Below, piece by piece: positions 1 to 64,000 of a stretch of 64,000 nt of DNA. Each line of letters starts with the position of its first letter. Positions within the stretch are counted from its first letter, which is position 1. Under the pieces are notes generated by a model. It had not been told where the DNA came from and ran no database searches. It was given only the letters and a program-made list of their open reading frames with translations. Made by a program: the position numbers and the translations under genes. Origin of the DNA: an uncultured Granulosicoccaceae bacterium (GTDB taxonomy: Bacteria > Pseudomonadota > Gammaproteobacteria > Granulosicoccales > Granulosicoccaceae); assembly GCA_937922015.1 (NCBI GenBank), contig CAKZVB010000073.1:1-64000 (forward strand), written 5' to 3'.

Positions 1-1160
1 TCATTGACCAGAATCCAGTTGGTCTGGAATGGATTGTCCAAGCGTTTATACTTTGTATAGGACTTCAGAGAGCTGGCAATGTCCTTGATGCCAGTCTGGG
101 TTGAGAACGAAATATGGCGTGACGAGCGCGCGGCGTTGCGGCTGGTCTGCTGACACCAGATTTGATGCAATTTGCTCAGCTGTAGCCTGCCTAATCCGGT
201 TTGATCCGGTTCGTGGTTGTAGCTGGCCAATAACGCATCGTGGATCGGCTGCAGTGTGAAGTAGCGGATTTTGTTGGTGGTTGAATAACGACAAAAAGTA
301 TCCAGAGCCGGTGAGCTTGCCGAATTCAAAGCAACGCTGAAAAGGTTGGATGAGTATTCCGGTTTCGCATCCGACAGCACAATGGCATCGGCGTTTTTAC
401 ACAAGGAAGTGAATAACGCATCCATTTGCAGAGCTTGCAGATGCTCGCAGTTGCTTACCGAAAAAGCGGCCAGCGCACTGTAGAGTTGGTGAATAGTGTC
501 TGGGTGATTTTGTTTGGTATTGCCGTCTATAGTTACTATTTCGTCGACAGCGTTATCGTTCTCAGCCAACAGCATCAGTGTGTTGATGTCACGCCACGAT
601 TTTTCCGGCCAACTGCAATAGGACTGCGAATGCCGTAAACCGCACTCGCCAATCACTTTCATAGCGTTGTATATAGTATAGATCCGGGATTTTCGATTTA
701 GCTTGCCACGGCCCAGCAACGCGTCAGCCAAAGCGATCTTATAGCCGTAGGATAACTCACCCAGTAAAGTAGATGACTGTTCAAAAGCCTGTTGATCCGT
801 CGCACTATACGGCAGGTCCATACCGATGTACTGGCCGTTTAGCTGTTGTAGCGTTCGCTGCAGTCTGTCTCGGAACAGGTCGGTTATCCGCAGCCGCTCG
901 GCGGGTGTGTTTTGCAGGCGGTTGCTGTGTTGCAAGGCGCGCAGAAGATTAGTGGGCATGGATGCGGTCAATGGCGCGTCAGTATCTGCCGTATCCGAAT
1001 TTTCCTGTGCATCCAGCCAGTTGCACACCGCCTTGTAACTGGTGGGAAAACTATCGGTGGTCGGCTTTTGCTGAGAAGGTATAATCAACGCTACTTCGGC
1101 CAGTGCGCGCTGTTTTCGGCGTCCGCCTAATCTGTTGATGGTGTCTTGAACTTTGCCCAT
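1..1160 (-). CDS. Uncharacterised protein, C-terminus beyond the left edge
   Basis: Reading the minus strand from the ATG at 1160 gives 386 codons with no stop down to base 1, so this is a real gene whose end lies outside the window. The ORF track misses it and lists only out-of-frame shadows (46-294, 426-638, 826-1038). The protein starts MGKVQDTINRLGGRRKQ and is rich in Leu, Gln, Ser and Thr, with mostly helical-looking segments such as LLGELSYGYKIALADALLG near residue 145. No signal peptide or membrane segment is visible. I do not recognise the family. It is divergent from hslV across a gap of about 190 bases. Confidence 0.8.
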   Translation of the reverse strand, partial: MGKVQDTINRLGGRRKQRALAEVALIIPSQQKPTTDSFPTSYKAVCNWLDAQENSDTADTDAPLTASMPTNLLRALQHSNRLQNTPAERLRITDLFRDRLQRTLQQLNGQYIGMDLPYSATDQQAFEQSSTLLGELSYGYKIALADALLGRGKLNRKSRIYTIYNAMKVIGECGLRHSQSYCSWPEKSWRDINTLMLLAENDNAVDEIVTIDGNTKQNHPDTIHQLYSALAAFSVSNCEHLQALQMDALFTSLCKNADAIVLSDAKPEYSSNLFSVALNSASSPALDTFCRYSTTNKIRYFTLQPIHDALLASYNHEPDQTGLGRLQLSKLHQIWCQQTSRNAARSSRHISFSTQTGIKDIASSLKSYTKYKRLDNPFQTNWILVN

Positions 1161-1348
1161 GAGTCCCACATTTTTAATGTTTGCCGAGCAGGCGTGGGTC
1201 TGCAATCAGCATATCTGGCTTTAAAATCTGTTTGTTTGCGGGAAAATCCCCGACCTTAAGAACAAACTCTGATCATGCGCGTTAGAAAAGCACATTTACA
1301 CCCCTGAGTGTAGTGCAATATGGCGTCAGATACATTTGGAGATTTTTA

Positions 1349-1891
1349 GTGCAACAATATCGTGGTACCACGATTGTTTCGGTTCGCCGGGGCGCAGAGG
1401 TCGTTATCGGCGGTGATGGTCAGGTTACGCTTGGCAACGCGATTATGAAAGGTAATGCCAGAAAAGTCCGCAGACTCTACAAAGATCGCGTTTTGGCCGG
1501 TTTTGCGGGCGGCACGGCTGATGCGTTTACGCTGTTCGAACGTTTTGAGGGCAAACTTGATGAATATGCCGGCAACCTGACTCGCGCCGCCGTTGAGATG
1601 GCCAAAGACTGGCGTACCGATCGCATGCTGCGTCGTCTCGAGGCATTGCTGGCGGTTGCCGACAGCAAGAGCTCGTTGGTGATATCAGGAAACGGTGATG
1701 TCATTGAACCCGAGCATGGATTGATCGCTATAGGTTCCGGCGGGGATTTTGCGAAAGCTTCTGCACGTGCATTGTTGGAGCATACTGACCTTAGCGCCAC
1801 TGAAATTGTGACGAACAGTTTGAACATAGCCGCTGATATTTGTATTTATACAAACGGCAATTTGACGGTTGAAACTTTGTCGAACGAATAA
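1349..1891 (+). CDS. hslV: ATP-dependent protease peptidase subunit HslV
   Basis: HslV (ClpQ) is the threonine peptidase that forms the core of the cytoplasmic HslUV protease. The GTG start at 1349 was chosen over the track's 1313 because it has a TGGAG element just upstream and gives a short propeptide (MQQYRG) before the catalytic N-terminal Thr of TTIVSVRRG (Thr7). The family signatures [33 protein letters not shown] and IAIGSGG follow. The 180-residue length is normal. The hslU gene follows after 77 bases, so the pair is likely co-transcribed. I looked for a sigma-32 promoter upstream and could not identify one. Confidence 0.97.
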
Positions 1892-1968
1892 ACCGGTCCG
1901 ACCCTCCAGCAAAAGCCCGGCAGCGGGGCCACCTAACAGTTAACTATATTATCTACCAGGTTTAAACC

Positions 1969-3306
1969 ATGTCTACCATGACACCACGCGAAATAGTGCA
2001 GGAACTCGATAAGCATATCATCGGGCAGAATGATGCCAAGCGTGCTGTTGCCATTGCGTTGCGAAATCGCTGGCGACGGCAGCAGGTTGACGCCAGCTTG
2101 CGTAACGAAATTACCCCAAAGAACATCCTGATGATCGGGCCGACCGGTGTTGGTAAGACTGAAATATCACGGCGTCTTGCCAGGCTGGCTAACGCGCCGT
2201 TTATTAAAATAGAAGCAACCAAATTTACTGAAGTCGGTTATGTCGGTCGTGACGTTGAATCTATTGTTCGCGATCTTGTTGATGCATCGATAAAGCAGAC
2301 TCGCGAAACAGAGATGGAAAAAGTTCGACACCGTGCAGAAGACGCCGCTGAAGAGAAAGTGCTGGACATCTTTCTTCGTCCGGCTCGAGGGCCCGACGAC
2401 AACGATGCTGGCAATGACGATTCTTCCACCAGGCAGAAGTTTCGAAAAATGCTGCGTGAAGGAAAGCTTGACGACAAAGAGATAGATATTGAAATCAGTG
2501 CCGGCGGTGTGGGTGTGGAGATTATGGCGCCCCCCGGCATGGAAGACATGACTCAGCAATTGCAGGGAATGTTTCAAAACCTTGGTCGCGACAAGAAAAA
2601 AAACCGCAAAGTAAAAGTCAAAGAAGCGATGCAGTTATTGACCGATGAAGAAGCAGCCAACCTTGTAAACGAAGACGAACTAAAACAAATTTCCGTCGAC
2701 AACGTTGAACAAAACGGTATTGTCTTTCTGGATGAAATTGATAAGGTCACCCGCCGCAGTGACACCGGCGGTGGTGGCGGTGCTGATGTTTCCCGTGAAG
2801 GGGTGCAGCGTGATCTGTTGCCGTTGGTAGAGGGTTGTACCGTCAGTACCAAGTACGGCATGGTAAAAACCGATCATATCCTGTTTATTGCCTCCGGTGC
2901 GTTTCATATGACAAAGCCTTCGGATCTTATACCGGAATTGCAGGGCCGTCTGCCTATCAGGGTAGAACTCAAGGCGTTATCGGTAGGTGATTTTGAACGT
3001 ATACTGACCGAGCCTGATGCTTCCCTCACGCAACAGTATATTGCGTTGCTGGGCACAGAAGATGTCAGGCTCAGTTTCACTGGTGACGGCATCAAGCGTA
3101 TCGCCGAAATAGCCTGGCAGGTTAACGAGACCACAGAGAATATTGGTGCTCGCAGGCTGCATACGGTATTGGAACGCTTGCTCGATGAGGCCTCTTATGA
3201 AGCTGCTGATGCCGCCGGCAGTGTTATAACCGTCGATGCCGCCTATGTGGACAAATATCTGTCTGAACTGGCGCAAGATGAAGATCTAAGTCGCTACATC
3301 CTGTAA
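1969..3306 (+). CDS. hslU: ATP-dependent protease ATPase subunit HslU
   Basis: HslU (ClpY) is the AAA+ unfoldase that caps HslV and feeds it substrates. The 445-residue protein has the Walker A motif GPTGVGKT at residues 57-64, the pore loop GYVG at 90-93 and Walker B (VFLDEIDK) near residue 255. A variable charged intermediate domain rich in Asp, Glu and Lys lies between them. Sensor and arginine-finger regions follow in [16 protein letters not shown], and the C-terminus ends SRYIL, the tail type that docks into HslV. It sits directly downstream of hslV, and the DUF971 gene starts 10 bases after its stop. Confidence 0.98.
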
Positions 3307-3316
3307 GCTGGAGTCT

Positions 3317-3691
3317 ATGGCTAAACCAACAGAAATTAAGCTGCATCAACGAAGCAGAGTGCTCGAACTTCACTTCGACGATGGCTTTGAATGTAACCTC
3401 ACGTGCGAATATCTGCGCGTCCATTCACCGTCCGCCGAAGTGCAGGGGCACGGCCCTGGTCAGGAGGTTTTGCAACTGGGGAAAGAAGATGTCGGCATTG
3501 AGACAATCACCCCGTCCGGCAATTACGCGATAAAAATAGCCTTTGACGATGGTCACGACAGCGGTATTTTTACCTGGACCTACCTGCACGGTCTGGGCGT
3601 TAACTATGAACACAACTGGCAGGTCTACCTCGATAAACTGGCGGCCAGTGGCCATCAGCGCAAAGAAAAGAAAAGCAACCCAACCCAGTAA
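3317..3691 (+). CDS. DUF971 / GBBH-like N-terminal domain protein
   Basis: This small protein of 124 residues matches the DUF971 family, which is also the N-terminal domain of gamma-butyrobetaine hydroxylase. Visible signatures are LHFDDGFECNLTCEYLRVHSPSAEVQGHG and AIKIAFDDGHDSGIFTWTYLHGLG. In other gammaproteobacteria the stand-alone version commonly lies after hslU, as here (10-base gap), and a role linked to iron-sulfur or metal handling has been suggested for the family; nothing in this sequence decides that. The Lys-rich tail (QRKEKKSNPTQ) is probably disordered. The ubiE gene follows after 45 bases. Confidence 0.9.
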   Translation: MAKPTEIKLHQRSRVLELHFDDGFECNLTCEYLRVHSPSAEVQGHGPGQEVLQLGKEDVGIETITPSGNYAIKIAFDDGHDSGIFTWTYLHGLGVNYEHNWQVYLDKLAASGHQRKEKKSNPTQ

Positions 3692-3736
3692 CTGGCAATT
3701 TCGACATTCGAATTCTCCTTAGCAGCGAGTTATCAA

Positions 3737-4480
3737 GTGAATGACAAAACCCACTTTGGCTATCAAACGGTAGAAAAAGAGAAAAAAAGAGAACTCGTCG
3801 GCGCTGTATTTGATTCAGTCGCTGAGCGCTACGATGTCATGAATGATCTCATGTCCATGGGCATCCATCGTTTGTGGAAACGTTACACCATCAACCAGAC
3901 CGGTGTTCGTTACGGCCAGAAAGTGCTTGATCTGGCGGGTGGTACCGGTGATCTGGCCGCCAAACTCAGCCAGCGTGTGGGTGATGAGGGTACGGTAGTT
4001 CTGGCAGACATCAATGGCTCCATGGTGTCTGTTGGTCGCGATCGCCTTACCGATGAAGGGCTTGTACAAAATGTTCGCTACACACTGGCCGATGCCGAGC
4101 AATTGCCCTTTGTGGAAAACAGTTTTGACTGCATTACCATGGCCTTTGGTTTGCGCAACGTCACAGACAAACAACGGGCACTTGAATCCATGTTTGCCTC
4201 TATCAGGCCCGGTGGCAGGTTGCTGGTGCTGGAGTTTTCAAAACCTATATTGCCGATGCTAAGCAAAGTCTACGACGCCTATTCCTTTTCGGCGCTGCCG
4301 GCACTGGGTCAGTTGATTGCCGGCGACGCAGACAGCTATCGATATCTGGCAGAGTCGATAAGGCAGCACCCTGATCAGGAAACACTAATGGGCATGATGC
4401 AACAGGCGGGCTTTGAACGCTGTGACTACCACAACATGACTGGTGGTATTGTCGCGTTGCACAAAGGCTTTAAGTTCTAA
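3737..4480 (+). CDS. ubiE: Ubiquinone/menaquinone C-methyltransferase UbiE
   Basis: UbiE is the SAM-dependent C-methyltransferase of ubiquinone (and, where present, menaquinone) synthesis. The 247-residue protein begins with GTG and contains the family N-terminus [38 protein letters not shown], the SAM-binding motif [12 protein letters not shown] and the later motif [11 protein letters not shown]. The C-terminus [12 protein letters not shown] is typical. It precedes ubiJ and ubiB in the classical order, with a hairpin plus T-run (4503-4530) in the 131-base gap before ubiJ. Confidence 0.97.
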
Positions 4481-4502
4481 CCTGCATTTATTCATGAGGC
4501 GT

Positions 4503-4530
4503 CCGGTGAAATTCACGCCGGTGTTTTTAT
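4503..4530 (+). terminator. Possible intrinsic terminator or attenuator after ubiE
   Basis: The arms CCGGTGAA and TTCACGCCGG can pair with a two-base bulge, followed by TGTTTTTATTT. This looks like a weak intrinsic terminator between ubiE and ubiJ. The bulge lowers confidence. If active it would uncouple ubiE from ubiJB. Confidence 0.4.
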
Positions 4531-4611
4531 TTATAGTGTTTGCAGTGAATTAATGGTTAATCCTGAAATGACAGACTGTTATTGACTCCGGACGCCGAAG
4601 CCTGATGAATA

Positions 4612-5322
4612 ATGCAGGCTGGTCTACTGCAACAACTAACAGCACGGATATATCAATTGAATTTACCTCCACCACTGGCAGTCGTACTGCAAAGCGGCTT
4701 CAACAATTATCTGGCACTGGACTCAGAGACACAACCACGTATAGAAAAACTACAGGGTAAGCTTATTCGTTTGCAAATGAGCGGAATAAATTTAGCGGCC
4801 TGGTTTCTGTTCCACAAGGATCACGTGGAAATACTTGAACAGTTCGACGCAGAACCAGATGCCACGATAAGCGGTGGTCCTTTTTCCATGCTTGCATTGT
4901 CGACGGGTAAAAGCAGTATCTTTGACGGTGAAGTGTCGATTAGCGGCGATGTGGAACTAGCCCAGCAGTTCAGCAGAATACTTGAGCAGATCGATATTGA
5001 CTGGGCCGAACACCTGTCACGCGTGACCGGTGATTCTGTGGCGCACCATGCAGGAAGAACAGCTCAGGGCCTGCAGAGCTGGGTGTCAAGAACCCACAGA
5101 TCGATGCGAGAAAACACCGGCGATTATCTTCGTGATGAGACCAATCATGTCCCCCATGACTGGGAGTTAGAAGATTTCTGCAATCAGGTTGATGATCTTC
5201 GTGACCGTGTGGATCAACTCGAAATCAGAGTCAAAGCGCAGCTATCGGCATCACCGCTTTCAACAGCAAAAACAACAGAAGATCCGGTTCAGCCTGACTC
5301 CTCTGATACGCACGGCAATTAG
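4612..5322 (+). CDS. ubiJ: Ubiquinone biosynthesis accessory factor UbiJ (SCP2 domain)
   Basis: This is a 236-residue protein with an SCP2-type lipid-binding domain over roughly residues 20-130 (for example ATISGGPFSMLALSTGKSSIFDGEVSISGDVELAQQF) and a C-terminal coiled coil (EDFCNQVDDLRDRVDQLEIRVKAQL). UbiJ, with UbiK, organises the soluble Ubi complex that carries hydrophobic ubiquinone precursors. The position between ubiE and ubiB is the family's usual place and supports the call. Only 2 bases separate its stop from the ubiB ATG, which implies translational coupling. Confidence 0.92.
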   Translation: MQAGLLQQLTARIYQLNLPPPLAVVLQSGFNNYLALDSETQPRIEKLQGKLIRLQMSGINLAAWFLFHKDHVEILEQFDAEPDATISGGPFSMLALSTGKSSIFDGEVSISGDVELAQQFSRILEQIDIDWAEHLSRVTGDSVAHHAGRTAQGLQSWVSRTHRSMRENTGDYLRDETNHVPHDWELEDFCNQVDDLRDRVDQLEIRVKAQLSASPLSTAKTTEDPVQPDSSDTHGN

Positions 5323-5324
5323 GA

Positions 5325-6980
5325 ATGGCGTTGCGTTTCATCACACGTGTTAAACGGTTGTATGCCATTCAGCGGGTGTTTTTTAAATACGGCATTGATG
5401 AACTGGCGGTTGATTTCAGCTCGTCAGGGGTGTTGCGAACCCTGTGCATGGTATCCCCGGATCGCTGGCGTCATGCCGAAACAAGGCGACTGCCACGAGC
5501 GGTACGTATGCGCCGTGCTCTGGAAGAGCTCGGGCCGGTATTCGTCAAGTTCGGGCAAATGCTGTCAACCCGCCGTGATCTGCTGGCAGACGATATCGCC
5601 GCCGAGCTTGCCCTGCTGCAGGATAACGTTCCGCCGTTTTCATCGGCTGCTGCCATAGAAATCATTGAACAATCATTGGGTGATAAGGTTGCAAACCTGT
5701 TTGCACGGTTTGAAGTCGAACCATTGGCGGCCGCATCCATTGCGCAGGTCCACACCGCACAACTGCACAGTGAAGAAGAAGTAGTTGTTAAAGTGCTACG
5801 CCCGGGTATTGAGCAAACCATCGAGCGTGACATCTCTCTAATGCATTTGATAGCCACCATGGCAACCTGGTTCTGGTCGGACGGTAAACGAATGCGACCA
5901 AAAGAGGTGGTCACAGAATACGAAAAAACAATTTACGATGAGCTTGATATGCAGCGTGAGGCTGCAAATGCGCAACTGATGCGAACAAACTTCGAAGATT
6001 CAAATGAATTATACATACCCGAAGTCTATTGGGATTATACGAGAGACAAGGTATTGGTTCTCGAACGGATCAGTGGTGTGCCTATTTCAGAAATCGATGA
6101 GCTACACCGGATTGGTGTAAATATCGAAAAACTGGCTGAACGCTGTGTAAATATCTTTTTTACCCAGGTCTTTCGTGATAACTTTTTTCATGCTGATATG
6201 CACCCTGGAAATATATTTGTCTCGCGTGAAGCGCCTCATGATCCACATTGTATTGCGGTCGACTTTGGCATTGTCGGCACCCTTACTGATCAGGATCGCT
6301 ATTACCTGTCGCAAAATCTGCTGGCTTTTTTTGATCGAGACTACCGTCGTGTTGCAAGCCTGCATGTGGATTGCGGCTGGGTACCACCTGACACCCGTGT
6401 AGAAGAATTTGAATCCTCCATACGCACGGTTTGCGAACCGATTTTTGAAAAACCACTGGAAGAGATATCATTTGGCCAGGTGCTGCTGCGATTGTTTCAA
6501 ACCGCGCGTCGCTTTGATATGGAAGTGCAGCCACAGTTGGTGTTATTGCAAAAAACACTTTTGAATATAGAGGGTCTGGGCAGGCAGTTGTATCCGCAGC
6601 TCGATCTTTGGGCAACGGCAAGACCAATTCTTAAAAAGTGGATGCTTGAGCAGGCTGGCCCGCAGGCTGTTTTGCGCGACATACAGAAAAACATACCAGA
6701 ATGGGGAAGGATGTTGCCACACATGCCCGGGCTGGTGCATCAGTTTCTGCAATCAGGTGCACAGTCAGCTCCAATGCCGATGATGACCGCTCGTCGTGAT
6801 GCTACGGCCAACAATACCAACAGACCTGTGATCTATAGTATGTGTGCCGCGACGCTCTTTATTTCGGCGGTGCTGATTGCGCTGATTTATGAAGGGGGCT
6901 TTAGGGTGTTCGGCCTGCCGGTTTGGAGCGTGGTGTTTGTTGTGTCAGCAGGGTGGTTACTTCGAAAGTCACTGCGTTAG
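5325..6980 (+). CDS. ubiB: Ubiquinone biosynthesis ATPase UbiB
   Basis: UbiB is an ABC1/ADCK-family atypical kinase-like ATPase needed for ubiquinone synthesis. The 551-residue protein shows the family's KxGQ signature in FVKFGQMLSTRRDLL, the alanine-rich nucleotide loop AAASIAQVHTAQL, the lysine of VVVKVLRPG, FFHADMHPGNIFV (catalytic-loop equivalent) and AVDFGIVGTL (metal-binding DFG equivalent). Two hydrophobic segments at the very C-terminus (about residues 505-525 and 527-545) anchor it in the inner membrane, as in Escherichia coli UbiB. It is the last gene of the ubi cluster. Confidence 0.97.
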   Translation: MALRFITRVKRLYAIQRVFFKYGIDELAVDFSSSGVLRTLCMVSPDRWRHAETRRLPRAVRMRRALEELGPVFVKFGQMLSTRRDLLADDIAAELALLQDNVPPFSSAAAIEIIEQSLGDKVANLFARFEVEPLAAASIAQVHTAQLHSEEEVVVKVLRPGIEQTIERDISLMHLIATMATWFWSDGKRMRPKEVVTEYEKTIYDELDMQREAANAQLMRTNFEDSNELYIPEVYWDYTRDKVLVLERISGVPISEIDELHRIGVNIEKLAERCVNIFFTQVFRDNFFHADMHPGNIFVSREAPHDPHCIAVDFGIVGTLTDQDRYYLSQNLLAFFDRDYRRVASLHVDCGWVPPDTRVEEFESSIRTVCEPIFEKPLEEISFGQVLLRLFQTARRFDMEVQPQLVLLQKTLLNIEGLGRQLYPQLDLWATARPILKKWMLEQAGPQAVLRDIQKNIPEWGRMLPHMPGLVHQFLQSGAQSAPMPMMTARRDATANNTNRPVIYSMCAATLFISAVLIALIYEGGFRVFGLPVWSVVFVVSAGWLLRKSLR

Positions 6981-7056
6981 CCGGTGTTGATCAACCACGC
7001 CACAATCGACCACCAGCGACCTTTTTTGTATTACCTCGGAGCTGCGTGCAAGTGTA

Positions 7057-7743
7057 TTAACGATCGGTGTGTTTTTCCTGATGTTTCTTTTGCGTTATCT
7101 GTTGCAACACGCTGGCGAGCTCTGAAGGATCGCTGAAATGAACATGCAGTGGTTCATCGCGATACTCCAGTTCCTGGTCAAGTTCCAGTCGAAATCGATA
7201 TAACTGACAATTCAGTTGATACAAACCGGCTTCAAATCTTGCTGTCTCCCTGGCTGCGTAGGGGTTTGCTGTTTTTGGAGCACGCGCAGCAGCTGCCTGT
7301 CTGGCTGGAGATTCAGTGGGTTGCGATTGGCTTTGCTCTGGAATTGCAGGTTTGTCCTTTGCGGTGAACCTTTCGGCACTGTTGATCACCTTACTTTTGG
7401 CCAGAGTGGAGTCGTCAATTTTCTTTGTCAGTAGTGGAATATTATCTTCAGCTGCCTTTGCCTTGCTGTCGTTAGCAGCATTGAGCAAGCGTATGTCACA
7501 GACCATCAGGCTCCTGAATTTGCTCATCAGGTTGCTCAGGTCACTGATCCGCTGGTCAAAGTCCATACGGATTTCATGTTGAAGATTGTTCAGATCCTGG
7601 GTCAGTCGTCGCGAATTCTCGTTTCCAGTGTTGTTATTGGAATCTGGCTGGGAGCCATCAAGTGACGGTTTTGGCATCTGTGAACTCGATAGTGTAATTT
7701 TATAACGCTGAATATGCGTCCTGCTGAGGAGGCTATCGGCCAC
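7057..7743 (-). CDS. Hypothetical Ser/Asn/Gln-rich coiled-coil protein
   Basis: I do not recognise this protein of up to 228 residues. It has a low-complexity N-terminus rich in Ser and Asn, a likely coiled coil at about residues 45-85 (LNNLQHEIRMDFDQRISDLSNLMSKFRSLM), a Lys/Ala/Pro-rich middle, and a more conserved-looking end (RFEAGLYQLNCQLYRFRLELDQELE). There is no signal peptide or membrane segment. The GTG start at 7743 lacks a good ribosome-binding site, and the ATG at 7677 is an alternative. It is convergent with ubiB and divergent from dpaL. Confidence 0.6.
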   Translation of the reverse strand: MADSLLSRTHIQRYKITLSSSQMPKPSLDGSQPDSNNNTGNENSRRLTQDLNNLQHEIRMDFDQRISDLSNLMSKFRSLMVCDIRLLNAANDSKAKAAEDNIPLLTKKIDDSTLAKSKVINSAERFTAKDKPAIPEQSQSQPTESPARQAAAARAPKTANPYAARETARFEAGLYQLNCQLYRFRLELDQELEYRDEPLHVHFSDPSELASVLQQITQKKHQEKHTDR

Positions 7744-7913
7744 ATCATATGACGATTGAATGAGAATTCTGATCGATGAAGGTCGTCACCAAAACGAAAA
7801 TTACCGTTTAAGATTGAGGAAACGCTGTTTTAACATCTACTTTGTGACGCTAATGAATGCTGGCGCTTACATGAGATGTGACAGAATGAGTTTTTTCATT
7901 GCCAGGGTTTCTG

Positions 7914-9119
7914 ATGAACATCAAAGAAAGAATGCCGCAGGGGGTAACCCTTTCCAAAACGGCAAAGCACCAAACCAGTGCAGTCGCCTATGCCGCTAAT
8001 GAAGTACTGTCACAACAAGACGCTGACTCGGCGATGGAAGAAATATGCAGCTGGTCAGGTTACGAAGCCACGCCACTTATCGGTCTTGATAAGCTGGCCG
8101 CCAGTCTTGACTGTGGCCACATTGTGTACAAGGACGAGTCACAACGTTTTGGCCTGGGCAGTTTTAAGGCGCTGGGCGGTGCCTATGCCGTGCTGTGTCT
8201 GATTGCTCGTGAGTATGAGGCAAAAGAGGCTGCGCAAATAAGCCTTGCTGATATTCGCAATGGCTTTCATAAAGCATTTGCTGCTTCAATGGTGATTACC
8301 ACAGCGACTGATGGCAACCATGGCCGTTCAGTGGCATGGGGGGCGCAAAACGCTGGTTGCGCTTGTCGTATTTATATTCATCGTGAAGTGAGTGAAGGCC
8401 GCAAACAGGCCATGGAAGCCTACGGTGCTGAAGTAGTAAGAATCGATGGTGACTATGATGATTCTGTTCGCCTTTGTGCCAAAGAGTCTGCAGAAAACGG
8501 CTGGTTTGTGGTATCTGATACCTCTTATGGTGATTACATGAGTGTACCGCGCGATGTTATGGCGGGCTACACAGTGATCGCAACGGAAGTGCTGCAGCAA
8601 ATTAAACACCCACTGACGCATGTTTTTGTGCAGGCCGGTGTGGGCGGTTTGGCCGCCGCGGTCTGTGCAAGGCTGTGGATGAAAACCGGCGTTGATCGTC
8701 CCAGAATCGTGATTGTTGAATCAGAGCACGCAGACTGCTGGTTGCGCAGCGTGCAGGCCGGGCAGCCGGAACCCGTATCGATCACTCACGAAACTGTGAT
8801 GGCTGGCTTGTCTTGCGGCGAAGTCTCACTGTTGGCCTGGAATGTTTTGTCGAAATGTGCAGACCATGTAATTACTATCCCCGATGATCAAATAGCGCCT
8901 GCGATGCGGCTTTTTGCGGATGGTGAAATGGCTCAAACTAAAATCGAGGCCGGTGAATGTGCGGTGCCGGGCGCGCTGGCGTTAATGGGCGTATGCGATG
9001 ATGCAACTTTAAAAGATGAATTGGGTATCAATGCGGACAGCCATATATTACTCCTTGGATGCGAAGGCGCGACAGACCCGCAGGTGTACCGTCAATTGCT
9101 GGCCAGTACAGATGACTGA
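7914..9119 (+). CDS. dpaL: Diaminopropionate ammonia-lyase (DpaL/YgeX family)
   Basis: This fold-type II PLP enzyme matches diaminopropionate ammonia-lyase, which converts 2,3-diaminopropionate to pyruvate and two ammonia. The sequence has YKDESQRFGLGSFKALGGAYA, where the Lys of SFKALGG would hold PLP, then TATDGNHGRSVAWGAQ, the phosphate-binding loop QAGVGGLAAAV and the C-terminal LLLGCEGATD. I chose ATG 7914 because AGGG lies six bases upstream; the track starts at a TTG 15 bases earlier. The M24 peptidase gene begins 18 bases after its stop, so the two are probably one operon. A related threonine-deaminase-like activity cannot be excluded. Confidence 0.88.
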   Translation: MNIKERMPQGVTLSKTAKHQTSAVAYAANEVLSQQDADSAMEEICSWSGYEATPLIGLDKLAASLDCGHIVYKDESQRFGLGSFKALGGAYAVLCLIAREYEAKEAAQISLADIRNGFHKAFAASMVITTATDGNHGRSVAWGAQNAGCACRIYIHREVSEGRKQAMEAYGAEVVRIDGDYDDSVRLCAKESAENGWFVVSDTSYGDYMSVPRDVMAGYTVIATEVLQQIKHPLTHVFVQAGVGGLAAAVCARLWMKTGVDRPRIVIVESEHADCWLRSVQAGQPEPVSITHETVMAGLSCGEVSLLAWNVLSKCADHVITIPDDQIAPAMRLFADGEMAQTKIEAGECAVPGALALMGVCDDATLKDELGINADSHILLLGCEGATDPQVYRQLLASTDD

Positions 9120-9137
9120 CAGGAAGCGCATCTAGAT

Positions 9138-10328
9138 ATGGCATCGTCCACCCACTCGCCAACTCTGCAACGAGGGTTTACGGCACAGGAATACAAGTCC
9201 AGAGCCTCATCTCTACAGGCGCAAATGGCAGCTTGTGATGTCGATATTGTGCTCTTTACCACCGAACCGGAGATCAGATATTACTCAGGCTTTTTCACGC
9301 AGTTCTGGCAAAGTCCGACAAGACCATGGTTTCTGCTGGTGCCGGTCGACGGCGATCCGGTTGCAGTAATACCGGGTATCGGTGAAGCTTGTATGCGACG
9401 CACCTGGGTACAGGACATCCGTTGCTGGTCGTCGCCGCACCCCACTGATGACGGGGTGAGCTTACTGGCCGACACTATTCATGAGTTGTCCGGTAAAAGT
9501 GCCCGTGTCGGTATGCTTAAAGGTCGTGAGTCTTCTTTGCGTATGCCGCTGGCAGACTTTGAAACACTTGGCAACCTTCTGGGAGTCAGCGCCGGTGGTT
9601 ATATTGATGTCACCTCCATAGTACAGGCACAACGGCAAGTTAAATCTGCGGCTGAGATCGCCAAGATTGCCTGTGCCTGTGATGCTGCCGGAAAAGCGTT
9701 TGCGCAAATACCCGCAATAGTGAACACGGGTGATTCAGAGCGCGAGATCTTCCAGCGTTTCAAGCTTGCCTGTATCAACCACGGTGTTGATGATGTTAGT
9801 TATCTGGTGGGTGCGACTGGCGCGAATGGCTACGATGACATCATCTCCCCGCCATCTGACAAACAGACCAGGGTCGGCGATATTCTCATCCTTGATACTG
9901 GCTGTATTGTCGATGGGTATTTTTGTGACTTTGATCGTAACTTTGCGTTTGGAAAAACAGACAGTGCCACTGCGGATGCCTATCGGATCACACACGATGC
10001 GATAGAGGCGGCTCTGGGCATGATTCGTCCCGGTGTCAGCTGCGCAGAAATCTATGCTGCGATGCAAACTGTCCTCAGCCCGCACACAGACGGTGCTGTC
10101 AACAATGTTGGTCGCCTGGGTCATGGTCTGGGCATGCAGCTGACGGAATCTCCCTCCATTACTGCCTTTGACCAAACACAAATGCAGGCCGGAATGGTGA
10201 TGACGCTGGAGCCGGGTTTGCCTTACGGAGACGGAAAAATAATGGTGCATGAGGAGAATATTGTCATCACAGACGATGGTCCCCAGTTGTTAACAGTGCG
10301 TGCTCCCTCAGAGATCGCGATTATCTAA
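9138..10328 (+). CDS. M24-family Xaa-Pro peptidase / hydrolase
   Basis: This 396-residue protein has a creatinase-type N-terminal domain (residues about 20-150) and a pita-bread M24 metallohydrolase domain. The five metal ligands are visible: Asp in LILDTGC, Asp in FCDFDRNF, His in GRLGHGLGM, Glu in MTLEPGL and Glu in VHEENIVI. The family includes Xaa-Pro aminopeptidases, creatinase and ectoine hydrolase (DoeA). The pairing with dpaL suggests release or use of an unusual amino acid. It differs from the two DddP-type M24 proteins further along, which have FDTD at the first ligand position. Substrate unknown. Confidence 0.88.
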   Translation: MASSTHSPTLQRGFTAQEYKSRASSLQAQMAACDVDIVLFTTEPEIRYYSGFFTQFWQSPTRPWFLLVPVDGDPVAVIPGIGEACMRRTWVQDIRCWSSPHPTDDGVSLLADTIHELSGKSARVGMLKGRESSLRMPLADFETLGNLLGVSAGGYIDVTSIVQAQRQVKSAAEIAKIACACDAAGKAFAQIPAIVNTGDSEREIFQRFKLACINHGVDDVSYLVGATGANGYDDIISPPSDKQTRVGDILILDTGCIVDGYFCDFDRNFAFGKTDSATADAYRITHDAIEAALGMIRPGVSCAEIYAAMQTVLSPHTDGAVNNVGRLGHGLGMQLTESPSITAFDQTQMQAGMVMTLEPGLPYGDGKIMVHEENIVITDDGPQLLTVRAPSEIAII

Positions 10329-10397
10329 TTTCATCGATTTCTATTAGACTACTTAAAGTGTCCTGCACTGAAACCAGTGCCAGACCAGCATCCAGGA

Positions 10398-10493
10398 GGA
10401 AGAGCGACCCGATCCGGTGACGGGTCCGGATTTCAAATCCGGTGAGACGCGTCAGACGTGTCTGGTGGGTTCGACTCCCACGCTCTTCCGCCA
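10398..10493 (+). tRNA. selC: tRNA-Sec (anticodon TCA), selenocysteine tRNA
   Basis: The 96-nt sequence folds as a selenocysteine tRNA. It has an 8-bp acceptor stem (GGAAGAGC with GCTCTTCC), a D stem ACCCG/CGGGT, an anticodon stem CCGGA/TCCGG with loop TTTCAAA (anticodon TCA), a long variable arm (AGACGCGT with ACGTGTCT including one G-T pair), a T stem GTGGG/CCCAC with TTCGACT, discriminator G and encoded CCA. The extended acceptor stem and large variable arm separate it from a suppressor tRNA-Ser. It is isolated; I see no selA, selB or selD in the window. Confidence 0.97.
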
Positions 10494-10688
10494 TCTTCTG
10501 CCCCCGATTCTTGCATTCTGTGCGTAAAACGATTTCCTGAGCGCGCTGGCCTGTATCAGGTTGAGATATCGCCTGAATTTGTGTGCGGCATTCAATTATT
10601 CCCATACTCATCACAATGCGCGTTAAGTTGCCGGTGTTTCCGTCGCCAACGTTAGGAATACTCCGTAAATCACATAGAGTTGTCGATT

Positions 10689-11309
10689 ATGGCACGGTCC
10701 TCCGATTCTTTTTTTATACTTGCGCTGTTTAAGGATAAAACCTTTCAGGCACGCGAGATTCGTCGCGTCATCGCATTCGCGACACTGTATCTGGTCCTCA
10801 CAACTGTGATGTTGGGGCTTTTTTACAATCATCTGCTGGGTCAGCTGGCATCTGGTAACTCGCCGATGCTGTTTGTGTCCGAGGACATGAACATGCTCAA
10901 TGAACAAATTCCCAGTCTGAGCAGTGTATTGGGAAAATGGATCGGTATGATGATGTTGATGAATATTGTTGTTACCAGCATGATCAGTATTTACATCGTA
11001 CGTAAACTGGGTCAACCGTTGCTGGCTGTTAAACGCGCACTGCGTGAGATTGGCGACGGCAACCTGAATGTCAGAATGCGTGCCGGTGACGATGCCGAAT
11101 TTTCCGAGCTGACGGATGCACTGTCCGTTGCGGTTGCCAGTATCAATAAACAGGTGGCGGCGGCAAAAACCGAAATGGATACCCTGCAGGATCTAAAGTC
11201 GCAGCCATCGGCTAATGCAGATGAGATTGAATCATCATTGACTAACTGCAAAATCGCGCTCGACTATTTCATAACTAATAATTCTTCAGACGGTAAAGCA
11301 GCAGCTTGA
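10689..11309 (+). CDS. Membrane protein with two TM segments and a HAMP domain
   Basis: This 206-residue protein has a first transmembrane segment (VIAFATLYLVLTTVMLGLF), a short periplasmic loop of about 40 residues and a second segment (IGMMMLMNIVVTSMISIYIV). A HAMP domain follows (GQPLLAVKRALREIGDGNLNVRMR) and then a coiled coil, ending with no kinase, cyclase or chemoreceptor signalling domain. It looks like a truncated or minimal sensor. The ATG at 10689 is preferred to the TTG at 10680. The next gene, a lipoprotein, starts 61 bases later and may be in the same operon, so a role at the envelope is plausible; function unknown. Confidence 0.8.
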   Translation: MARSSDSFFILALFKDKTFQAREIRRVIAFATLYLVLTTVMLGLFYNHLLGQLASGNSPMLFVSEDMNMLNEQIPSLSSVLGKWIGMMMLMNIVVTSMISIYIVRKLGQPLLAVKRALREIGDGNLNVRMRAGDDAEFSELTDALSVAVASINKQVAAAKTEMDTLQDLKSQPSANADEIESSLTNCKIALDYFITNNSSDGKAAA

Positions 11310-11370
11310 GAGTGAGACTGACTGGTATCTACCGACAAGGAACCGGTGAACCGGTGTTGCCCGCGGATTG

Positions 11371-12402
11371 ATGGTTATGACGACAAAAATAACAAATCGC
11401 AAAACCCGAACTACCGTAACGAAAGTTGCGAGCGGAGCGCTGCTGTGTGCTTTGCTTGCCTCGTGTGTAGCGGTAGAAGAAGAATCATCCGATGAAAGTT
11501 TCAGCGGATTGAAGATATCAATTGCTGATTATCGATTCGGTGTTCAGGACGTTGGCAGCAGCACCCCGCAAACTATAGAAATCAGAAACGTTGGCGTAGA
11601 CACCTTTCCGATTAACTCTGTGGGTGTGAGCGGTGAGAATAGCCAGGACTTTGTCACTCAGTCTGTGGAGGGAGTGACTCTGGAACCCGGTGATAGATTA
11701 ACGCTGGGTGTGGCCTTCGAGCCTGTAGGCGAGGGGCAAAGAACCGGCTCTCTGGACATCGACTACAGTGTGATACAAGGGATCGGCTCGAATGCGGTTG
11801 AGTCACTGTTCTACAACGCACGTGATCTCGAAGACGGTGGCGACAATGTAGCTGCTGCCCAGGAATACCGGCGCTATTTGAACGGTGGATCCACCACTGA
11901 CAACAAAGCCCGTGCAATGATCAAAATGTCGTTGCTTGAAGAGGCCGACGTCTACGGGATTGGCAAGGACTTCAATCTTTATAAATCGGCGTTGAATTTA
12001 CGTGATGATGGCGATATTGCAGGTGCTATAGAGGCGCTTAACAAGTTGATCGCTGAACAGCCTGACAGCTATCTGGTCGATGATGCCAAATACATGCTGG
12101 GCTATATCCAGTTAGTCGATCTGTCAAACTACACCGCCTCTCTGGAGACTATGAAAACACTGGTCGAACAGCACCCGGATAGTAGTTACTACGATACCGC
12201 GTTGTATAGTCAGGGTCTGGCAGAATACGAATTGGGCAATGTAGAACGCGCCGAAGAAATATTTTTCTCGCTGCGTGATCGCCATACTGGCGTGCAGCTT
12301 GATCTGTTTGAATTGCGCTGGCCGAAAGACAACTATGTGTCACGTCTGTGGTTTGACAAAGCCGATGAGCAACTGGCGTCTATCGACGATACTGAATCAT
12401 AG
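11371..12402 (+). CDS. Lipoprotein with immunoglobulin-like domain and TPR repeats
   Basis: The N-terminus has a basic stretch, a hydrophobic core and the lipobox LLAS|C, so this is a probable lipoprotein. Residues about 45-125 resemble an ASPM/HYDIN-type beta domain (ISIADYRFGVQDVGSSTPQTIEIRNVG). After residue 140 there are TPR-like helices (YLVDDAKYMLGYIQLVDLS; YYDTALYSQGLAEYELGNVERAEEIF) reminiscent of YbgF/BamD-type repeats. ATG 11371 or 11377 is more likely than the track's TTG at 11368. It follows the HAMP protein in the same direction. The exact function is not known. Confidence 0.8.
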   Translation: MVMTTKITNRKTRTTVTKVASGALLCALLASCVAVEEESSDESFSGLKISIADYRFGVQDVGSSTPQTIEIRNVGVDTFPINSVGVSGENSQDFVTQSVEGVTLEPGDRLTLGVAFEPVGEGQRTGSLDIDYSVIQGIGSNAVESLFYNARDLEDGGDNVAAAQEYRRYLNGGSTTDNKARAMIKMSLLEEADVYGIGKDFNLYKSALNLRDDGDIAGAIEALNKLIAEQPDSYLVDDAKYMLGYIQLVDLSNYTASLETMKTLVEQHPDSSYYDTALYSQGLAEYELGNVERAEEIFFSLRDRHTGVQLDLFELRWPKDNYVSRLWFDKADEQLASIDDTES

Positions 12403-12425
12403 ACAGACCGGCACTTCTCGTCTGA

Positions 12426-13460
12426 TCAAGACGACTCCTGGCCCAGCGACTTGATTTTAGTCAGGGTGTCAGCTGTCAGTTTCTCAGTGTAACGATGAAT
12501 CTTGTGATGGGTAGGCATCCATCCCAGAAGAAAGCGGTGAAAATCAGTCCATGCGACTGAGTACAGCGCCCGCCATTCAGACTCCAGCTCGTTAAAATCA
12601 ATGTTTTCACCTGCAGTAGCTTTTTCGTTATCACTATTGCTCAGCGCCATCTTTAAGGTTGTGAAGTAACGATCAAGCAGCTTGGGGGCGTACTTTTCAC
12701 AGTCCTCCTCATCCAGACAACTGCCTATAAAATAGGCGATGTCCTTCATACCACAAGCCGCCCCGATGTACTGGAAATCTACCGCCGCTACTGCGGTGCC
12801 AGTGCCAAAACAAAAATTCGCCACCTTTGCATCACCGTGTACCAGTGTTTTATAGCGACAGTTGCTTAACATGGAATCAATCAGTGCTGCATGGTCGCGC
12901 AGCGGCCCTGCAGCCATTGCCCTGAGTTCATCAGGTCGAGTGGCCAGATGCCAGTAAGAGCCGTTGTCCCACAGATTGTCTGCCTCTTTGTTCAGGTAAG
13001 TGGCGTGGAAGTGCGCCAGCCAGTCAATGCAGCTCAGTGCCTGTCGATCAGATAACGAGCTGTGCCGAACCGGATAGCCGGCGGCATCCAGGTCTTCCAG
13101 TAGTATCCAGCGTTGCGTTCCCTGTTGATCGGTCCCGTAACATTGTGGTACCCGGCAATGTTCGTTGCAGTGATAGCTCCAGTGCTTATACCAGTTGGAT
13201 TCCACCTCGTAGGAACGCAATTTTCGCCGCGTGGCAAAATCGCTGTGCCAGCCTTTCGGGTGTTGTCCTGACTGTTGCGCCGGTGGCGACACATGTTTGA
13301 GCACTACGGTGTCTACTGCAGCCCCGCTTAATCGCGCGCGGAAAATTTCGCCATATCCACTCCACAGAGACTGGATGGATTCCGCCCGCTCAACCTGCTC
13401 AGCGCCCATGGTGTTGCGTACCAGAACTTCCCAGTGATCGACCCTATTATTATTTGCCAT
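12426..13460 (-). CDS. APH/ecdysteroid-kinase-like phosphotransferase
   Basis: This 344-residue protein has the aminoglycoside-phosphotransferase fold of the ecdysteroid-kinase-like group. The catalytic Brenner motif is VHGDAKVANFCF and the metal-binding Asp is in AAVDFQYIGAACGMKDIAYFIG. An ATP-site Lys (TVVLKHVSPP) lies near residue 50. These families phosphorylate small hydroxylated molecules; the bacterial members mostly have unknown substrates. It is divergent from the PhyH-type dioxygenase gene across 88 bases, so the two may share regulation, and hydroxylation followed by phosphorylation of one compound is a possibility rather than a demonstrated pathway. Confidence 0.85.
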   Translation of the reverse strand: MANNNRVDHWEVLVRNTMGAEQVERAESIQSLWSGYGEIFRARLSGAAVDTVVLKHVSPPAQQSGQHPKGWHSDFATRRKLRSYEVESNWYKHWSYHCNEHCRVPQCYGTDQQGTQRWILLEDLDAAGYPVRHSSLSDRQALSCIDWLAHFHATYLNKEADNLWDNGSYWHLATRPDELRAMAAGPLRDHAALIDSMLSNCRYKTLVHGDAKVANFCFGTGTAVAAVDFQYIGAACGMKDIAYFIGSCLDEEDCEKYAPKLLDRYFTTLKMALSNSDNEKATAGENIDFNELESEWRALYSVAWTDFHRFLLGWMPTHHKIHRYTEKLTADTLTKIKSLGQESS

Positions 13461-13548
13461 AGCGAGTTTTAGATACGAAGATGGAGGTAAGAGGCTCTAC
13501 AGTGCTACATTGTACCCCTACACTGCCGGATACTGATGGAGAAAAACA

Positions 13549-14427
13549 ATGCCAGTCGCACAACGGTTTGAAGCCGCCGGGGGCGGCGCGCTCAGCGTCG
13601 ATATGCAGCGCGCCTATGAACGCGATGGCTTCCTGATTCTCGACAATTTTTTCACCGCCAGCGCCTGTGACTCCCTCAGAGCACGCGCGCTTGAGTTAAT
13701 CGATGATACAGATATTGCCTCACTGGGAAGTGTGTTCTCGACCAGTTCACACGCGCACACTAAAGATGACTACTTTCAGTCCTCCGGAGATAAGATCCGA
13801 TATTTCCTTGAGGAAGAAGCGCTTGATGATAACGGTGCACTGCGACGCCAGCCCTCGGAGTGTGTTAATAAAATCGGCCATGCACTGCATGATCTTGATC
13901 CTGTATTTGAACAGTTCTCCAGATCACCGGCGTTAGCTCGGCTAGCGGGTGAGATTGGCTACCAGCAGCCGTTGTTGCTGCAGTCGATGTACATTTTTAA
14001 ATCTCCCGGTATTGGCGGTGAAGTCGACTGCCACCAGGACAGTACCTTCCTGTATACCACGCCACTTAGTTGCACAGGTTTCTGGGTTGCGCTGGAAGAT
14101 GCCACTGTAGAAAACGGCTGCATGTATGCTTTACCAGGCGAGCACAAGGGTGGTTTAAAGCAACGTTTTTACAGAAAACCCGACACCGGCGAGCTGACTT
14201 TTGAAACGTTGTCTGAACATGACTGGCACTCGCAAGCGGTTGCACTGCCGGCACCTAAAGGGACACTGGTGGTGCTGAATGGTGAATTGCCACATCAGAG
14301 TTCTGCCAACCGATCAGACAAATCCCGACACGCCTACACCTTGCATGTAATTGATGGAGTGTGCCAGTACCCCGCTGATAACTGGTTGCGTCGTGATGCG
14401 AAAATGCCGTTACGTGGATTTCAATAA
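13549..14427 (+). CDS. Phytanoyl-CoA dioxygenase (PhyH) family protein
   Basis: This is an Fe(II)/2-oxoglutarate-dependent oxygenase of the PhyH family, 292 residues long. It starts with the family entry AYERDGFLILDNFFTASACDSLRARA, has the HxD iron ligand pair in CHQDSTFLY, then GFWVALEDATVENGCMYALPGEHK and the distal His and Arg in GELPHQSSANRSDKSRHAYTLHV. Close relatives act on phytanoyl-CoA, ectoine or other small molecules, and the sequence alone does not settle the substrate. The end of the gene is part of a long inverted repeat (14406-14439). Confidence 0.9.
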   Translation: MPVAQRFEAAGGGALSVDMQRAYERDGFLILDNFFTASACDSLRARALELIDDTDIASLGSVFSTSSHAHTKDDYFQSSGDKIRYFLEEEALDDNGALRRQPSECVNKIGHALHDLDPVFEQFSRSPALARLAGEIGYQQPLLLQSMYIFKSPGIGGEVDCHQDSTFLYTTPLSCTGFWVALEDATVENGCMYALPGEHKGGLKQRFYRKPDTGELTFETLSEHDWHSQAVALPAPKGTLVVLNGELPHQSSANRSDKSRHAYTLHVIDGVCQYPADNWLRRDAKMPLRGFQ

Positions 14428-14439
14428 TCCAGTAACGGC
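14406..14439. terminator. 14-bp inverted repeat between convergent genes
   Basis: Arms GCCGTTAC-g-TGGATT and AATCCAGTAACGGC pair perfectly apart from one bulged G, around a 5-base loop. The repeat spans the stop codon of the PhyH gene and lies before the end of the convergent DUF1127 gene. On the minus strand it is followed by ATTTTCGC, a short T-run; on the plus strand no T-run follows. It may be a terminator for the minus-strand gene or a 3' stability element for the PhyH mRNA. Confidence 0.5.
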
Positions 14440-14472
14440 AATCAGGCGATTTGCTGCATCCATCCGTTTCAT

Positions 14473-14772
14473 CTAATTCTGATACCGTTGATATTTTTCC
14501 TCAGGGCTATTTCGATTATCCGGCAGGTCTGTATAGTCTCTTTGGCTTTCGGCCAGTGCCTCGTGTCTTTGCAGACCTATGTCATTAAGCTCATGATCAG
14601 TCAGTCGCGCAAGGGTGTTTCGTTCCGACCTGATTTCATATCGCAGTAATTGCAGTTTATAGTAGTTATGCAGTCGATTGATCAGCCGCTGGTAAAAGTT
14701 GCACCAGGTGAAGTTAAACTTCCTGTCAGCTGAGCGGTTAATGACAATGTGTGGTGTTATATCAAATTTCAT
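14473..14772 (-). CDS. DUF1127 (YjiS-like) small protein
   Basis: The track's 178-residue ORF starts at a TTG inside the divergent LysR gene. The more likely start is the ATG at 14772, giving 99 residues (MKFDITPHIVINRSADRK). The C-terminal half is a DUF1127 module: LLRYEIRSERNTLARLTDHELNDIGLQRHEALAES, with the usual R-x-T-L-x-x-L-x-D-x-x-L-x-D-I-G pattern. DUF1127 proteins are small and Arg-rich; some bind RNA or affect phosphate and stress responses. It is divergent from the LysR gene by about 150 bases, so it may be a target of that regulator. Confidence 0.75.
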   Translation of the reverse strand: MKFDITPHIVINRSADRKFNFTWCNFYQRLINRLHNYYKLQLLRYEIRSERNTLARLTDHELNDIGLQRHEALAESQRDYTDLPDNRNSPEEKYQRYQN

Positions 14773-14923
14773 GATGTTCTCTATCAACGCCTGTGATCCT
14801 ATGTATATAGTGAATTGATGCATTGACTCTAGTGGTAAGCAGGGGTAAAAATGAATCGAAATATATTGATCACTATGTTCAACATATTTGATATCTCCTT
14901 TGATTGGTTTGGCAGGTAAGGTT

Positions 14924-15790
14924 ATGGCATCACGGCGTGAACTTGATTTAAACACTCTTAGAAGTTTTGTCACTATCGCAGAAGTTGGCAGTATGACGCG
15001 TGCTGCCAACAGACTTCACATGACGCAGTCTGCTGTCAGCATGCAGATTAAACGTCTCGAAGAGAGTCTTGAAATGGAATTATTCGAAAGAAAGTCAAAG
15101 GGCATGGCACCCACGGCGTCGGGAGATCAATTACTCAACTATGCCAATCAAATGCTTTCCCTGAATGATGAAGCGTGGGAGAAAATGACCGCACCGGAAT
15201 ACGAAGGGCAGGTGTCACTTGGTGTGCCGGTAGATATCATCAGTCCATGTATCCCCAAGGTTTTGTGTGAATTTAATCGCGCTTTTCCACGGGTTAAAGT
15301 GAATCTGAAGTCATCCAGAACCATGGCACTGCTGGATGAATTTCAGCAGGGACTGCACGACATCGTACTCACCACTGAGGTCAACCCCGGCCAAAATGGC
15401 GAGGTCCTGACAACGCAGCGCCTGGTATGGACAGGTGCGGTAAACGGCGTTGCGTGGCAGCAGCGACCGTTGCCAATTGGTTTTTCCAGAAGTTGTTTTT
15501 TCAGAACACAGGTGGTTGAGCATTTAAACAAAGCGGGGATCCTGTGGCAGGACATGATCGAGACCGATGATGACCTTGCCGGATATGCGATGGTCGCTGC
15601 CGATTTGTGTGTCACAGCAGAGCTTGAAAACTCAGTGGATAGAATCAGCAGCCTGTCGCCAGAGAGAACAGAGATAGACCATGCAGGTGAGTTGCCTCTG
15701 TTACCTGATCAATCGGTGGTGATGTATCGAAGTTCGAACAATGATCTGTCAGTGAAACTGGGTGAATATCTGGCAAAAGAGTTTAGCTGA
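14924..15790 (+). CDS. LysR-family transcriptional regulator
   Basis: The ATG at 14924 is preferred over the track's TTG at 14888 because of an AGGTAAGG element just upstream and the fit to the family N-terminus (MASRRELDLNTLRSFVTIAEVGS). The winged helix-turn-helix is clear (GSMTRAANRLHMTQSAVSMQIKRLEESLEMELFERKSKG), followed by a substrate-binding-type effector domain of about 200 residues (QVSLGVPVDIISPCIPKVL). Length 288 is normal. Its usual target would be the divergent gene, here the DUF1127 protein. The effector is unknown. Confidence 0.93.
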   Translation: MASRRELDLNTLRSFVTIAEVGSMTRAANRLHMTQSAVSMQIKRLEESLEMELFERKSKGMAPTASGDQLLNYANQMLSLNDEAWEKMTAPEYEGQVSLGVPVDIISPCIPKVLCEFNRAFPRVKVNLKSSRTMALLDEFQQGLHDIVLTTEVNPGQNGEVLTTQRLVWTGAVNGVAWQQRPLPIGFSRSCFFRTQVVEHLNKAGILWQDMIETDDDLAGYAMVAADLCVTAELENSVDRISSLSPERTEIDHAGELPLLPDQSVVMYRSSNNDLSVKLGEYLAKEFS

Positions 15791-15850
15791 GATAGCCCCC
15801 GGTCGATCCGTTCAGGCCTGAGCGTGGATAGAGATGGTGTCTTGCCGATT

Positions 15851-17047
15851 TTAATTCAGTGCATCTGCATCTTTTATAAAATCTTCAATGGCGGCATTTA
15901 TGCCCTCTGCTTTGACACTGAATGTGCTGAAATCAAACAGTCCGGATAGTTTTTGTTGTTCGTGTTCGACGCTGCCGGGACGGTAGCCCGTCACCAGTCG
16001 CAAGGCCCGTGGCATTAGTCCTGGCAGAGTGACATAGTCGGCACCCGGAGGGCCATCTCGCCCCGGCAGAAGACGTGATTTTCCAAGATGGCCTTTAAAC
16101 TGATAGAACGCATCCGACTGAGCCAGAAAGGCAAGAGAGTAGTCAATTTCCTGATCCCCTCGGGTGATGTCAAAACCTGCCATAAAGGGTTTGTTTGAAC
16201 CTGTTTTTATAAATTCGATATTGTCTTGCGAGATAAAAGATACGGCGGGATGACGCGTCTCTTTTTCGTTGTGAAGATAGAGCTCGTTTGAACGCATGGC
16301 GATATCTACCTGCACCCGGTGATCATCGGGAAGCTCAAGATCTTTGTTAAAAATATAGCTTGTCTGGTAGTTGTGTTGTTGCAATGTAACGGCGACAGGA
16401 ATATCCCGGTATAGCGCAATACTCAATCCGACGTAGTGGTCAAGCTGATGCCAGTCATTAAGACTTCCGGCGATTGTCAGCGCGGCCGTTTGCAGCCCGC
16501 CAAGCCCCTTGAGCAGACCACTGGCCGGAAATACCAGGTTATAGCTGAGAAACTCCAGCGGATAACTGTTGCCGTTATATTGCAAGGTGTCTGAGTCAAA
16601 TCTTGCGTAGACGACAGCGTCGCTGTCTTTGCGGTATGTGCCCTTGTAAATAAATCTTGCGGTCGGGTTGTCGCGATACTGATTTAAAAGCGCTTGTGTT
16701 ACCTGTTGGGATACCAATTCTCCATCATCCAACAACTTACCATCGGAAATGTATGACCGGTAGAAGTCCACAGGTCCTTGTTGTGCGATACCACTGCTGT
16801 CGATGGCTCGATAGATCCTGGGTTTGTATTTCTCCAGTAGTTGCTGCTGTTTTTCGTTTGGAACCGCAGTGGACGGCGGGTATTGGTTGAAATATTCACG
16901 GAATCCCGGTCTGTTGGCAAAGCTTTCACTGCTGGCTGTGCAGGAGGTTATCACCAGTACTACCCAGGACAGTGCCAATCGTGCTGACATTCGGGTTAAA
17001 TGGCTGCGCAGCCGCGGTTGTAGTGAAATTTCGGATACCGCCATCAT
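15851..17047 (-). CDS. Putative lipoprotein, uncharacterised
   Basis: I do not recognise the family with confidence. The N-terminus has a hydrophobic stretch ending in a lipobox-like VITS|C (LALSWVVLVITSCTASS). The mature part of about 350 residues includes YNGNSYPLEFLSYNLVFPASGLLKGLGG and repeated beta-like stretches. The track start at 17131 overlaps the upstream gene by 59 bases; the ATG at 17047 avoids this, and 16990 is a third option that gives a compact signal peptide. It follows the RraA-like gene on the same strand with a short gap, so they may be co-transcribed. Confidence 0.65.
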   Translation of the reverse strand: MMAVSEISLQPRLRSHLTRMSARLALSWVVLVITSCTASSESFANRPGFREYFNQYPPSTAVPNEKQQQLLEKYKPRIYRAIDSSGIAQQGPVDFYRSYISDGKLLDDGELVSQQVTQALLNQYRDNPTARFIYKGTYRKDSDAVVYARFDSDTLQYNGNSYPLEFLSYNLVFPASGLLKGLGGLQTAALTIAGSLNDWHQLDHYVGLSIALYRDIPVAVTLQQHNYQTSYIFNKDLELPDDHRVQVDIAMRSNELYLHNEKETRHPAVSFISQDNIEFIKTGSNKPFMAGFDITRGDQEIDYSLAFLAQSDAFYQFKGHLGKSRLLPGRDGPPGADYVTLPGLMPRALRLVTGYRPGSVEHEQQKLSGLFDFSTFSVKAEGINAAIEDFIKDADALN

Positions 17048-17072
17048 AGAATGTTTCGACGCTTGAGACTCA

Positions 17073-17774
17073 TTAATGAATCTCTGTGGCACTGGCCATG
17101 GCAGTGCGTAATTTCTCAAAGCTGAAATCATCGGCCTTGGCCGCGCTGATAATTTTAGCTTCGCGACGGCTGATTAAATCTATGGCGGCAGGCAGCTCAG
17201 GGACAGCGTGTTCCGGTACGACAACCGCACCGTGTACGTCCATATGGATGATGTCACCGTCTTTCACAGACATGTTGTGAATACAAACATCTCCGCCGAA
17301 ATCGACCAGGTGTACATGTGCATGGCTGGGTCCCACACGCCCGGCTAGCAACTGAAAATTGCTTGCAGAATCGGTCAGATCACGCATTGATCCATTGGTC
17401 ACGCAACCTGCCGCCCCGAGGCCTCGATGAATGTGGGTGTTTACCTCTCCCCAGAATGCACCGTAACCGGGGGTTACGTCCAGATCTTCAATGACCACGA
17501 TGGAGGGTTTTGCACCACTGGCAACGTATTCATAGTAGTTAAGTCGCAGATCCCGGACCTCATCTGCACTCTGCGTTGATGGTGAAGTTGCGCGTATTCT
17601 GGCGGTTCTTGCGTAACCAATCACCGGCGCTAAGGAAGGATCCAGGCTCACCAGCGGTTCAGTGGTAAATCCGCTGGCGCGGCGCTCCGGACAAACAAGT
17701 TCCAGACCATTGCAGATTGTTGGTGTATCCCATTGGGTTAATCGATAAAGGTCATCTAATGCGAGTTGCGACAT
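17073..17774 (-). CDS. RraA-like / 4-hydroxy-4-methyl-2-oxoglutarate aldolase family protein
   Basis: This protein belongs to the RraA-like family, which contains HMG/CHA aldolases and RNase E inhibitors. Signatures are GAFWGEVNTHIHRGLGAAGCVTNGSMRDL, where the Gly-rich segment and Arg-Asp pair form the aldolase active site, and MSVKDGDIIHMDVHGAVVVP. The ATG at 17774 has GGAG six bases upstream and is preferred over the track's 17879. The divergent neighbour is a 2-hydroxyacid dehydrogenase, so a hydroxy- or oxo-acid pathway is more likely than RNase control. Length 233 is slightly longer than E. coli RraA. Confidence 0.85.
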   Translation of the reverse strand: MSQLALDDLYRLTQWDTPTICNGLELVCPERRASGFTTEPLVSLDPSLAPVIGYARTARIRATSPSTQSADEVRDLRLNYYEYVASGAKPSIVVIEDLDVTPGYGAFWGEVNTHIHRGLGAAGCVTNGSMRDLTDSASNFQLLAGRVGPSHAHVHLVDFGGDVCIHNMSVKDGDIIHMDVHGAVVVPEHAVPELPAAIDLISRREAKIISAAKADDFSFEKLRTAMASATEIH

Positions 17775-17904
17775 CATGTACTCCATGTTGTATTTGTTCT
17801 CAATGCCAGAAGTACTGTAGCGTGTACAGTTATGGACGCGATTGCTGACCATCTTGTCAGCTACATTGTGTTTGGTCAAATTGCCTTAAACGGAGGGAAA
17901 CTTT

Positions 17905-18870
17905 GTGAAAAAAGTACTGGTGACAGAGAAATTACATGCGGATGGGATGGCCCTGCTGGAGGCCAGATCTGATATCAAAACGCATTACCTTGATGGAGAT
18001 GTTGAAAAGCTGGGTGCAGCAATGGAGGACGCTCAGGGTGTGTTGGTTCGTACAATGCAGCTGTCCACAGCTGACTTGGCCCGGGCCGGTAAACTGGAGG
18101 TGATTTCACGCCACGGTGTGGGTTGTGACAACATCGATGTGGCGCATTGTTCGGCCCGAAATCTTCCTGTCGCAATTGCCGTTGACTCGAATACCACATC
18201 AGTTATCGAGCACGTCATTATGATGATGCTGGTGCTGAATAAGCGGGCCATTCAGTACGATCGGTATACTCGCGAAGGCCAGTTTAGTCAGCGCAGTCAA
18301 CACCACACAAGTGAACTTCACGGCAAGCATGTGCTTATCATCGGCTTCGGGCGTATCGGGAAACGAATTGCACCGGTGTGCAAAGCCTTAGGCATGCGAG
18401 TAACAGTGGCTGACATCGCTCTGGATCGTGCCTGCGCCAGTGAACTAGGCGTTGAAGCCGTGGATGATTTTCGCCCGTTGCTGGGTACTGCTGACTACCT
18501 GACCCTGCACGTGCCACTGGATGACAGCACCGCCAACATCATCGGCGCTAAAGAACTTGCCGCGATGCCGAGGCACAGCATAGTGATCAATTGCGCACGT
18601 GGCGGGGTGGTGGACGAGCAGGCACTGGCTGATGCAGTTCTAAACGGAGAAATCGCCGCCACCGGTTGCGATGTGTTTGCGACAGAGCCACCCGCCGCAG
18701 ACAATCCGCTGCTGTCGCTGCCTAACTCCATTGTTACACCCCACAATGCCGCAGGCACCGCAGAAAGTATGCGTAGAATGGCGACCTATTCAGCGCAGAA
18801 TCTACTTGATTTTTTTGATGGCAAACTTACCGCCGAGCGGTTGATCAACCCGCAAATTATGAAACCTTAG
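17905..18870 (+). CDS. D-2-hydroxyacid dehydrogenase (phosphoglycerate dehydrogenase-like)
   Basis: This 321-residue NAD-dependent D-isomer dehydrogenase begins at GTG preceded by CGGAGGGAAA. The cofactor-binding motif is IIGFGRIGKRIAP with an acidic residue after the second strand (VADIA). The catalytic Arg lies in NCARGGVVDE, the Glu in DVFATEPPAAD and the His in TPHNAAGT. There is no C-terminal ACT domain, which separates it from long SerA. The family covers phosphoglycerate, hydroxypyruvate and other 2-hydroxyacid dehydrogenases. It is divergent from the RraA-like gene (130-base gap). Confidence 0.9.
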   Translation: MKKVLVTEKLHADGMALLEARSDIKTHYLDGDVEKLGAAMEDAQGVLVRTMQLSTADLARAGKLEVISRHGVGCDNIDVAHCSARNLPVAIAVDSNTTSVIEHVIMMMLVLNKRAIQYDRYTREGQFSQRSQHHTSELHGKHVLIIGFGRIGKRIAPVCKALGMRVTVADIALDRACASELGVEAVDDFRPLLGTADYLTLHVPLDDSTANIIGAKELAAMPRHSIVINCARGGVVDEQALADAVLNGEIAATGCDVFATEPPAADNPLLSLPNSIVTPHNAAGTAESMRRMATYSAQNLLDFFDGKLTAERLINPQIMKP

Positions 18871-18908
18871 AATAGCGATGTTAACGCGACCGGGTGGAAT
18901 GTTTCTGT

Positions 18909-19943
18909 TTAGCCGACTTTCACGACGATCTTACCGAAATTACACCCTGTAAGAAGGTCATTCAATGCTGCGGGCGCGTTCTCTAAACCATTGACTATTT
19001 GTTCTTTGTATTTAACCCGGCCACTGGCCAGCCAGGTTTTCATGTCACCGATGAATTCCTGATAAGTCGATTCAGGAAAACTGTCGTAAATAATAAAACC
19101 CTGTACTTTTACTTTCATGCGCAGAATGGTACCCATGATAGCCGGTCCGAAATCAGGACCTTCGGGTAAGCCTGACAAGTTGTACCATGACACAACGCCG
19201 CAGACCGGCATACGCGCAAAGGCATTTAGCAGCGGCAACACAGCGTATAGTACTTTGCCGCCAACGTTCTCATAATAGACATCGATACCATCAGGGCAAG
19301 CAGCGCTGAGCTGTTCAGCAAAACTGTCCGAGCGATGATCTATGCATTCGTCAAAACCAAGATTGTCGACAACATGAGCGCATTTGTCGCTGCCGCCTGC
19401 AATGCCTACCACCCGACAACCTTTTATTTTCGCTATTTGCCCGACCGTTGCTCCGACAGGGCCGGATGCAGCGGCGACGACCACTGTCTCTCCCGCTTTT
19501 GGTTCACCGATTTTAAGTAAGCCAGCGTAGGCCGTATAACCAGGCATACCCATAATGCCCAGCGACCAGGAAGGATTCTCTGGCGTCTTGCCAAGATTGC
19601 GCACTACGCCGGTTCCGTCAGTGACGAAATAGTCCTGCCAGCCGCTGCCGCACAACACATAGTCCCCCGCTGAATAGTTGGCATGGTTCGATGACATCAC
19701 CTCGGCGACTACCTGTCCTGTCATCACCCCACCAATCTTTACCGGCTCTGCATAGGATTTAGTGTCATTCATCCGCCCGCGCATGTAGGGGTCGAGCGAC
19801 AGATAAACCGTACGAAGAAGTATTTCGCCGTCGGCAGGCTGGACCAGCTCGACCTCTTCCAGGCCAAGGGTGTTTTCATCCGGCAGCCCGTTAGGACGTT
19901 GCTTGAGTACAATGCGTCGATTTATTTCAGTAGTTTGCGGCAT
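18909..19943 (-). CDS. NADP-dependent MDR oxidoreductase (prostaglandin reductase-like)
   Basis: This zinc-free medium-chain reductase of 344 residues resembles the leukotriene B4 dehydrogenase / CurA group. It has LSLDPYMRGRMNDTKSY near residue 50, the dinucleotide loop AASGPVGATVGQIAKIKG and VDVYYENVGG-like DVYYENVGGKVLYAVLPLL. These enzymes reduce alkenal or enone double bonds with NADPH and act in detoxification of reactive carbonyls. It is convergent with the hydroxyacid dehydrogenase gene. It is not the AcuI type of acryloyl-CoA reductase, judging by the LDPYMRGRM signature. Confidence 0.9.
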   Translation of the reverse strand: MPQTTEINRRIVLKQRPNGLPDENTLGLEEVELVQPADGEILLRTVYLSLDPYMRGRMNDTKSYAEPVKIGGVMTGQVVAEVMSSNHANYSAGDYVLCGSGWQDYFVTDGTGVVRNLGKTPENPSWSLGIMGMPGYTAYAGLLKIGEPKAGETVVVAAASGPVGATVGQIAKIKGCRVVGIAGGSDKCAHVVDNLGFDECIDHRSDSFAEQLSAACPDGIDVYYENVGGKVLYAVLPLLNAFARMPVCGVVSWYNLSGLPEGPDFGPAIMGTILRMKVKVQGFIIYDSFPESTYQEFIGDMKTWLASGRVKYKEQIVNGLENAPAALNDLLTGCNFGKIVVKVG

Positions 19944-20127
19944 GGTTGATCCTGAATGTGGTCTTTACCTGGAGGGTCGCGTGATAAATAGCATTTTTTG
20001 GATACGGCACTGGCCATGGAAAATTTGTCACGCGATTCACCAGATGGCCGACTGGTTTATCGTTGTTTGCAATAATACACAGGCTGCGCCCGTTGTGGTC
20101 GGCCATTGCGATATGACTGCTGTTTAA

Positions 20128-20568
20128 CTACTTTTCGTGCCGTGTCGCTAAGTTATTGTTACCGAATACTTTTGCTATACCGAGTTGCGCGTGACCGACC
20201 AGTGGCAGTGACTGTGTCTCTTTTTCCGTAAACCATTCACAGCGATCAGTGGTTCCATGTTGCTCGAATACCAGTTCGCCACTGACAATCGTAGCGTCGT
20301 ATAATATCCGGATACTATGGTATTTTGTACCATCAACTTCGTCGCTTAATGAATCTACCGCTGCCACATCTCCGCTGCGTACCACCAGTCCGGTTTCTTC
20401 CAGTACTTCACGCTCCACGGCAGCATCCGGGCTCTCACCGAAATCCAGCCCGCCGCCAGGCAGGGTCCAGTGTCCGGCTGACTTCATAACACGCTGCGAT
20501 AAACGACATAACAGAATTTTGTTGTCCTTTTTAAGCAGGCCGTAGGCAGAAATACGTGTTCTCTTCAA
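20128..20568 (-). CDS. NUDIX hydrolase
   Basis: This 146-residue protein contains a complete Nudix box, GGGLDFGESPDAAVEREVLEETGLVV, matching the GX5EX7REUXEEXGU pattern. The N-terminus MKRTRISAYGLLKKDNKILLCRLSQRV is typical of MutT-like housekeeping hydrolases. The substrate (oxidised nucleotide, sugar nucleotide or other diphosphate) cannot be told from the sequence. It lies alone between the MDR oxidoreductase and the divergent RNA methyltransferase. Confidence 0.92.
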   Translation of the reverse strand: MKRTRISAYGLLKKDNKILLCRLSQRVMKSAGHWTLPGGGLDFGESPDAAVEREVLEETGLVVRSGDVAAVDSLSDEVDGTKYHSIRILYDATIVSGELVFEQHGTTDRCEWFTEKETQSLPLVGHAQLGIAKVFGNNNLATRHEK

Positions 20569-20697
20569 GGTATTCTCTTTAAACTTGTTGTCTGGTAGTC
20601 GTGCGATGATAGCCGATTTTTTCCAGGCCCACTTGTGTTACCACCAGTGCCTTATTGGTCCTGATATCTATAAAACAATGATCAATCGAAACTTCAG

Positions 20698-21861
20698 ATG
20701 AAAAGAAAAAAATCTGTTATTCCTGCTGGCAAGCGTCGCAGCTTGCAGGGCTTGCAAGTCGAGATTGACATCGAGTCTTTGTCAACAACTGGTGATGGGG
20801 TTGGAAGGCTGGATGGTCGGGTGGTGTTTGTACCGTATACCATGCCGGGTGATCGGGTAAGAGTTGCGGTGCACACTGATAAGCGTAGCTTTTTACAGGC
20901 AAGTCTGCTTGAAGTGCTTGAGGCTTCAGTTCAGCGCGTAGAAGCACCCTGTAAGTATTTTAGTCAGTGTGGCGGCTGTGACTGGCAACATATTCCCTAT
21001 GACCTGCAGTTGCAGACCAAGGCCGATCAGGTGAAAGATTCACTCGAGCGTATTGGCGCTATTGCTGACGCTCCGGTGATCCCTATAGAAGCATCACCGA
21101 TGCCGTTCCGGTATCGCAACAGAATTCAGGGCGAAGTGCGCTCGGGAGAGTTCTTTCTACATCGAAAAAATAGTAAAGAATTAGTGGCGGTTGATGCTTG
21201 CATGATTGCAGACCAGCGAATCAACGAGGCGATTAAAAATAAACTGGCATCCGTGCCTGACAGCAAAATCGAAATCGCAGTGGTTGATCAGCAGGCTTGT
21301 ATATTGGCAATGGCAGATCGGGGCACCGAGCTTGGCTTCAGGCAAGTCAATACACCGGTCAGTGAACGGCTGGCGAATTTGGTGCTGGCTATTATCGCTG
21401 ACAGTCGGTGCGGTAATGTCTATGATTTTTATTGTGGCAGAGGTGGCTGGACAAACACCATTGCGCAAAACTACCCGGACATGAAAGTCACCGGGGTTGA
21501 TTCGACACTGGTAAATATTCAAGCGGCGACCGCTGCTGCCAAACAACGTGATTTGGTTAATGTGTGTTTTGTGCATGCAAGAGTGGAAGACAGTTTGTCT
21601 GTGATTGGATCAAAAAACAGCTTGTGCATAGTAGACCCTCCGCGCAGTGGTCTGGACCCGCTGGTGACAACGGCGTTGTGTAAAAAACGCCCGGCTGATC
21701 TTGTCTATATTTCCTGTCATCCCGCGACTCTCGCCAGAGATCTTAAAATACTGACCGACGCCGCATACCGCATAAAAATGGTACAACCGTTGGACATGTT
21801 TCCACAAACCTCACATGTGGAGTGTCTGGTTCACCTGCAGTCGGGTTCCGTAAATAAATAG
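20698..21861 (+). CDS. TRAM-domain RNA (uracil-5-)-methyltransferase, RlmD/RumA-like
   Basis: This 387-residue class I RNA m5U methyltransferase has an N-terminal TRAM domain (VEIDIESLSTTGDGVGRLDGRVVFV), four Cys for a 4Fe-4S cluster (Cys85, Cys91, Cys94 in CKYFSQCGGC and a later Cys in AVDACMIAD), the SAM-binding segment VYDFYCGRGGWT, and the catalytic DPPRSGLDP and YISCHPATLARD. The E. coli homologue RlmD makes m5U1939 of 23S rRNA; this one is shorter and carries GRGG instead of the usual CGxG, so the exact target is uncertain. The SET-domain gene follows 27 bases later. Confidence 0.88.
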   Translation: MKRKKSVIPAGKRRSLQGLQVEIDIESLSTTGDGVGRLDGRVVFVPYTMPGDRVRVAVHTDKRSFLQASLLEVLEASVQRVEAPCKYFSQCGGCDWQHIPYDLQLQTKADQVKDSLERIGAIADAPVIPIEASPMPFRYRNRIQGEVRSGEFFLHRKNSKELVAVDACMIADQRINEAIKNKLASVPDSKIEIAVVDQQACILAMADRGTELGFRQVNTPVSERLANLVLAIIADSRCGNVYDFYCGRGGWTNTIAQNYPDMKVTGVDSTLVNIQAATAAAKQRDLVNVCFVHARVEDSLSVIGSKNSLCIVDPPRSGLDPLVTTALCKKRPADLVYISCHPATLARDLKILTDAAYRIKMVQPLDMFPQTSHVECLVHLQSGSVNK

Positions 21862-21888
21862 AATATTTCTTTTGGAGATTATAAAAGT

Positions 21889-22338
21889 TTGAGTATTAAA
21901 CTGCCGGTCAGGCGTCTGTCAGCTGTGCGTGTCCTTCACAGCAGCAACGGCACGGGCTTATTTGCCTATAAATCTTTCAGCAAGGGAGCAGTGATTGGCC
22001 GGGTAAGCGGTGAAATTGTAGACAATGACGATCACGATCCGCGTTATTTAATGGAGCTTGATGACGACTTGCTGTTGAACCCCGGGCGGCCGTTTCGCTA
22101 CCTTAACCATAGTTGCACGCCTAATTGCGAATTGTTTATGTGGGAGGATGATGAACCCGACCCTGAAGCGGGTACGCGGCACTTGAATGTGGCGGCTACC
22201 CGGTCAATTAAAGAAGGCGATGAGTTGACCATTGACTACGGATGGCCGGCACATTTTGCAGTGCCCTGCCTGTGCGGCAGCAGGCAGTGCAGGGGCTGGA
22301 TAGTCGATGAAGGTGAATTACATCTGGTAGAAGCTTAA
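21889..22338 (+). CDS. SET-domain protein (eukaryotic-type lysine methyltransferase fold)
   Basis: This 149-residue protein is essentially a bare SET domain. The SAM-binding entry is SNGTGLFAYKSFSKGAVIG, the pseudoknot motif is RYLNHSCTPNC at residues 71-80 and IDYGW at 115-119 carries the catalytic Tyr. A post-SET-like cysteine cluster follows (CLCGSRQC). All key residues are present, so it is probably active on a protein lysine; no substrate is suggested. Translation starts at TTG with TTTTGGAG upstream. It is 27 bases downstream of the RNA methyltransferase, and a ribosomal or translation-factor target would fit that pairing. Confidence 0.88.
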   Translation: MSIKLPVRRLSAVRVLHSSNGTGLFAYKSFSKGAVIGRVSGEIVDNDDHDPRYLMELDDDLLLNPGRPFRYLNHSCTPNCELFMWEDDEPDPEAGTRHLNVAATRSIKEGDELTIDYGWPAHFAVPCLCGSRQCRGWIVDEGELHLVEA

Positions 22339-22345
22339 GCCGCCG

Positions 22346-23281
22346 TCATTCGTTTTCTGTTGCTTCTTTTTTGCCTTCGATAAGATCCCGGACGATGACT
22401 CGAGGCACTCCCAGTGCACGCAATGCGGTTGATATTACGTTGTCGATCGACGGCTGTAGCTGGAACTTTCGTTCGCCGTTTTCCTCGATAAAAGAAGGTT
22501 GATGGGCGTCGATCAGCGCTATGTTCTCACCGCCCAGCTCTTTCTTTAAGTAGTCAACCGATGGCTGAACATTCTCAACGTAGAAATCAAACCGGCTGCG
22601 CAATGCTTCTGCGTTGTCGTCGGTGCGGCCGCGCTTGCCTGCCCGCACGCTCATTTCGGCTTTGCTGATTGACAGATGCAAGACCTTTAATACCGGTACA
22701 TCAACGCTGTTCAGGTACCCCAGAAGATGTTCTGCAGCAACAACGGTACGTGGATAGCCGTCAAGTATGAATGGTAGTTTATGATTGTCGGTATCGGTGG
22801 TGGTATCTGAGACCAGTATCTGATCGATGGAAGCTGAAATAAGATCCTGAGTCCACCGGTTAGGTATCAGCAGGCCGCCGGTAGTACAGAATTCCAGCCA
22901 CTCCAGCTGACTGACGTCTTGTTCGTCGTCAGGTCTCTCAAAATAGCGGTTCAGCTCCGGCAGGTTGCGGCGTACTTTGTCGGATAAATCGTCGGTGGTG
23001 TCTATGCAGTCAAACATGCTGACCTGCTGCGAAAGCGAGTATTTTCCTGCCAGCAACTTCGCGAACTCAGCATTGTTTTTTGAGTTTTCGATAGTCGTTC
23101 GCAGAATTTCCCCCATCGACAGATGTCTGGCGGGGTCAATAGAAAGCAAATCACACAACGCCGCGGCAACCTCGCCCTTGCCACAGCTTGAAGGGCCTGT
23201 AAGGATAATAACGCCAGGTCCTTTCAGGGCAATTTTTTCAACTCTGACAAGCGATGGCGGCAGATAGTCGGTGTGGTTCAT
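22346..23281 (-). CDS. Adenylate-kinase-like P-loop protein
   Basis: The protein has a Walker A motif GPSSCGKG at residues 29-36 and DGYPRTVVAAEHLL, the second hallmark of nucleoside monophosphate kinases, in the core. A later HLSISKAEMSVRAGKRGRTDDNAEALRSRFDFY segment matches the LID and C-terminal Arg-containing helix. It is longer (311 residues) than adenylate kinase (about 215), with an insertion around residues 95-150 and a C-terminal extension of about 60 residues. The loop SSCGKG differs from the usual GAGKGT. It may be a divergent kinase or a nucleotide-dependent regulator; function is not established. Confidence 0.75.
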   Translation of the reverse strand: MNHTDYLPPSLVRVEKIALKGPGVIILTGPSSCGKGEVAAALCDLLSIDPARHLSMGEILRTTIENSKNNAEFAKLLAGKYSLSQQVSMFDCIDTTDDLSDKVRRNLPELNRYFERPDDEQDVSQLEWLEFCTTGGLLIPNRWTQDLISASIDQILVSDTTTDTDNHKLPFILDGYPRTVVAAEHLLGYLNSVDVPVLKVLHLSISKAEMSVRAGKRGRTDDNAEALRSRFDFYVENVQPSVDYLKKELGGENIALIDAHQPSFIEENGERKFQLQPSIDNVISTALRALGVPRVIVRDLIEGKKEATENE

Positions 23282-23924
23282 TTGCTTCCAGAATGTTGGT
23301 ATCAGGAAAAGTATATTTAGTGGCGAGCCGTGGCGGGCTCACGAAATTTGTATCGGCTGGCGGCGGTCTGCTTGCCCGGTTGTAGAATTCAGACGATGCA
23401 AGCGCCAGGTTCACCAAGTCTGGGCTAATTATCTGCCGCTTTCAATGGTGGGAATGAAAAGCTGCTGATGGTTAGAGATTTTATCATGTGTGTGGGTCTG
23501 ATTTTCTATCTGGCAGCACTGTCGTAAAATCCCGTTTCAAAATCGCGAAACCGGCAAATTCTCGCGGTGGTCTATCTGTGATTAATTGTCAGGTAAATCA
23601 GATCAGCGGCTGGCGCTGTTTCCTGCCTGGTGCTGATAGAGGATTGTTGCGTCGTTCGTGCCCGCCAGGGTGCACCCGTGATCGTCGCCTTTCCCCCTTG
23701 CCACCCGCCGGCGGTGTGTCCGGAGCCAGTGTCGTCTAAAATACAGGTGGTTCGACATCCGCTTTGCTTGAATAGTCCTGAATCGCAGCGGCCCCTGGTG
23801 TGGCAATTGCCATGGTTGCTCGCTGGTTTTCGCGATTCGGGTGTGAACACTGCAAGCCTGGCCGACTGCAATAGTGTTGCTACAACCGCCCTTCTTCAAG
23901 CTTTAGATAATCAACCAGCAAAAA
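23282..23924. other. 643-base gap without a convincing gene
   Basis: The region between the adenylate-kinase-like gene and the transporter holds only short overlapping ORFs on both strands (for example 23603-23899 minus and 23630-23935 plus). Their composition (runs of Cys, Arg, Pro) does not look like protein. I see no tRNA, clear terminator or repeat. It presumably contains promoters for both divergent flanking genes and might be degraded coding sequence. Confidence 0.5.
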
Positions 23925-25703
23925 ATGACTTTTGACCAATTCAGTATTATCGTCATTCTGATCATAGCGATGGCGTTGTTTATCTGGAATCACTGGCGTT
24001 ACGATGTGGTTGCCGGAATTGTACTGGTGTCTGCAGTGTTAGTTGGCGTGGTGCCCGCTGAACACGCATTTGATGGTTTTTCACATCCCGCGGTAATCAC
24101 CGTTGCTGCTGTTCTGGTAATCAGCCAGGCGTTGCAGTCCTGCGGCGTGGTTTCGTTTTTTCTGCGATACCTTGCTTATGCACGGGGTACGCAAACGACT
24201 CAAATCACAGCGAATGCCGGTATCACCGCCTTTTTGTCGGCATTTATGAATAATGTGGGTGCGCTTGCACTGATGTTGCCGGTTACTCTGCGTGATGCTC
24301 GAAAAGCAAAAAGATCAGCGGGGTCGTTATTGATGCCGTTGTCCTTTGCCAGTTTACTGGGAGGTTTGGTGACGTTGATCGGAACACCGCCGAATATCAT
24401 TATCTCCAGCTTCCGGAATGACAATGTAGGCGAGCCCTTCTCGATGTTTGATTTCACCCCGGTGGGTCTGGTGGTGGCACTTGCAGGCATATTTTTTATT
24501 GTCACCGTGGGCTGGCGTTTGATACCGCGCAATACGACTGATGAGGCCTCCGGCGGTGAGCAGTTTAAGATTGCCCGCTATGTAACAGAGTTCAGAATTC
24601 CGGTGGAATCTGAGCTGGTGGGTGCCACCGTTGGAAAGGTCGAATTAATGTGTGATAACGATATCTCGATTATGGCGCTAATTCGAAACTCTCATCGCCG
24701 TTTGGCACCCTCTGCCATTGAGGTGCTTCGTGCAGAAGATGTGTTGATCATAGAAGGTGCCAGTGAGGCGCTGCAACCTCTGTTTGAAGACCACCGTCTG
24801 ATTGAGTCCGGTGCAGAAGTGACCGATCCCGACTGGTACAACTCGCCCGATATCCGTGTGATTGAAGCGGTTGTTATGCCCAATTCAGGCATAGAGGGTG
24901 AAAACATGAGGGCCTTGCGAATGCATCAGCGTTTCGGGGTCAATTTGCTGGCAGTGGCAAGGGAAGGTGCAACCAACTGGACGCGACTTCAATTTACCAG
25001 GTTCCGTGTTGGTGATGTGTTGTTGTTGCAGGGTGAAGGAGAGGCGTTGTCGAACCTGTGTTCGCAACTGGGCTGTCTGGCTATTAAAAATCGTGGTCTG
25101 GAAATAGTGCCGAAACGTGGCGCAGTCGCGACGCCGTTGATTTTTGTGGCGGGAATTCTTGCAGCGGCATTGGATATTCTGCCGGTGCAAATGGCGTTTG
25201 TCACGGTCGTGGGGGTGCTGGTGCTGGCCAGGCTGGTGTCACTGCGAGAGGCTTATCGCAGTATTGAATGGCCCATCATTGTGTTACTGGGTTTTCTTAT
25301 TCCTGTCGGCGAGGTGTTGCAAACCACTGGTGCCACAGACTTGATAGCGGCTGGTATTTTGTCTGCCTCGTCTGACGCGCCACTTTGGGCAATACTGGCG
25401 TTATTAATGGTGTCGTCAATGCTGCTATCCGATGTTGTTCATAACACACCCACAGCACTGATCATGGCCCCTATCGCTTTTAGTATCGCTAATAAAATGT
25501 CCCTTCATCCCGATGCGTTTTTAATGGCAGTAGCTATTGGTGCGGCGTCCCCTTATTTGACCCCTATCGGTCATCAGTCTAATACACTGGTGATGGGGCC
25601 CGGCGGCTATAGTTTTAAGGACTATTGGCGCATGGGTTTGCCCCTCGACGCCGTGATTGTGTGTGTCGGTGTGCCAATGATTCTACTGGTTTGGGTTGCC
25701 TGA
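23925..25703 (+). CDS. SLC13/DASS-type permease with two TrkA-C domains
   Basis: This 592-residue inner-membrane transporter has the ArsB/SLC13 fold: hydrophobic N-terminal half with FMNNVGALALMLPVTL and LIGTPPNIIISSF (the substrate-loop signatures), and a second copy near the end with VVHNTPTALIMAPIAFSIA and PYLTPIGHQSNTLVMGPGGY. Two cytosolic TrkA-C (RCK_C) domains lie between (about residues 215-295 and 305-385). Family members carry sulfate, citrate, other dicarboxylates or related anions; the substrate here is unknown. It starts with ATG 23925 and is followed after about 130 bases by a PDZ membrane protein. Confidence 0.9.
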   Translation: MTFDQFSIIVILIIAMALFIWNHWRYDVVAGIVLVSAVLVGVVPAEHAFDGFSHPAVITVAAVLVISQALQSCGVVSFFLRYLAYARGTQTTQITANAGITAFLSAFMNNVGALALMLPVTLRDARKAKRSAGSLLMPLSFASLLGGLVTLIGTPPNIIISSFRNDNVGEPFSMFDFTPVGLVVALAGIFFIVTVGWRLIPRNTTDEASGGEQFKIARYVTEFRIPVESELVGATVGKVELMCDNDISIMALIRNSHRRLAPSAIEVLRAEDVLIIEGASEALQPLFEDHRLIESGAEVTDPDWYNSPDIRVIEAVVMPNSGIEGENMRALRMHQRFGVNLLAVAREGATNWTRLQFTRFRVGDVLLLQGEGEALSNLCSQLGCLAIKNRGLEIVPKRGAVATPLIFVAGILAAALDILPVQMAFVTVVGVLVLARLVSLREAYRSIEWPIIVLLGFLIPVGEVLQTTGATDLIAAGILSASSDAPLWAILALLMVSSMLLSDVVHNTPTALIMAPIAFSIANKMSLHPDAFLMAVAIGAASPYLTPIGHQSNTLVMGPGGYSFKDYWRMGLPLDAVIVCVGVPMILLVWVA

Positions 25704-25831
25704 GCGGCCGCAACCGCTAACCACATACCGGGCCTTTGCGCGTTCGTGGCGGTCTTCCATACTCATTGAAAAAAGACAAAATCACCTCCATTGTAGTTGG
25801 CGTGACAGAGCTAAAAGGGCTTGTGATACGA

Positions 25832-26758
25832 ATGAAGAAATATTGGGCGCCAGGCATTCCGCTGGCTTTTGTTGCAGGCTTGCTGACCATCGTGGTGTTG
25901 CAATTGAGCGGATTTATACATCTCACAAGCACTGAGCCAAATGTGTCCGGCAGTGCTGCGGCTCCTGAAAAATCCGCGGTTCAGACATTCGGCATAAGCG
26001 AAACTGGCTCTGATCAATCAGCAATCAGAAATCTGCAGTCTCAGTTAGATTCCCTGCAGGACGAGCTCAAAGCCGCCGTGCAGGAGCGGCAGGATATCCG
26101 TTTGCAGCTTGTTGCGCTGCAGGAAGCTCAGCTGGATGAGGATTTCGGGGAGCAGTTTCTACCAGGCTCGGGTACTGTGATAACGCCAGAGGACCATATA
26201 AGTACCGCGCAACGAAATCGCAATGGCTTCGCGCGGTTTGGCGGCCCTACATCGAATGAGCAATACAACGGGCTTATCGCGGCGGGTATTGATCCCTCTT
26301 TGGCGCTGGACATAAAGCAGCGTAGTGATCAATGGGCGTTAGCCCGGCTGGAACTGGTGGACACTGCAGAGCGTGAGGGCTGGCGACGTTCTGATGAGTT
26401 TGCTGAAAAAATGACCGAGCTGCGCGATGATCGTGTTGATCTGAGAGAAGAGCTTGGTGATGATGCTTATGACAGCTATCTATATGTCTCCGGGCAGGAC
26501 AACAGAGTGGTAATACAGAATATCATCACTGGATCTGCGGCCCAGCTTTCCGGAATAGAACAGGGTGATACCTTCATTAGTTATGCAGACCAGCGTGTAT
26601 TTACTTCACGACAATTGCAAGTTGCAACGCGTGATGGCATCCGCAATGAGCTTGTGCCGGTTGTTGTGCAGCGCAATGGACAATATTTAAATCTCCAGGT
26701 ACCGCGTGGACCACTAGGGGTCACGCTTGGTGCTGTGCGCGTGGAGCCTGCCGGCTAG
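25832..26758 (+). CDS. Membrane-anchored PDZ-domain protein
   Basis: The ATG at 25832 is preferred over the track start (25736) because it gives a simple N-terminal anchor (KKYWAPGIPLAFVAGLLTIVVLQLSG). A coiled coil follows at about residues 60-100 (LQSQLDSLQDELKAAVQERQDIRLQLVALQ). The C-terminal third is PDZ-like (NRVVIQNIITGSAAQLSGIEQGDTFISYADQRVFTSRQL) and there is no protease domain. It resembles the PDZ parts of type II secretion protein C or of envelope stress proteins, but no partner gene is adjacent. Function unknown. Confidence 0.75.
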   Translation: MKKYWAPGIPLAFVAGLLTIVVLQLSGFIHLTSTEPNVSGSAAAPEKSAVQTFGISETGSDQSAIRNLQSQLDSLQDELKAAVQERQDIRLQLVALQEAQLDEDFGEQFLPGSGTVITPEDHISTAQRNRNGFARFGGPTSNEQYNGLIAAGIDPSLALDIKQRSDQWALARLELVDTAEREGWRRSDEFAEKMTELRDDRVDLREELGDDAYDSYLYVSGQDNRVVIQNIITGSAAQLSGIEQGDTFISYADQRVFTSRQLQVATRDGIRNELVPVVVQRNGQYLNLQVPRGPLGVTLGAVRVEPAG

Positions 26759-26773
26759 CGCGATATCCATCTG

Positions 26774-27055
26774 CTACGCCAGACCCTTCATAAAGCGCAA
26801 ATCAAAGTACTTGATAAATTCCTGCCGATCCGCATCGGTGACACCGTCATATTCAAAGGTTATCGTAGTACGAGGAATCACTACCAGTACCAGTCTGCGT
26901 TCCTGCTCCGGACCCAAAGTAATTGTGAGTGTTCCGCTGGGCAATGTGCAATGCACCTGCAGACCCTCAATCTCGAATGGATGATCACCCATTGCATTGG
27001 GCAGAAGGCGAAAGAATTCAGCATGGGTATAACCCATCTCTTTTATGATTCTCAT
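26774..27055 (-). CDS. Hypothetical protein, 93 residues
   Basis: I do not recognise this small protein. It has a compact alpha/beta look, with GLQVHCTLPSGTLTITLGPEQERRLVLVVIPRTTITFEYDG in the middle and no signal peptide. It is convergent with the PDZ gene, with 15 bases between the stops. The ORF at 27065-27388 just upstream on the same strand is less credible because it runs into the start of the divergent gene. Confidence 0.65.
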   Translation of the reverse strand: MRIIKEMGYTHAEFFRLLPNAMGDHPFEIEGLQVHCTLPSGTLTITLGPEQERRLVLVVIPRTTITFEYDGVTDADRQEFIKYFDLRFMKGLA

Positions 27056-27294
27056 GGTTGCGCTTTAGCTTGCTGTTTTGCCGGTGGTGATGTCTATCCC
27101 GAAAATATGATAGGAGAGTGCGGGTAGTAATTGCAACTGTGGCCTGTGTTTACTTTTGATAATTCCATCCTGGTTGAGTAAGGAAAAGTGCTTTATCAAA
27201 CCACTCTCTGGTCGATACAGTGCGCCAAAGGGGCCACCCTTGTCGATACCCCGGCCAAATGGGGTAATAGTATAAGAATTTCGGAGTAATATGT

Positions 27295-27903
27295 ATGGAA
27301 AACGCGGCGCAGCTAGATGTTTATGCAGCACCTGCAGCAGATTTAGGTGTAGAGGTAACAGAGAATGTTGATTGTTCATTCTTTCCAACGTCTATAACAA
27401 AATTAGTAGTACTTACAGTAGTGACCATGGGGCTTTACTCGATCTACTGGTTTTACAAGCAGTGGAAGTATCAAGCCGGAAGTATGGATAAGAAAATATA
27501 TCCGCTTGCTCGTGCAATATTCAATATCTTTTATACCCATTCACTTTTTAAAAGAATCCAGCTTGCCAGCGGAGAGCGAGGTATTGATTCGAACATAAAT
27601 TACACTTCGATGGCAACGCTGTATGTAGTGCTGGGTGTGATTTCATGGTTCCTGGATGTAATGGATGGTACTGCTGCATCTGCATCTGAATATACCAACG
27701 TAATACTTGTTGCTGCATTGGCGATCGCGGTGATATCCATGTACCCGATAATTTTTGTGCAAAGGAAAATAAATCAAATTAATAATGATCCGGATGGAGC
27801 TATAAACAGCCGTTTCAGTGCTTACAATTATCTGGTTATTGCCCTTGGTGTAGTGTTCTGGGCATTGGTGTTGGTCGGGGTATTTTTACCTGAACCTTAT
27901 TAG
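27295..27903 (+). CDS. DUF4234-like integral membrane protein
   Basis: This 202-residue protein has a CGGAG element upstream of ATG 27295. The segment LTVVTMGLYSIYWFYKQWKYQAG resembles the DUF4234 signature of a membrane helix ending in YWFY-x-x-W. Three further hydrophobic segments follow (YVVLGVISWFLDVM, VILVAALAIAVISMYPIIFV, YLVIALGVVFWALVLVGVFL), giving about four transmembrane helices. No enzymatic motif is visible. It stands alone between convergent and divergent neighbours. Confidence 0.75.
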   Translation: MENAAQLDVYAAPAADLGVEVTENVDCSFFPTSITKLVVLTVVTMGLYSIYWFYKQWKYQAGSMDKKIYPLARAIFNIFYTHSLFKRIQLASGERGIDSNINYTSMATLYVVLGVISWFLDVMDGTAASASEYTNVILVAALAIAVISMYPIIFVQRKINQINNDPDGAINSRFSAYNYLVIALGVVFWALVLVGVFLPEPY

Positions 27904-27961
27904 TAATAGTGATGTTTTGGCGGATCGCTGGATTGTAGTGATCTGTCTCATCATCTGACGG

Positions 27962-28633
27962 TTAAACCTGATTTTTTAAAAATTCTGCAAATACCTCCAG
28001 TTTTATTTCGTCTCCAACTAAAGCGCCAAACTGGTCCATTCCAAACGCTGCACGACTGATCGATCCGCTGGCACTGAAGCCAATAGTGTATTGACCGGTA
28101 AATAGGTTGTCGGCACCCCCATTAAAGACACCGAGCATCGTAATTGGCTTCGTTACGCCACGTAACGTAAGGTCTCCTTTAAATACTATTTTGTTGTTGC
28201 CCCGGACTTGTACTTCGGTAGTTGTAAATGTAGCTTGCGGGAACTGTGCAGTATCAAACCATTGCGGTTTTTGTAGTAGTTCTTCCAGATCAGCATCGTT
28301 GGTATCGATGCTGGCCATATCGACTATTCCATCGAGTCGGGTGGCCGGCAGATTAGCGGGATCGAAATCCATCGTTGCGTTCAGCTTGTTGAAGCGACCA
28401 ACATAGGTTGATAAGCCCAGATGTTCAACTTTGAATAGCAGAAACGAGTGCTTTGCATCCAGATTAAACTGACCGCTTCTGAGCTTTGCGATCTCTGTCT
28501 GGTAGTTGGGGCGAACAATAGACGCGCATGAACTGATACAGAGCAGCAGGAAAATACAAATACAATATAAGTTGTGTGATGCACGCAAGTGCGCTGGCGA
28601 TGGTATATGCATATCCGTGTTGAAGAATCTCAT
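27962..28633 (-). CDS. YceI-family lipocalin-like lipoprotein
   Basis: YceI proteins are periplasmic beta-barrel carriers of isoprenoid-type lipids. This 223-residue copy has an N-terminal signal ending in the lipobox-like LCISS|C. The family pattern follows: FNLDAKHSFLLFKVEHLGLSTYVGRFNKLNATMDFDP, then FPQATFTTTEV, GDLTLRGVTKPITMLGVFNG and AAFGMDQFGALVGDEIKLEVFAEF. A lipid anchor is less common than a plain signal peptide for YceI. The class III cyclase gene lies upstream on the same strand, 53 bases away. Confidence 0.9.
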   Translation of the reverse strand: MRFFNTDMHIPSPAHLRASHNLYCICIFLLLCISSCASIVRPNYQTEIAKLRSGQFNLDAKHSFLLFKVEHLGLSTYVGRFNKLNATMDFDPANLPATRLDGIVDMASIDTNDADLEELLQKPQWFDTAQFPQATFTTTEVQVRGNNKIVFKGDLTLRGVTKPITMLGVFNGGADNLFTGQYTIGFSASGSISRAAFGMDQFGALVGDEIKLEVFAEFLKNQV

Positions 28634-28686
28634 GTGTTTAAGACTGTTTTAAGTCGAATCCATTTTTGTCACTTAGGCAACACTAA

Positions 28687-31600
28687 TTATTTTGAATAAC
28701 ACGCAGAAAGCTCGGGCCATTCGTTTAGTAGATTCTGAATCTTATTGTCCGTGGTGAATTGATCTGCCTTTTTCAGTGTCGCAGATGACTGTAGTACACG
28801 CAGTAACCATAACATAGCACCTCGGGATTCGGCGTCATCGATAGCTTGTTGATAATACACCTGTGCCGCGGCGTGTGATTGGGTAAGCTTTGTGTATTCT
28901 CCCTTGAGCCTCAACCATTCAGCACGACACCAATATTCCCCTGATCGTTCCATTTTATCCTGAGCCAGGTCGAGTTGCTTTTCGGCGCGAGTAAAGTCGT
29001 TTAGCGCAAGGCACACCTCAGCGATTTGAATATAGAAAAACGGAAGGTAATTGAGCGTCCCTGTTGACTGGTACATTTTGACACCTGCTGTCATCTCCGT
29101 AAGTGCATCCGTCAGGTTACCCTGTTGGTATTTAATTCTACCGTTAAAAAATACTGCTGATGCCAGCATCATTGGAAAATTATATTGCTCTGAGAGTTCG
29201 TGCAGCTGCCCGCAGTAGATGGCGGCTTTCGGGTGTGCTGTTAGCGAGGTCTGAAAGGCAAGAAAAACCAACGCCTGCGCCAGGTTGTGAGCATGATCGA
29301 TCTCAACGGCTCTTTTTAGATCCTGAGTATGTATCCTGAAGGCCGTTTCCGGCTGCCCCTGTACTGCTAGTGTCACACAATAGAAATTAGTGGCTGTCTG
29401 CAAATGATCTGCACCTATGGTAGCGGCGCTGTTTGCGTGCAGTGCGGGGTCGTAAAGCAGCCTCGACTTTTGAAGGTGTTCACTGGCCTGTTGAAAATCA
29501 CCGGTATTGAAACTGACTGCGCCCAAAGCCCGGTGACCGACCATGCGACTGGTAATGTCACCGGATTCATTGGCAAGATTTAGCAGATGGTGTGCATGTT
29601 CCAGAGCCTGGGTATAGTTGGTACGCAACAGGTTGTAGAGATAGAGACCATTTAGTACCGGTATCAACGCTTCTTTCTTTTGCAACTTATCGCACAGCGT
29701 TAATGATCGTTGGTAAATGTTTGCGATGTCTGATGAACCGGGCCCCAGGGTGCCACGCAAAACACTGGCGTGCACAATGTTCAGCTCCAGCTCAAAGTGA
29801 TCGCGACGCTCCCCGGATGACAATTCTGGCAGCAGTGGCCGGGCTGCCTCAATATGTGCGATGCATTCTTTGTTCGCAGACATACCTGACGCTCTCAAGG
29901 CGGCGCGGAGCCAGAATTCAATTGCCGGATCGGCCGCGTTTGCTGCGCTAAAGTGGCGTGCAACTCTTTCCGGCTGATTGTTCGCAAGCTCGGGTTGCCA
30001 GTCGCGAATTGATTCACCAACCTTGAAGTGCAGTGCCCGGCGGTTGTCACGCAGTAAGGTCTGGTAGGCAATCTCCTGAAACAGTGTATGGCGGAAACGG
30101 TAACATTCTGCGTTTGCGGCATCTTGTAGCAGTACGCCTGCGGTATTCAGAATGGCCAGGTCACGTTGTAGTTCTTTGTCGTTGAGATTTGAGAGGTTAC
30201 GTAACAATACAAGATCTATTTCATCACCGATAACCGCAGCCAGTGTTGCCAGTTCGCGTGCGTCCCCCAGTCGGTCAAGTTTTGCCATAAGCAGGCTTTG
30301 CAATGAAGACGGTATACCGTTTGACAAACCCTCAGATGCAAGTTTGTGACTGGCGGCTTCGAATAGCGCGTGTGTAATTTCTTCGATAAATAACGGTATG
30401 CCGTCGGCTTTTCGCAGTATCTCTTTGGCGAGCGAATCTGACAGCGAGCCATATTCGGCCATTAGGCGTGTGCACTCAGAGCTGTTTAGCGGTGCCAGAG
30501 TCATTGTCTGTATGTTGGGGGTAGTCAGTAATGCCGGATCAAATTCCGGCCGGCAGCTGCATATCACCATGAGGGATTGAGTATCAAGTTGCCCTGCCAG
30601 CGTATTTAGTAGCTCGAGCGTTGAAGGGTCGATAACATGGATGTTCTCGATCAACAAAACGGTAGGTTTGCGGGCGGCGAGTCCGGCGAGCATTTCGATC
30701 AATATGTTGATAAGTTCCAGACGACGTTCGCGCGGGGAACGTGAGTCAGCGCCGGAGTCCGGGCTTGAGACCCATAGTAATTCTGCGAGTCGTTGGGCTT
30801 CTTCGCTGCTTAGTGACAATGACAGGGCGCTGTCGATGATGCGATTCGTTTTTGTCTCTGAAGGGTCACTTGCTGTGAATCCACAAGTATTTTGCAGATA
30901 GGAGGTAACAGCAAAAAATACAGACTGGGTAGCATGTGGTGAGCATTCCCACCGAATAAAATGATGGTTTGACGGATCAATATTATTTTGGAACTCACGT
31001 ACCAGACGGGATTTGCCGATGCCCGGGTCGCCATTGATGAGAACAATCTGTCCGGTCTTTGCGCAGGCGCTACGCCACACGTTTTGCAGAACCTGCAATT
31101 CATGGTCGCGACCGATATGTTTGTAGTCGCTGGGCAACGAGAATAACGGTGTCGGCTGTTGAACCGGGATTTCGTAAGCGGTCTGCGGGTCACTGAATCC
31201 CTTCAGTGTCAGGTTATCCAGTGTATTTGCTTTGTAGCGACGTCTAATCAGTTGCCAGGTTTGTCTGTCAATAACCATCTGGTTCGGTGCGGCTACCCCT
31301 TGCAGACGAGCTGCAAGGTTGGGCGTTTGGCCCAGAACGGTATGTTCTTCGGATACCCCGGTACCAATGATGTCACCAGCCACCACCAGTCCGGTGGCGA
31401 TCCCGATCCGCACACGAAACCCTGATTCGATAAAACGTGTTGAGTGCTGGAAAGTCGACAATATTTGCTGTGCTGCCTGAACCGCACTGTAGGCGTCATC
31501 TTCCAATGCAACCGGATAGCCAAAATAAACCAGTACACCATCACCCATGTATCGGGCAATAAAGGCGCGGTGGGACTCCAGTAACTGACTGACTGTTTCC

Positions 31601-31956
31601 TGATAGTCGCGTATCACATCACGCAGGTCCTCAAGGTCAAGTCGTAAAGACAATTCAGTGGAGCCGACCAAATCGCAGAACATCACTGTCACCTGTCGGC
31701 GTTCTGCAAAACTGGATTCAGCATCGGCAAGATCCACCAGTGCAGACGCAGGCCATTGGCGTTGCTTTTTTTGGGTAGCGGGTAGCGTGGCGATGGCGCG
31801 TAGCAGGCGTTTGCGGTGCCCCAGTGTGAACCCTATGTCTGCCAGATCAGCTTCTGTAAGGTCAACCATGATGTCCAGATCAATATCATGTTGAGCAAGT
31901 GTGTGATGCAGGGTGCTGAGCCCGTGTTTTTCCAGCCATTCTAACAGGGAGATCAT
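28687..31956 (-). CDS. SAM domain - class III nucleotide cyclase - ATPase - TPR protein
   Basis: This 1089-residue protein has four parts. Residues 1-60 form a SAM (sterile alpha motif) domain (LLEWLEKHGLSTLHHTLAQHDI). Residues 85-250 are a class III cyclase with metal Asp95 (FCDLVGST) and Asp139 (MGDGVLVYFG), plus VLGQTPNLAARLQ. An AAA/STAND-like ATPase follows, with Walker A GDPGIGKS at 309-316 and LLIENIHVIDP as Walker B. TPR-like helices fill residues about 600-1080. Both metal Asp are kept, so it is probably active, making cAMP or cGMP under control of the ATPase and TPR parts. No membrane segment is seen. Confidence 0.9.
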   Translation of the reverse strand: MISLLEWLEKHGLSTLHHTLAQHDIDLDIMVDLTEADLADIGFTLGHRKRLLRAIATLPATQKKQRQWPASALVDLADAESSFAERRQVTVMFCDLVGSTELSLRLDLEDLRDVIRDYQETVSQLLESHRAFIARYMGDGVLVYFGYPVALEDDAYSAVQAAQQILSTFQHSTRFIESGFRVRIGIATGLVVAGDIIGTGVSEEHTVLGQTPNLAARLQGVAAPNQMVIDRQTWQLIRRRYKANTLDNLTLKGFSDPQTAYEIPVQQPTPLFSLPSDYKHIGRDHELQVLQNVWRSACAKTGQIVLINGDPGIGKSRLVREFQNNIDPSNHHFIRWECSPHATQSVFFAVTSYLQNTCGFTASDPSETKTNRIIDSALSLSLSSEEAQRLAELLWVSSPDSGADSRSPRERRLELINILIEMLAGLAARKPTVLLIENIHVIDPSTLELLNTLAGQLDTQSLMVICSCRPEFDPALLTTPNIQTMTLAPLNSSECTRLMAEYGSLSDSLAKEILRKADGIPLFIEEITHALFEAASHKLASEGLSNGIPSSLQSLLMAKLDRLGDARELATLAAVIGDEIDLVLLRNLSNLNDKELQRDLAILNTAGVLLQDAANAECYRFRHTLFQEIAYQTLLRDNRRALHFKVGESIRDWQPELANNQPERVARHFSAANAADPAIEFWLRAALRASGMSANKECIAHIEAARPLLPELSSGERRDHFELELNIVHASVLRGTLGPGSSDIANIYQRSLTLCDKLQKKEALIPVLNGLYLYNLLRTNYTQALEHAHHLLNLANESGDITSRMVGHRALGAVSFNTGDFQQASEHLQKSRLLYDPALHANSAATIGADHLQTATNFYCVTLAVQGQPETAFRIHTQDLKRAVEIDHAHNLAQALVFLAFQTSLTAHPKAAIYCGQLHELSEQYNFPMMLASAVFFNGRIKYQQGNLTDALTEMTAGVKMYQSTGTLNYLPFFYIQIAEVCLALNDFTRAEKQLDLAQDKMERSGEYWCRAEWLRLKGEYTKLTQSHAAAQVYYQQAIDDAESRGAMLWLLRVLQSSATLKKADQFTTDNKIQNLLNEWPELSACYSK

Positions 31957-32398
31957 GGCGGTATTGTAGGCTAAAATGTTGTTCGGGTGCTGATCGTACC
32001 TGCTGCGTCGCGCCGTAAGACAAGCGGCAATGCGAATCGGCGCTAAAAAACCTGGATGATACTTCGTTCCCGCAACTGCCCCATGGCAGATTGAGAAATG
32101 CGCCGGCTACCATTAATCTGTCTAACGCACGCCATGGATCTCCCCCGAACAGACCCTACCGCCGTACCCCGCGAATCCGGTGAACATAATCGGGATGTTT
32201 TGCTGAAATGAAGTGTAAACTGACGTCCGGATAACCGCTTGCACTGACCAGGATAGTTCGGGCCGCCCGCCCTTGATACAGCCTGAACAGCTGCCAGTAC
32301 AAGACGGTATCTGGCCGATATTTCTGTGCGCTGTAAAAAAAGTATGTGCATCTGCGCACAAAGCATGTCTGTTGCAGATACACAGCAAGGAGATCAAA
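31957..32398. other. 442-base gap between the cyclase and PLP-enzyme genes
   Basis: Several short minus-strand ORFs overlap here (31886-32113, 32043-32366, 32122-32478) but they contradict one another and have Cys-rich, random-looking composition. No RNA gene or clear hairpin terminator was found. The last bases hold the AAGGAG ribosome-binding site of the next gene. The gap presumably holds the divergent promoters. Confidence 0.5.
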
Positions 32399-34264
32399 TT
32401 GAATTCAATAGAAAGCTGTTTTAGCACTGTCAGGCAAATCCTTGATAATTTACCTGCGGGCTGGGTGGAGATGACCACTCACCGACTGGATGTATATGAT
32501 GAAGCGCAGGCAAAGTCACAATTTCTGGAGAATCTGCATGCCCTGACGTCCACCCCGGACTACGATGTGAGTAGCCTTGATGCACTTCCAACTGCATACG
32601 ATTACACACGTCTCGGTCATCCACTGTCCTGTGTTCTGGAGTGGGTACTTGCGCAAGTCAATCAGTCAACATCAGATAACGTAATAACGTTTTCATCCAC
32701 AACCATGCCTGCTCTGGCAATTTTACGCAAAAACGCATTAAGCGATGTAACTACCTATCTGTACTACGACACCGACTCATTCCCTCTTATCGACAGCGAA
32801 AGACTGGAAAATATTTACGGGTACAAATTCGAGTCTGAAAAGATAGACAATGTCGCACAGATCCAGCAGCACCAGGGTGGCTCGGTGATCTTTATTACTC
32901 AATCCCCTTACAAAACCCCGTTGGAAACTAATGCAAATATCGATGCGGTAGTCAACATTCACCCGCATTGTGGCAGCGTTGTTATTCTAAATGCCGGCAA
33001 CGCCGAGATGGTTAAAGACATACAGCACGTAAGGCGACGCGAAACCATAGCGATGACACCACTCAACGCGCTTAATCTGCTGCATGAAATTGTCAACGAT
33101 AAGACAGCCCCGGCCGAGGTATGCGAGCCGGACAACCTCAGCACGGTTTACCATTGCATCAAGGAGAACACCGGTAGTGACGTAAAACCGCTTGTCGCAT
33201 CCAGTGGCCTGTCTATTCAATACGCAATGATGATGGGGCTTGTCGAAGACGCCATGGTTCATCACCCTGGAAAACCGATAAACCTCATTATTCCACCTAA
33301 CTGCTACGGTGGCACCAACGACCAGGCAAGACGAATTGCAGCACTGGTGCCGGATGTAGATATCGTCGATTTGTACGTCGATAACGGTCAGAATCTGGTC
33401 AGTAGTCTTGACCGGGTGCTGAATGAAGCTGCTGACAGTAACGCCGTGCCTGTCATACTGGCGGAAATACCCACTAACCCCCGGGTAGAGGTGCCGGACA
33501 TGAACAAACTGGCGGCGGTTTTAACCGCGCAACGACAAACTTCGCTTAATACTGTGGCAGTCGCACCGGTATTTACTGTGGATCAAACCTTTTGCCCTAA
33601 CGTAAAACTGTTGCATCAGCAAAGTGTGCTGGCGGACGTGAAAACTGTTTCCTATACCAGTGGCTCAAAGTTCCCCAGCGGCGGGCGCTGTAACAGCGGG
33701 TTTTGCACCACCAACAATGCGGCAAGAGCGGCGCAAGAGTTGATTGAGGCGCATCTGGTGTTATCAGACAACGGTGCGACTGCCAACCAGTTAAATACAA
33801 TGGCAGAACACATGCCCTCGATGCCAGAGCGAATTACCCAGGCCTATAACAATACGCGGGCGTTCGTCGATCATATTGAAAGCGTACTGCCAGTGGCAAA
33901 AATTAATTTTATACCACACGAACTGGCCGAACGGGGGTTCACCCCATCCGTATTCTCGCTGGATTTGCCGGCCGGTGGAACAACAACCGCTGCCCGAAAA
34001 GAAAGTACAAAACTGCTCAACGTAAAGCTTATCGAGCACATGATTGAAAAGCTGCCGGACGATTGTAAACATTGCGTCAGTTACGGCCAGCTCAAGGGCA
34101 GCTACTGGACCATACCGGCAACGTCGACTCAGGGTACAACAAAAGAAACCGACAAAGATTATATCGTGCGAGTGGCGATTGCACCGGATATCGATGTAGC
34201 CAAATTGTGCACCACTTTTGACGAATTTTGTCTTAACGAGGGCCTTTTACAGACGACTCTGTAA
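32399..34264 (+). CDS. Enlarged cystathionine gamma-synthase-like PLP enzyme
   Basis: The start is taken as TTG 32399, seven bases after AAGGAG; the track start at 32273 has no such site. The 621-residue protein has a CGS-type fold-type I PLP domain in its C-terminal 340 residues or so: YGGTND, AEIPTNPRVEVPDM, the PLP-ring Asp in VDQTFCPN (Asp395) and the PLP Lys in SYTSGSKFPSGG (Lys424). The first 250 residues are an extension absent from usual bacterial enzymes of about 390 residues, and recall the long fungal-type enzymes. A role in sulfur amino acid metabolism is likely; the reaction is not known. Confidence 0.82.
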   Translation: MNSIESCFSTVRQILDNLPAGWVEMTTHRLDVYDEAQAKSQFLENLHALTSTPDYDVSSLDALPTAYDYTRLGHPLSCVLEWVLAQVNQSTSDNVITFSSTTMPALAILRKNALSDVTTYLYYDTDSFPLIDSERLENIYGYKFESEKIDNVAQIQQHQGGSVIFITQSPYKTPLETNANIDAVVNIHPHCGSVVILNAGNAEMVKDIQHVRRRETIAMTPLNALNLLHEIVNDKTAPAEVCEPDNLSTVYHCIKENTGSDVKPLVASSGLSIQYAMMMGLVEDAMVHHPGKPINLIIPPNCYGGTNDQARRIAALVPDVDIVDLYVDNGQNLVSSLDRVLNEAADSNAVPVILAEIPTNPRVEVPDMNKLAAVLTAQRQTSLNTVAVAPVFTVDQTFCPNVKLLHQQSVLADVKTVSYTSGSKFPSGGRCNSGFCTTNNAARAAQELIEAHLVLSDNGATANQLNTMAEHMPSMPERITQAYNNTRAFVDHIESVLPVAKINFIPHELAERGFTPSVFSLDLPAGGTTTAARKESTKLLNVKLIEHMIEKLPDDCKHCVSYGQLKGSYWTIPATSTQGTTKETDKDYIVRVAIAPDIDVAKLCTTFDEFCLNEGLLQTTL

Positions 34265-34416
34265 GACAGCACTCGTAAGCTTACTATGTTTCCCGCGACG
34301 CCTTGTGTCGCAGAAACATTCAGCGACGCCGCCATTATTTATAGAGCACCTATAATCATAATATGACTTCGCTAAAAGAGACTGGCTGATAGTGTCTGAC
34401 TGGAGCAGTGGTGTGC

Positions 34417-35124
34417 ATGCAATATGTAAATGAGTTGTTAAGGTATTGGGTTGAGGCACCCTGGTATATTGCCTTGTCAATGTCGTTGATGGTTAATGTA
34501 TCTGTTTTCGTGGTGACCGCACACGTCCTGGACACCCTCATCGCGCGGCTTGTGGCCACTGGAAAATACGGCAGTTACATTGATGAGCGTCAGCTAAAAC
34601 CCGGTCAAAAAAAATTTGAAATTAGCTATGGTGTGGCTGCCTGTGCCATGTTTGCATTACTTAGCCTTTTAACGCGGGTATTGTTTGATCATTATTGGCC
34701 TACTACCCTGCGACAACTGGCGATACAGCTTGGTTTGTTTGTGGTGTTTTACGAGACGTATTCGTATTTTGTGCATCGGCTTCTGCATACCGGCTGGTTT
34801 ATAAAGTTCCATTCTGTGCATCACCGGTCTGTGCGGGTAACACCCTGGACGGCGTATAGTGTTCACCCTGTCGAGGCCGCTTTTATCGGTATGAGTGCCC
34901 CGATTTTTATGTTCCTATTCTCGATGAGTCTGGGTCTGACGTTATTGCTACACATTTTCGGAATGATGTTTACCATTGTGTTGCATTCCAATTTCCGTTT
35001 AGAGGGCCAATTGGATAAGCTGGTCAGATACCCTGCCTATCACGCATCTCACCACCTGATGGGCAAAGTCAATTTTGGTTTTATTCACTCGTTTTGGGAC
35101 GACAGATTCAAGACACGCAAATAG
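34417..35124 (+). CDS. Fatty acid hydroxylase / sterol desaturase family membrane protein
   Basis: This protein has about four membrane segments and the di-iron histidine motifs of the family: HRLLH, then KFHSVHHRS, and near the end YHASHHLMG. Such enzymes use O2 to hydroxylate or desaturate lipid chains or sterol-like molecules. The ATG at 34417 is a likely start; GTG at 34411 is nearer to the TGGAG element, and the track's GTG 34408 is too close. A cytochrome P450 gene follows about 95 bases later in the same direction, so the two may modify the same lipid. Confidence 0.85.
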   Translation: MQYVNELLRYWVEAPWYIALSMSLMVNVSVFVVTAHVLDTLIARLVATGKYGSYIDERQLKPGQKKFEISYGVAACAMFALLSLLTRVLFDHYWPTTLRQLAIQLGLFVVFYETYSYFVHRLLHTGWFIKFHSVHHRSVRVTPWTAYSVHPVEAAFIGMSAPIFMFLFSMSLGLTLLLHIFGMMFTIVLHSNFRLEGQLDKLVRYPAYHASHHLMGKVNFGFIHSFWDDRFKTRK

Positions 35125-35219
35125 TCCCGGTCACATTTGCTTCGGTGCCGTCCGTCTTGACACAATAGTAGTATTGCCTGCTAAGCTGAGTGAGTCTGGT
35201 GAGGAAACAAATAGACCAC

Positions 35220-36428
35220 ATGAATCTCAACGATGCTGTCTCATTTGATCTAAATGCAATTGACAGTGCATTTATAGAAGATCCCTATCCCACCTTGCGT
35301 AGCCTGCGTGAATTAGACCCGGTTCATGTCAACCCGGATGGATCATTGTATCTGACGCGTTATGAAGATGTACGCGCCGTCTATCAGGACCGTTCGATGG
35401 CGTCAGATAAAACCAAGGCGTTTAAGGAAAAGTTTGGGGAAGGCCCGCTGTACACCCACCATACTACCAGTCTGATATTCAATGACCCGCCTTACCACAC
35501 AACTGTCAGAAAGTTACTGGCGCATGCATTCACTCCTCGTAAACTGGCGGAGATGGAGCCGCTTATTGAAGGTATTGTCGATTCATTGCTCGATGATCTG
35601 GATGGTGCAGGTGATGTGGATTTTGTCACTGCATTTGCAATGCGGCTTCCCACAGAGGTGATCTCATTCATGTTGGGTGTGCCACAGGACTATCGATCGA
35701 GACTTCGCGGCTTTTCACTGGCGATTCTCGGGGCACTGGATCCGGTTATATCCACAGACAGGTTAAATCGTGGCAACGAGGCAGTCGCCGAGTTTGCAGA
35801 AATACTGGGGGATCTGATCAATCATCGCCGTGCGCATCCGGAGGGTGCCGGTCAGGGCGAAGTGTTAGAGGCGTTGATTTTCGGCGAGTTTGACGGCCGC
35901 AGGCTTTCACAGGAAGAGCTAATACAAAATTGTATTTTTCTGTTAAACGCCGGACATGAGACAACAACCAGTCTGATGGCCAACGGGGTGGGTATGTTAC
36001 TGCAGGCACCGGATCAATATAAACTGCTGCGTGATCATCCGGAATTTATGGAAAGTGCTGTGGAAGAGATTCTTCGTTATGAGAGTCCACTGCAGATTGG
36101 CAACCGACTCACCAGCGTTGAGACGGAAATTGGTGATAAGTTAATTCCCGCGGGTACCGACATCCATACCTCTATCGCCGGTGCTAACCGTGATCCGGCG
36201 GTCTTTGATAAACCGGACACCATAGATTTTACGCGCAAGCCAAATAAACATATCTCGTTTATTACAGGGATACATGTATGTCTGGGGGCAACGCTTGCCC
36301 GTTATGAAGGCAAAATTGCTTTCAGCAGACTGATTAACCGATTCCCGAATATGCAATCTGCGGGCAAATCAGAACGCATGCCGCTGGCTAGATTTCGTGG
36401 TTACAGTAATTTGCCCGTGCGTTTTTGA
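35220..36428 (+). CDS. Cytochrome P450
   Basis: This soluble bacterial-type P450 of about 402 residues has the I-helix oxygen motif NAGHETTTSL, the ExxR pair in EEILRYESP and the heme loop FITGIHVCLGATLARYEGKIAF, whose Cys is the heme ligand. The N-terminal DPYPTLRSLRELDPV is typical of class I enzymes. No ferredoxin or ferredoxin reductase gene is adjacent, so electrons must come from elsewhere. The ATG at 35220 is preferred to the GTG at 35190. Substrate unknown. Confidence 0.93.
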   Translation: MNLNDAVSFDLNAIDSAFIEDPYPTLRSLRELDPVHVNPDGSLYLTRYEDVRAVYQDRSMASDKTKAFKEKFGEGPLYTHHTTSLIFNDPPYHTTVRKLLAHAFTPRKLAEMEPLIEGIVDSLLDDLDGAGDVDFVTAFAMRLPTEVISFMLGVPQDYRSRLRGFSLAILGALDPVISTDRLNRGNEAVAEFAEILGDLINHRRAHPEGAGQGEVLEALIFGEFDGRRLSQEELIQNCIFLLNAGHETTTSLMANGVGMLLQAPDQYKLLRDHPEFMESAVEEILRYESPLQIGNRLTSVETEIGDKLIPAGTDIHTSIAGANRDPAVFDKPDTIDFTRKPNKHISFITGIHVCLGATLARYEGKIAFSRLINRFPNMQSAGKSERMPLARFRGYSNLPVRF

Positions 36429-36455
36429 TCTGTGCGTTTACAACTCCAGCCGCGT

Positions 36456-37208
36456 TTAGCGTTTTGCTGCGTAGTAGGATACCCGTCTTTCAAGGTATGC
36501 CAGAAATTCAGATATAGTGAAAGCCAGTGCAAACAGGACGATCAACACGGCCCAGAAGTGTTTCATCAGAAAGTTGTTAGAGTACAATTCAAACAACGCG
36601 CCGAATCCGACCAGTGAAATCAGTAATTGGCCGATAATTACGCCCTTGACAGCTCTTATTATTCCGATACGAACACCGCCAAGAATCTCGGGCAAGGCCG
36701 CCCAGAAATAAATCTTACTGAAAGCGTCCCATGATGAAGCGCCGAAACTTGTCGCCATTTCGATCAGCGAGCGATTGATCTGCATGACGCCTGCACGGGC
36801 GTTCAAAATAATTATCCATATGGCAAATAGCGTGGTGGTGATAATAATAGACTTCATACCAAAGCCGAATAACACCATCAGCACGGGAACCAGTGCGGTT
36901 AAAGGGGCACTGAGAAAGATATTCACCCAGGGTAATAACAATTCGTCCACCAGCCGGTTTTTTCCCATCAGGATCCCGGTAGGGATTCCGATAACTATGG
37001 CGAAGAAAACACCCGAGCAAAATGCATAGGCCGTTTCATACAGAGCCTTTTGAAATGCGGACGTTCCGATAATTTCAAATAACGTTGCAACAACCTCTGA
37101 TAGCGGTGGTACAAAAAATGAATAACCCGATCTGCCGAATACTTCCCACAACAACCCCCACAGAATCAATGAGGACATCGCCGGCAGGCGAACACCAAAT
37201 ACCTTCAT
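36456..37208 (-). CDS. ABC transporter permease (SsuC/TauC type)
   Basis: This 250-residue inner-membrane permease has about six hydrophobic helices and the EAA-type loop MATSFGASSWDAFSKIYFWAALPEILGGVRIGIIRAVKG that contacts the ATPase. It belongs to the nitrate/sulfonate/taurine class (BPD_transp_1). It is the last gene of a minus-strand operon in the order gntR, binding protein, permease, ATPase, permease, and starts 3 bases after the ATPase stop. Two different permeases imply a heterodimeric channel. It is convergent with the P450 gene (27-base gap). Confidence 0.93.
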   Translation of the reverse strand: MKVFGVRLPAMSSLILWGLLWEVFGRSGYSFFVPPLSEVVATLFEIIGTSAFQKALYETAYAFCSGVFFAIVIGIPTGILMGKNRLVDELLLPWVNIFLSAPLTALVPVLMVLFGFGMKSIIITTTLFAIWIIILNARAGVMQINRSLIEMATSFGASSWDAFSKIYFWAALPEILGGVRIGIIRAVKGVIIGQLLISLVGFGALFELYSNNFLMKHFWAVLIVLFALAFTISEFLAYLERRVSYYAAKR

Positions 37209-37211
37209 GGT

Positions 37212-38015
37212 TTACTCCACATAAGTTTTCAGTGATTCCCAGATACTATCGACAATATCAAGGTACTCGGGATCTCTGCGAATGCTTGTTGAATCTTTCT
37301 CTCGCAAACCGGTTGGGCGAATAATTTCAGATACCCGGCTCGGGCGTGGCAGAAGGATAGCGATCTGGTCAGACACATACACGGCCTCCTCAATGGAGTG
37401 CGTTACAAACAAAAAGGTTTTATTTTCGTTTGCGACCAGTGCCAATAGATCTTCCTGAAACTTGCGTCTGGTCTGTTCGTCAACTGCAGAAAACGGTTCA
37501 TCCATCAGCAGTACATCTGCATCAACCGAAAGCGCGCGTGCAAGTCCTACCCGTTGCCGCATACCCCCCGACAATTCATGCGGAAAGCTTTTCTCGAAAC
37601 CTTCAAGACCGACATCCTTAATGTATTTTACTGCAATATCTTCACGCTCAGACCTGGCTACCCCACGCAACTCCAGGCCAAAGGCAACATTTCTCAGCAC
37701 CGATGCCCAGGGCAATAGGGCAAAGTCCTGGAAGACGAATGCGCGATCTTCACCCGGACCAGTAACCGGTGATCCGTTTACCAGGATTTCTCCTTCAGTC
37801 GGCTCCAGTAAGCCTGCAATAATCTTAAGCAGTGTGGTTTTACCACAGCCTGAAGGACCTAATAATGAAGTAAGTTGTCCGCGTGGAAAATCCAGTGAGA
37901 GATTCTTTAGCGCTTCGACATCGCCATAATTTTTAGAGACGTTACTCACCGAAACCGCATTATCGGTTTGATCGAGCACTGATTGATCTTCTGCCAAGGC
38001 GTTAGTCTGAAGCAT
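37212..38015 (-). CDS. ABC transporter ATP-binding protein (SsuB/TauB type)
   Basis: This ATPase has Walker A GPSGCGKTT, the Q-loop in FVFQDFALLPWASV, the signature LSGGMRQRVGLARAL, Walker B VLLMDEPFSAVD and the switch His in FVTHSIEEAVYVSD. The ATG at 38015 overlaps the end of the upstream permease gene by 14 bases, which suggests translational coupling; the track start at 38051 overlaps more. It powers the importer with the two permeases on either side. Confidence 0.95.
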   Translation of the reverse strand: MLQTNALAEDQSVLDQTDNAVSVSNVSKNYGDVEALKNLSLDFPRGQLTSLLGPSGCGKTTLLKIIAGLLEPTEGEILVNGSPVTGPGEDRAFVFQDFALLPWASVLRNVAFGLELRGVARSEREDIAVKYIKDVGLEGFEKSFPHELSGGMRQRVGLARALSVDADVLLMDEPFSAVDEQTRRKFQEDLLALVANENKTFLFVTHSIEEAVYVSDQIAILLPRPSRVSEIIRPTGLREKDSTSIRRDPEYLDIVDSIWESLKTYVE

Positions 38016-38763
38016 AACCACGTACATTTCCTTCGAACAAGACGCGTTCAAGCATCTCTAGTAGATTAAGAAAGACGACCGCAAGTACAATGATTGAAAA
38101 TATCGCAGCATACATACTGGCGTAGTCCGCTATCGAACGGCTGAAAGTAATAATATCGCCGACACCTGTCGGGGTAATTTTTAGTTCGGACAAAATAGCA
38201 CCGATAAATCCCGCTGAAACACCGAGGCGTAAACCCGAAAAAATCACCGGCGAAGCCGCCGGTATAATTATTTTGGCCAGTACTTCCCGTCGTGATGCAA
38301 GAAACGACTTACCCATCTCTATAAACGATGAAGGCGTGTTACGCACAGCCCCCGCTGTATTCAAAACAATGACCGGCATCGCCATTATGCAAACCACAAA
38401 AACTTTGGACGTCAAACCAATCCCGTAGATCATTACCAGCAGAGGAATAAGTGCCGCGAGCGGGGCGGCTTGCATAACGATAAAAATGGGTGAAAACAAC
38501 CAGTCAAACCATTCGCTTAATCCGATCCAGAGTCCGATGATGATTCCCAGTACTGCTGAGATAAGCACGCCGATCACCAGAGGTTTAAGCGTCTCTCCAT
38601 AGGCGGCAAATAATCTTCCATCAAGTATCATCGCCGATAGTGCTTTCATGGAATCAATAAACGTTGGAAACGCATAGCTTACCGGTATGCGCCCGGCAAT
38701 CTCCCAGGCACCAAAAACAATAATGGCTGATACCAGCTTTAGTGTGAGTGAACGACTAACCAC
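38002..38763 (-). CDS. ABC transporter permease (SsuC/TauC type)
   Basis: This is the second permease of the importer (253 residues, about six hydrophobic helices). The ATPase-contact loop is EMGKSFLASRREVLAKIIIPAASPVIFSGLRLG. It is separated from the upstream binding-protein gene by 72 bases carrying a perfect 11-bp stem-loop (38792-38816), the usual device for making more binding protein than membrane components. The downstream ATPase gene overlaps its end. Confidence 0.93.
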   Translation of the reverse strand: MVSRSLTLKLVSAIIVFGAWEIAGRIPVSYAFPTFIDSMKALSAMILDGRLFAAYGETLKPLVIGVLISAVLGIIIGLWIGLSEWFDWLFSPIFIVMQAAPLAALIPLLVMIYGIGLTSKVFVVCIMAMPVIVLNTAGAVRNTPSSFIEMGKSFLASRREVLAKIIIPAASPVIFSGLRLGVSAGFIGAILSELKITPTGVGDIITFSRSIADYASMYAAIFSIIVLAVVFLNLLEMLERVLFEGNVRGYASD

Positions 38764-38791
38764 AAACGTGATCCTGTGCAGATGCTGTGAA

Positions 38792-38816
38792 GTGCACCGG
38801 CCGTGGGCCGGTGCAC
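38792..38816 (-). promoter_or_regulatory. Intercistronic stem-loop after the binding-protein gene
   Basis: GTGCACCGGCC and GGCCGGTGCAC form a perfect 11-bp stem around the loop GTG. It lies 20 bases after the end of the binding-protein gene and before the permease gene in the same transcript. No T-run follows on the transcribed strand, so it is more likely an mRNA-stabilising or partly attenuating element than a true terminator. Confidence 0.75.
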
Positions 38817-38835
38817 CAGTTGCTTACTGAGGTTG

Positions 38836-39813
38836 CTATTGTCCGGTCACTTTATTAAGCGGATCCATGTACCAGAAGTCATCGATGTTAAGGCTGTCGA
38901 TATCACCTTCGAGCTGGCCGGCGGCGCTGTACCATTCCAGATCAGCTTTGGCTGCTGTCATACCCCCGCCATTGGGACTGTAAAGGCCGCCCTCGACTGC
39001 ATCGGTATAGAATTCATCCAGGTTGCCGAGTATTTCCGGAGGTAGCTGACCAATAGGTCCGTCAGGGTTGGTCTCTTTGGCAATAATGGTCGGATCCTCA
39101 CTCATGTCTTTCCAGGTGCTGGCTAGCGCGTCAACAAAGATTTGTACGTCATCGGCGTTTTCCTTTATCCAGTCAAGGTTAGCGAAAAGCGCCTCGTCAC
39201 TGGCCTCTACCTCAAACATTGGCAGAACGTTGAACTTGTCTGCATGCTGTTTCATTACCTTGTTTTTGTTCGATAGATCAATGATGGTTGCATTGGCCTG
39301 TCCTGCCACCAAAGCGACTACACGGTTAGATGAACCCGGCACATATGATCGCTTACCGAATTTCATCCCCATTTTGTCTTCGATAACATTGGCAATTGAA
39401 TCCGTACCACCACCGCGCGAGTGAAGCAGAATCGGCTCGCCGGCGAGATCTTCGAGTGAACTGTATTTTTTGGTGGTTACCGGGAAAAACTTAAGCTTTG
39501 ACAGTTGAAAGATAATTCGTATCGGTGCTTTAGAGCGCTGCATTGCGGCGTAAGGTGTACCAAAACCGATATCCATCTGGCCGCTCAATACCGCTTGAAT
39601 TGCGAGTTCTTCATCAGAGAATGCTGTCCACTCGTAGTCCAGTCCGTTAGCTTTCGCGCGTTCCAAAGCTACAAAAAAAGCGGCCAGTTCGTCAGATGGG
39701 GTTTCGGCCAGTGCGATACGGATTTTATCGGCATGGACAATCGATGTGCTGAGGCCCATGAGTAATGGGGCGACGATGGCGCCTAACAACAGTTTTTTCA
39801 ATTTACTTTTCAT
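38836..39813 (-). CDS. ABC transporter substrate-binding protein (NMT1/THI5-like)
   Basis: This 325-residue protein has a cleavable signal peptide (LLLGAIVAPLLMGLSTSIVHA) and a type II periplasmic-binding fold of the NMT1/THI5-like group that serves taurine, sulfonate, nitrate, pyrimidine and aromatic transporters. Visible segments are DIGFGTPYAAMQRSKAPIRIIFQL and LVAGQANATIIDLS. A very strong ribosome-binding site (GGAGGAGGAAAG) precedes its ATG. The ligand is not identifiable from sequence; the neighbourhood of oxygenases and FAH suggests an organic compound. It is downstream of the GntR gene by 92 bases. Confidence 0.92.
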   Translation of the reverse strand: MKSKLKKLLLGAIVAPLLMGLSTSIVHADKIRIALAETPSDELAAFFVALERAKANGLDYEWTAFSDEELAIQAVLSGQMDIGFGTPYAAMQRSKAPIRIIFQLSKLKFFPVTTKKYSSLEDLAGEPILLHSRGGGTDSIANVIEDKMGMKFGKRSYVPGSSNRVVALVAGQANATIIDLSNKNKVMKQHADKFNVLPMFEVEASDEALFANLDWIKENADDVQIFVDALASTWKDMSEDPTIIAKETNPDGPIGQLPPEILGNLDEFYTDAVEGGLYSPNGGGMTAAKADLEWYSAAGQLEGDIDSLNIDDFWYMDPLNKVTGQ

Positions 39814-39905
39814 AACTTTCCTCCTCCAGAAAAATGTTGCCCGCGATCAGGCGAGCTAGCTGCATTGCCTGGCAACGCACGGTGTGTAAAAACGTAATCG
39901 AATGG

Positions 39906-40610
39906 CTAATCATCTCCGAACAGTCGTGCTGTTACAGAGCTTAAATGCTCGCGCATAGCAGTGTGTGCTCGCGCGGGATCACGAGCTTCAATTGCGGTAA
40001 AAATGAGATCATGTTCCGCAAAGCTTGAGTGATTTTTTGGTGGTTTGTCGCTCTTGCGAACCACCTGTTTCCAGACCACACCACGTCTGACCTGGTTTAA
40101 ATGATCGAACAATGATTGAAGCATTATGTTGCCGGTGGCTTCTGCGATGGCGCAATGAAACGCATCGTCGTTGGTTTCGTAGGTGTCCCAGCTGGTGGCG
40201 GCTACTGCACGGTCGCGTGCGGCGCGAAGTCGTATAACAACTTCGTTTGAGGCATTGGCGGCAGCTTCCCGGGCCAGTGCCGGTTCAAGTGCGAGGCGTG
40301 CTCTCATCATTTGCACCGGGGTTACCTGGTGACTTATTTCGGCCAATCCGATGTCGCGGTGTTCACTACTGTGTGCAGCGTGTACTTTATCTCCGATAAA
40401 AGTACCTTTGCCTACATGTCGCCAAATCACGCCCTGGCGTTCCAGCGCATCAAGACCTTTTCGCAGAACGTTTCGACTGACACCCAGCTGTTCTATCAGT
40501 TCGCGCTCGGCCGGCAGTCTGTCACCGGCTGAAAAACCACCGGCATCGATAAATGCCTGCAGCTCTTTCAAACCGTCGTCCCTCTTTGCCATCTGTGGTT
40601 TTGTCAGCAC
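39906..40610 (-). CDS. GntR-family regulator with FCD effector domain
   Basis: This 234-residue repressor-type regulator has an N-terminal winged helix (SAGDRLPAERELIEQLGVSRNVLRKGLDALERQGVIWRHVGKGTFIG) and a C-terminal FCD helical domain with metal-site residues in ALEPALAREAAAN, DDAFHCAIAEATGN and SSFAEHDLIFTAIEARD. FCD regulators usually sense organic acids. It lies first in the same orientation as the ABC importer genes and is divergent from the FAH gene, with a palindrome at 40654-40666 between them, so it probably controls both. Confidence 0.94.
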   Translation of the reverse strand: MLTKPQMAKRDDGLKELQAFIDAGGFSAGDRLPAERELIEQLGVSRNVLRKGLDALERQGVIWRHVGKGTFIGDKVHAAHSSEHRDIGLAEISHQVTPVQMMRARLALEPALAREAAANASNEVVIRLRAARDRAVAATSWDTYETNDDAFHCAIAEATGNIMLQSLFDHLNQVRRGVVWKQVVRKSDKPPKNHSSFAEHDLIFTAIEARDPARAHTAMREHLSSVTARLFGDD

Positions 40611-40653
40611 ATTGAACTCGGAAATTGGTTGATCAATTCAGACAATTGGTGCA

Positions 40654-40666
40654 TATGTTATACATA
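40654..40666. promoter_or_regulatory. Candidate GntR operator palindrome
   Basis: TATGTTATACATA is a perfect inverted repeat (TATGT, 3-base spacer, ACATA). It lies in the 171-base region between the divergent gntR and FAH genes, 44 bases from the gntR start, and fits the size and spacing of FCD-type GntR operators. Nearby TTGATCAA (about 40628) is a second small palindrome. Confidence 0.5.
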
Positions 40667-40781
40667 GGTGCGCCGCTTAAGCAACAACTAAAAGTAAATC
40701 AATCTGGATTGGTTCGTTGTGATCTGTTTTAATCCCTAAAACAACTGTTTGATTTTTTGCTACTACTCTCGGAGATATTTC

Positions 40782-41468
40782 ATGTCAAAATTAGCAATCG
40801 AAGCACCAAAGATGGTGACTTTGCCAGTGGCCGGGTCGGATGCTGAGTTTCCGGTGCGACGGGTTTATTGTATTGGTCGCAATTATGCTGCGCATGCGAT
40901 TGAAATGGGTCATGATCCTGATCGCGAAGCGCCGTTTTTCTTCCAGAAGAACCCGGACAATCTGGATGGCTCGGGGGACTTTCCCTACCCGCCGAAAACC
41001 GCCGATGTGCACCACGAGATTGAAATGGCCGTGATGCTGAAATCCGGTGGTGTGAATATACCGGTCGCAGATGCATTGAATCATGTTTACGGTTATGCCC
41101 TGTCTCTGGACATGACCCGACGGGATCTGCAGGGTGAACAAAAGAAAGCCGGGCGTCCGTGGGAAATTGGAAAAGCCTTTGAGCGCTCAGCACCTGTCGG
41201 TGTCATCCACCCGGCGTCTGAAATTGGTCATCCGGATTCAGGGCGAATTGAATTAAAGGTAAATGGCGACGTGAAACAGGAAGGTGATCTGAATCAAATG
41301 ATCTGGAAAGTACCGGAAATGATTTCTTATTTGTCGGACTACTTTGAAATGGCCGCAGGTGATGTGATCCTTTCGGGCACACCTTCAGGGGTGGGGCCAG
41401 TCAATAAAGGGGATGTCATGGAACTGCTGGTCGAGGGTCTTGATCAAATGACAGTTAACGTAGTTTGA
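40782..41468 (+). CDS. Fumarylacetoacetate hydrolase family protein (fumarylpyruvate hydrolase-like)
   Basis: The ATG at 40782 has CGGAGAT upstream; the track start at 40749 is less likely. The 228-residue protein matches the short FAH family: VRRVYCIGRNYAAHAIEMGHDPDREAPFFFQKNPDN, metal ligands in HHEIEMAVML and LSLDMTRRDLQ, then ILSGTPSGVGPVNKGD. The N-terminus closely resembles fumarylpyruvate hydrolase of the gentisate pathway. Such enzymes hydrolyse carbon-carbon bonds of diketo acids from ring cleavage. Divergent from gntR and probably controlled by it. No ring-cleavage dioxygenase is seen in the window. Confidence 0.9.
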   Translation: MSKLAIEAPKMVTLPVAGSDAEFPVRRVYCIGRNYAAHAIEMGHDPDREAPFFFQKNPDNLDGSGDFPYPPKTADVHHEIEMAVMLKSGGVNIPVADALNHVYGYALSLDMTRRDLQGEQKKAGRPWEIGKAFERSAPVGVIHPASEIGHPDSGRIELKVNGDVKQEGDLNQMIWKVPEMISYLSDYFEMAAGDVILSGTPSGVGPVNKGDVMELLVEGLDQMTVNVV

Positions 41469-41492
41469 TATAATCACGCTTACAGGCAACTT

Positions 41493-41515
41493 AGAAAAAC
41501 CGGTTTGGTTTTTCT
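41493..41515. terminator. Bidirectional intrinsic terminator
   Basis: AGAAAAACC and GGTTTTTCT form a perfect 9-bp stem around the loop GGTTT. The arms themselves supply the A-run and T-run, so it can terminate both the FAH gene (plus) and the ACT-domain gene (minus), whose stops flank it. Confidence 0.75.
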
Positions 41516-41521
41516 ACATGC

Positions 41522-41926
41522 TTAGTCGGTCGATTGGGAAAATTCCTCAAGCGCACTCATGGCATCGTGCGCTCTTTCTGTTTGGACAAATATATGGTCG
41601 TGAAAATAGGCTGCCACCACATTTGCACTAATACCATAGGCAGTCAGTTTGGCTGCTACTGCCGCCGTCAGTCCTACCGCTTCAAGGCTGCTGTGCACAG
41701 TGAGCGTAATTTGTTTATATCGACCGTCATATTTTAAGCCTTCTCTCTTTGCGGCCTCCAGCGTTGTAATAAGTGTTAGACCTTCAGCTTCCCTGAAGGT
41801 GGCCAGTGGTGCAAGGTGCAGGTAGTCGATTAGTTTTCCGTTTACTGTACAAAATACAAACTCTCCGCTTTGCAGTTCGGGCTGCATGGATATTAATAGT
41901 TCGTGCAGATCAATAATGCCCGACAT
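41522..41926 (-). CDS. ACT-domain protein
   Basis: This 134-residue protein appears to carry ACT-type ligand-binding folds (for example EFVFCTVNGKLIDYLHLAPLATFREAEGLTLITTLEAAKREGL and QITLTVHSSLEAVGLTAAVAAKLTAYGISANVVAAYFHDHIFVQ). The second half has the typical ACT layout with Leu-Glu-Ala-Val-Gly-Leu at the ligand-facing turn. It lacks an attached enzyme, so it may be a free-standing amino acid sensor. It lies between FAH and the Rieske gene on the opposite strand. Confidence 0.8.
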   Translation of the reverse strand: MSGIIDLHELLISMQPELQSGEFVFCTVNGKLIDYLHLAPLATFREAEGLTLITTLEAAKREGLKYDGRYKQITLTVHSSLEAVGLTAAVAAKLTAYGISANVVAAYFHDHIFVQTERAHDAMSALEEFSQSTD

Positions 41927-42163
41927 GCAAGTGTTCTCCTGTGCCGTAAAAATTGCTTAAACGTATCATAGTGGACTCGTGATAAATGCCTGAACATATT
42001 ATAGTGGAGTCGACTGCGGGGTTTAATAAAATCCTGGCTGGCTGAAAATTCTGTGACTGTTCAAGGAAGTATTTCCTGTTGTGGCGTCTGTGAATAGGCC
42101 GCCGGTTGTTCAGGGGTGAAATGTGTATACCCAATGCATAACGGTTGGTAAAAGGACGCTCAA

Positions 42164-43498
42164 ATGATAAGTCAAAAACTCAATGACGCACTCACCATGA
42201 CTGGCGCCGGCACGGCTGCCGGTGAGGTGATGCGACTGTACTGGCAGCCGGCTGCCCTGAGTGACGAGCTACAAGGCAAACGGCCGGTGGTGGGTGTCAC
42301 ACTGCTGGGAGAACGGCTGGTGTTGTTTCGCGATGGCGAAGGCGAACTCGGTCTGATCGATCGCCATTGTCCCCACCGCGGTGCCGATTTGTGTTTCGGC
42401 AGGCTGGAACACAACGGATTGCGCTGCCCGTTTCATGGCTGGCATTTTGATCGCAGTGGCCAATGTGTTGAACAACCCGCTGAGCCTGTTGATTCGAAAA
42501 TGCACCAGCGTGTTAAAAGTACCAGCTATCCTGTGATAGAGAAAAACGGAATTGTATTCGCCTATATGGGGCCGGGTGAGCCACCTGAATTTCCCGACTT
42601 TGATTGTTTTCGAGCGCCGGATACCCATGTGTTTGCTTTTAAGGGATTGTGGCAGTGCAATTGGTTGCAGGCGATGGAGGTTGGCATCGATCCCGCCCAC
42701 GCGTCTTTTCTTCATCGGTTTTTAGAAGACGAAGATCCCGATGATGGTTACGGTAAACAATTTCGCGACAGGGCAGCTGATACTGACATCCCGATGACCA
42801 GACTGCTGCGTGAGTACCCGCGACCTGAAATAACAGTCGAAGAAACCGACTACGGTATGCGGCTGATAGCACTGCGCCAACTGGATAATGGACAGACTCA
42901 CGTGAGGGTAACTAACCAGATCTTCCCTGGCGCCATCTGCATACCAATGTCGCGTGAAATGATTATTACTCAATGGCATGTTCCGGTAGACGATGAGAAC
43001 TGCTATTGGTATTCAATGTTTACAAGCTTCGATAAACCGGTAGATAAAGAAATCATGCGCAGCCAGCGGCTTAAAGAACACCGTCTGCCTGACTATGCAC
43101 CGATAAAAAATAAACTCAATAATTACGGGTATGACGCCGACGAGCAGATGCGCGAGACTTACACCGGGATGGGACTCGATATAAACGTGCATGATCAGTG
43201 GGCGGTTGAAAGCCCCGGTCCTGTTGCCGATCGTACTAAAGAGCATTTGGCAACGACCGATGTCGGTATCATCCAATATCGCAGGATGTTGCGCGCGGCG
43301 ATAAAAAGTGTTGCTGAAAAACGGGCAGATAAACTCCCCATGCGTGGTGACAGCGATGTGAAAAATATTGTTGGACCGATCTCGAATGACACAATTGCGA
43401 CTCCCGACAACTGGCGCGAAGAGTATTTACGTCATGATGCCGAACGTCGCGAAGCGTGCACTTACTGGGATGCAACAGTGAGCTCAAAGCATGGGTGA
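42164..43498 (+). CDS. Rieske non-heme iron oxygenase, phthalate 4,5-dioxygenase-like
   Basis: This 444-residue oxygenase alpha subunit has the Rieske [2Fe-2S] motifs CPHRGADL and CPFHGWHF, and the mononuclear iron site MEVGIDPAHASFLHR with both His ligands. The N-terminus (AAGEVMRLYWQPAALSDELQGKRPVVGVTLLGERLVLFRD) resembles phthalate 4,5-dioxygenase and VanA-type one-component oxygenases, which need a separate reductase; none is adjacent. Its last codons overlap the GS-like gene by 8 bases, so the two proteins probably act in the same pathway. Substrate unknown. Confidence 0.92.
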   Translation: MISQKLNDALTMTGAGTAAGEVMRLYWQPAALSDELQGKRPVVGVTLLGERLVLFRDGEGELGLIDRHCPHRGADLCFGRLEHNGLRCPFHGWHFDRSGQCVEQPAEPVDSKMHQRVKSTSYPVIEKNGIVFAYMGPGEPPEFPDFDCFRAPDTHVFAFKGLWQCNWLQAMEVGIDPAHASFLHRFLEDEDPDDGYGKQFRDRAADTDIPMTRLLREYPRPEITVEETDYGMRLIALRQLDNGQTHVRVTNQIFPGAICIPMSREMIITQWHVPVDDENCYWYSMFTSFDKPVDKEIMRSQRLKEHRLPDYAPIKNKLNNYGYDADEQMRETYTGMGLDINVHDQWAVESPGPVADRTKEHLATTDVGIIQYRRMLRAAIKSVAEKRADKLPMRGDSDVKNIVGPISNDTIATPDNWREEYLRHDAERREACTYWDATVSSKHG

Positions 43499-44963
43499 CA
43501 GTTCATCTGATATAGCCCGGAGGTTATCCGATAGTAAGCTTGGTAAGGCCGGTTTGCTGTGTTCAGAGACCATTGCCGCAGCCGCAGAATTGATCCGGCG
43601 GGTGACAGACAGCGAGCTTGAAACGGTACGGGTATTGTTCACTGATCAACACGGCGTGCTGCGTGGTAAAACGATTGTTGCAGGTGCCATTGAGTCTATT
43701 TTCACCTCAGGTATAGCCGCTCCTTCAACCTTACTGCTAAAAGATACCTCGCACAGAACGGTATTTCCTGTGTGGTCACCTGACGCACAGCTCGATAATT
43801 ATTGTATGGCAGGTGCCGGGGATATTCTAATGGTTCCTGATCCTGCCACGTTTCGTATTCTTCCCTGGTCGCCACATTCATCATGGATTCTCTGCGACGT
43901 CCGGCTAACCAATCTCAATGCTATAGAATTTTCCACCAGAGATGTGCTGAAAGATGCTATTGCGCGGCTGGCAGATAAAAATAGAAAGCTGGTTACCGGC
44001 CTGGAGGTTGAATTTCACGTATTCGAAGTCATCGATCCAGCCCTTGAGCACGCACAATCGACAATGCCGGGCAGTCCGGTAACAACACGCAATCTGGCGC
44101 AGGGCTATCAATTTCTCACAGAGACTCGATATGCTCAGTTGGAGCCGGTCATGGATGATCTTAGACGCAACTGTGAGGGATTGGATATCCCGGTGCGCTC
44201 TATGGAAGTGGAAATGGGTCCCAGCCAGTTTGAATTTACTTTTGATCCTGCTGATCCGTTAAGCCATGCAGACAACATGATGATGTTCAGAACCATGGTT
44301 AAAGAGGTGTGTTTTAAGCGTGGATTGCATGCCACTTTCATGTGTCAGCCAAAGATAGACAATGTGGCGGCCAGCGGCTGGCACCTGCACCAGTCGGTGA
44401 CAGACAGTCAGACGGGATCGAACCTGATGATGCCAGCTGCCGATGGTGAATTGACTGAAACCGCCAGTGCATGGATTGCCGGCTTACTGGAACATGCCGC
44501 GGCGACTTGTATGTTAACCACACCAACGGTTAACGGATATAAACGCTATCGCGCGCACCAGCTTGCACCGGATCGTATTCAGTGGGGGCGTGATAACAGA
44601 GGTGCCATGATTCGCGCGCTACTGAATAATGGTGACTCTGCCAGTCGAATAGAAAACCGGGTTGCCGAGCCCACTGCAAATCCCTATATGTTTTTCGCCA
44701 GCCAGATTCTGTGTGGTCTCGATGGCCTGAACCGGAATTTGACGGCGCCGATGGCGGTTGAAACACCATACGATAGTGCGTCTGTGATACTACCTGACAG
44801 TCTTTTACGCGCTATCGACGCGTTTGAGGCATCTTCGTTTTACCGTACTGCTCTTGGCGATAACTGCGTAGACTATTTTGTGCAAATCAAACGGGCGGAA
44901 TGGAAGCGGTATCACCAGACAGTGTCTGAATGGGAGCAAGCTGAGTACTTTGGTGTTTACTAG
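43491..44963 (+). CDS. Glutamine synthetase-like ligase (gamma-glutamyl-amine synthetase type)
   Basis: This 490-residue protein has the GS fold: beta-grasp N-terminal domain (VRVLFTDQHGVLRGKTI), then catalytic motifs GLEVEFHVF, VEMGPSQFEFTF, SGWHLHQSV, NGYKRYRAHQLAPDRIQWG and IENRVAEPTANPYMFF. Tyr-adenylylation and GlnA-specific features are not apparent, and it resembles the PuuA/IpuC/AtdA1 side of the family, which ligates glutamate to amines using ATP. Its start overlaps the Rieske gene by 8 bases. That pair recalls aniline oxidation, where a GS-like protein makes gamma-glutamylanilide for the Rieske oxygenase. Confidence 0.9.
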   Translation: MGDSSSDIARRLSDSKLGKAGLLCSETIAAAAELIRRVTDSELETVRVLFTDQHGVLRGKTIVAGAIESIFTSGIAAPSTLLLKDTSHRTVFPVWSPDAQLDNYCMAGAGDILMVPDPATFRILPWSPHSSWILCDVRLTNLNAIEFSTRDVLKDAIARLADKNRKLVTGLEVEFHVFEVIDPALEHAQSTMPGSPVTTRNLAQGYQFLTETRYAQLEPVMDDLRRNCEGLDIPVRSMEVEMGPSQFEFTFDPADPLSHADNMMMFRTMVKEVCFKRGLHATFMCQPKIDNVAASGWHLHQSVTDSQTGSNLMMPAADGELTETASAWIAGLLEHAAATCMLTTPTVNGYKRYRAHQLAPDRIQWGRDNRGAMIRALLNNGDSASRIENRVAEPTANPYMFFASQILCGLDGLNRNLTAPMAVETPYDSASVILPDSLLRAIDAFEASSFYRTALGDNCVDYFVQIKRAEWKRYHQTVSEWEQAEYFGVY

Positions 44964-45038
44964 ACTTTCTTATCGAAAGCCCAGCGACGTTATTAGTCGG
45001 CAGGTAATAATAAAGATACCGACAAAACGAAATAACGC

Positions 45039-45980
45039 CTACTTTTCCAGGCGAATTTCACCGATCATTTCACGGTGACTGTAGCGACCCTCTAATTCAT
45101 CCAGAAATTCATTGGCTCGTGAAGCGTCGGCGAAAACTTCGATGGAAATGGTATGGCGTTGTTCCAGATCTGCGGTGCTTTCTTCTTCTTCCGGTTCAAC
45201 TTCGTCGTCCTCCTCCTCCTCGATGTCATTTTCATCGTTGTCTGCACTACTCGCATCAGCATTGTCGCTGGTGGATTTTTTGGCGGCCAGTTCGGCGGCT
45301 TTTTGTTTTTCCTGTTCTTCCTCGAAAAATGCTATTCGTTCTTTAATTGTTTTGGCCAATTCTTCAGCGTTCTGGCCCAGCAGTGTACTTTTGTCCTGAA
45401 ACAGCGCTGTGTATTTTGAATCGACCTGCGCTACTGTTTTCTCATTGTCTGCGATCAATTCTGCGCGGGCTTTGATTTTTTCTTTTACTTCGTCAACGGC
45501 TTCGTTGACCGCCTTTTGCATTCCACTGCCGCTACGCTTGCCTTTGGTGAAATCCTCCAGTTCGTCCCGACGCATGAAGGTCTCGCGGTTTACATCCTGA
45601 AAAGTCGCGCTTTGTTTTGCCAGGCAGGCTTCGATATTTCGCATGCCATCGTCGACAATCTCATCGCGGATTTCCTCTTTGCGGCTTTTGATTTGTCTTT
45701 CCAAAGAAAGTCTGGCCTGGCGTGCCTCTTCGGTGACTTCATCTATCGCCGCGAATAGCTTTTGTATCGCTGCTGCTTGTTCAAGTGCTGACTCTTTCGC
45801 GGCTTTTAGTGTCTTTTCACCGGATTTAAAGCTCTTTACATCAGACTCTGCGATGGCGAAATCGTCATCTGTTTTCAGTTCGCGTTTGCTTCCGGCAATT
45901 TGAGCCAGCAGCTCTGTTTTCCATTCTTCAAAGTTGGTGTCGGTGACTTCACCGGTGAGCTTTATTTGCAGGGCGTTCAT
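45039..45980 (-). CDS. Coiled-coil protein resembling phage DUF1351-type accessory proteins
   Basis: This 313-residue protein is mostly charged helix. Residues 1-210 (TNFEEWKTELLAQIAGSKRELKTDDDF, then KTLKAAKESALEQAAAIQKLFAAIDEV) recall the DUF1351-like proteins found beside phage recombination genes, but the similarity is by eye only. A highly acidic stretch follows (NDIEEEEDDEVEPEEEES), then a final 40-residue piece (TISIEVFADASRANEFLDELEGRYSHREMIGEIRLE). No other phage genes are nearby. It may be a domesticated phage gene or a cytoplasmic structural protein. Confidence 0.65.
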   Translation of the reverse strand: MNALQIKLTGEVTDTNFEEWKTELLAQIAGSKRELKTDDDFAIAESDVKSFKSGEKTLKAAKESALEQAAAIQKLFAAIDEVTEEARQARLSLERQIKSRKEEIRDEIVDDGMRNIEACLAKQSATFQDVNRETFMRRDELEDFTKGKRSGSGMQKAVNEAVDEVKEKIKARAELIADNEKTVAQVDSKYTALFQDKSTLLGQNAEELAKTIKERIAFFEEEQEKQKAAELAAKKSTSDNADASSADNDENDIEEEEDDEVEPEEEESTADLEQRHTISIEVFADASRANEFLDELEGRYSHREMIGEIRLEK

Positions 45981-46146
45981 TTGATACCTCGTGGGAAGAT
46001 CTGATTGTTTTATTTTACCCTGCCTGAATGGGGATGGCGAACGGAGGTGTTTTGCTTTGGTGGTTTGTGTCTACAGTTGGCTGGCCTCAGCCGTATAGAG
46101 CCCGTCTCGTAAGATTTCTGTCACGGATTAGTTAAGGTTCTGTCTG

Positions 46147-47343
46147 TTAGTTTTTTGTAGAGCGCAGAAAAACTCCGGATTGGACTTTCGGCGTGAAGTA
46201 CGTTGATTTGGGAGGCAGCAGACTGTCGGTGTCTGCGATTTGCAGAAACTGGTTGACGGTTAGTGGGGCGAGGTAGATTGCGGTACCACCGTGCTGGTCT
46301 ACTTTCTGGCTCAGTTCAAGAGGGTCCTGCATACCGGATATATTTTCTATTTTGCGTTGGTTGTCGTTTTCTATTGCGTATAACGGTCGCAACAGTTGTG
46401 ACTGCAGTAGTTCTACATCAGAATCGTTTTCTTCCTGCCTGTTTAACTGAAACGAAAGCCACTGCCCCTGTGTATAGAGAATTAACTCTGTTTGCCCGGG
46501 TGCTCTATAGCCATCGATTGAAGTGCAATTCGACCTGGCCAGTAGTTTATCTGCCGTTACTGTGTTGTTGTCTGGCTTTATCCAGCGATTAAAACCCAGC
46601 AGTTTTAATTCATTGTGCGGAAAAAGTGCACTGAACAGCGGTAGCGGTGTCTGAATCATGTGATTGAATTTATGATTGACCGCACTGGTGGCTGCAGCGC
46701 GATGGTGGCCGTCGATGATATAGAGTGACTGGTGTTTGAATGCCTGCACGAATTGTCCGGTAATGACGGTGTCCGTGATTTGCCAGATTTTCTGGGTGAT
46801 ATTCAAACCGGCGGTGATGGTTAGCGTGGCAGGCTGGCTCAGGCAAAGCGTAAACAAGCGCTTGATGTCTCCAGTGGTGCGAAAGGTCATGGCTATCGGG
46901 CTTGATATCACACCAACGCGTATCATATGCTCGGCAAGCAGATTCGCTCTGTCCGGCTGGACTTGTTCGTGTATTTTAATGTTGCCTGAATCGTAGTCAG
47001 CCGTGGCGACGTCGGCAACTAACGCAGTTTGTGTATGATCGTTTTTTTGCAGTTGATATAAATAAAACATATTGCAGGGTTTGCTAAATGCGCCTGCATT
47101 ATTGATGCGATCGATTGACTCGCGCGCCAGCGTGATTAGCTGATCGACACTGACCTCGGCTGACGAGTCCGGATCGATAGAGATATCTTCAGGGGAGAGG
47201 GTGACATTCAGGAACGACCAGGGATTGGCCAGTCTGGTATCACGTCTTTGTTGGGGGGTCAGTGAATCATAAGCGGGCGAGGGTACTTTATTGCTCCACT
47301 CTGGTTTGATCAGTGCGGCTCTGGTGGTGCTAATATCAACCAA
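46147..47343 (-). CDS. DUF1015 family protein
   Basis: This 398-residue protein matches DUF1015, part of the ParB/sulfiredoxin-like superfamily that includes the free serine kinases SerK and SbnI. It has PSPAYDSLTPQQRRDTRLANPWSFLNVT at the N-terminus and the core motif LYIIDGHHRAAATSAV in the middle, where DGHHR is the likely nucleotide-binding and catalytic loop, followed by LLGFNRWIKP. It precedes a class V PLP enzyme on the same strand in reverse order (that gene is upstream, 42-base gap), so the two may be co-transcribed. A role in serine or phosphoserine metabolism is plausible only. Confidence 0.85.
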   Translation of the reverse strand: MVDISTTRAALIKPEWSNKVPSPAYDSLTPQQRRDTRLANPWSFLNVTLSPEDISIDPDSSAEVSVDQLITLARESIDRINNAGAFSKPCNMFYLYQLQKNDHTQTALVADVATADYDSGNIKIHEQVQPDRANLLAEHMIRVGVISSPIAMTFRTTGDIKRLFTLCLSQPATLTITAGLNITQKIWQITDTVITGQFVQAFKHQSLYIIDGHHRAAATSAVNHKFNHMIQTPLPLFSALFPHNELKLLGFNRWIKPDNNTVTADKLLARSNCTSIDGYRAPGQTELILYTQGQWLSFQLNRQEENDSDVELLQSQLLRPLYAIENDNQRKIENISGMQDPLELSQKVDQHGGTAIYLAPLTVNQFLQIADTDSLLPPKSTYFTPKVQSGVFLRSTKN

Positions 47344-47385
47344 GACTGTGTTCCGGTAAAGTGAATTAGTGCGGTGATGAGCCAG

Positions 47386-48645
47386 CTAGTGAATTGCCGC
47401 CAGCGCCTCAAGGACACGTTCTACATCACGGGCGTTGTTGTAGTGACTGAAACTAATCCTTAAAACACCGTCTTCAGTATCCTTTATTCCGGCTTTTTCT
47501 AACAGTCTTAGTGCGTAAAAATGGCCATGCCCGGCTGCGATGTCTTTTGCTGCCAGTGCTTTTGAAAGTGCCTGTGAGGTATGGGTTTCCGAGGTAAGTG
47601 CTATATTCGCTTCGCGGCCTTCCATGCGGTTGCGACCGATAATGCGCAGCGGCAGGTCTTTTATTCCCGACAGCAGTTGTGCACAAAGCTCGCTTTCATG
47701 TGCATGCATTAAGGCGGCAATGCTCTGGGTTTTCTCATAGAGCGAGTTATCACTGTTGTCTGTCGAGCCGAAGTGATGGTGGTAACTTGCGTTAAAATAG
47801 TCCCCCAGTCCGTCCAGAGCTGCGATTGCCGCGTGGTCAGGGCCGGCGCCATCGAGGCGTTTCTGAGGATAACCTTCGTTAAAATAATGACATTGCGGGT
47901 CGAGTGATTGTGCGAAATCCGTAGCGGTATACATGACCCCAAGGTGGGTTGCGTAGGTTTTATAGGTGCTGAAACAATAGGCGTCCGGCTGCAGTTGCGG
48001 GATATCGGGCCACTGATGTGGTGCGAAAGAAACACCGTCTACAATGATCCTGCAGCCCAGTGGTCTGGCCAGGCTGATGACTTCTGCCACCGGATTAATG
48101 GTGCCTACGATGTTTGAGCTGTGGGTCATGCAGACAATGGCGGTGTTTTTGTTTAAAAGCTGCTCGAAAGACTCCAGTGACAGTTCCCCGGTGACGGGGT
48201 CTGCCGGCCATATCACCAGTTTGGCACCGCTGCGTCGGCATAGTCTCTCCCAGGCGCCGATATTGGCTTCGTGATCCTGCTCCGTAACTATTACTTCCGA
48301 GTGCTTGTTGACAATGGCAGAGCAAGCGTAGGCCATTGTGTTGAAATTCTGTGTGGTCGACGCACCAAGGGTAATATTGTTGCTTGCTACTCCCAGAAGG
48401 TCTGCCATGGTCTGACGACCGGCGTCCATCTGTTCGCCCGCTACCCGGAGAATTTCACATTCACCATAGGGTTGAACCTTGTTTACCCGGTAAAAATGCA
48501 TCAGCTTTTCCAGCACCGGACCCGCTACGTAACTACCGCCGGCATTTTCGAAAAACGCGGTCTTAGCCGCCAGAGGTTCTTCAAAAGCAGGGAAACAGCT
48601 TCGGACAAACTCTATGTCGAGATGATTCTTGTGTGTACCGGACAT
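47386..48645 (-). CDS. Class V aminotransferase / cysteine desulfurase-like protein
   Basis: The ATG at 48645 is preferred to the track's 48699 because the protein then starts MSGTHKNHLDIEFVRSCFPAF. It has the class V PLP pattern: NAGGSYVAGPVLEKL, ASTTQNFNTMAYA, EQDHEANIGAWERL, VDGVSFAPHQWPD and PLP Lys in CFSTYKTYATHLGVMY. The C-terminal FYALRLLEKAG has no CsdA-like catalytic Cys loop that I can recognise, so it may be an aminotransferase or lyase rather than a sulfur donor. Divergent from DddP homologue 1 by about 165 bases. Confidence 0.85.
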   Translation of the reverse strand: MSGTHKNHLDIEFVRSCFPAFEEPLAAKTAFFENAGGSYVAGPVLEKLMHFYRVNKVQPYGECEILRVAGEQMDAGRQTMADLLGVASNNITLGASTTQNFNTMAYACSAIVNKHSEVIVTEQDHEANIGAWERLCRRSGAKLVIWPADPVTGELSLESFEQLLNKNTAIVCMTHSSNIVGTINPVAEVISLARPLGCRIIVDGVSFAPHQWPDIPQLQPDAYCFSTYKTYATHLGVMYTATDFAQSLDPQCHYFNEGYPQKRLDGAGPDHAAIAALDGLGDYFNASYHHHFGSTDNSDNSLYEKTQSIAALMHAHESELCAQLLSGIKDLPLRIIGRNRMEGREANIALTSETHTSQALSKALAAKDIAAGHGHFYALRLLEKAGIKDTEDGVLRISFSHYNNARDVERVLEALAAIH

Positions 48646-48809
48646 GGGCAGACCTGTTGTTATTCTGGGGTTGGTCGTGTAGCAACCAATATACATCATC
48701 TTACTGCTTGTGGTGATTGGCGTAATTGGTTAAGCCTGAGCTTGCAATGTTCAGCGGCTGGATTAATTATGGATGGTCCGGTGGTCTCAATTTTTACAGC
48801 AGCACTACT

Positions 48810-50120
48810 ATGTCACAGCATTACAGCTCTAAGATTGTTGCGGGCCGTCGCCCTGATAACACACCCGACGACAATGATCGGGTTGAGATAGGCCCCACCG
48901 CGCTTGCCTATGAAGAGTGGCAGACAGCTGGCCTCGAGTGCCCTGATATTCCGGCAATGCGGGAGTATCGGTGGCAGAAACTGACCGGGGCCATTGTCGA
49001 TCGCGGTCTGGCGGGTTTGCTTATGTACGATCCCTTAAACGTCAGGTACGCCACCGACACCACCAACATGCAGCTGTGGTGCGCGCATAACCCGTGTCGG
49101 GCCTGTTTGTTACTGGCTGACGGTCATATGGTGATCTGGGAATACGGGGCGTTAACCCACATGTCTGAATTTAACCCGCTGGTAAAAGAGGTTCGAGCGG
49201 GCGGGTCGTTTTTCTATTTTGCCACCGGTGACCGGACTGAAGAAAAAGCACTGGACTTTGCTCATGCAATCGATGAGCTGTTGCGTGAGCATTGCGGTGA
49301 TAATAGACGTTTGGCGATCGATAAAATCCAGATAGCCGGTTTGCATGCACTGCAGGGCCTGGGTATTGAAGTATGTGATGGTGAGGAAGTCACCGAGCGT
49401 ACCCGTGCGGTTAAAGGGTCTGATGAAATTAAAGCGATGCGGTGTGCTATGCATGCCTGCGAGCAATCGATAGTTGCCATGCGAGATCGAACCGTACCCG
49501 GAATCACTGAAAATGACGTATGGGCAGAGTTGCACAAAGAAAATATACGACGTGGTGGTGAATGGATTGAAACGCGAATTCTAAATAGCGGTCCCCGGAC
49601 TAATCCGTGGTTCCAGGAGTGTGGTCCGCGTGTGATTCAAAACAACGAGCTGCTGGCATTCGATACCGATTTGATCGGTTGTTATGGCATGTGCGCCGAC
49701 ATATCGCGTACCTGGTTTATCGGTGACGGCAAACCAACAGCGCAGCAGCGACGTCTGCACAGTATTGCCCTTGAGCACATTATGGAAAACACTCGGATTT
49801 TAAAACCGGGTGTGAGTTTTAAAGAGCTCTGTGAACAGGGCCACCAGTTGCCGGAGGAGTTTATTCCACAGCGATACGGTTCTAAATATCATGGTGTCGG
49901 TTTGTGCGATGAATGGCCCTCGGTTAAATACCCCGTTGACTGGGAGCAACGAGGTTATAACGGCGTGCTCGAACCGGGCATGATGTTGTGCGTTGAAGTC
50001 TACCTGGGAGAAGTCGGAGGGCGCGATGGAATTAAACTGGAAGACCAGGTGTTGATTACCGAAACCGGTGTGGAGAACTTAACCCGTTGTCCGTTTGATG
50101 AAAAACTAATGGCCAACTGA
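48810..50120 (+). CDS. dddP: DMSP lyase DddP homologue 1 (M24 family)
   Basis: The 436-residue protein from ATG 48810 follows the DddP pattern along its whole length: DNDRVEIGPTALAYEEW, YDPLNVRYATDTTNMQLW, KGSDEIKAMRCAMHACE and RGGEWIETRILNSGPRTNPW. The six metal ligands are Asp285 and Asp287 (FDTD), Asp297, His361, Glu396 and Glu411, each ten less than the residue numbers I recall for a Roseobacter DddP. DddP splits dimethylsulfoniopropionate to DMS and acrylate. It is divergent from the class V PLP gene and followed by a convergent deacetylase gene. A second copy lies at 55476. Another substrate is possible. Confidence 0.88.
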   Translation: MSQHYSSKIVAGRRPDNTPDDNDRVEIGPTALAYEEWQTAGLECPDIPAMREYRWQKLTGAIVDRGLAGLLMYDPLNVRYATDTTNMQLWCAHNPCRACLLLADGHMVIWEYGALTHMSEFNPLVKEVRAGGSFFYFATGDRTEEKALDFAHAIDELLREHCGDNRRLAIDKIQIAGLHALQGLGIEVCDGEEVTERTRAVKGSDEIKAMRCAMHACEQSIVAMRDRTVPGITENDVWAELHKENIRRGGEWIETRILNSGPRTNPWFQECGPRVIQNNELLAFDTDLIGCYGMCADISRTWFIGDGKPTAQQRRLHSIALEHIMENTRILKPGVSFKELCEQGHQLPEEFIPQRYGSKYHGVGLCDEWPSVKYPVDWEQRGYNGVLEPGMMLCVEVYLGEVGGRDGIKLEDQVLITETGVENLTRCPFDEKLMAN

Positions 50121-50131
50121 TACAGATTAAG

Positions 50132-51280
50132 CTAATCGGACAGTGCGGTTACCAGCTTCTGCAAAAAGGCATCGCAACGCTGTAGTTCCGAGCTGGCAAT
50201 ATATTCATCAGGCTTGTGTGCCTGTTCTATGCTGCCGGGTCCTATCACAATAGTTTCCAGTGCCAGTTGTTCTGTAAATAGCCCGCCCTCTGTGCCGAAG
50301 GCTATTTTCCCGGTTTTATTTGCGCCGGTCAGTTCTGTGATCAGTTTGACAATATCGCTGTCGGTAGCAGTATTTAGTGCGGGGTAGGTATTGTAGATTT
50401 CCAGACTGATACCGGCAGCCGGAAACCTGTCCGTGTAACTTTCTGCAATACGGTTGGCTTGATTGCGCAGCTGTTCGATTAATTGCGTTGGTGAGTCTTC
50501 GGGTAGGTTTCGAATCTCAAACACAAATTCACAGTGGTTCGGTACGATGTTTAGCGCGGTGCCGCCGTTGATCACGCCCACATGCAATGTACTATGACTG
50601 ATATCATAATCATGGTCGTGATGGCCGGTATCGATAAGCTGTTGTTGAAGATCCCGTATTGCACTGATCAGGTCAGTTGCCAGATAGATGGCGTTTAATC
50701 CATCGGGGGCAAGACTTGAATGACACTCTGAACCGGTACATTTTACCCGCACCGCGGTCTTCCCCTTATGAGCCACGACGGGTTGCATCAAAGTGGGCTC
50801 GCCTATAATGCAATACTTCGGTTTGACCGGTGCGTCTTTGAGCATGTCCAGCAGGCGCCGCACACCGATGCAGCCGATTTCTTCATCGTAGCTGAACGCC
50901 AGATGGATGGGGGTTAGCAGTTTATTTGCATCTACGTTGCCGAGCATCGAAAGTATACAGGCGATAAACCCCTTCATGTCTGCACTGCCGCGGCCGTAGA
51001 ATTTGTCATCCTGAAAGCGCAGCTCAAACGGATCGGAGGACCAGTCCTGACCGTCTACCGGTACTACGTCAGTGTGTCCGGATAGCATCACACCGGGCTT
51101 GTTCTGGGGACCGATAACGGCGTACAGGTTAGCTTTGGTGTTTTCTTCGTTGTGGACCAGCTGGCTTTGAAAGCCCAGGTCGTTGAGATAATCTGCAATA
51201 TAGTGAATCAGCTCCAGATTACTGTCGCGGCTGACCGTCGGGAAACCCACCAGCTTCTTGAGTATTTCAGAACTTTGCAT
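50132..51280 (-). CDS. argE: M20 deacetylase, acetylornithine deacetylase (ArgE)-like
   Basis: This 382-residue M20 metallopeptidase-family enzyme starts at ATG 51280 (the track start 51337 adds an improbable leader). Metal ligands are visible in LSGHTDVVPVDGQDWSSDP, GRGSADMKGFIACIL and SYDEEIGCIGVRRLL, with the partner His further on in AQKPDEY-like EQAHKPDEYIASSELQ. It fits ArgE, which frees ornithine from acetylornithine, but other N-acyl amino acid deacetylases look alike, so the symbol is tentative. Confidence 0.85.
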   Translation of the reverse strand: MQSSEILKKLVGFPTVSRDSNLELIHYIADYLNDLGFQSQLVHNEENTKANLYAVIGPQNKPGVMLSGHTDVVPVDGQDWSSDPFELRFQDDKFYGRGSADMKGFIACILSMLGNVDANKLLTPIHLAFSYDEEIGCIGVRRLLDMLKDAPVKPKYCIIGEPTLMQPVVAHKGKTAVRVKCTGSECHSSLAPDGLNAIYLATDLISAIRDLQQQLIDTGHHDHDYDISHSTLHVGVINGGTALNIVPNHCEFVFEIRNLPEDSPTQLIEQLRNQANRIAESYTDRFPAAGISLEIYNTYPALNTATDSDIVKLITELTGANKTGKIAFGTEGGLFTEQLALETIVIGPGSIEQAHKPDEYIASSELQRCDAFLQKLVTALSD

Positions 51281-51404
51281 GGAAAACGGCCTTGAGCTGC
51301 TGTTGATAGTTTGTTTTATGTGCAACAGTTTATACAATAGGTGGTTGCTGTTCTAATCTAACAGGCACCGGATTTACGTTCCGGCAGGCCCGGAGATCCT
51401 CAAA

Positions 51405-52385
51405 GTGCAATCAATTATTGTCTGCGCGCTGTATAAATTTGTACGGCTGTCTAATCATGAAAGGCTGCAACAGCCGCTGCTGGCGCTTATGCTTGAACAC
51501 AGGGTTCGCGGAACACTGCTACTGGCCAGCGAAGGTATCAACGGCACGATATCCGGTGCGCGAGCCGATATAGACAAAGTGTTGGATTGGTTGCGCAGCC
51601 AGCCTGAATTCGCCGGTCTGGATTCGAAAGAATCTACCACTGATGTAGCGCCTTTTAAACGCTCCCGCGTGAAGCTGAAAAAAGAAATAGTCACCATGGG
51701 GGTGGAAGGCATTGATCCCCTGCTGACAGCCGGCACCTACGTGGAGCCCGCTAACTGGAATAAACTGATCAGTGATCCGGATGTATTGCTTGTCGATACC
51801 CGTAATGATTATGAATGTGAGGTGGGCACGTTTTCGGGTGCCATTAATCCTGATACCGACAGCTTCAGACAGTTTCCGGACTACGTAAAAAATGAGTTGC
51901 TTCCGGCACTTAAAAATACAAATAAAAACAAAGTAGCGATGTTTTGTACCGGTGGCATTCGTTGCGAAAAATCGACAGCCTACCTTCGGGAACAGGGTTT
52001 TGATGAAGTTTATCACCTTAAGGGTGGCATACTTAAATACCTCGAAGAAATTCCTGAAGAACAATCAATGTGGCAGGGTGAGTGTTTTGTTTTTGATGAA
52101 AGGGTGACAGTAGACCACAAGCTTAAGAAAGGCAGTTATGATCAGTGTCATGCTTGTCGGCGGCCGATCACTGAACAAGATAAACGCAGTGAGTATTTTA
52201 TAGCCGGAGCCAGTTGCCCGCGTTGTCACGATCAGATTAGCGAAGAGCAAAAGACGCGGTTTTTAGAGCGGGAAAAACAGATGCGACTGTCACGACAACG
52301 AGGTGAGCCGCATATGGGGGAAGAGGCAAAACAGTTGCTACTGCAGAAAAGGGCAGCCAAACCCGGTAGTGATTCTGACCAGTGA
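51405..52385 (+). CDS. trhO: tRNA uridine(34) hydroxylase TrhO (rhodanese-like, YceA family)
   Basis: TrhO makes 5-hydroxyuridine at position 34 of certain tRNAs. The 326-residue protein starts at GTG and has the N-terminal ferredoxin-like domain ([22 protein letters not shown]), the rhodanese domain with [24 protein letters not shown] and the catalytic Cys in [16 protein letters not shown], and a Cys-rich C-terminal zinc-like part ([25 protein letters not shown]). All family features are present. It is divergent from the argE-like gene. Confidence 0.95.
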
Positions 52386-52503
52386 TGCTGTTTACCAGAC
52401 TATCGCCGGGTCAGTAGATGCACCGCCTGCGAGAGCTGCACTGCAGCCGCGCCGGTTTTCCGTGGTTCAACAATGGTGACGCGGTAGCCGTGGGCTCCGG
52501 TCT

Positions 52504-53361
52504 TTAGTGAGTCATGCTGTAAATCATATAATTAACCCCCAGGCGATAGGCTGTAGAGGTGTATTCAGAGGCGTATTCTTCCATATCGGCGTGTTCCCAC
52601 GCATCCCCCAGATCAACGTTCCAGTTTATCATCACCATTACCCTGTCATCGTCGTCGAGTATGGCCCGCCACGCGGGTTCCTGCCGGGATAAGTTACTCT
52701 CAATTACACCACCGGTTTTGGTCATGGGGCGTTCCCAGGTTGCACCGTTGTTCAGGCAAAGTGCTCGCAATCCGGGTATTTGTACGAATTTGTCAATATC
52801 AAAATGCACGTGGAATACTTCGTGGTTTTTGGGGATATCGACTATATCCCGATCTGGGAATACCTGACCCATCCACTCGAGAAATTTTCCCCACTGGTAA
52901 CTGCCATGAAAGTCATCGACCAGTAAAAAACCGCCGCGCAGTAAATATTCACGAAGGCGAACCGCTTCGAACTCGGTGAAGGATGCGAATCCTGCTTCGA
53001 CCATGTACAGCGCCGGGTAGTCATAAATGGCCGCATCCATAAGTGAGATACTTTGCGAGTCATCGTTGGTGTTAATACGGGTCATGCGCTTTATAGCGGA
53101 GATAAAGTGCGGATCGGAGTCGGAGCAGTCCGCCTGCCAGTGTGGAAAGCCGACGTAATCTCCAAGTTCATGAACGGCAATTGGGTTGTCAGCAAATATT
53201 AGTCTCGAGAAAGTAAATTCATGCTGTGGCACAGACGCCACAACCAGTGGACACACCGGGCGTTGTGGTGCTACGCAAATACCCTGCTGTGCGAACGCAG
53301 GGCTGGCGGTCAGCAACGTAGTGAGCAGGCCGCTTAGTAATGTGGCAGATCTGAGGTTCAT
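52504..53361 (-). CDS. DUF4159 family exported protein
   Basis: This 285-residue protein has an N-terminal signal peptide (LLSGLLTTLLTASPAFA) and the DUF4159 fold: EFTFSRLIFADNP, YPALYMVEAGFASFTEFEAVRLREYLLRGGFLLVDDFHGSYQW, and the C-terminus YRLGVNYMIYSMTH. It resembles class I glutamine amidotransferase-like domains without the catalytic set. In other genomes DUF4159 genes often accompany MoxR, DUF58 and von Willebrand domain genes, but here it is alone. Function unknown. Confidence 0.88.
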   Translation of the reverse strand: MNLRSATLLSGLLTTLLTASPAFAQQGICVAPQRPVCPLVVASVPQHEFTFSRLIFADNPIAVHELGDYVGFPHWQADCSDSDPHFISAIKRMTRINTNDDSQSISLMDAAIYDYPALYMVEAGFASFTEFEAVRLREYLLRGGFLLVDDFHGSYQWGKFLEWMGQVFPDRDIVDIPKNHEVFHVHFDIDKFVQIPGLRALCLNNGATWERPMTKTGGVIESNLSRQEPAWRAILDDDDRVMVMINWNVDLGDAWEHADMEEYASEYTSTAYRLGVNYMIYSMTH

Positions 53362-53590
53362 ACAAACTTTCGCAAAGTAGATAAGTTTAGGACCAAATCA
53401 CGCGGAAAAAGTGTCATGAGAAGGTGAATTTAACGAGAGACGGAAGTTTAGTGCCAAAATCCAGTTGAAAGGTAATTATTGCTGCCGGGTCACTCGCTGT
53501 CAGGGGGTCGCGGGTCGCCAAATTGTCTACGGTTGTGGTGCCGGCTGCAAATCCGCTGACACTCGAGGTGTGATCAAGTACAGTTGACGG

Positions 53591-54409
53591 TTGGACTTAC
53601 GTCACGAATGTGTAAGTCTCTTTCCGCCTGTCGATTATGGAACCCCGTTGGATTCTCCCCAACAGTTGATATTTGAATCGCTATACGTGCCGTCTGTCAT
53701 CAGCCTTGTTCTGATGTGTGTGATTGTGTTTTTTGCATCAATAGTACAGGCCTCGCTCGGCATGGGCTACGGCCTGACTGCAGCGCCACTGCTGGCGCTT
53801 GTTGATCCGGCATTCGTGCCGGTAGCAACGCTTCTGGTCGGGTTGATAACCAGCTCCATGGGAGCCTGGTCAGAGCGTGCAAACATAATCTGGCCGGAGG
53901 CCAGGCACGCGGTGCTCGGAAGGCTGTTAGGTGCATTAGTCGCCGCCTGGGTGCTTTCGTCGATAGTCGATAAAGGTGCCTTTATGGTGGTGTTCGGGCT
54001 CGGGGTAGGCGCGGCCGTGGTGCTGTCTGTGTTTAACTTCACACTTGCAAAGTCTCCACTGTCTCTGACTTCGATGGGTGCCGTTTCCGGTTTGATGGGT
54101 ACTATCACCGGTGTGGGTGCACCACCACTGGCGCTGGTCTATCAGGGCAGTTATGCAGGCAATGCCAGACCTACGCTGGCTGCGATTTTTGCGATCGGCT
54201 GTCTGTGTTCGGCAGTAATTTTAGCGACAATCGGTTGGTTGGGGATTGCTGAAATAGCCTTGTGCGTAATGATGTTGCCCCCGATGATGGCCGGAACCGT
54301 GGCGGGGCGACTAAGCCGCAAGGTAGTTGATCGTCGATACCGGCTGGCGCTGCTGACAACATCAGCGATAGCGGCAGTGGTTCTGGTGCTTAAAGGATGG
54401 TTCGGGTGA
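53591..54409 (+). CDS. TSUP (TauE/SafE) family permease
   Basis: This integral membrane protein has eight or so hydrophobic helices and the family pattern QASLGMGYGLTAAPLLALVDPAFVPVATLLVGLITSSMGAWSE near the start, repeated in the second half as GLMGTITGVGAPPLALVYQG. TSUP proteins export or import sulfite, sulfoacetate, organosulfur compounds or other organic anions. The start is uncertain (TTG 53591 in the track; no ATG until the first helix). It lies between the two DddP homologues, so a link to organosulfur metabolism is possible, though not shown. Confidence 0.85.
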   Translation: MDLRHECVSLFPPVDYGTPLDSPQQLIFESLYVPSVISLVLMCVIVFFASIVQASLGMGYGLTAAPLLALVDPAFVPVATLLVGLITSSMGAWSERANIIWPEARHAVLGRLLGALVAAWVLSSIVDKGAFMVVFGLGVGAAVVLSVFNFTLAKSPLSLTSMGAVSGLMGTITGVGAPPLALVYQGSYAGNARPTLAAIFAIGCLCSAVILATIGWLGIAEIALCVMMLPPMMAGTVAGRLSRKVVDRRYRLALLTTSAIAAVVLVLKGWFG

Positions 54410-54528
54410 AGCTGCTGTCAATTTACTTTTGAAGTGGCGTATTCACCAAAATGCCAATTGCGAAGAATCTTCCAGATATGCTAAATTTCGCGTGGCGGGT
54501 GTGGTGCGAACCTGTGATTCAGGGACAG

Positions 54529-54556
54529 TTGATTATATCGTTGTATGGACAATAAT
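54529..54556 (+). promoter_or_regulatory. Possible sigma-70 promoter of the cold-shock gene
   Basis: TTGATT and AATAAT are separated by 16 bases, near the sigma-70 consensus spacing, just upstream of the GTG start at 54584, with AAGGG in between as the ribosome-binding site. This is by eye only. Confidence 0.35.
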
Positions 54557-54583
54557 TTCACCAAGAATTCCAAGGGTTAAGAC

Positions 54584-54802
54584 GTGTCAAAATCAGTAGG
54601 CAAAGTAAAGTGGTTCGATAACGCCAAAGGCTATGGCTTCATAGTAAACGAGTCTGAAGAAGATGTTTTCGTACACTATCGCGCTATTGTGGGTGAAGGA
54701 TATAAGTCGCTAAATGAAGGCGAAGAAGTAGAGTACATTGAAACCCGAAGTGAGAAAGGCTGGCAAGCTGCTGAAGTTGAGCGATTGGCCGAGATTGCCT
54801 AG
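54584..54802 (+). CDS. Cold-shock domain protein (CspA family)
   Basis: This 72-residue protein starts at GTG and is a single cold-shock domain. The RNA-binding motifs are KGYGFI (RNP1) and DVFVHY (RNP2), with the typical entry [16 protein letters not shown]. The acidic insertion ESEED after RNP1 and the C-terminal [20 protein letters not shown] are ordinary variation. Such proteins bind single-stranded RNA or DNA and melt structure at low temperature; some are expressed constantly. No cold-shock box was identified in the leader. Confidence 0.95.
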
Positions 54803-54972
54803 CCAGACTAATAGCATGAGAAGTAGGTTTGGAAAGTAAACAGATCCCGGCCGGTTCGCGGCCAGATCACGGCCAGGGCGCGTAGAAAGCAGGTCAGAAC
54901 GATTCTTGCAGTGGCAGTCGCAGGTAGTCACACTTGATGATTGACTAGTCCTTTTTCGATGCTTTTGGGAAT

Positions 54973-55413
54973 ATGTCTATGAATTCTGCAAGGCTGCTTA
55001 CTCGCGTACTGTCTTCGATATTTATTGTATGGGTGCTGGCCGCTACAGCACATGGCACTGAAAATTCCTGGTTCAAGAATGTCAAAGAATCCAGTAACGG
55101 GATTTTCAAAGTCACCCTCGATTCAAACTCTGCGAATTCTTCGCTAAACGAGTTTCAAACCTGGCTTGTAACCGTGGTGGACAGTGGCACCGGTGAGGCT
55201 GTCAGCCCGGCCAGAATAAGTGTCGGCGGCGGTATGCCCATGCATGGGCACGGACTACCGACGCAACCCGAGGTCAGCGGATATCTTGGTGAGGGCCAAT
55301 ACCAGGTGGAGGGTGTGAAATTTAATATGCACGGTCAGTGGATATTGGAGTTTCAGATCACCACGGCAGATGCCGTCGACTCAGTAGTCTTTGAAGTGAT
55401 TCTCGACTACTAG
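54973..55413 (+). CDS. FixH/YtkA-like secreted protein
   Basis: This 146-residue protein has a signal peptide (VLSSIFIVWVLAATAHG) and one beta-sandwich-like domain. The motif GGMPMHGHGLPTQP with its two His and two Met, plus FNMHGQWILEFQI, resembles the FixH/YtkA-like families that handle copper or sit beside cytochrome oxidase assembly genes. No such genes are adjacent here. It could be a periplasmic metal-binding protein. It is convergent with DddP homologue 2. Confidence 0.75.
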   Translation: MSMNSARLLTRVLSSIFIVWVLAATAHGTENSWFKNVKESSNGIFKVTLDSNSANSSLNEFQTWLVTVVDSGTGEAVSPARISVGGGMPMHGHGLPTQPEVSGYLGEGQYQVEGVKFNMHGQWILEFQITTADAVDSVVFEVILDY

Positions 55414-55475
55414 TTAATCCAGATTTAAAGATGTTGATACCAAAGAGTCGTGCCAAACGCTGTGCTGCAGATTGG

Positions 55476-56807
55476 CTATAAATCAGCCGGGGCTGCCAAT
55501 AATTTTTCGTCGTAAGGGTAGTGAGTCATCCATTCGTGACCGCTGTCAGTGATGAGTATCTGGTCCTCGAGTTTCACACCGTTTTGTCCACCGACTGCTC
55601 CTATATAGGCTTCCACACATATCATCATTCCTGGCTCCAGTACGTAGTCAAATGCACCTTCGATGTAGTCCTCGGGATAATAAATGGCGGGAAACTCATC
55701 GCATAAACCGACACCGTGCATCATCACGCCGTAGCGCTGGGCGCGATATTTCTCTGGTAGACGTTGTCCTTTTTCAGCTAGTTCTTTAAAGCTGACACCG
55801 GGCCCGAGTAACTCTGCGTTAGTCATGATGTGGTCATGGGCTACCTGGAACAGATGTTGTTGCTCCGTGGCGGGTGTGCCGTCTCCGCAATACCAGGTTC
55901 GCGACATATCACAGCACATACCGTACGGCCCTATCAGGTCGGTATCAAAAGCCAGAAGATCACCGTTTTGTATTTCTCTGGGGCCGGCCTCCTGCATCCA
56001 CGGGTTGGTGCGCGGGCCTGAGTTAAGAATTCTTGTTTCGATCCATTCGCCGCCACGAGCTATGTTTTCGCCGTGTAAAACTGACCATAGCTCTACCTCA
56101 GCGATGCCGGGGGCAAGTTGCCGGTGCATTTGTTCAATGGCGATTTCGCAGGTGGCCACTGCACAGCGCATGGCGTTGATTTCATCTATGCCTTTGACAA
56201 GACGCGCGTGCTCCATCAGTTGTTGACCGTTCTGTATGGAAAAGTTGCGTTGTTGCAGTGCCTCGAGACCAGAGATCTCAATTTTGTCGATAGCCAGTCG
56301 ACGGCCGCTGCCGCAGTATTGTTGCATTACCTGATCGACGTCTGTGGCGAACTCCGAGGCAAGCCGTGGTTCCTGATCTCCGGCAACAAAGTAGAAAAAG
56401 CCGGCACCATGCCGGTGATCGGTGATCAGATTGAGGTGTGCGCTTAAATGGTCACAGCCGTGAAAGTCCCAAAGAATCAGATCCCCTGCGGCGGAGACAA
56501 AACAGGCTCGCGCCGGATTGTGTGCCACCCACAATTGCATGTTGGTGGAGTCGGTAGCGTAACGAATGTTTAGTGGATCAAACAGCAAGACACCATCGTA
56601 CTGCCGGGCATTTAGTTGATCGACGATGCGTTGTAGTCTGGTCCGGCGCATGCGTTCGAGGTTGGGTGTAGCAATGCCCAGGTCCTGCCACTCTTGAAAC
56701 GCTTTTTTAGTGGGACCGATCTCGGTACGATCGTTGTCGTCCGGGCTTCCATCAGGACGGACTTTGCCGGGATCAATTTTCGGTGAGACGATAGAATAGT
56801 TGCTCAT
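55476..56807 (-). CDS. dddP: DMSP lyase DddP homologue 2 (M24 family)
   Basis: This 443-residue paralogue of the gene at 48810 shares its length and motifs: DNDRTEIGPTKKAFQEW, FDPLNIRYATDSTNMQLW and RGGEWIETRILNSGPRTNPW. The metal ligands Asp288, Asp290, Asp300, His364, Glu399 and Glu414 are all kept. The middle region (residues 100-165) differs most from copy 1 and may alter substrate choice. The FixH-like gene is convergent and uvrD lies downstream on the same strand. As with copy 1, DMSP cleavage is inferred from family resemblance. Confidence 0.88.
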   Translation of the reverse strand: MSNYSIVSPKIDPGKVRPDGSPDDNDRTEIGPTKKAFQEWQDLGIATPNLERMRRTRLQRIVDQLNARQYDGVLLFDPLNIRYATDSTNMQLWVAHNPARACFVSAAGDLILWDFHGCDHLSAHLNLITDHRHGAGFFYFVAGDQEPRLASEFATDVDQVMQQYCGSGRRLAIDKIEISGLEALQQRNFSIQNGQQLMEHARLVKGIDEINAMRCAVATCEIAIEQMHRQLAPGIAEVELWSVLHGENIARGGEWIETRILNSGPRTNPWMQEAGPREIQNGDLLAFDTDLIGPYGMCCDMSRTWYCGDGTPATEQQHLFQVAHDHIMTNAELLGPGVSFKELAEKGQRLPEKYRAQRYGVMMHGVGLCDEFPAIYYPEDYIEGAFDYVLEPGMMICVEAYIGAVGGQNGVKLEDQILITDSGHEWMTHYPYDEKLLAAPADL

Positions 56808-56931
56808 CAGGAGTCCGCGTTGCCTGATTCGAAATTAGCACACTATTATTAAAAACGTTCCGGATTTCGTTGACCCGACTACTCTAATTGCGACCCGCAG
56901 TACTACATGTTGTCCGGGCTTGTTTAGGGTC

Positions 56932-59109
56932 TCACGCGACGTTTAGCACTTCCAGATTGGCATAGGCCATTACCAGCCATTTAGCACCAACGTCCTCAAA
57001 GTTTATATAGACCCGCGCATGGGCTCCCTGACCTTCATAGTCGGTGACAATTCCTTCGCCGAACTTGCCATGCCTGACACGCTGACCGACCGACAGCCCG
57101 GTAACGTTATCTTCACGGACTTCTTTGCGGCGCTGTGCCGGTTGCATCACCGGCCTGGTGGTGTTCAAGCGTGGTCTTATTTCCTGCAGATGCTCTGATG
57201 GAATCTCGGAGATGAATTTTGAGACGGTATTGAAGTGATCGCGACCGTACAGCTTGCGGTGTTCGGCCATGCTTAAGTACAATTTTTGTTCAGCACGGGT
57301 TATTCCGACGTAACAAAGACGCCTTTCTTCTTCAATACCACCTTCTTCAACTGAGCGCTGGCTTGGGAAAAGCCCCTGTTCCATGCCGGTAATAAACACC
57401 AGTGGGAACTCCAGACCTTTGGCAGAGTGCATGGTCATCAGCTGAACACACTCTTCCCACTCATCACCTTGTTTTTCACCAGCTTCGAGCGCGGCGTTAG
57501 ACAGGAACGCATCAAGCGGGGACATGTCCGGCATGTCTTCAGGAATCTCTACCGGCATACCTGCCGCACCGATAAGTTCCTGAAGGTTTTCTATGCGCGC
57601 TTCGCCTTTGTCGGTGCGATCTTTCTTATAGTGAGCCAGCAAGCCGCTGTGTTCGATAATGTGCTCGACCATATCGTTTAATGGCATATCTTTGGTGTCG
57701 GCACGCAATTTAATAATCAGCGTCATGAAGCCACCCACGGCTGTTGCCGCCCGGCCCTTTAAAGCGTTGGCACTGAGAATTTCCGCACTGGCATGCCAGA
57801 GTGACACGCCGGCCTCGCGCGCGACATCGCGAATTTGCGTAATGGTTTTATCGCCGATCCCACGGGTTGGCTGGTTGACTATGCGCTCAAACGAGATGTC
57901 ATCTTCGGGCAGGTTTATCAGTCGCATATAGGCCAGCGCGTCTTTGATTTCCATTCGCTCAAAAAAGCGTAGCCCGCCATACACACGGTAGGGCATACCG
58001 CTGCGGAAGAGTGCTTCTTCCAAAACCCGTGATTGAGCGTTTGAACGGTAAAGAATTGCGGCATCCGAGCGGCTGCCGCCGGCATGGATGTGGTCGTTAA
58101 TGCGTTCAACCACAAAGCGTGCTTCATCGCCTTCGTTGTACGCGCTGTAAAAGGTGATCAGGTCACCGTCGCCGATGTCTGTCCAGAGATTCTTGCCGAG
58201 CCGGCCGCTGTTGTTTTCAATTAACGCGTTGGCAGCATTTAGAATAGTTGCTGTGGAGCGGTAGTTTTGTTCCAGGCGGATTACTTTGGTGCCCGGAAAA
58301 TCGATGTCAAAATTTAGAATATTCTCAACTCTTGCGCCACGCCAGCCATAGATGGACTGGTCGTCGTCACCGACAGCGAACAGGTTGCCCGTATCTCCGG
58401 CAAGCAGGCGCAGCCAGGCATACTGGATGGCATTGGTGTCTTGAAATTCGTCGACCAGCAGGTGCTGAAAGCGGGCCTGATAGTGCTGCAGTATTTCCTC
58501 GTTGTCGCGCAGCGTCTCCAAGGCTCGTAACAAGAGCTCGGCAAAATCAACCGCGCCCGCCAGTTCACAGGCTGTCTGGTAGGCATCGTAAATGCGGATC
58601 ATTTGCTGTTCGGTAGGGTCGCCTTCGTCGCGAATGTATCCGGCTCTCAGCCCTTCGTCTTTTTTTGCGTTGATGTACCACATAGCGGTTCTGGCCGGCC
58701 ACTGTGCTTCATCAAGATCCAGCCCCCGGATTGTGCGCTGTACCATGCGCCGCTGATCTTCAGAATCGAGAATTTGAAAGGCCTGTGGCAGTTTTGCTTC
58801 TTTCCAGTGCATGCGTAAAAATCGATGCGACAGTCCATGAAAAGTACCAACCCACATGGGCCCGACTGAACTGCCCAGCAGTTCTTCGACGCGCGCGCGC
58901 ATCTCCCCGGCGGCCTTGTTGGTAAAGGTGACCGCCAGAATTGCAAAAGGAGATACACCTTCAACCTGGTTTAACCACGCAACACGGTGGGTGAGTACCC
59001 GGGTCTTGCCGCTGCCGGCACCCGCCTGTATCAAAAGCGGACCAGCTTCGGCTGTGACGGCTTTGCGCTGTTCGGGGTTGAGAGAATCGATTATGTGAGA
59101 GACATCCAT
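56932..59109 (-). CDS. uvrD: ATP-dependent DNA helicase UvrD
   Basis: UvrD (helicase II) unwinds DNA in mismatch and nucleotide-excision repair. The 725-residue protein has the SF1A motifs in order: NPEQRKAV (Q motif), AGAGSGKTRVLTHR at 29-42 (Walker A), LLVDEFQDTNAIQYAWL (motif II), GDDDQSIYGWRGA (III), LEQNYRS (IV), TMHSAKGLEFPLVF (V) and YVGITRAEQKLYL (VI). The C-terminal Tudor-like RNA-polymerase-binding domain is present (VGQRVRHGKFGEGIVTDYEG). It is a normal full-length copy. Confidence 0.97.
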   Translation of the reverse strand: MDVSHIIDSLNPEQRKAVTAEAGPLLIQAGAGSGKTRVLTHRVAWLNQVEGVSPFAILAVTFTNKAAGEMRARVEELLGSSVGPMWVGTFHGLSHRFLRMHWKEAKLPQAFQILDSEDQRRMVQRTIRGLDLDEAQWPARTAMWYINAKKDEGLRAGYIRDEGDPTEQQMIRIYDAYQTACELAGAVDFAELLLRALETLRDNEEILQHYQARFQHLLVDEFQDTNAIQYAWLRLLAGDTGNLFAVGDDDQSIYGWRGARVENILNFDIDFPGTKVIRLEQNYRSTATILNAANALIENNSGRLGKNLWTDIGDGDLITFYSAYNEGDEARFVVERINDHIHAGGSRSDAAILYRSNAQSRVLEEALFRSGMPYRVYGGLRFFERMEIKDALAYMRLINLPEDDISFERIVNQPTRGIGDKTITQIRDVAREAGVSLWHASAEILSANALKGRAATAVGGFMTLIIKLRADTKDMPLNDMVEHIIEHSGLLAHYKKDRTDKGEARIENLQELIGAAGMPVEIPEDMPDMSPLDAFLSNAALEAGEKQGDEWEECVQLMTMHSAKGLEFPLVFITGMEQGLFPSQRSVEEGGIEEERRLCYVGITRAEQKLYLSMAEHRKLYGRDHFNTVSKFISEIPSEHLQEIRPRLNTTRPVMQPAQRRKEVREDNVTGLSVGQRVRHGKFGEGIVTDYEGQGAHARVYINFEDVGAKWLVMAYANLEVLNVA

Positions 59110-59188
59110 GACGCTATTTTAACAGATAGGGTTAATGCAAGGGATAAAGAAGCGTCCATTGTGAGCGGATTTCCCCCCGCGCCCCGGG

Positions 59189-60715
59189 CTAGTCTCTAAG
59201 CAAACTGTTCGGTGGAATAGTGGCGTGAAGTCTGGTGGATACGTGAATAATGGCGGCAAGTGAATCTGCCTCGGGATTTACTGTCACCAGCCTCACTTCA
59301 GGCGGGCTTGCATTGACCACTATACCAGCGGTCTTTTCGGGATCGGACAGGGTTTTTACTATTGATCGTTCTAATTTGGCCATCTGCGGTGCCATATCAA
59401 TGATGGCGGCCTCGTGGAGTGAGTCCAGAATTCTCTGGTGCAGTACCGTTGAAAATAAAGACCAAAGATCACTGTCTATGATGCGAGTAAACTGCAGATC
59501 TTCGAATCGAAGCTCGTTTGAGTCCGGGTCAGCTACCGGGCGTGCACTCAGGTAGAGATGTCCGGTGGTTTTCAGAAACGTTTTAAAGCCGGTGGTTACA
59601 AATTCGAGATCAAAAATTAAACGGTTGCCGGACGGGTAGAGATCAAAGGAAAGAATTTGAAAATTTTTGCCGTCGGTGCTTTGCACATCACCCAGTACTT
59701 TTTTTGATACCAACTCTTTTATTTGAGAGTAGGGCAGATTAATTAATAAACTAAACTCGACCGCACCAGGATTGGTAACTTTCGGCAGTAAGTCAGGCAG
59801 CACCAGTGAAGTGGTCAGTGACTGCTGTTGAACAATTTCAGTAGTCGCGAACATTTCAAGAGCAACGCTGACATGATCGCTGTGTGCGACGACGTTTGAG
59901 ACAGCTGCCGATTTTGGTATCAATTCGAGGAAGGCTTGCCCCGGTGCTTGATGTGGCGCTTGATTCTGCCCTGGAATTTTTATCGGAAGGTAGTGAATCT
60001 TCCAGCTTGTGGCGACCTGCTGGCGAAATTTTTTACAGTCGATCAGAGAGGAAAATTTCTGTTCCAGTTTGTTCAGCTTTTTGTTCAGCGCTTTGTCGGC
60101 AGATTTTCGCATATTGATTTTTATTTTACCTGCCAATTGAATCCTCGGGTCACTTAGCCAGCGGTACTCCAATTTGCTTTCAATGGCGGGACACCAGTTG
60201 GATTTTATACCGATCCTGATATCAGCTATAAGCTGAAGCTCACCGGTAATATCCTTATTTTGCAGCCCGAGTAGTTTAGCGCTGCGACCATCGACGCCGA
60301 CTTTGCCGGTTAGTGACAATGGAATTGAAACTCTGACTGAATCATTATTTTTTGTCAGTGTTACTTGCCCGGAACGTTTGACCTGGTATTGCCACACCGT
60401 TGTTGCACAGACATTAGCACCTAAAATCCGTTTACAAGTCTGGCGTTCACCGCTGCCGATTTGTGGTTCATCGCTTGCCTGTTCTGCTGCGTGTTGAATG
60501 GTGCGATACGGGATGTTCGCCACCAGGCCCAGCGTACTGTCGACGGCTTCCAGTGATATGTTGGAAAATTGACTCGGTGGCTTAACGGAAAGCTGGCTCT
60601 GTTGATCGGACAGGTGCATGTAGGTGTACCAGAGCGCAACCAGGATCGTGGTGATCGCCGCGATGGCTGAAATCAAATTTATTTTGTTACTTACTGAAAA
60701 CAATTTCTTTATCAA
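59189..60715 (-). CDS. DUF4403 family membrane-anchored protein
   Basis: This 508-residue protein has one N-terminal hydrophobic anchor (INLISAIAAITTILVALWYTYM) and a long beta-rich periplasmic part. The DUF4403 layout is seen in LSVKPPSQFSNISLEAVDSTLGLVANIPYRTIQHAAE at the start of the mature region and in VEFSLLINLPYSQIKELVSKKVLG and IFDLEFVTTGF further on. The fold resembles tubular lipid-binding (TULIP-like or AsmA-like) proteins. Function is not established. It is divergent from the modular repeat protein, 342 bases away. Confidence 0.85.
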   Translation of the reverse strand: MIKKLFSVSNKINLISAIAAITTILVALWYTYMHLSDQQSQLSVKPPSQFSNISLEAVDSTLGLVANIPYRTIQHAAEQASDEPQIGSGERQTCKRILGANVCATTVWQYQVKRSGQVTLTKNNDSVRVSIPLSLTGKVGVDGRSAKLLGLQNKDITGELQLIADIRIGIKSNWCPAIESKLEYRWLSDPRIQLAGKIKINMRKSADKALNKKLNKLEQKFSSLIDCKKFRQQVATSWKIHYLPIKIPGQNQAPHQAPGQAFLELIPKSAAVSNVVAHSDHVSVALEMFATTEIVQQQSLTTSLVLPDLLPKVTNPGAVEFSLLINLPYSQIKELVSKKVLGDVQSTDGKNFQILSFDLYPSGNRLIFDLEFVTTGFKTFLKTTGHLYLSARPVADPDSNELRFEDLQFTRIIDSDLWSLFSTVLHQRILDSLHEAAIIDMAPQMAKLERSIVKTLSDPEKTAGIVVNASPPEVRLVTVNPEADSLAAIIHVSTRLHATIPPNSLLRD

Positions 60716-61057
60716 TACCAGTGATGTGAAGTCGGTCGGAAAAGTGCTCGCTCAGCTACTACTGTACCTTACAACTCTGCCGTTTTTACGGTTTATGATC
60801 AGTGTGTGGGCATCGGAATTTGCCGCCCACAATTGTTTACTTCAGACAAGCGAACATTTTGCTGCTATACGCATCGAGATCAGTTTTTAGGATCGAGATC
60901 TGCATGTGCGTCAGTGCATCCCTGTTCACTATGAGTGAAAGTCGGCATGCCCGAGGCTCAGGCCGTTAGTTTAATTTTTCTTCCGGATCAGCAAATATTT
61001 GCAGGCAACGCTGAGCTGGTAACAAGTTTTAAATACAACCGAAGCGGAAATAGAAAG
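60716..61057. other. 342-base intergenic region, no gene
   Basis: This region between the divergent DUF4403 and repeat-protein genes contains only shadow ORFs (60624-60890, and an extension of the repeat-protein ORF from 60935). I see no RNA gene. It should hold the promoters of both genes, but I could not pick a convincing one. Confidence 0.5.
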
Positions 61058-62458
61058 ATGAAAAAAAATCTTATCAAGACAGCTATATTAGGGGCGTTTG
61101 TCAGCGCTGCAAACATCGGTTATGCCGTTGAGGATATGACTTCGGCACTCCCGAACGCCAAGCCCGGTGAGTGTTATGCCAAAGTTGTTATTCCGGCAGA
61201 ATATCGAACTGAAAGTTCTACTGTTGTGGTTAAAGAGGCCAGTGAACAGCTGAAGGTTATTCCTGCCAAGTACGAGTGGACAGAAGAGCGTGTAATGGTT
61301 AGCGAAGCTGGCAGTGAATTGCGTGCAATTCCTGCGACTTTTGGAACCGAAACCCAAACCTATGAAGTATCGCCCGCCTCACAGCAATGGGTGATGGGCA
61401 CAGTCAATAGTAATATCGTTGCCAACCCGGCTATGATTTCGGTTGCAAAGGCTGGCGGTGCTGATCTTGACAATGCCACACCGGGACAGTGTTTTGACGA
61501 ACACTATAAACCGGCAACCTATAAAACAGTTAGTGAGCGAGTACAGGTATCAGAAGCTTCTGAGAAAATTGTCCTGGCACCTGCCAAGTATGAGTGGGTT
61601 GAGCAGCGTATAATGGTTTCACCGGCTTCTCGCAAGCTGGTAGAGGTTCCAGCGGTATTTGAATCTGTTTCCGAGCGGGTCAAGGTCGAAGATGCCAAGA
61701 CCGTATGGAAAAAAGGTCGCGGAAGTGTAGAAAAGATTGATCATTCCAGCGGCGATATCATGTGTCTGGTTGAAGTGCCAGCGGTATACAAAACTCTTAA
61801 TAAGAGGGTTCTAAAGACTGCTGCCAGTACCAAAGTGATGGAAGAGCCAGCACGTTACGAAACTATTCGTGTTCGCAAGTTAGTTACCGATTCGACTGAG
61901 ACTCGTGTCGCAATTCCTGCTCAATTCAAAGATATAACCAAGCGGGTTATGGATTCGGAAGGTAGCTACATGTGGCATAATGCAGCAGAAAACGGTACTC
62001 ACTTCGGCAAACGCACTGGCAATCAGATTTGCCTGCAAGCCACACCGGCGAAGATGGCGTCTGTTTCGCGTCGGGTAGTTAAGACTCCTCCTTCTGTTAA
62101 GAAAATGGAAATCCCTGCAAAGTATGAAACTAAAAAGGTACGTCGTCTGGTTGCTGAAGCACAGGAAATCAGAACTCCGGTTGCAGCGCAAACGAAAACT
62201 GTAACCAAGCGTATTAAGGTTTCTGATGCGCGCCTCGAATGGCGCTCTATTCTGTGTGAGACCAACATGACTGACGGCATGATCCAGCGTGTGCAGCGTG
62301 CCCTGCATTCAGCCGGTTTTGCCCCGGGCCCTATTGACGGTGTCCTGGGCCGGGAGACGATGACAGCAGTAGAGCGTTTCCAGAATGCCCGCGGTCTTGC
62401 AACTGGTGGCTTGACCTACGACACACTCGATAAACTCGGTGTTGATGTAAGAGGTTGA
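61058..62458 (+). CDS. Secreted modular-repeat protein with peptidoglycan-binding domain
   Basis: The ATG at 61058 gives a 466-residue protein with a signal peptide (LIKTAILGAFVSAANIGYA). Residues 39-395 are four modules, each starting at a Cys (39, 145, 236, 325) and ending at a Trp (111, 217, 306, 395), 70-72 residues apart. Each module has three sub-repeats built on a P-A-x-[YF] turn followed by RV or RxV and a small-residue strand (IPAKYEWTEERVMVSEAGSE). A fifth Cys (400) precedes a PG_binding_1 domain (IQRVQRALHSAGFAPGPIDGVLGRETMTAVERFQ). I do not recognise the repeat family; an envelope structural role is likely. Confidence 0.85.
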   Translation: MKKNLIKTAILGAFVSAANIGYAVEDMTSALPNAKPGECYAKVVIPAEYRTESSTVVVKEASEQLKVIPAKYEWTEERVMVSEAGSELRAIPATFGTETQTYEVSPASQQWVMGTVNSNIVANPAMISVAKAGGADLDNATPGQCFDEHYKPATYKTVSERVQVSEASEKIVLAPAKYEWVEQRIMVSPASRKLVEVPAVFESVSERVKVEDAKTVWKKGRGSVEKIDHSSGDIMCLVEVPAVYKTLNKRVLKTAASTKVMEEPARYETIRVRKLVTDSTETRVAIPAQFKDITKRVMDSEGSYMWHNAAENGTHFGKRTGNQICLQATPAKMASVSRRVVKTPPSVKKMEIPAKYETKKVRRLVAEAQEIRTPVAAQTKTVTKRIKVSDARLEWRSILCETNMTDGMIQRVQRALHSAGFAPGPIDGVLGRETMTAVERFQNARGLATGGLTYDTLDKLGVDVRG

Positions 62459-62483
62459 TCCGTCCATCGGAAGACTGACTGAG

Positions 62484-62507
62484 GGGCCGCAATCGCGGCC
62501 CTTTTTT
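62484..62507 (+). terminator. Strong intrinsic terminator
   Basis: GGGCCGC-AATC-GCGGCCC is a perfect 7-bp GC-rich stem with a 4-base loop followed directly by TTTTTT. It ends the transcript of the repeat-protein gene, 26 bases after its stop codon. Confidence 0.9.
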
Positions 62508-62640
62508 GTGACTGTTGTCGTATTGCGCCGTTTCGGGTGGTTCCGCCTTACTGGATTTTCGCGGAACGCTGATATGGCACGCGGACTGCTATCTCTGGTG
62601 CTACTTCGTGTTAAGCGAACAATCAAAGAGCGCGGGACTG

Positions 62641-63789
62641 ATGGATATTTTTATGACAAGGGCTTCAATAAGCCAATTGTGCCGATTGTTGCCAGTTGCA
62701 ACTACCGCGATGGTCTTCAGCTTTTTTTGTTCAGCCATTGTCATCGCAGATCCGATGGTCTCTCCCTTTATTGCGCAATCTGAAGAGTCTGTCTACCCGG
62801 ATAATGCATTGACAGACCCCCCCGTGATAGCAGCGGCCAATGATGATCCAATGGACCGGCTGATGCAGTCCATTGTGACAATTAATGCTACGACATCTGA
62901 TATCGCCCGAACCGCTGCAAATTTCGGTATCGAACGTCAGGGTAGCGGTGTTGTTCTTGATGCAAACGGGCTTATTGTTACGGCCGGCTATACGATTGCA
63001 GAAGCGACATCTGTGACGGTGACATTCTCAAACGGTGTCACTGAGCAGGCGAAGATTGTGGCATTTGATGAAGCAACCGGTCTGGGCCTTGTCAGAACGC
63101 CGGTTGGTATTACCACCACACCGATCAAACTTGGCAAATCAGCGGGTTTGAAATCAGCTCAAAAGCTGATGATTATCCCCGCAACCGGTGAAGCAGATGC
63201 CAAAGGTGTCAAGGTTGGTAAAATTAAAAAATTCACCGGAGGGTGGGAATATATTATCAATGATGCTATTCACACTTATCCTCCCAGTACTTCATTTACC
63301 GGCGCGGCACTGGTATCAGACAACGCAGAATTAGTCGGTATTGGTGCTCTGGTTACCATAGATATTGACATCGATCCGAAAATCAGAATACCGGGTAATA
63401 TATTTGTTCCTGTTGATTCGCTTACCGGTGTGCTGGGTGAGTTAATTGTTAGTGGTCGATCAAACGCCTCAATGAAACCCTGGTTGGGCGTAGATACCAA
63501 ACAAACTAAACAGGGCATTGTTGTTAGATCGGTGGTAGAGGACGGGCCTGCTCAAAAGTCGGGTCTAAAGGCAGGTGACGTTATTGTTGCAGTTGACCAG
63601 GCCAAAGTCTCCAGCCAGACACAGATGTATGAAAAAATCTGGTCTATTTACAAACCGGGAGATCAGGTGCATCTGTTGGTTGTCCGTAACGATCAATTCG
63701 CTAACGTGTCAGTGACCTCAATGGATTATTATGACTGGTTACGAATGGAGCAGGGTTCTGATACTGTTATTACAGAAATGGTTGAATAA
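62641..63789 (+). CDS. HtrA/DegP-like PDZ protein lacking the catalytic triad
   Basis: From ATG 62641 the 382-residue protein has a signal peptide (LLPVATTAMVFSFFCSAIVIA), a chymotrypsin-like domain at about 75-265 and a PDZ domain at 278-355 (WLGVDTKQTKQGIVVRSVVEDGPAQKSGLKAGDVIVAVD). In place of the HtrA His motif TNAHV it has TAGYTI, in place of the Asp motif DLALL it has GLGLVRT, and in place of GNSGGPL it has SFTGAALV. All three catalytic positions are lost while the fold and PDZ domain remain, so it is likely a non-proteolytic chaperone or scaffold. The track start at 62515 overlaps the promoter region. Confidence 0.85.
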   Translation: MDIFMTRASISQLCRLLPVATTAMVFSFFCSAIVIADPMVSPFIAQSEESVYPDNALTDPPVIAAANDDPMDRLMQSIVTINATTSDIARTAANFGIERQGSGVVLDANGLIVTAGYTIAEATSVTVTFSNGVTEQAKIVAFDEATGLGLVRTPVGITTTPIKLGKSAGLKSAQKLMIIPATGEADAKGVKVGKIKKFTGGWEYIINDAIHTYPPSTSFTGAALVSDNAELVGIGALVTIDIDIDPKIRIPGNIFVPVDSLTGVLGELIVSGRSNASMKPWLGVDTKQTKQGIVVRSVVEDGPAQKSGLKAGDVIVAVDQAKVSSQTQMYEKIWSIYKPGDQVHLLVVRNDQFANVSVTSMDYYDWLRMEQGSDTVITEMVE

Positions 63790-63833
63790 TGGAATTCAAA
63801 CATCTGTTGATCGCAAGTAAGAAGTAAGGCGAT

Positions 63834-64000
63834 ATGTATTTTATTAGTGTTTTGATCGCGGTGCTTCTGATCGGCTCAGCTGTTGCCATTGTGCATCTTG
63901 TAGAGTCTACGCTGGCCGACCGGCGTCTGCGTCGTGGTTGGCAGGCAACAGCAGCCTTTTTAGTAATTGCAGCTTTTATAGAATTATACCTGTGTATTGT
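63834..64000 (+). CDS. Membrane protein, N-terminal part only (cut by the right edge)
   Basis: ATG 63834, preceded by AAGGCG, opens a frame that runs to the end of the window without a stop (MYFISVLIAVLLIGSAVAIVHLVESTLADRRLRRGWQA). It has two hydrophobic segments within the first 55 residues. It lies 44 bases after the HtrA-like gene and is probably its operon partner. The ORF track does not list it because it is incomplete. Confidence 0.75.
   Translation, partial: MYFISVLIAVLLIGSAVAIVHLVESTLADRRLRRGWQATAAFLVIAAFIELYLCI

Follow-up and report, generated by a model that had tools for sequence, protein, structure and literature searches.

The gene at positions 61058–62458 of the window (the whole stretch of 64,000 nucleotides that was analysed) encodes a 466-residue protein, from an ATG at 61058 to a stop ending at 62458. 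We give about an even chance to the view that it is secreted into the periplasm and anchored on peptidoglycan, where its beta repeats would act as a spacer or tether of tunable length. Its repeat body obeys a law that recurs throughout a family of relatives, and its C-terminus is a PG_binding_1 domain. The gene, its parts and the downstream terminator are as follows.

61058..62458, + strand: whole gene, 466 residues; open reading frame with orthologues at 49–78% identity
61058..61126, + strand: likely Sec/signal peptidase I signal peptide (...NIGYA/VEDM, cut at the slash) without a lipobox; from sequence and a rule-based scan
61172..61390, + strand: module 1 (A type), Cys39 to Trp111, 72 residues, three 23-residue units
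61391..61489, + strand: linker of 33 residues with a helix predicted at 124–132; from DSSP of the model and linker lengths
61490..61708, + strand: module 2 (A type), Cys145 to Trp217, 72 residues
61709..61762, + strand: conserved A-to-B linker, W-KKGRGxxEKIDxxSGDIM-C
61763..61975, + strand: module 3 (B type), Cys236 to Trp306, 70 residues
62030..62242, + strand: module 4 (B type), Cys325 to Trp395, 70 residues
62255..62257, + strand: fifth structural Cys, C400, in the motif W-x3-LCETN
62282..62437, + strand: PG_binding_1 domain, residues 409–460; profile E-value 1.9e-10 and Foldseek matches of the model
62481..62507, + strand: intrinsic terminator, a 10-bp stem followed by T6; from sequence and folding energy (−19 kcal/mol, z −4.5), absent from the pattern-scan listing

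An earlier note on this DNA had described four modules running from a Cys to a Trp at 72, 72, 70 and 70 residues, each with three PA-x-[YF] sub-repeats and about twelve units in all, and a lone fifth Cys leading into PG_binding_1. This description proved exact. The five Cys (residues 39, 145, 236, 325 and 400) and the module-end Trp (111, 217, 306 and 395; two further Trp, 74 and 180, lie within units) give precisely these spans, and C400 precedes the domain at 409–460. There are exactly twelve units, ten of which fit the motif and two of which are degenerate (PAKM and AAQT), with PA positions at 46/69/92, 152/175/198, 241/264/287 and 330/353/(376), spaced by exactly 23 residues. The PA-to-Trp distance is 65 in all four modules and the Cys-to-PA distance is 7 in modules 1–2 versus 5 in modules 3–4, which accounts for the difference between 72 and 70. 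Self-similarity at lags 89, 23, 106 and 46 exceeded that of all 3000 shuffles (z = 11.5, 8.0, 6.6 and 5.5), and when four Cys and six Trp were placed at random, a shared spacing (to within 2) arose in 17 of 100,000 trials. The unit consensus, derived from 528 units of 44 proteins, is PAxYxTVxxRVLVxPAxxxxxxI/V.

A stronger test than shuffling is to compare relatives. Family members from the collected loci were reduced to 99 clusters (<85% identical), and spans were measured that start at a Cys and end at the last Trp ahead of the following one. Among the 265 spans so obtained, with no selection on the rule, 246 fit either 3+23n or 1+23n, n running from 3 to 10 (72 occurs 90 times, 70 occurs 92 times, 95 occurs 30 times and 93 occurs 32 times), implying that modules gain or lose entire units while their ends stay fixed. 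In per-protein counts, which were filtered by the rule, 43 of the 99 clusters had the complete set 72, 72, 70, 70, 27 two-module clusters read 95, 93 (23 more in each) and one read 233, 139 (n = 10 and 6). The recurrence of 72, 72, 70, 70 in 43 of 99 clusters means that the regularity is neither chance nor peculiar to one gene. Orthologues of the window protein at 49–78% identity retain the pattern, and dN/dS was ~0.1 in the two pairwise comparisons with computable dS, with dS saturated. Tandem paralogues at another locus, L086:6935–9218 (G576), differ in unit number (spans of 233/139 and of 72 or 95/93), end at a Cys and carry no PG domain.

A congener (L166:2–4897, G013:C220) encodes a giant relative of at least 1632 residues whose 5' end is cut by the contig start. 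Its lobe B holds ~53 units, as the 1299 residues from C101 to W1400, minus a 79-residue insert, equal 1+23×53; a PG-binding domain and a Gly/Ser-rich tail are also present. These units share a mean DNA identity of 53% and no identical 69-mers, so they are not DNA copies of one another, which argues against simple duplication or an assembly artefact. So many units in one lobe are difficult to square with a closed domain.

AlphaFold2 predicted the repeats to be all-beta in two models, both of low confidence: one of the full protein (11 sequences; mean pLDDT 71.5, pTM 0.35) and one of a single module (42 sequences; pLDDT 74.7 and pTM 0.33 for the best of five models, ~54 for the other four). In each, strands of 7 residues alternate with strands of 12, and the breaks fall at the PA and xA positions, two residues long. 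Foldseek searches with either model matched the PG domain alone and returned no match for the repeats; the best-ranked hits for the single module were long beta-hairpin stems with low probability and TM-score, which we did not take as evidence. Of the rod of beta-repeats proposed earlier, the beta character is backed by the prediction, and the unit number is open-ended, as expected of a rod; the rod or solenoid fold itself is hypothetical (pTM 0.33–0.35, no Foldseek match for the repeats). We infer an elongated fold.

No match to the modules was found in Pfam, NCBIfam, PHROGs or the PDB, whether sequences or model folds were compared; no solved homologue was found by sequence profile or Foldseek, and no named description of the repeat family was found in the open-access literature searched. 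The impression that no named family has this pattern was therefore borne out, with no strong match to a characterised domain family in the profile searches and ~390 of the 466 residues matching no curated family. Presumably, proteins of this type are annotated somewhere as 'peptidoglycan-binding protein'. An origin from a phage tail or fibre was rejected, as it is chiefly the PG-binding part that matches phage, plasmid and PHROG sequences.

The nearest kinds of repeat are YTV and MORN, and the modules belong to neither when tested on the defining features. YTV repeats (PF07639) occur in exported, Cys-containing proteins recovered from Planctomycetes cell-wall preparations (PMC8567305; PMC10632474) and are reported as restricted to Planctomycetes. 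Our family is likewise made of repeats in exported, Cys-containing proteins; however, it has one Cys per module rather than being Cys-rich, and it carries a PG-binding domain. No YTV profile match was found in 42 modules at E-values up to 10, and the best hits of that profile in the window's genome were below cut-off and away from the family genes. MORN repeats are 23-residue, all-beta tandem units able to form extended rods (PMC7725318). The exact 23-residue period, the tandem arrangement and the all-beta prediction are shared by this family, but the GxG and YEGEW motifs are absent, the turns are PA-x-Y and xA, the predicted strands have 7 and 12 residues instead of two of 6 residues, and no MORN match appeared in the Pfam scans.

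When modules of the same protein are compared, ungapped identity is 46% between modules 1 and 2, 48% between modules 3 and 4 and 30–35% across these pairs, giving the order A1 A2 B1 B2; in the two-module form, one A and one B module have four units apiece. In an alignment of 42 modules from close relatives, nothing but the Cys, a Tyr, the Trp and the following Cys is invariant. Mean net charge is about −5 for lobe A and about +12 for lobe B, and B is the more positive lobe in 43 of the 44 four-module proteins. The acidic character of lobe A and the basic character of lobe B make contacts between them possible, within or between molecules.

The number of structural Cys is commonly modules + 1 (3 or 5) and hence odd, with two or four modules. 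The earlier note raised disulfide linking through this odd Cys. However, five clusters (L043, L118, L120, L121 and L136) retain only the first and the last Cys, indicating that odd-Cys disulfide dimers are not a family-wide necessity. The disulfide is hypothetical, oxidised Cys are presumed in either arrangement, and a clasp from first to last Cys would be as plausible as a dimer link. Very short PAxY proteins (L084 and L135, from G607 and G736) have CxxC pairs flanking both ends and are possible metal-binding variants.

Such contacts and cross-links might instead build a structural coat, in which copies polymerise by A–B lobe contacts and Cys bridges into a wall layer, as with the Cys-rich YTV proteins of Planctomycetes. 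Most members do have modules + 1 Cys, the lobes are oppositely charged, giant and short forms exist, most genomes of the genus hold two or more paralogues, and wall preparations are known to contain YTV proteins (PMC8567305). We consider a coat improbable even so: one Cys per module junction is far from Cys-rich, the five clusters above have two structural Cys only, and the YTV profile found no match.

The family is present in 36 of the 37 genomes of the window's order, 45 of the 370 sampled genomes of the class (about 12%) and 35 of the 398 sampled genomes of the phylum. The window's genome, a 5.0-Mb draft of 332 contigs, has three copies: the window gene, a paralogue on C271 (56%) and, on C248, a form with two modules. 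Two tandem family genes with slightly overlapping open reading frames were seen in Polycyclovorans (L018:5932–7846). In G192, two equal-scoring copies in opposite orientation (G192:C1:869754–870260 and 1089062–1089568) each give a read-through match with an internal TGA and are broken or recoded genes.

A PG_binding-like domain was found in 84 of the 99 clusters, and no enzyme domain was found in the family members scanned. In the window protein the PG_binding_1 match (PF01471, residues 409–460) scores 41.2 bits against a curated cut-off of 23, and the modelled domain matched the SleB N-terminal domain and SltB2/SltB3 in Foldseek. These C-terminal 52 residues resemble SleB, SltB2/SltB3 and other PG_binding_1 proteins in both sequence and fold; in contrast to those, no catalytic domain was found in the window protein. 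The proposed tethering to the cell wall thus has its domain, well above cut-off, while binding to the wall in vivo is predicted. In other classes of the phylum, the short forms stop at their final Cys or run on into a brief tail, with no PG domain, and wall binding is therefore not a role common to all members; the only named relative found of this kind is on a Methylobacterium bullatum plasmid.

Two kinds of N-terminus were found, a signal peptidase I type and a lipobox followed by ~50–95 residues that often look coiled-coil-like by eye. A rule-based scan found lipobox-like N-termini in 26 of 74 two- and four-module members; in these, position +2 is S, A, G or K and never D. Under the Lol rule, a residue other than D at +2 directs a lipoprotein to the outer membrane, and about a third of these members are therefore predicted outer-membrane lipoproteins. 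Up to 26 of the 74 would combine lipobox and PG-binding domain in one chain, a combination absent from the window protein.

Since the lipoprotein members join a lipid anchor, a spacer and the wall, the likeliest role of the family overall is that of tethers or spacers between outer membrane and peptidoglycan. In our model of the window protein, Sec export would be followed by attachment to the wall through the C-terminal PG_binding_1 domain. The remainder would consist of twelve beta units of 23 residues, stacked to form two lobes (A1 A2, GRG linker, B1 B2), each module capped by Cys at its start and Trp at its end, with length set by whole units added or removed. In the lipoprotein members, the same body would link the N-terminal lipid anchor and spacer to the wall. 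Lacking a lipobox, the window protein supplies the wall end only, which weighs against a tether, where lipoprotein members have both ends; the free N-terminal end of this non-lipidated paralogue may bind a partner or another copy. PG_binding_1 domains occur in hydrolases and regulators too, which also weighs against a tether. Further points against it are the low confidence of the models, the short forms that have no PG domain and the unstable gene neighbourhood. In its favour are the quantised spans, the giant chain, the strand pattern of both models, the frequent PG_binding-like domain, the charge split between the lobes and the presence in nearly all genomes of the order.

There is a precedent in Pba of P. 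aeruginosa, a lipoprotein whose PG-binding domain makes it an outer membrane–peptidoglycan tether (PMC7947798). Like Lpp, Pal, the OmpA family and Pba (PA1041), the lipoprotein members join lipid anchor, spacer and PG-binding domain. Unlike these tethers, the family has PG_binding_1 rather than an OmpA-like domain and a beta-repeat spacer instead of a helix or none, and its member in the window is no lipoprotein.

Exported, repeat-rich proteins of variable length are often adhesins, and a surface-exposed adhesin or ligand-binding protein with an incidental wall anchor might look similar. We regard this as very unlikely, as PG_binding_1 places the protein in the Gram-negative periplasm, the Pfam scan of the window protein found no secretion or autotransporter domain, and the module ends are strongly conserved throughout, unlike fast-evolving surface repeats.

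The neighbouring genes bear on another reading, a wall-bound regulator or scaffold whose beta repeats recruit or restrain an envelope enzyme such as the HtrA-like neighbour or peptidoglycan hydrolases, with length incidental. An HtrA-like PDZ protein is indeed encoded beside or near the window gene, the C271 paralogue and one other relative. The one in the window (62515–63789, + strand; Trypsin_2 and PDZ) lacks the catalytic His (TAGY rather than a TNNH-type motif) and has Thr at the Ser position (FTGAAL), and is probably a pseudoprotease; the His is likewise missing from its homologues in L014 and near the C271 paralogue (L026). Because of the strong terminator between the two genes, an operon was rejected, and the transcript of 61058–62458 probably ends there, ahead of the HtrA-like gene. 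Owing to the lost His and this terminator, the neighbour is poor evidence for a regulator. The HtrA-like neighbour is not conserved beyond these loci, and such a role needs no strict length quantisation. Taken together, a regulator or scaffold seems rather unlikely. No gene neighbourhood conserved across genera was found, and thus no stable context giving a pathway. Upstream of the window gene lies a divergent DUF4403 gene (59189–60715, − strand), syntenic with UvrD in the genus. Genes around the C271 paralogue (L026:4063–12623) encode the HtrA-like protein, a MotA/TolQ/ExbB-like protein and a coiled-coil protein of 920 residues with an OmpA domain; together they may form an energised envelope system.

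For the spacer or tether that we prefer, a more specific form is a molecular ruler: a beta-repeat rod of 3 to about 53 units, not described before, which changes in evolution by complete 23-residue steps only, between constant Cys and Trp caps, and that would set the distance from wall to membrane, possibly as an A-against-B hairpin clasped by the first and last Cys. We allow this version a fairly slim chance. The family would be a conserved part of the envelope of which the curated databases searched see only the small PG-binding tail. Its repeat law offers an exact annotation signature, and its members form a natural length series with which the control of periplasm width and of the distance between outer membrane and wall may be probed.
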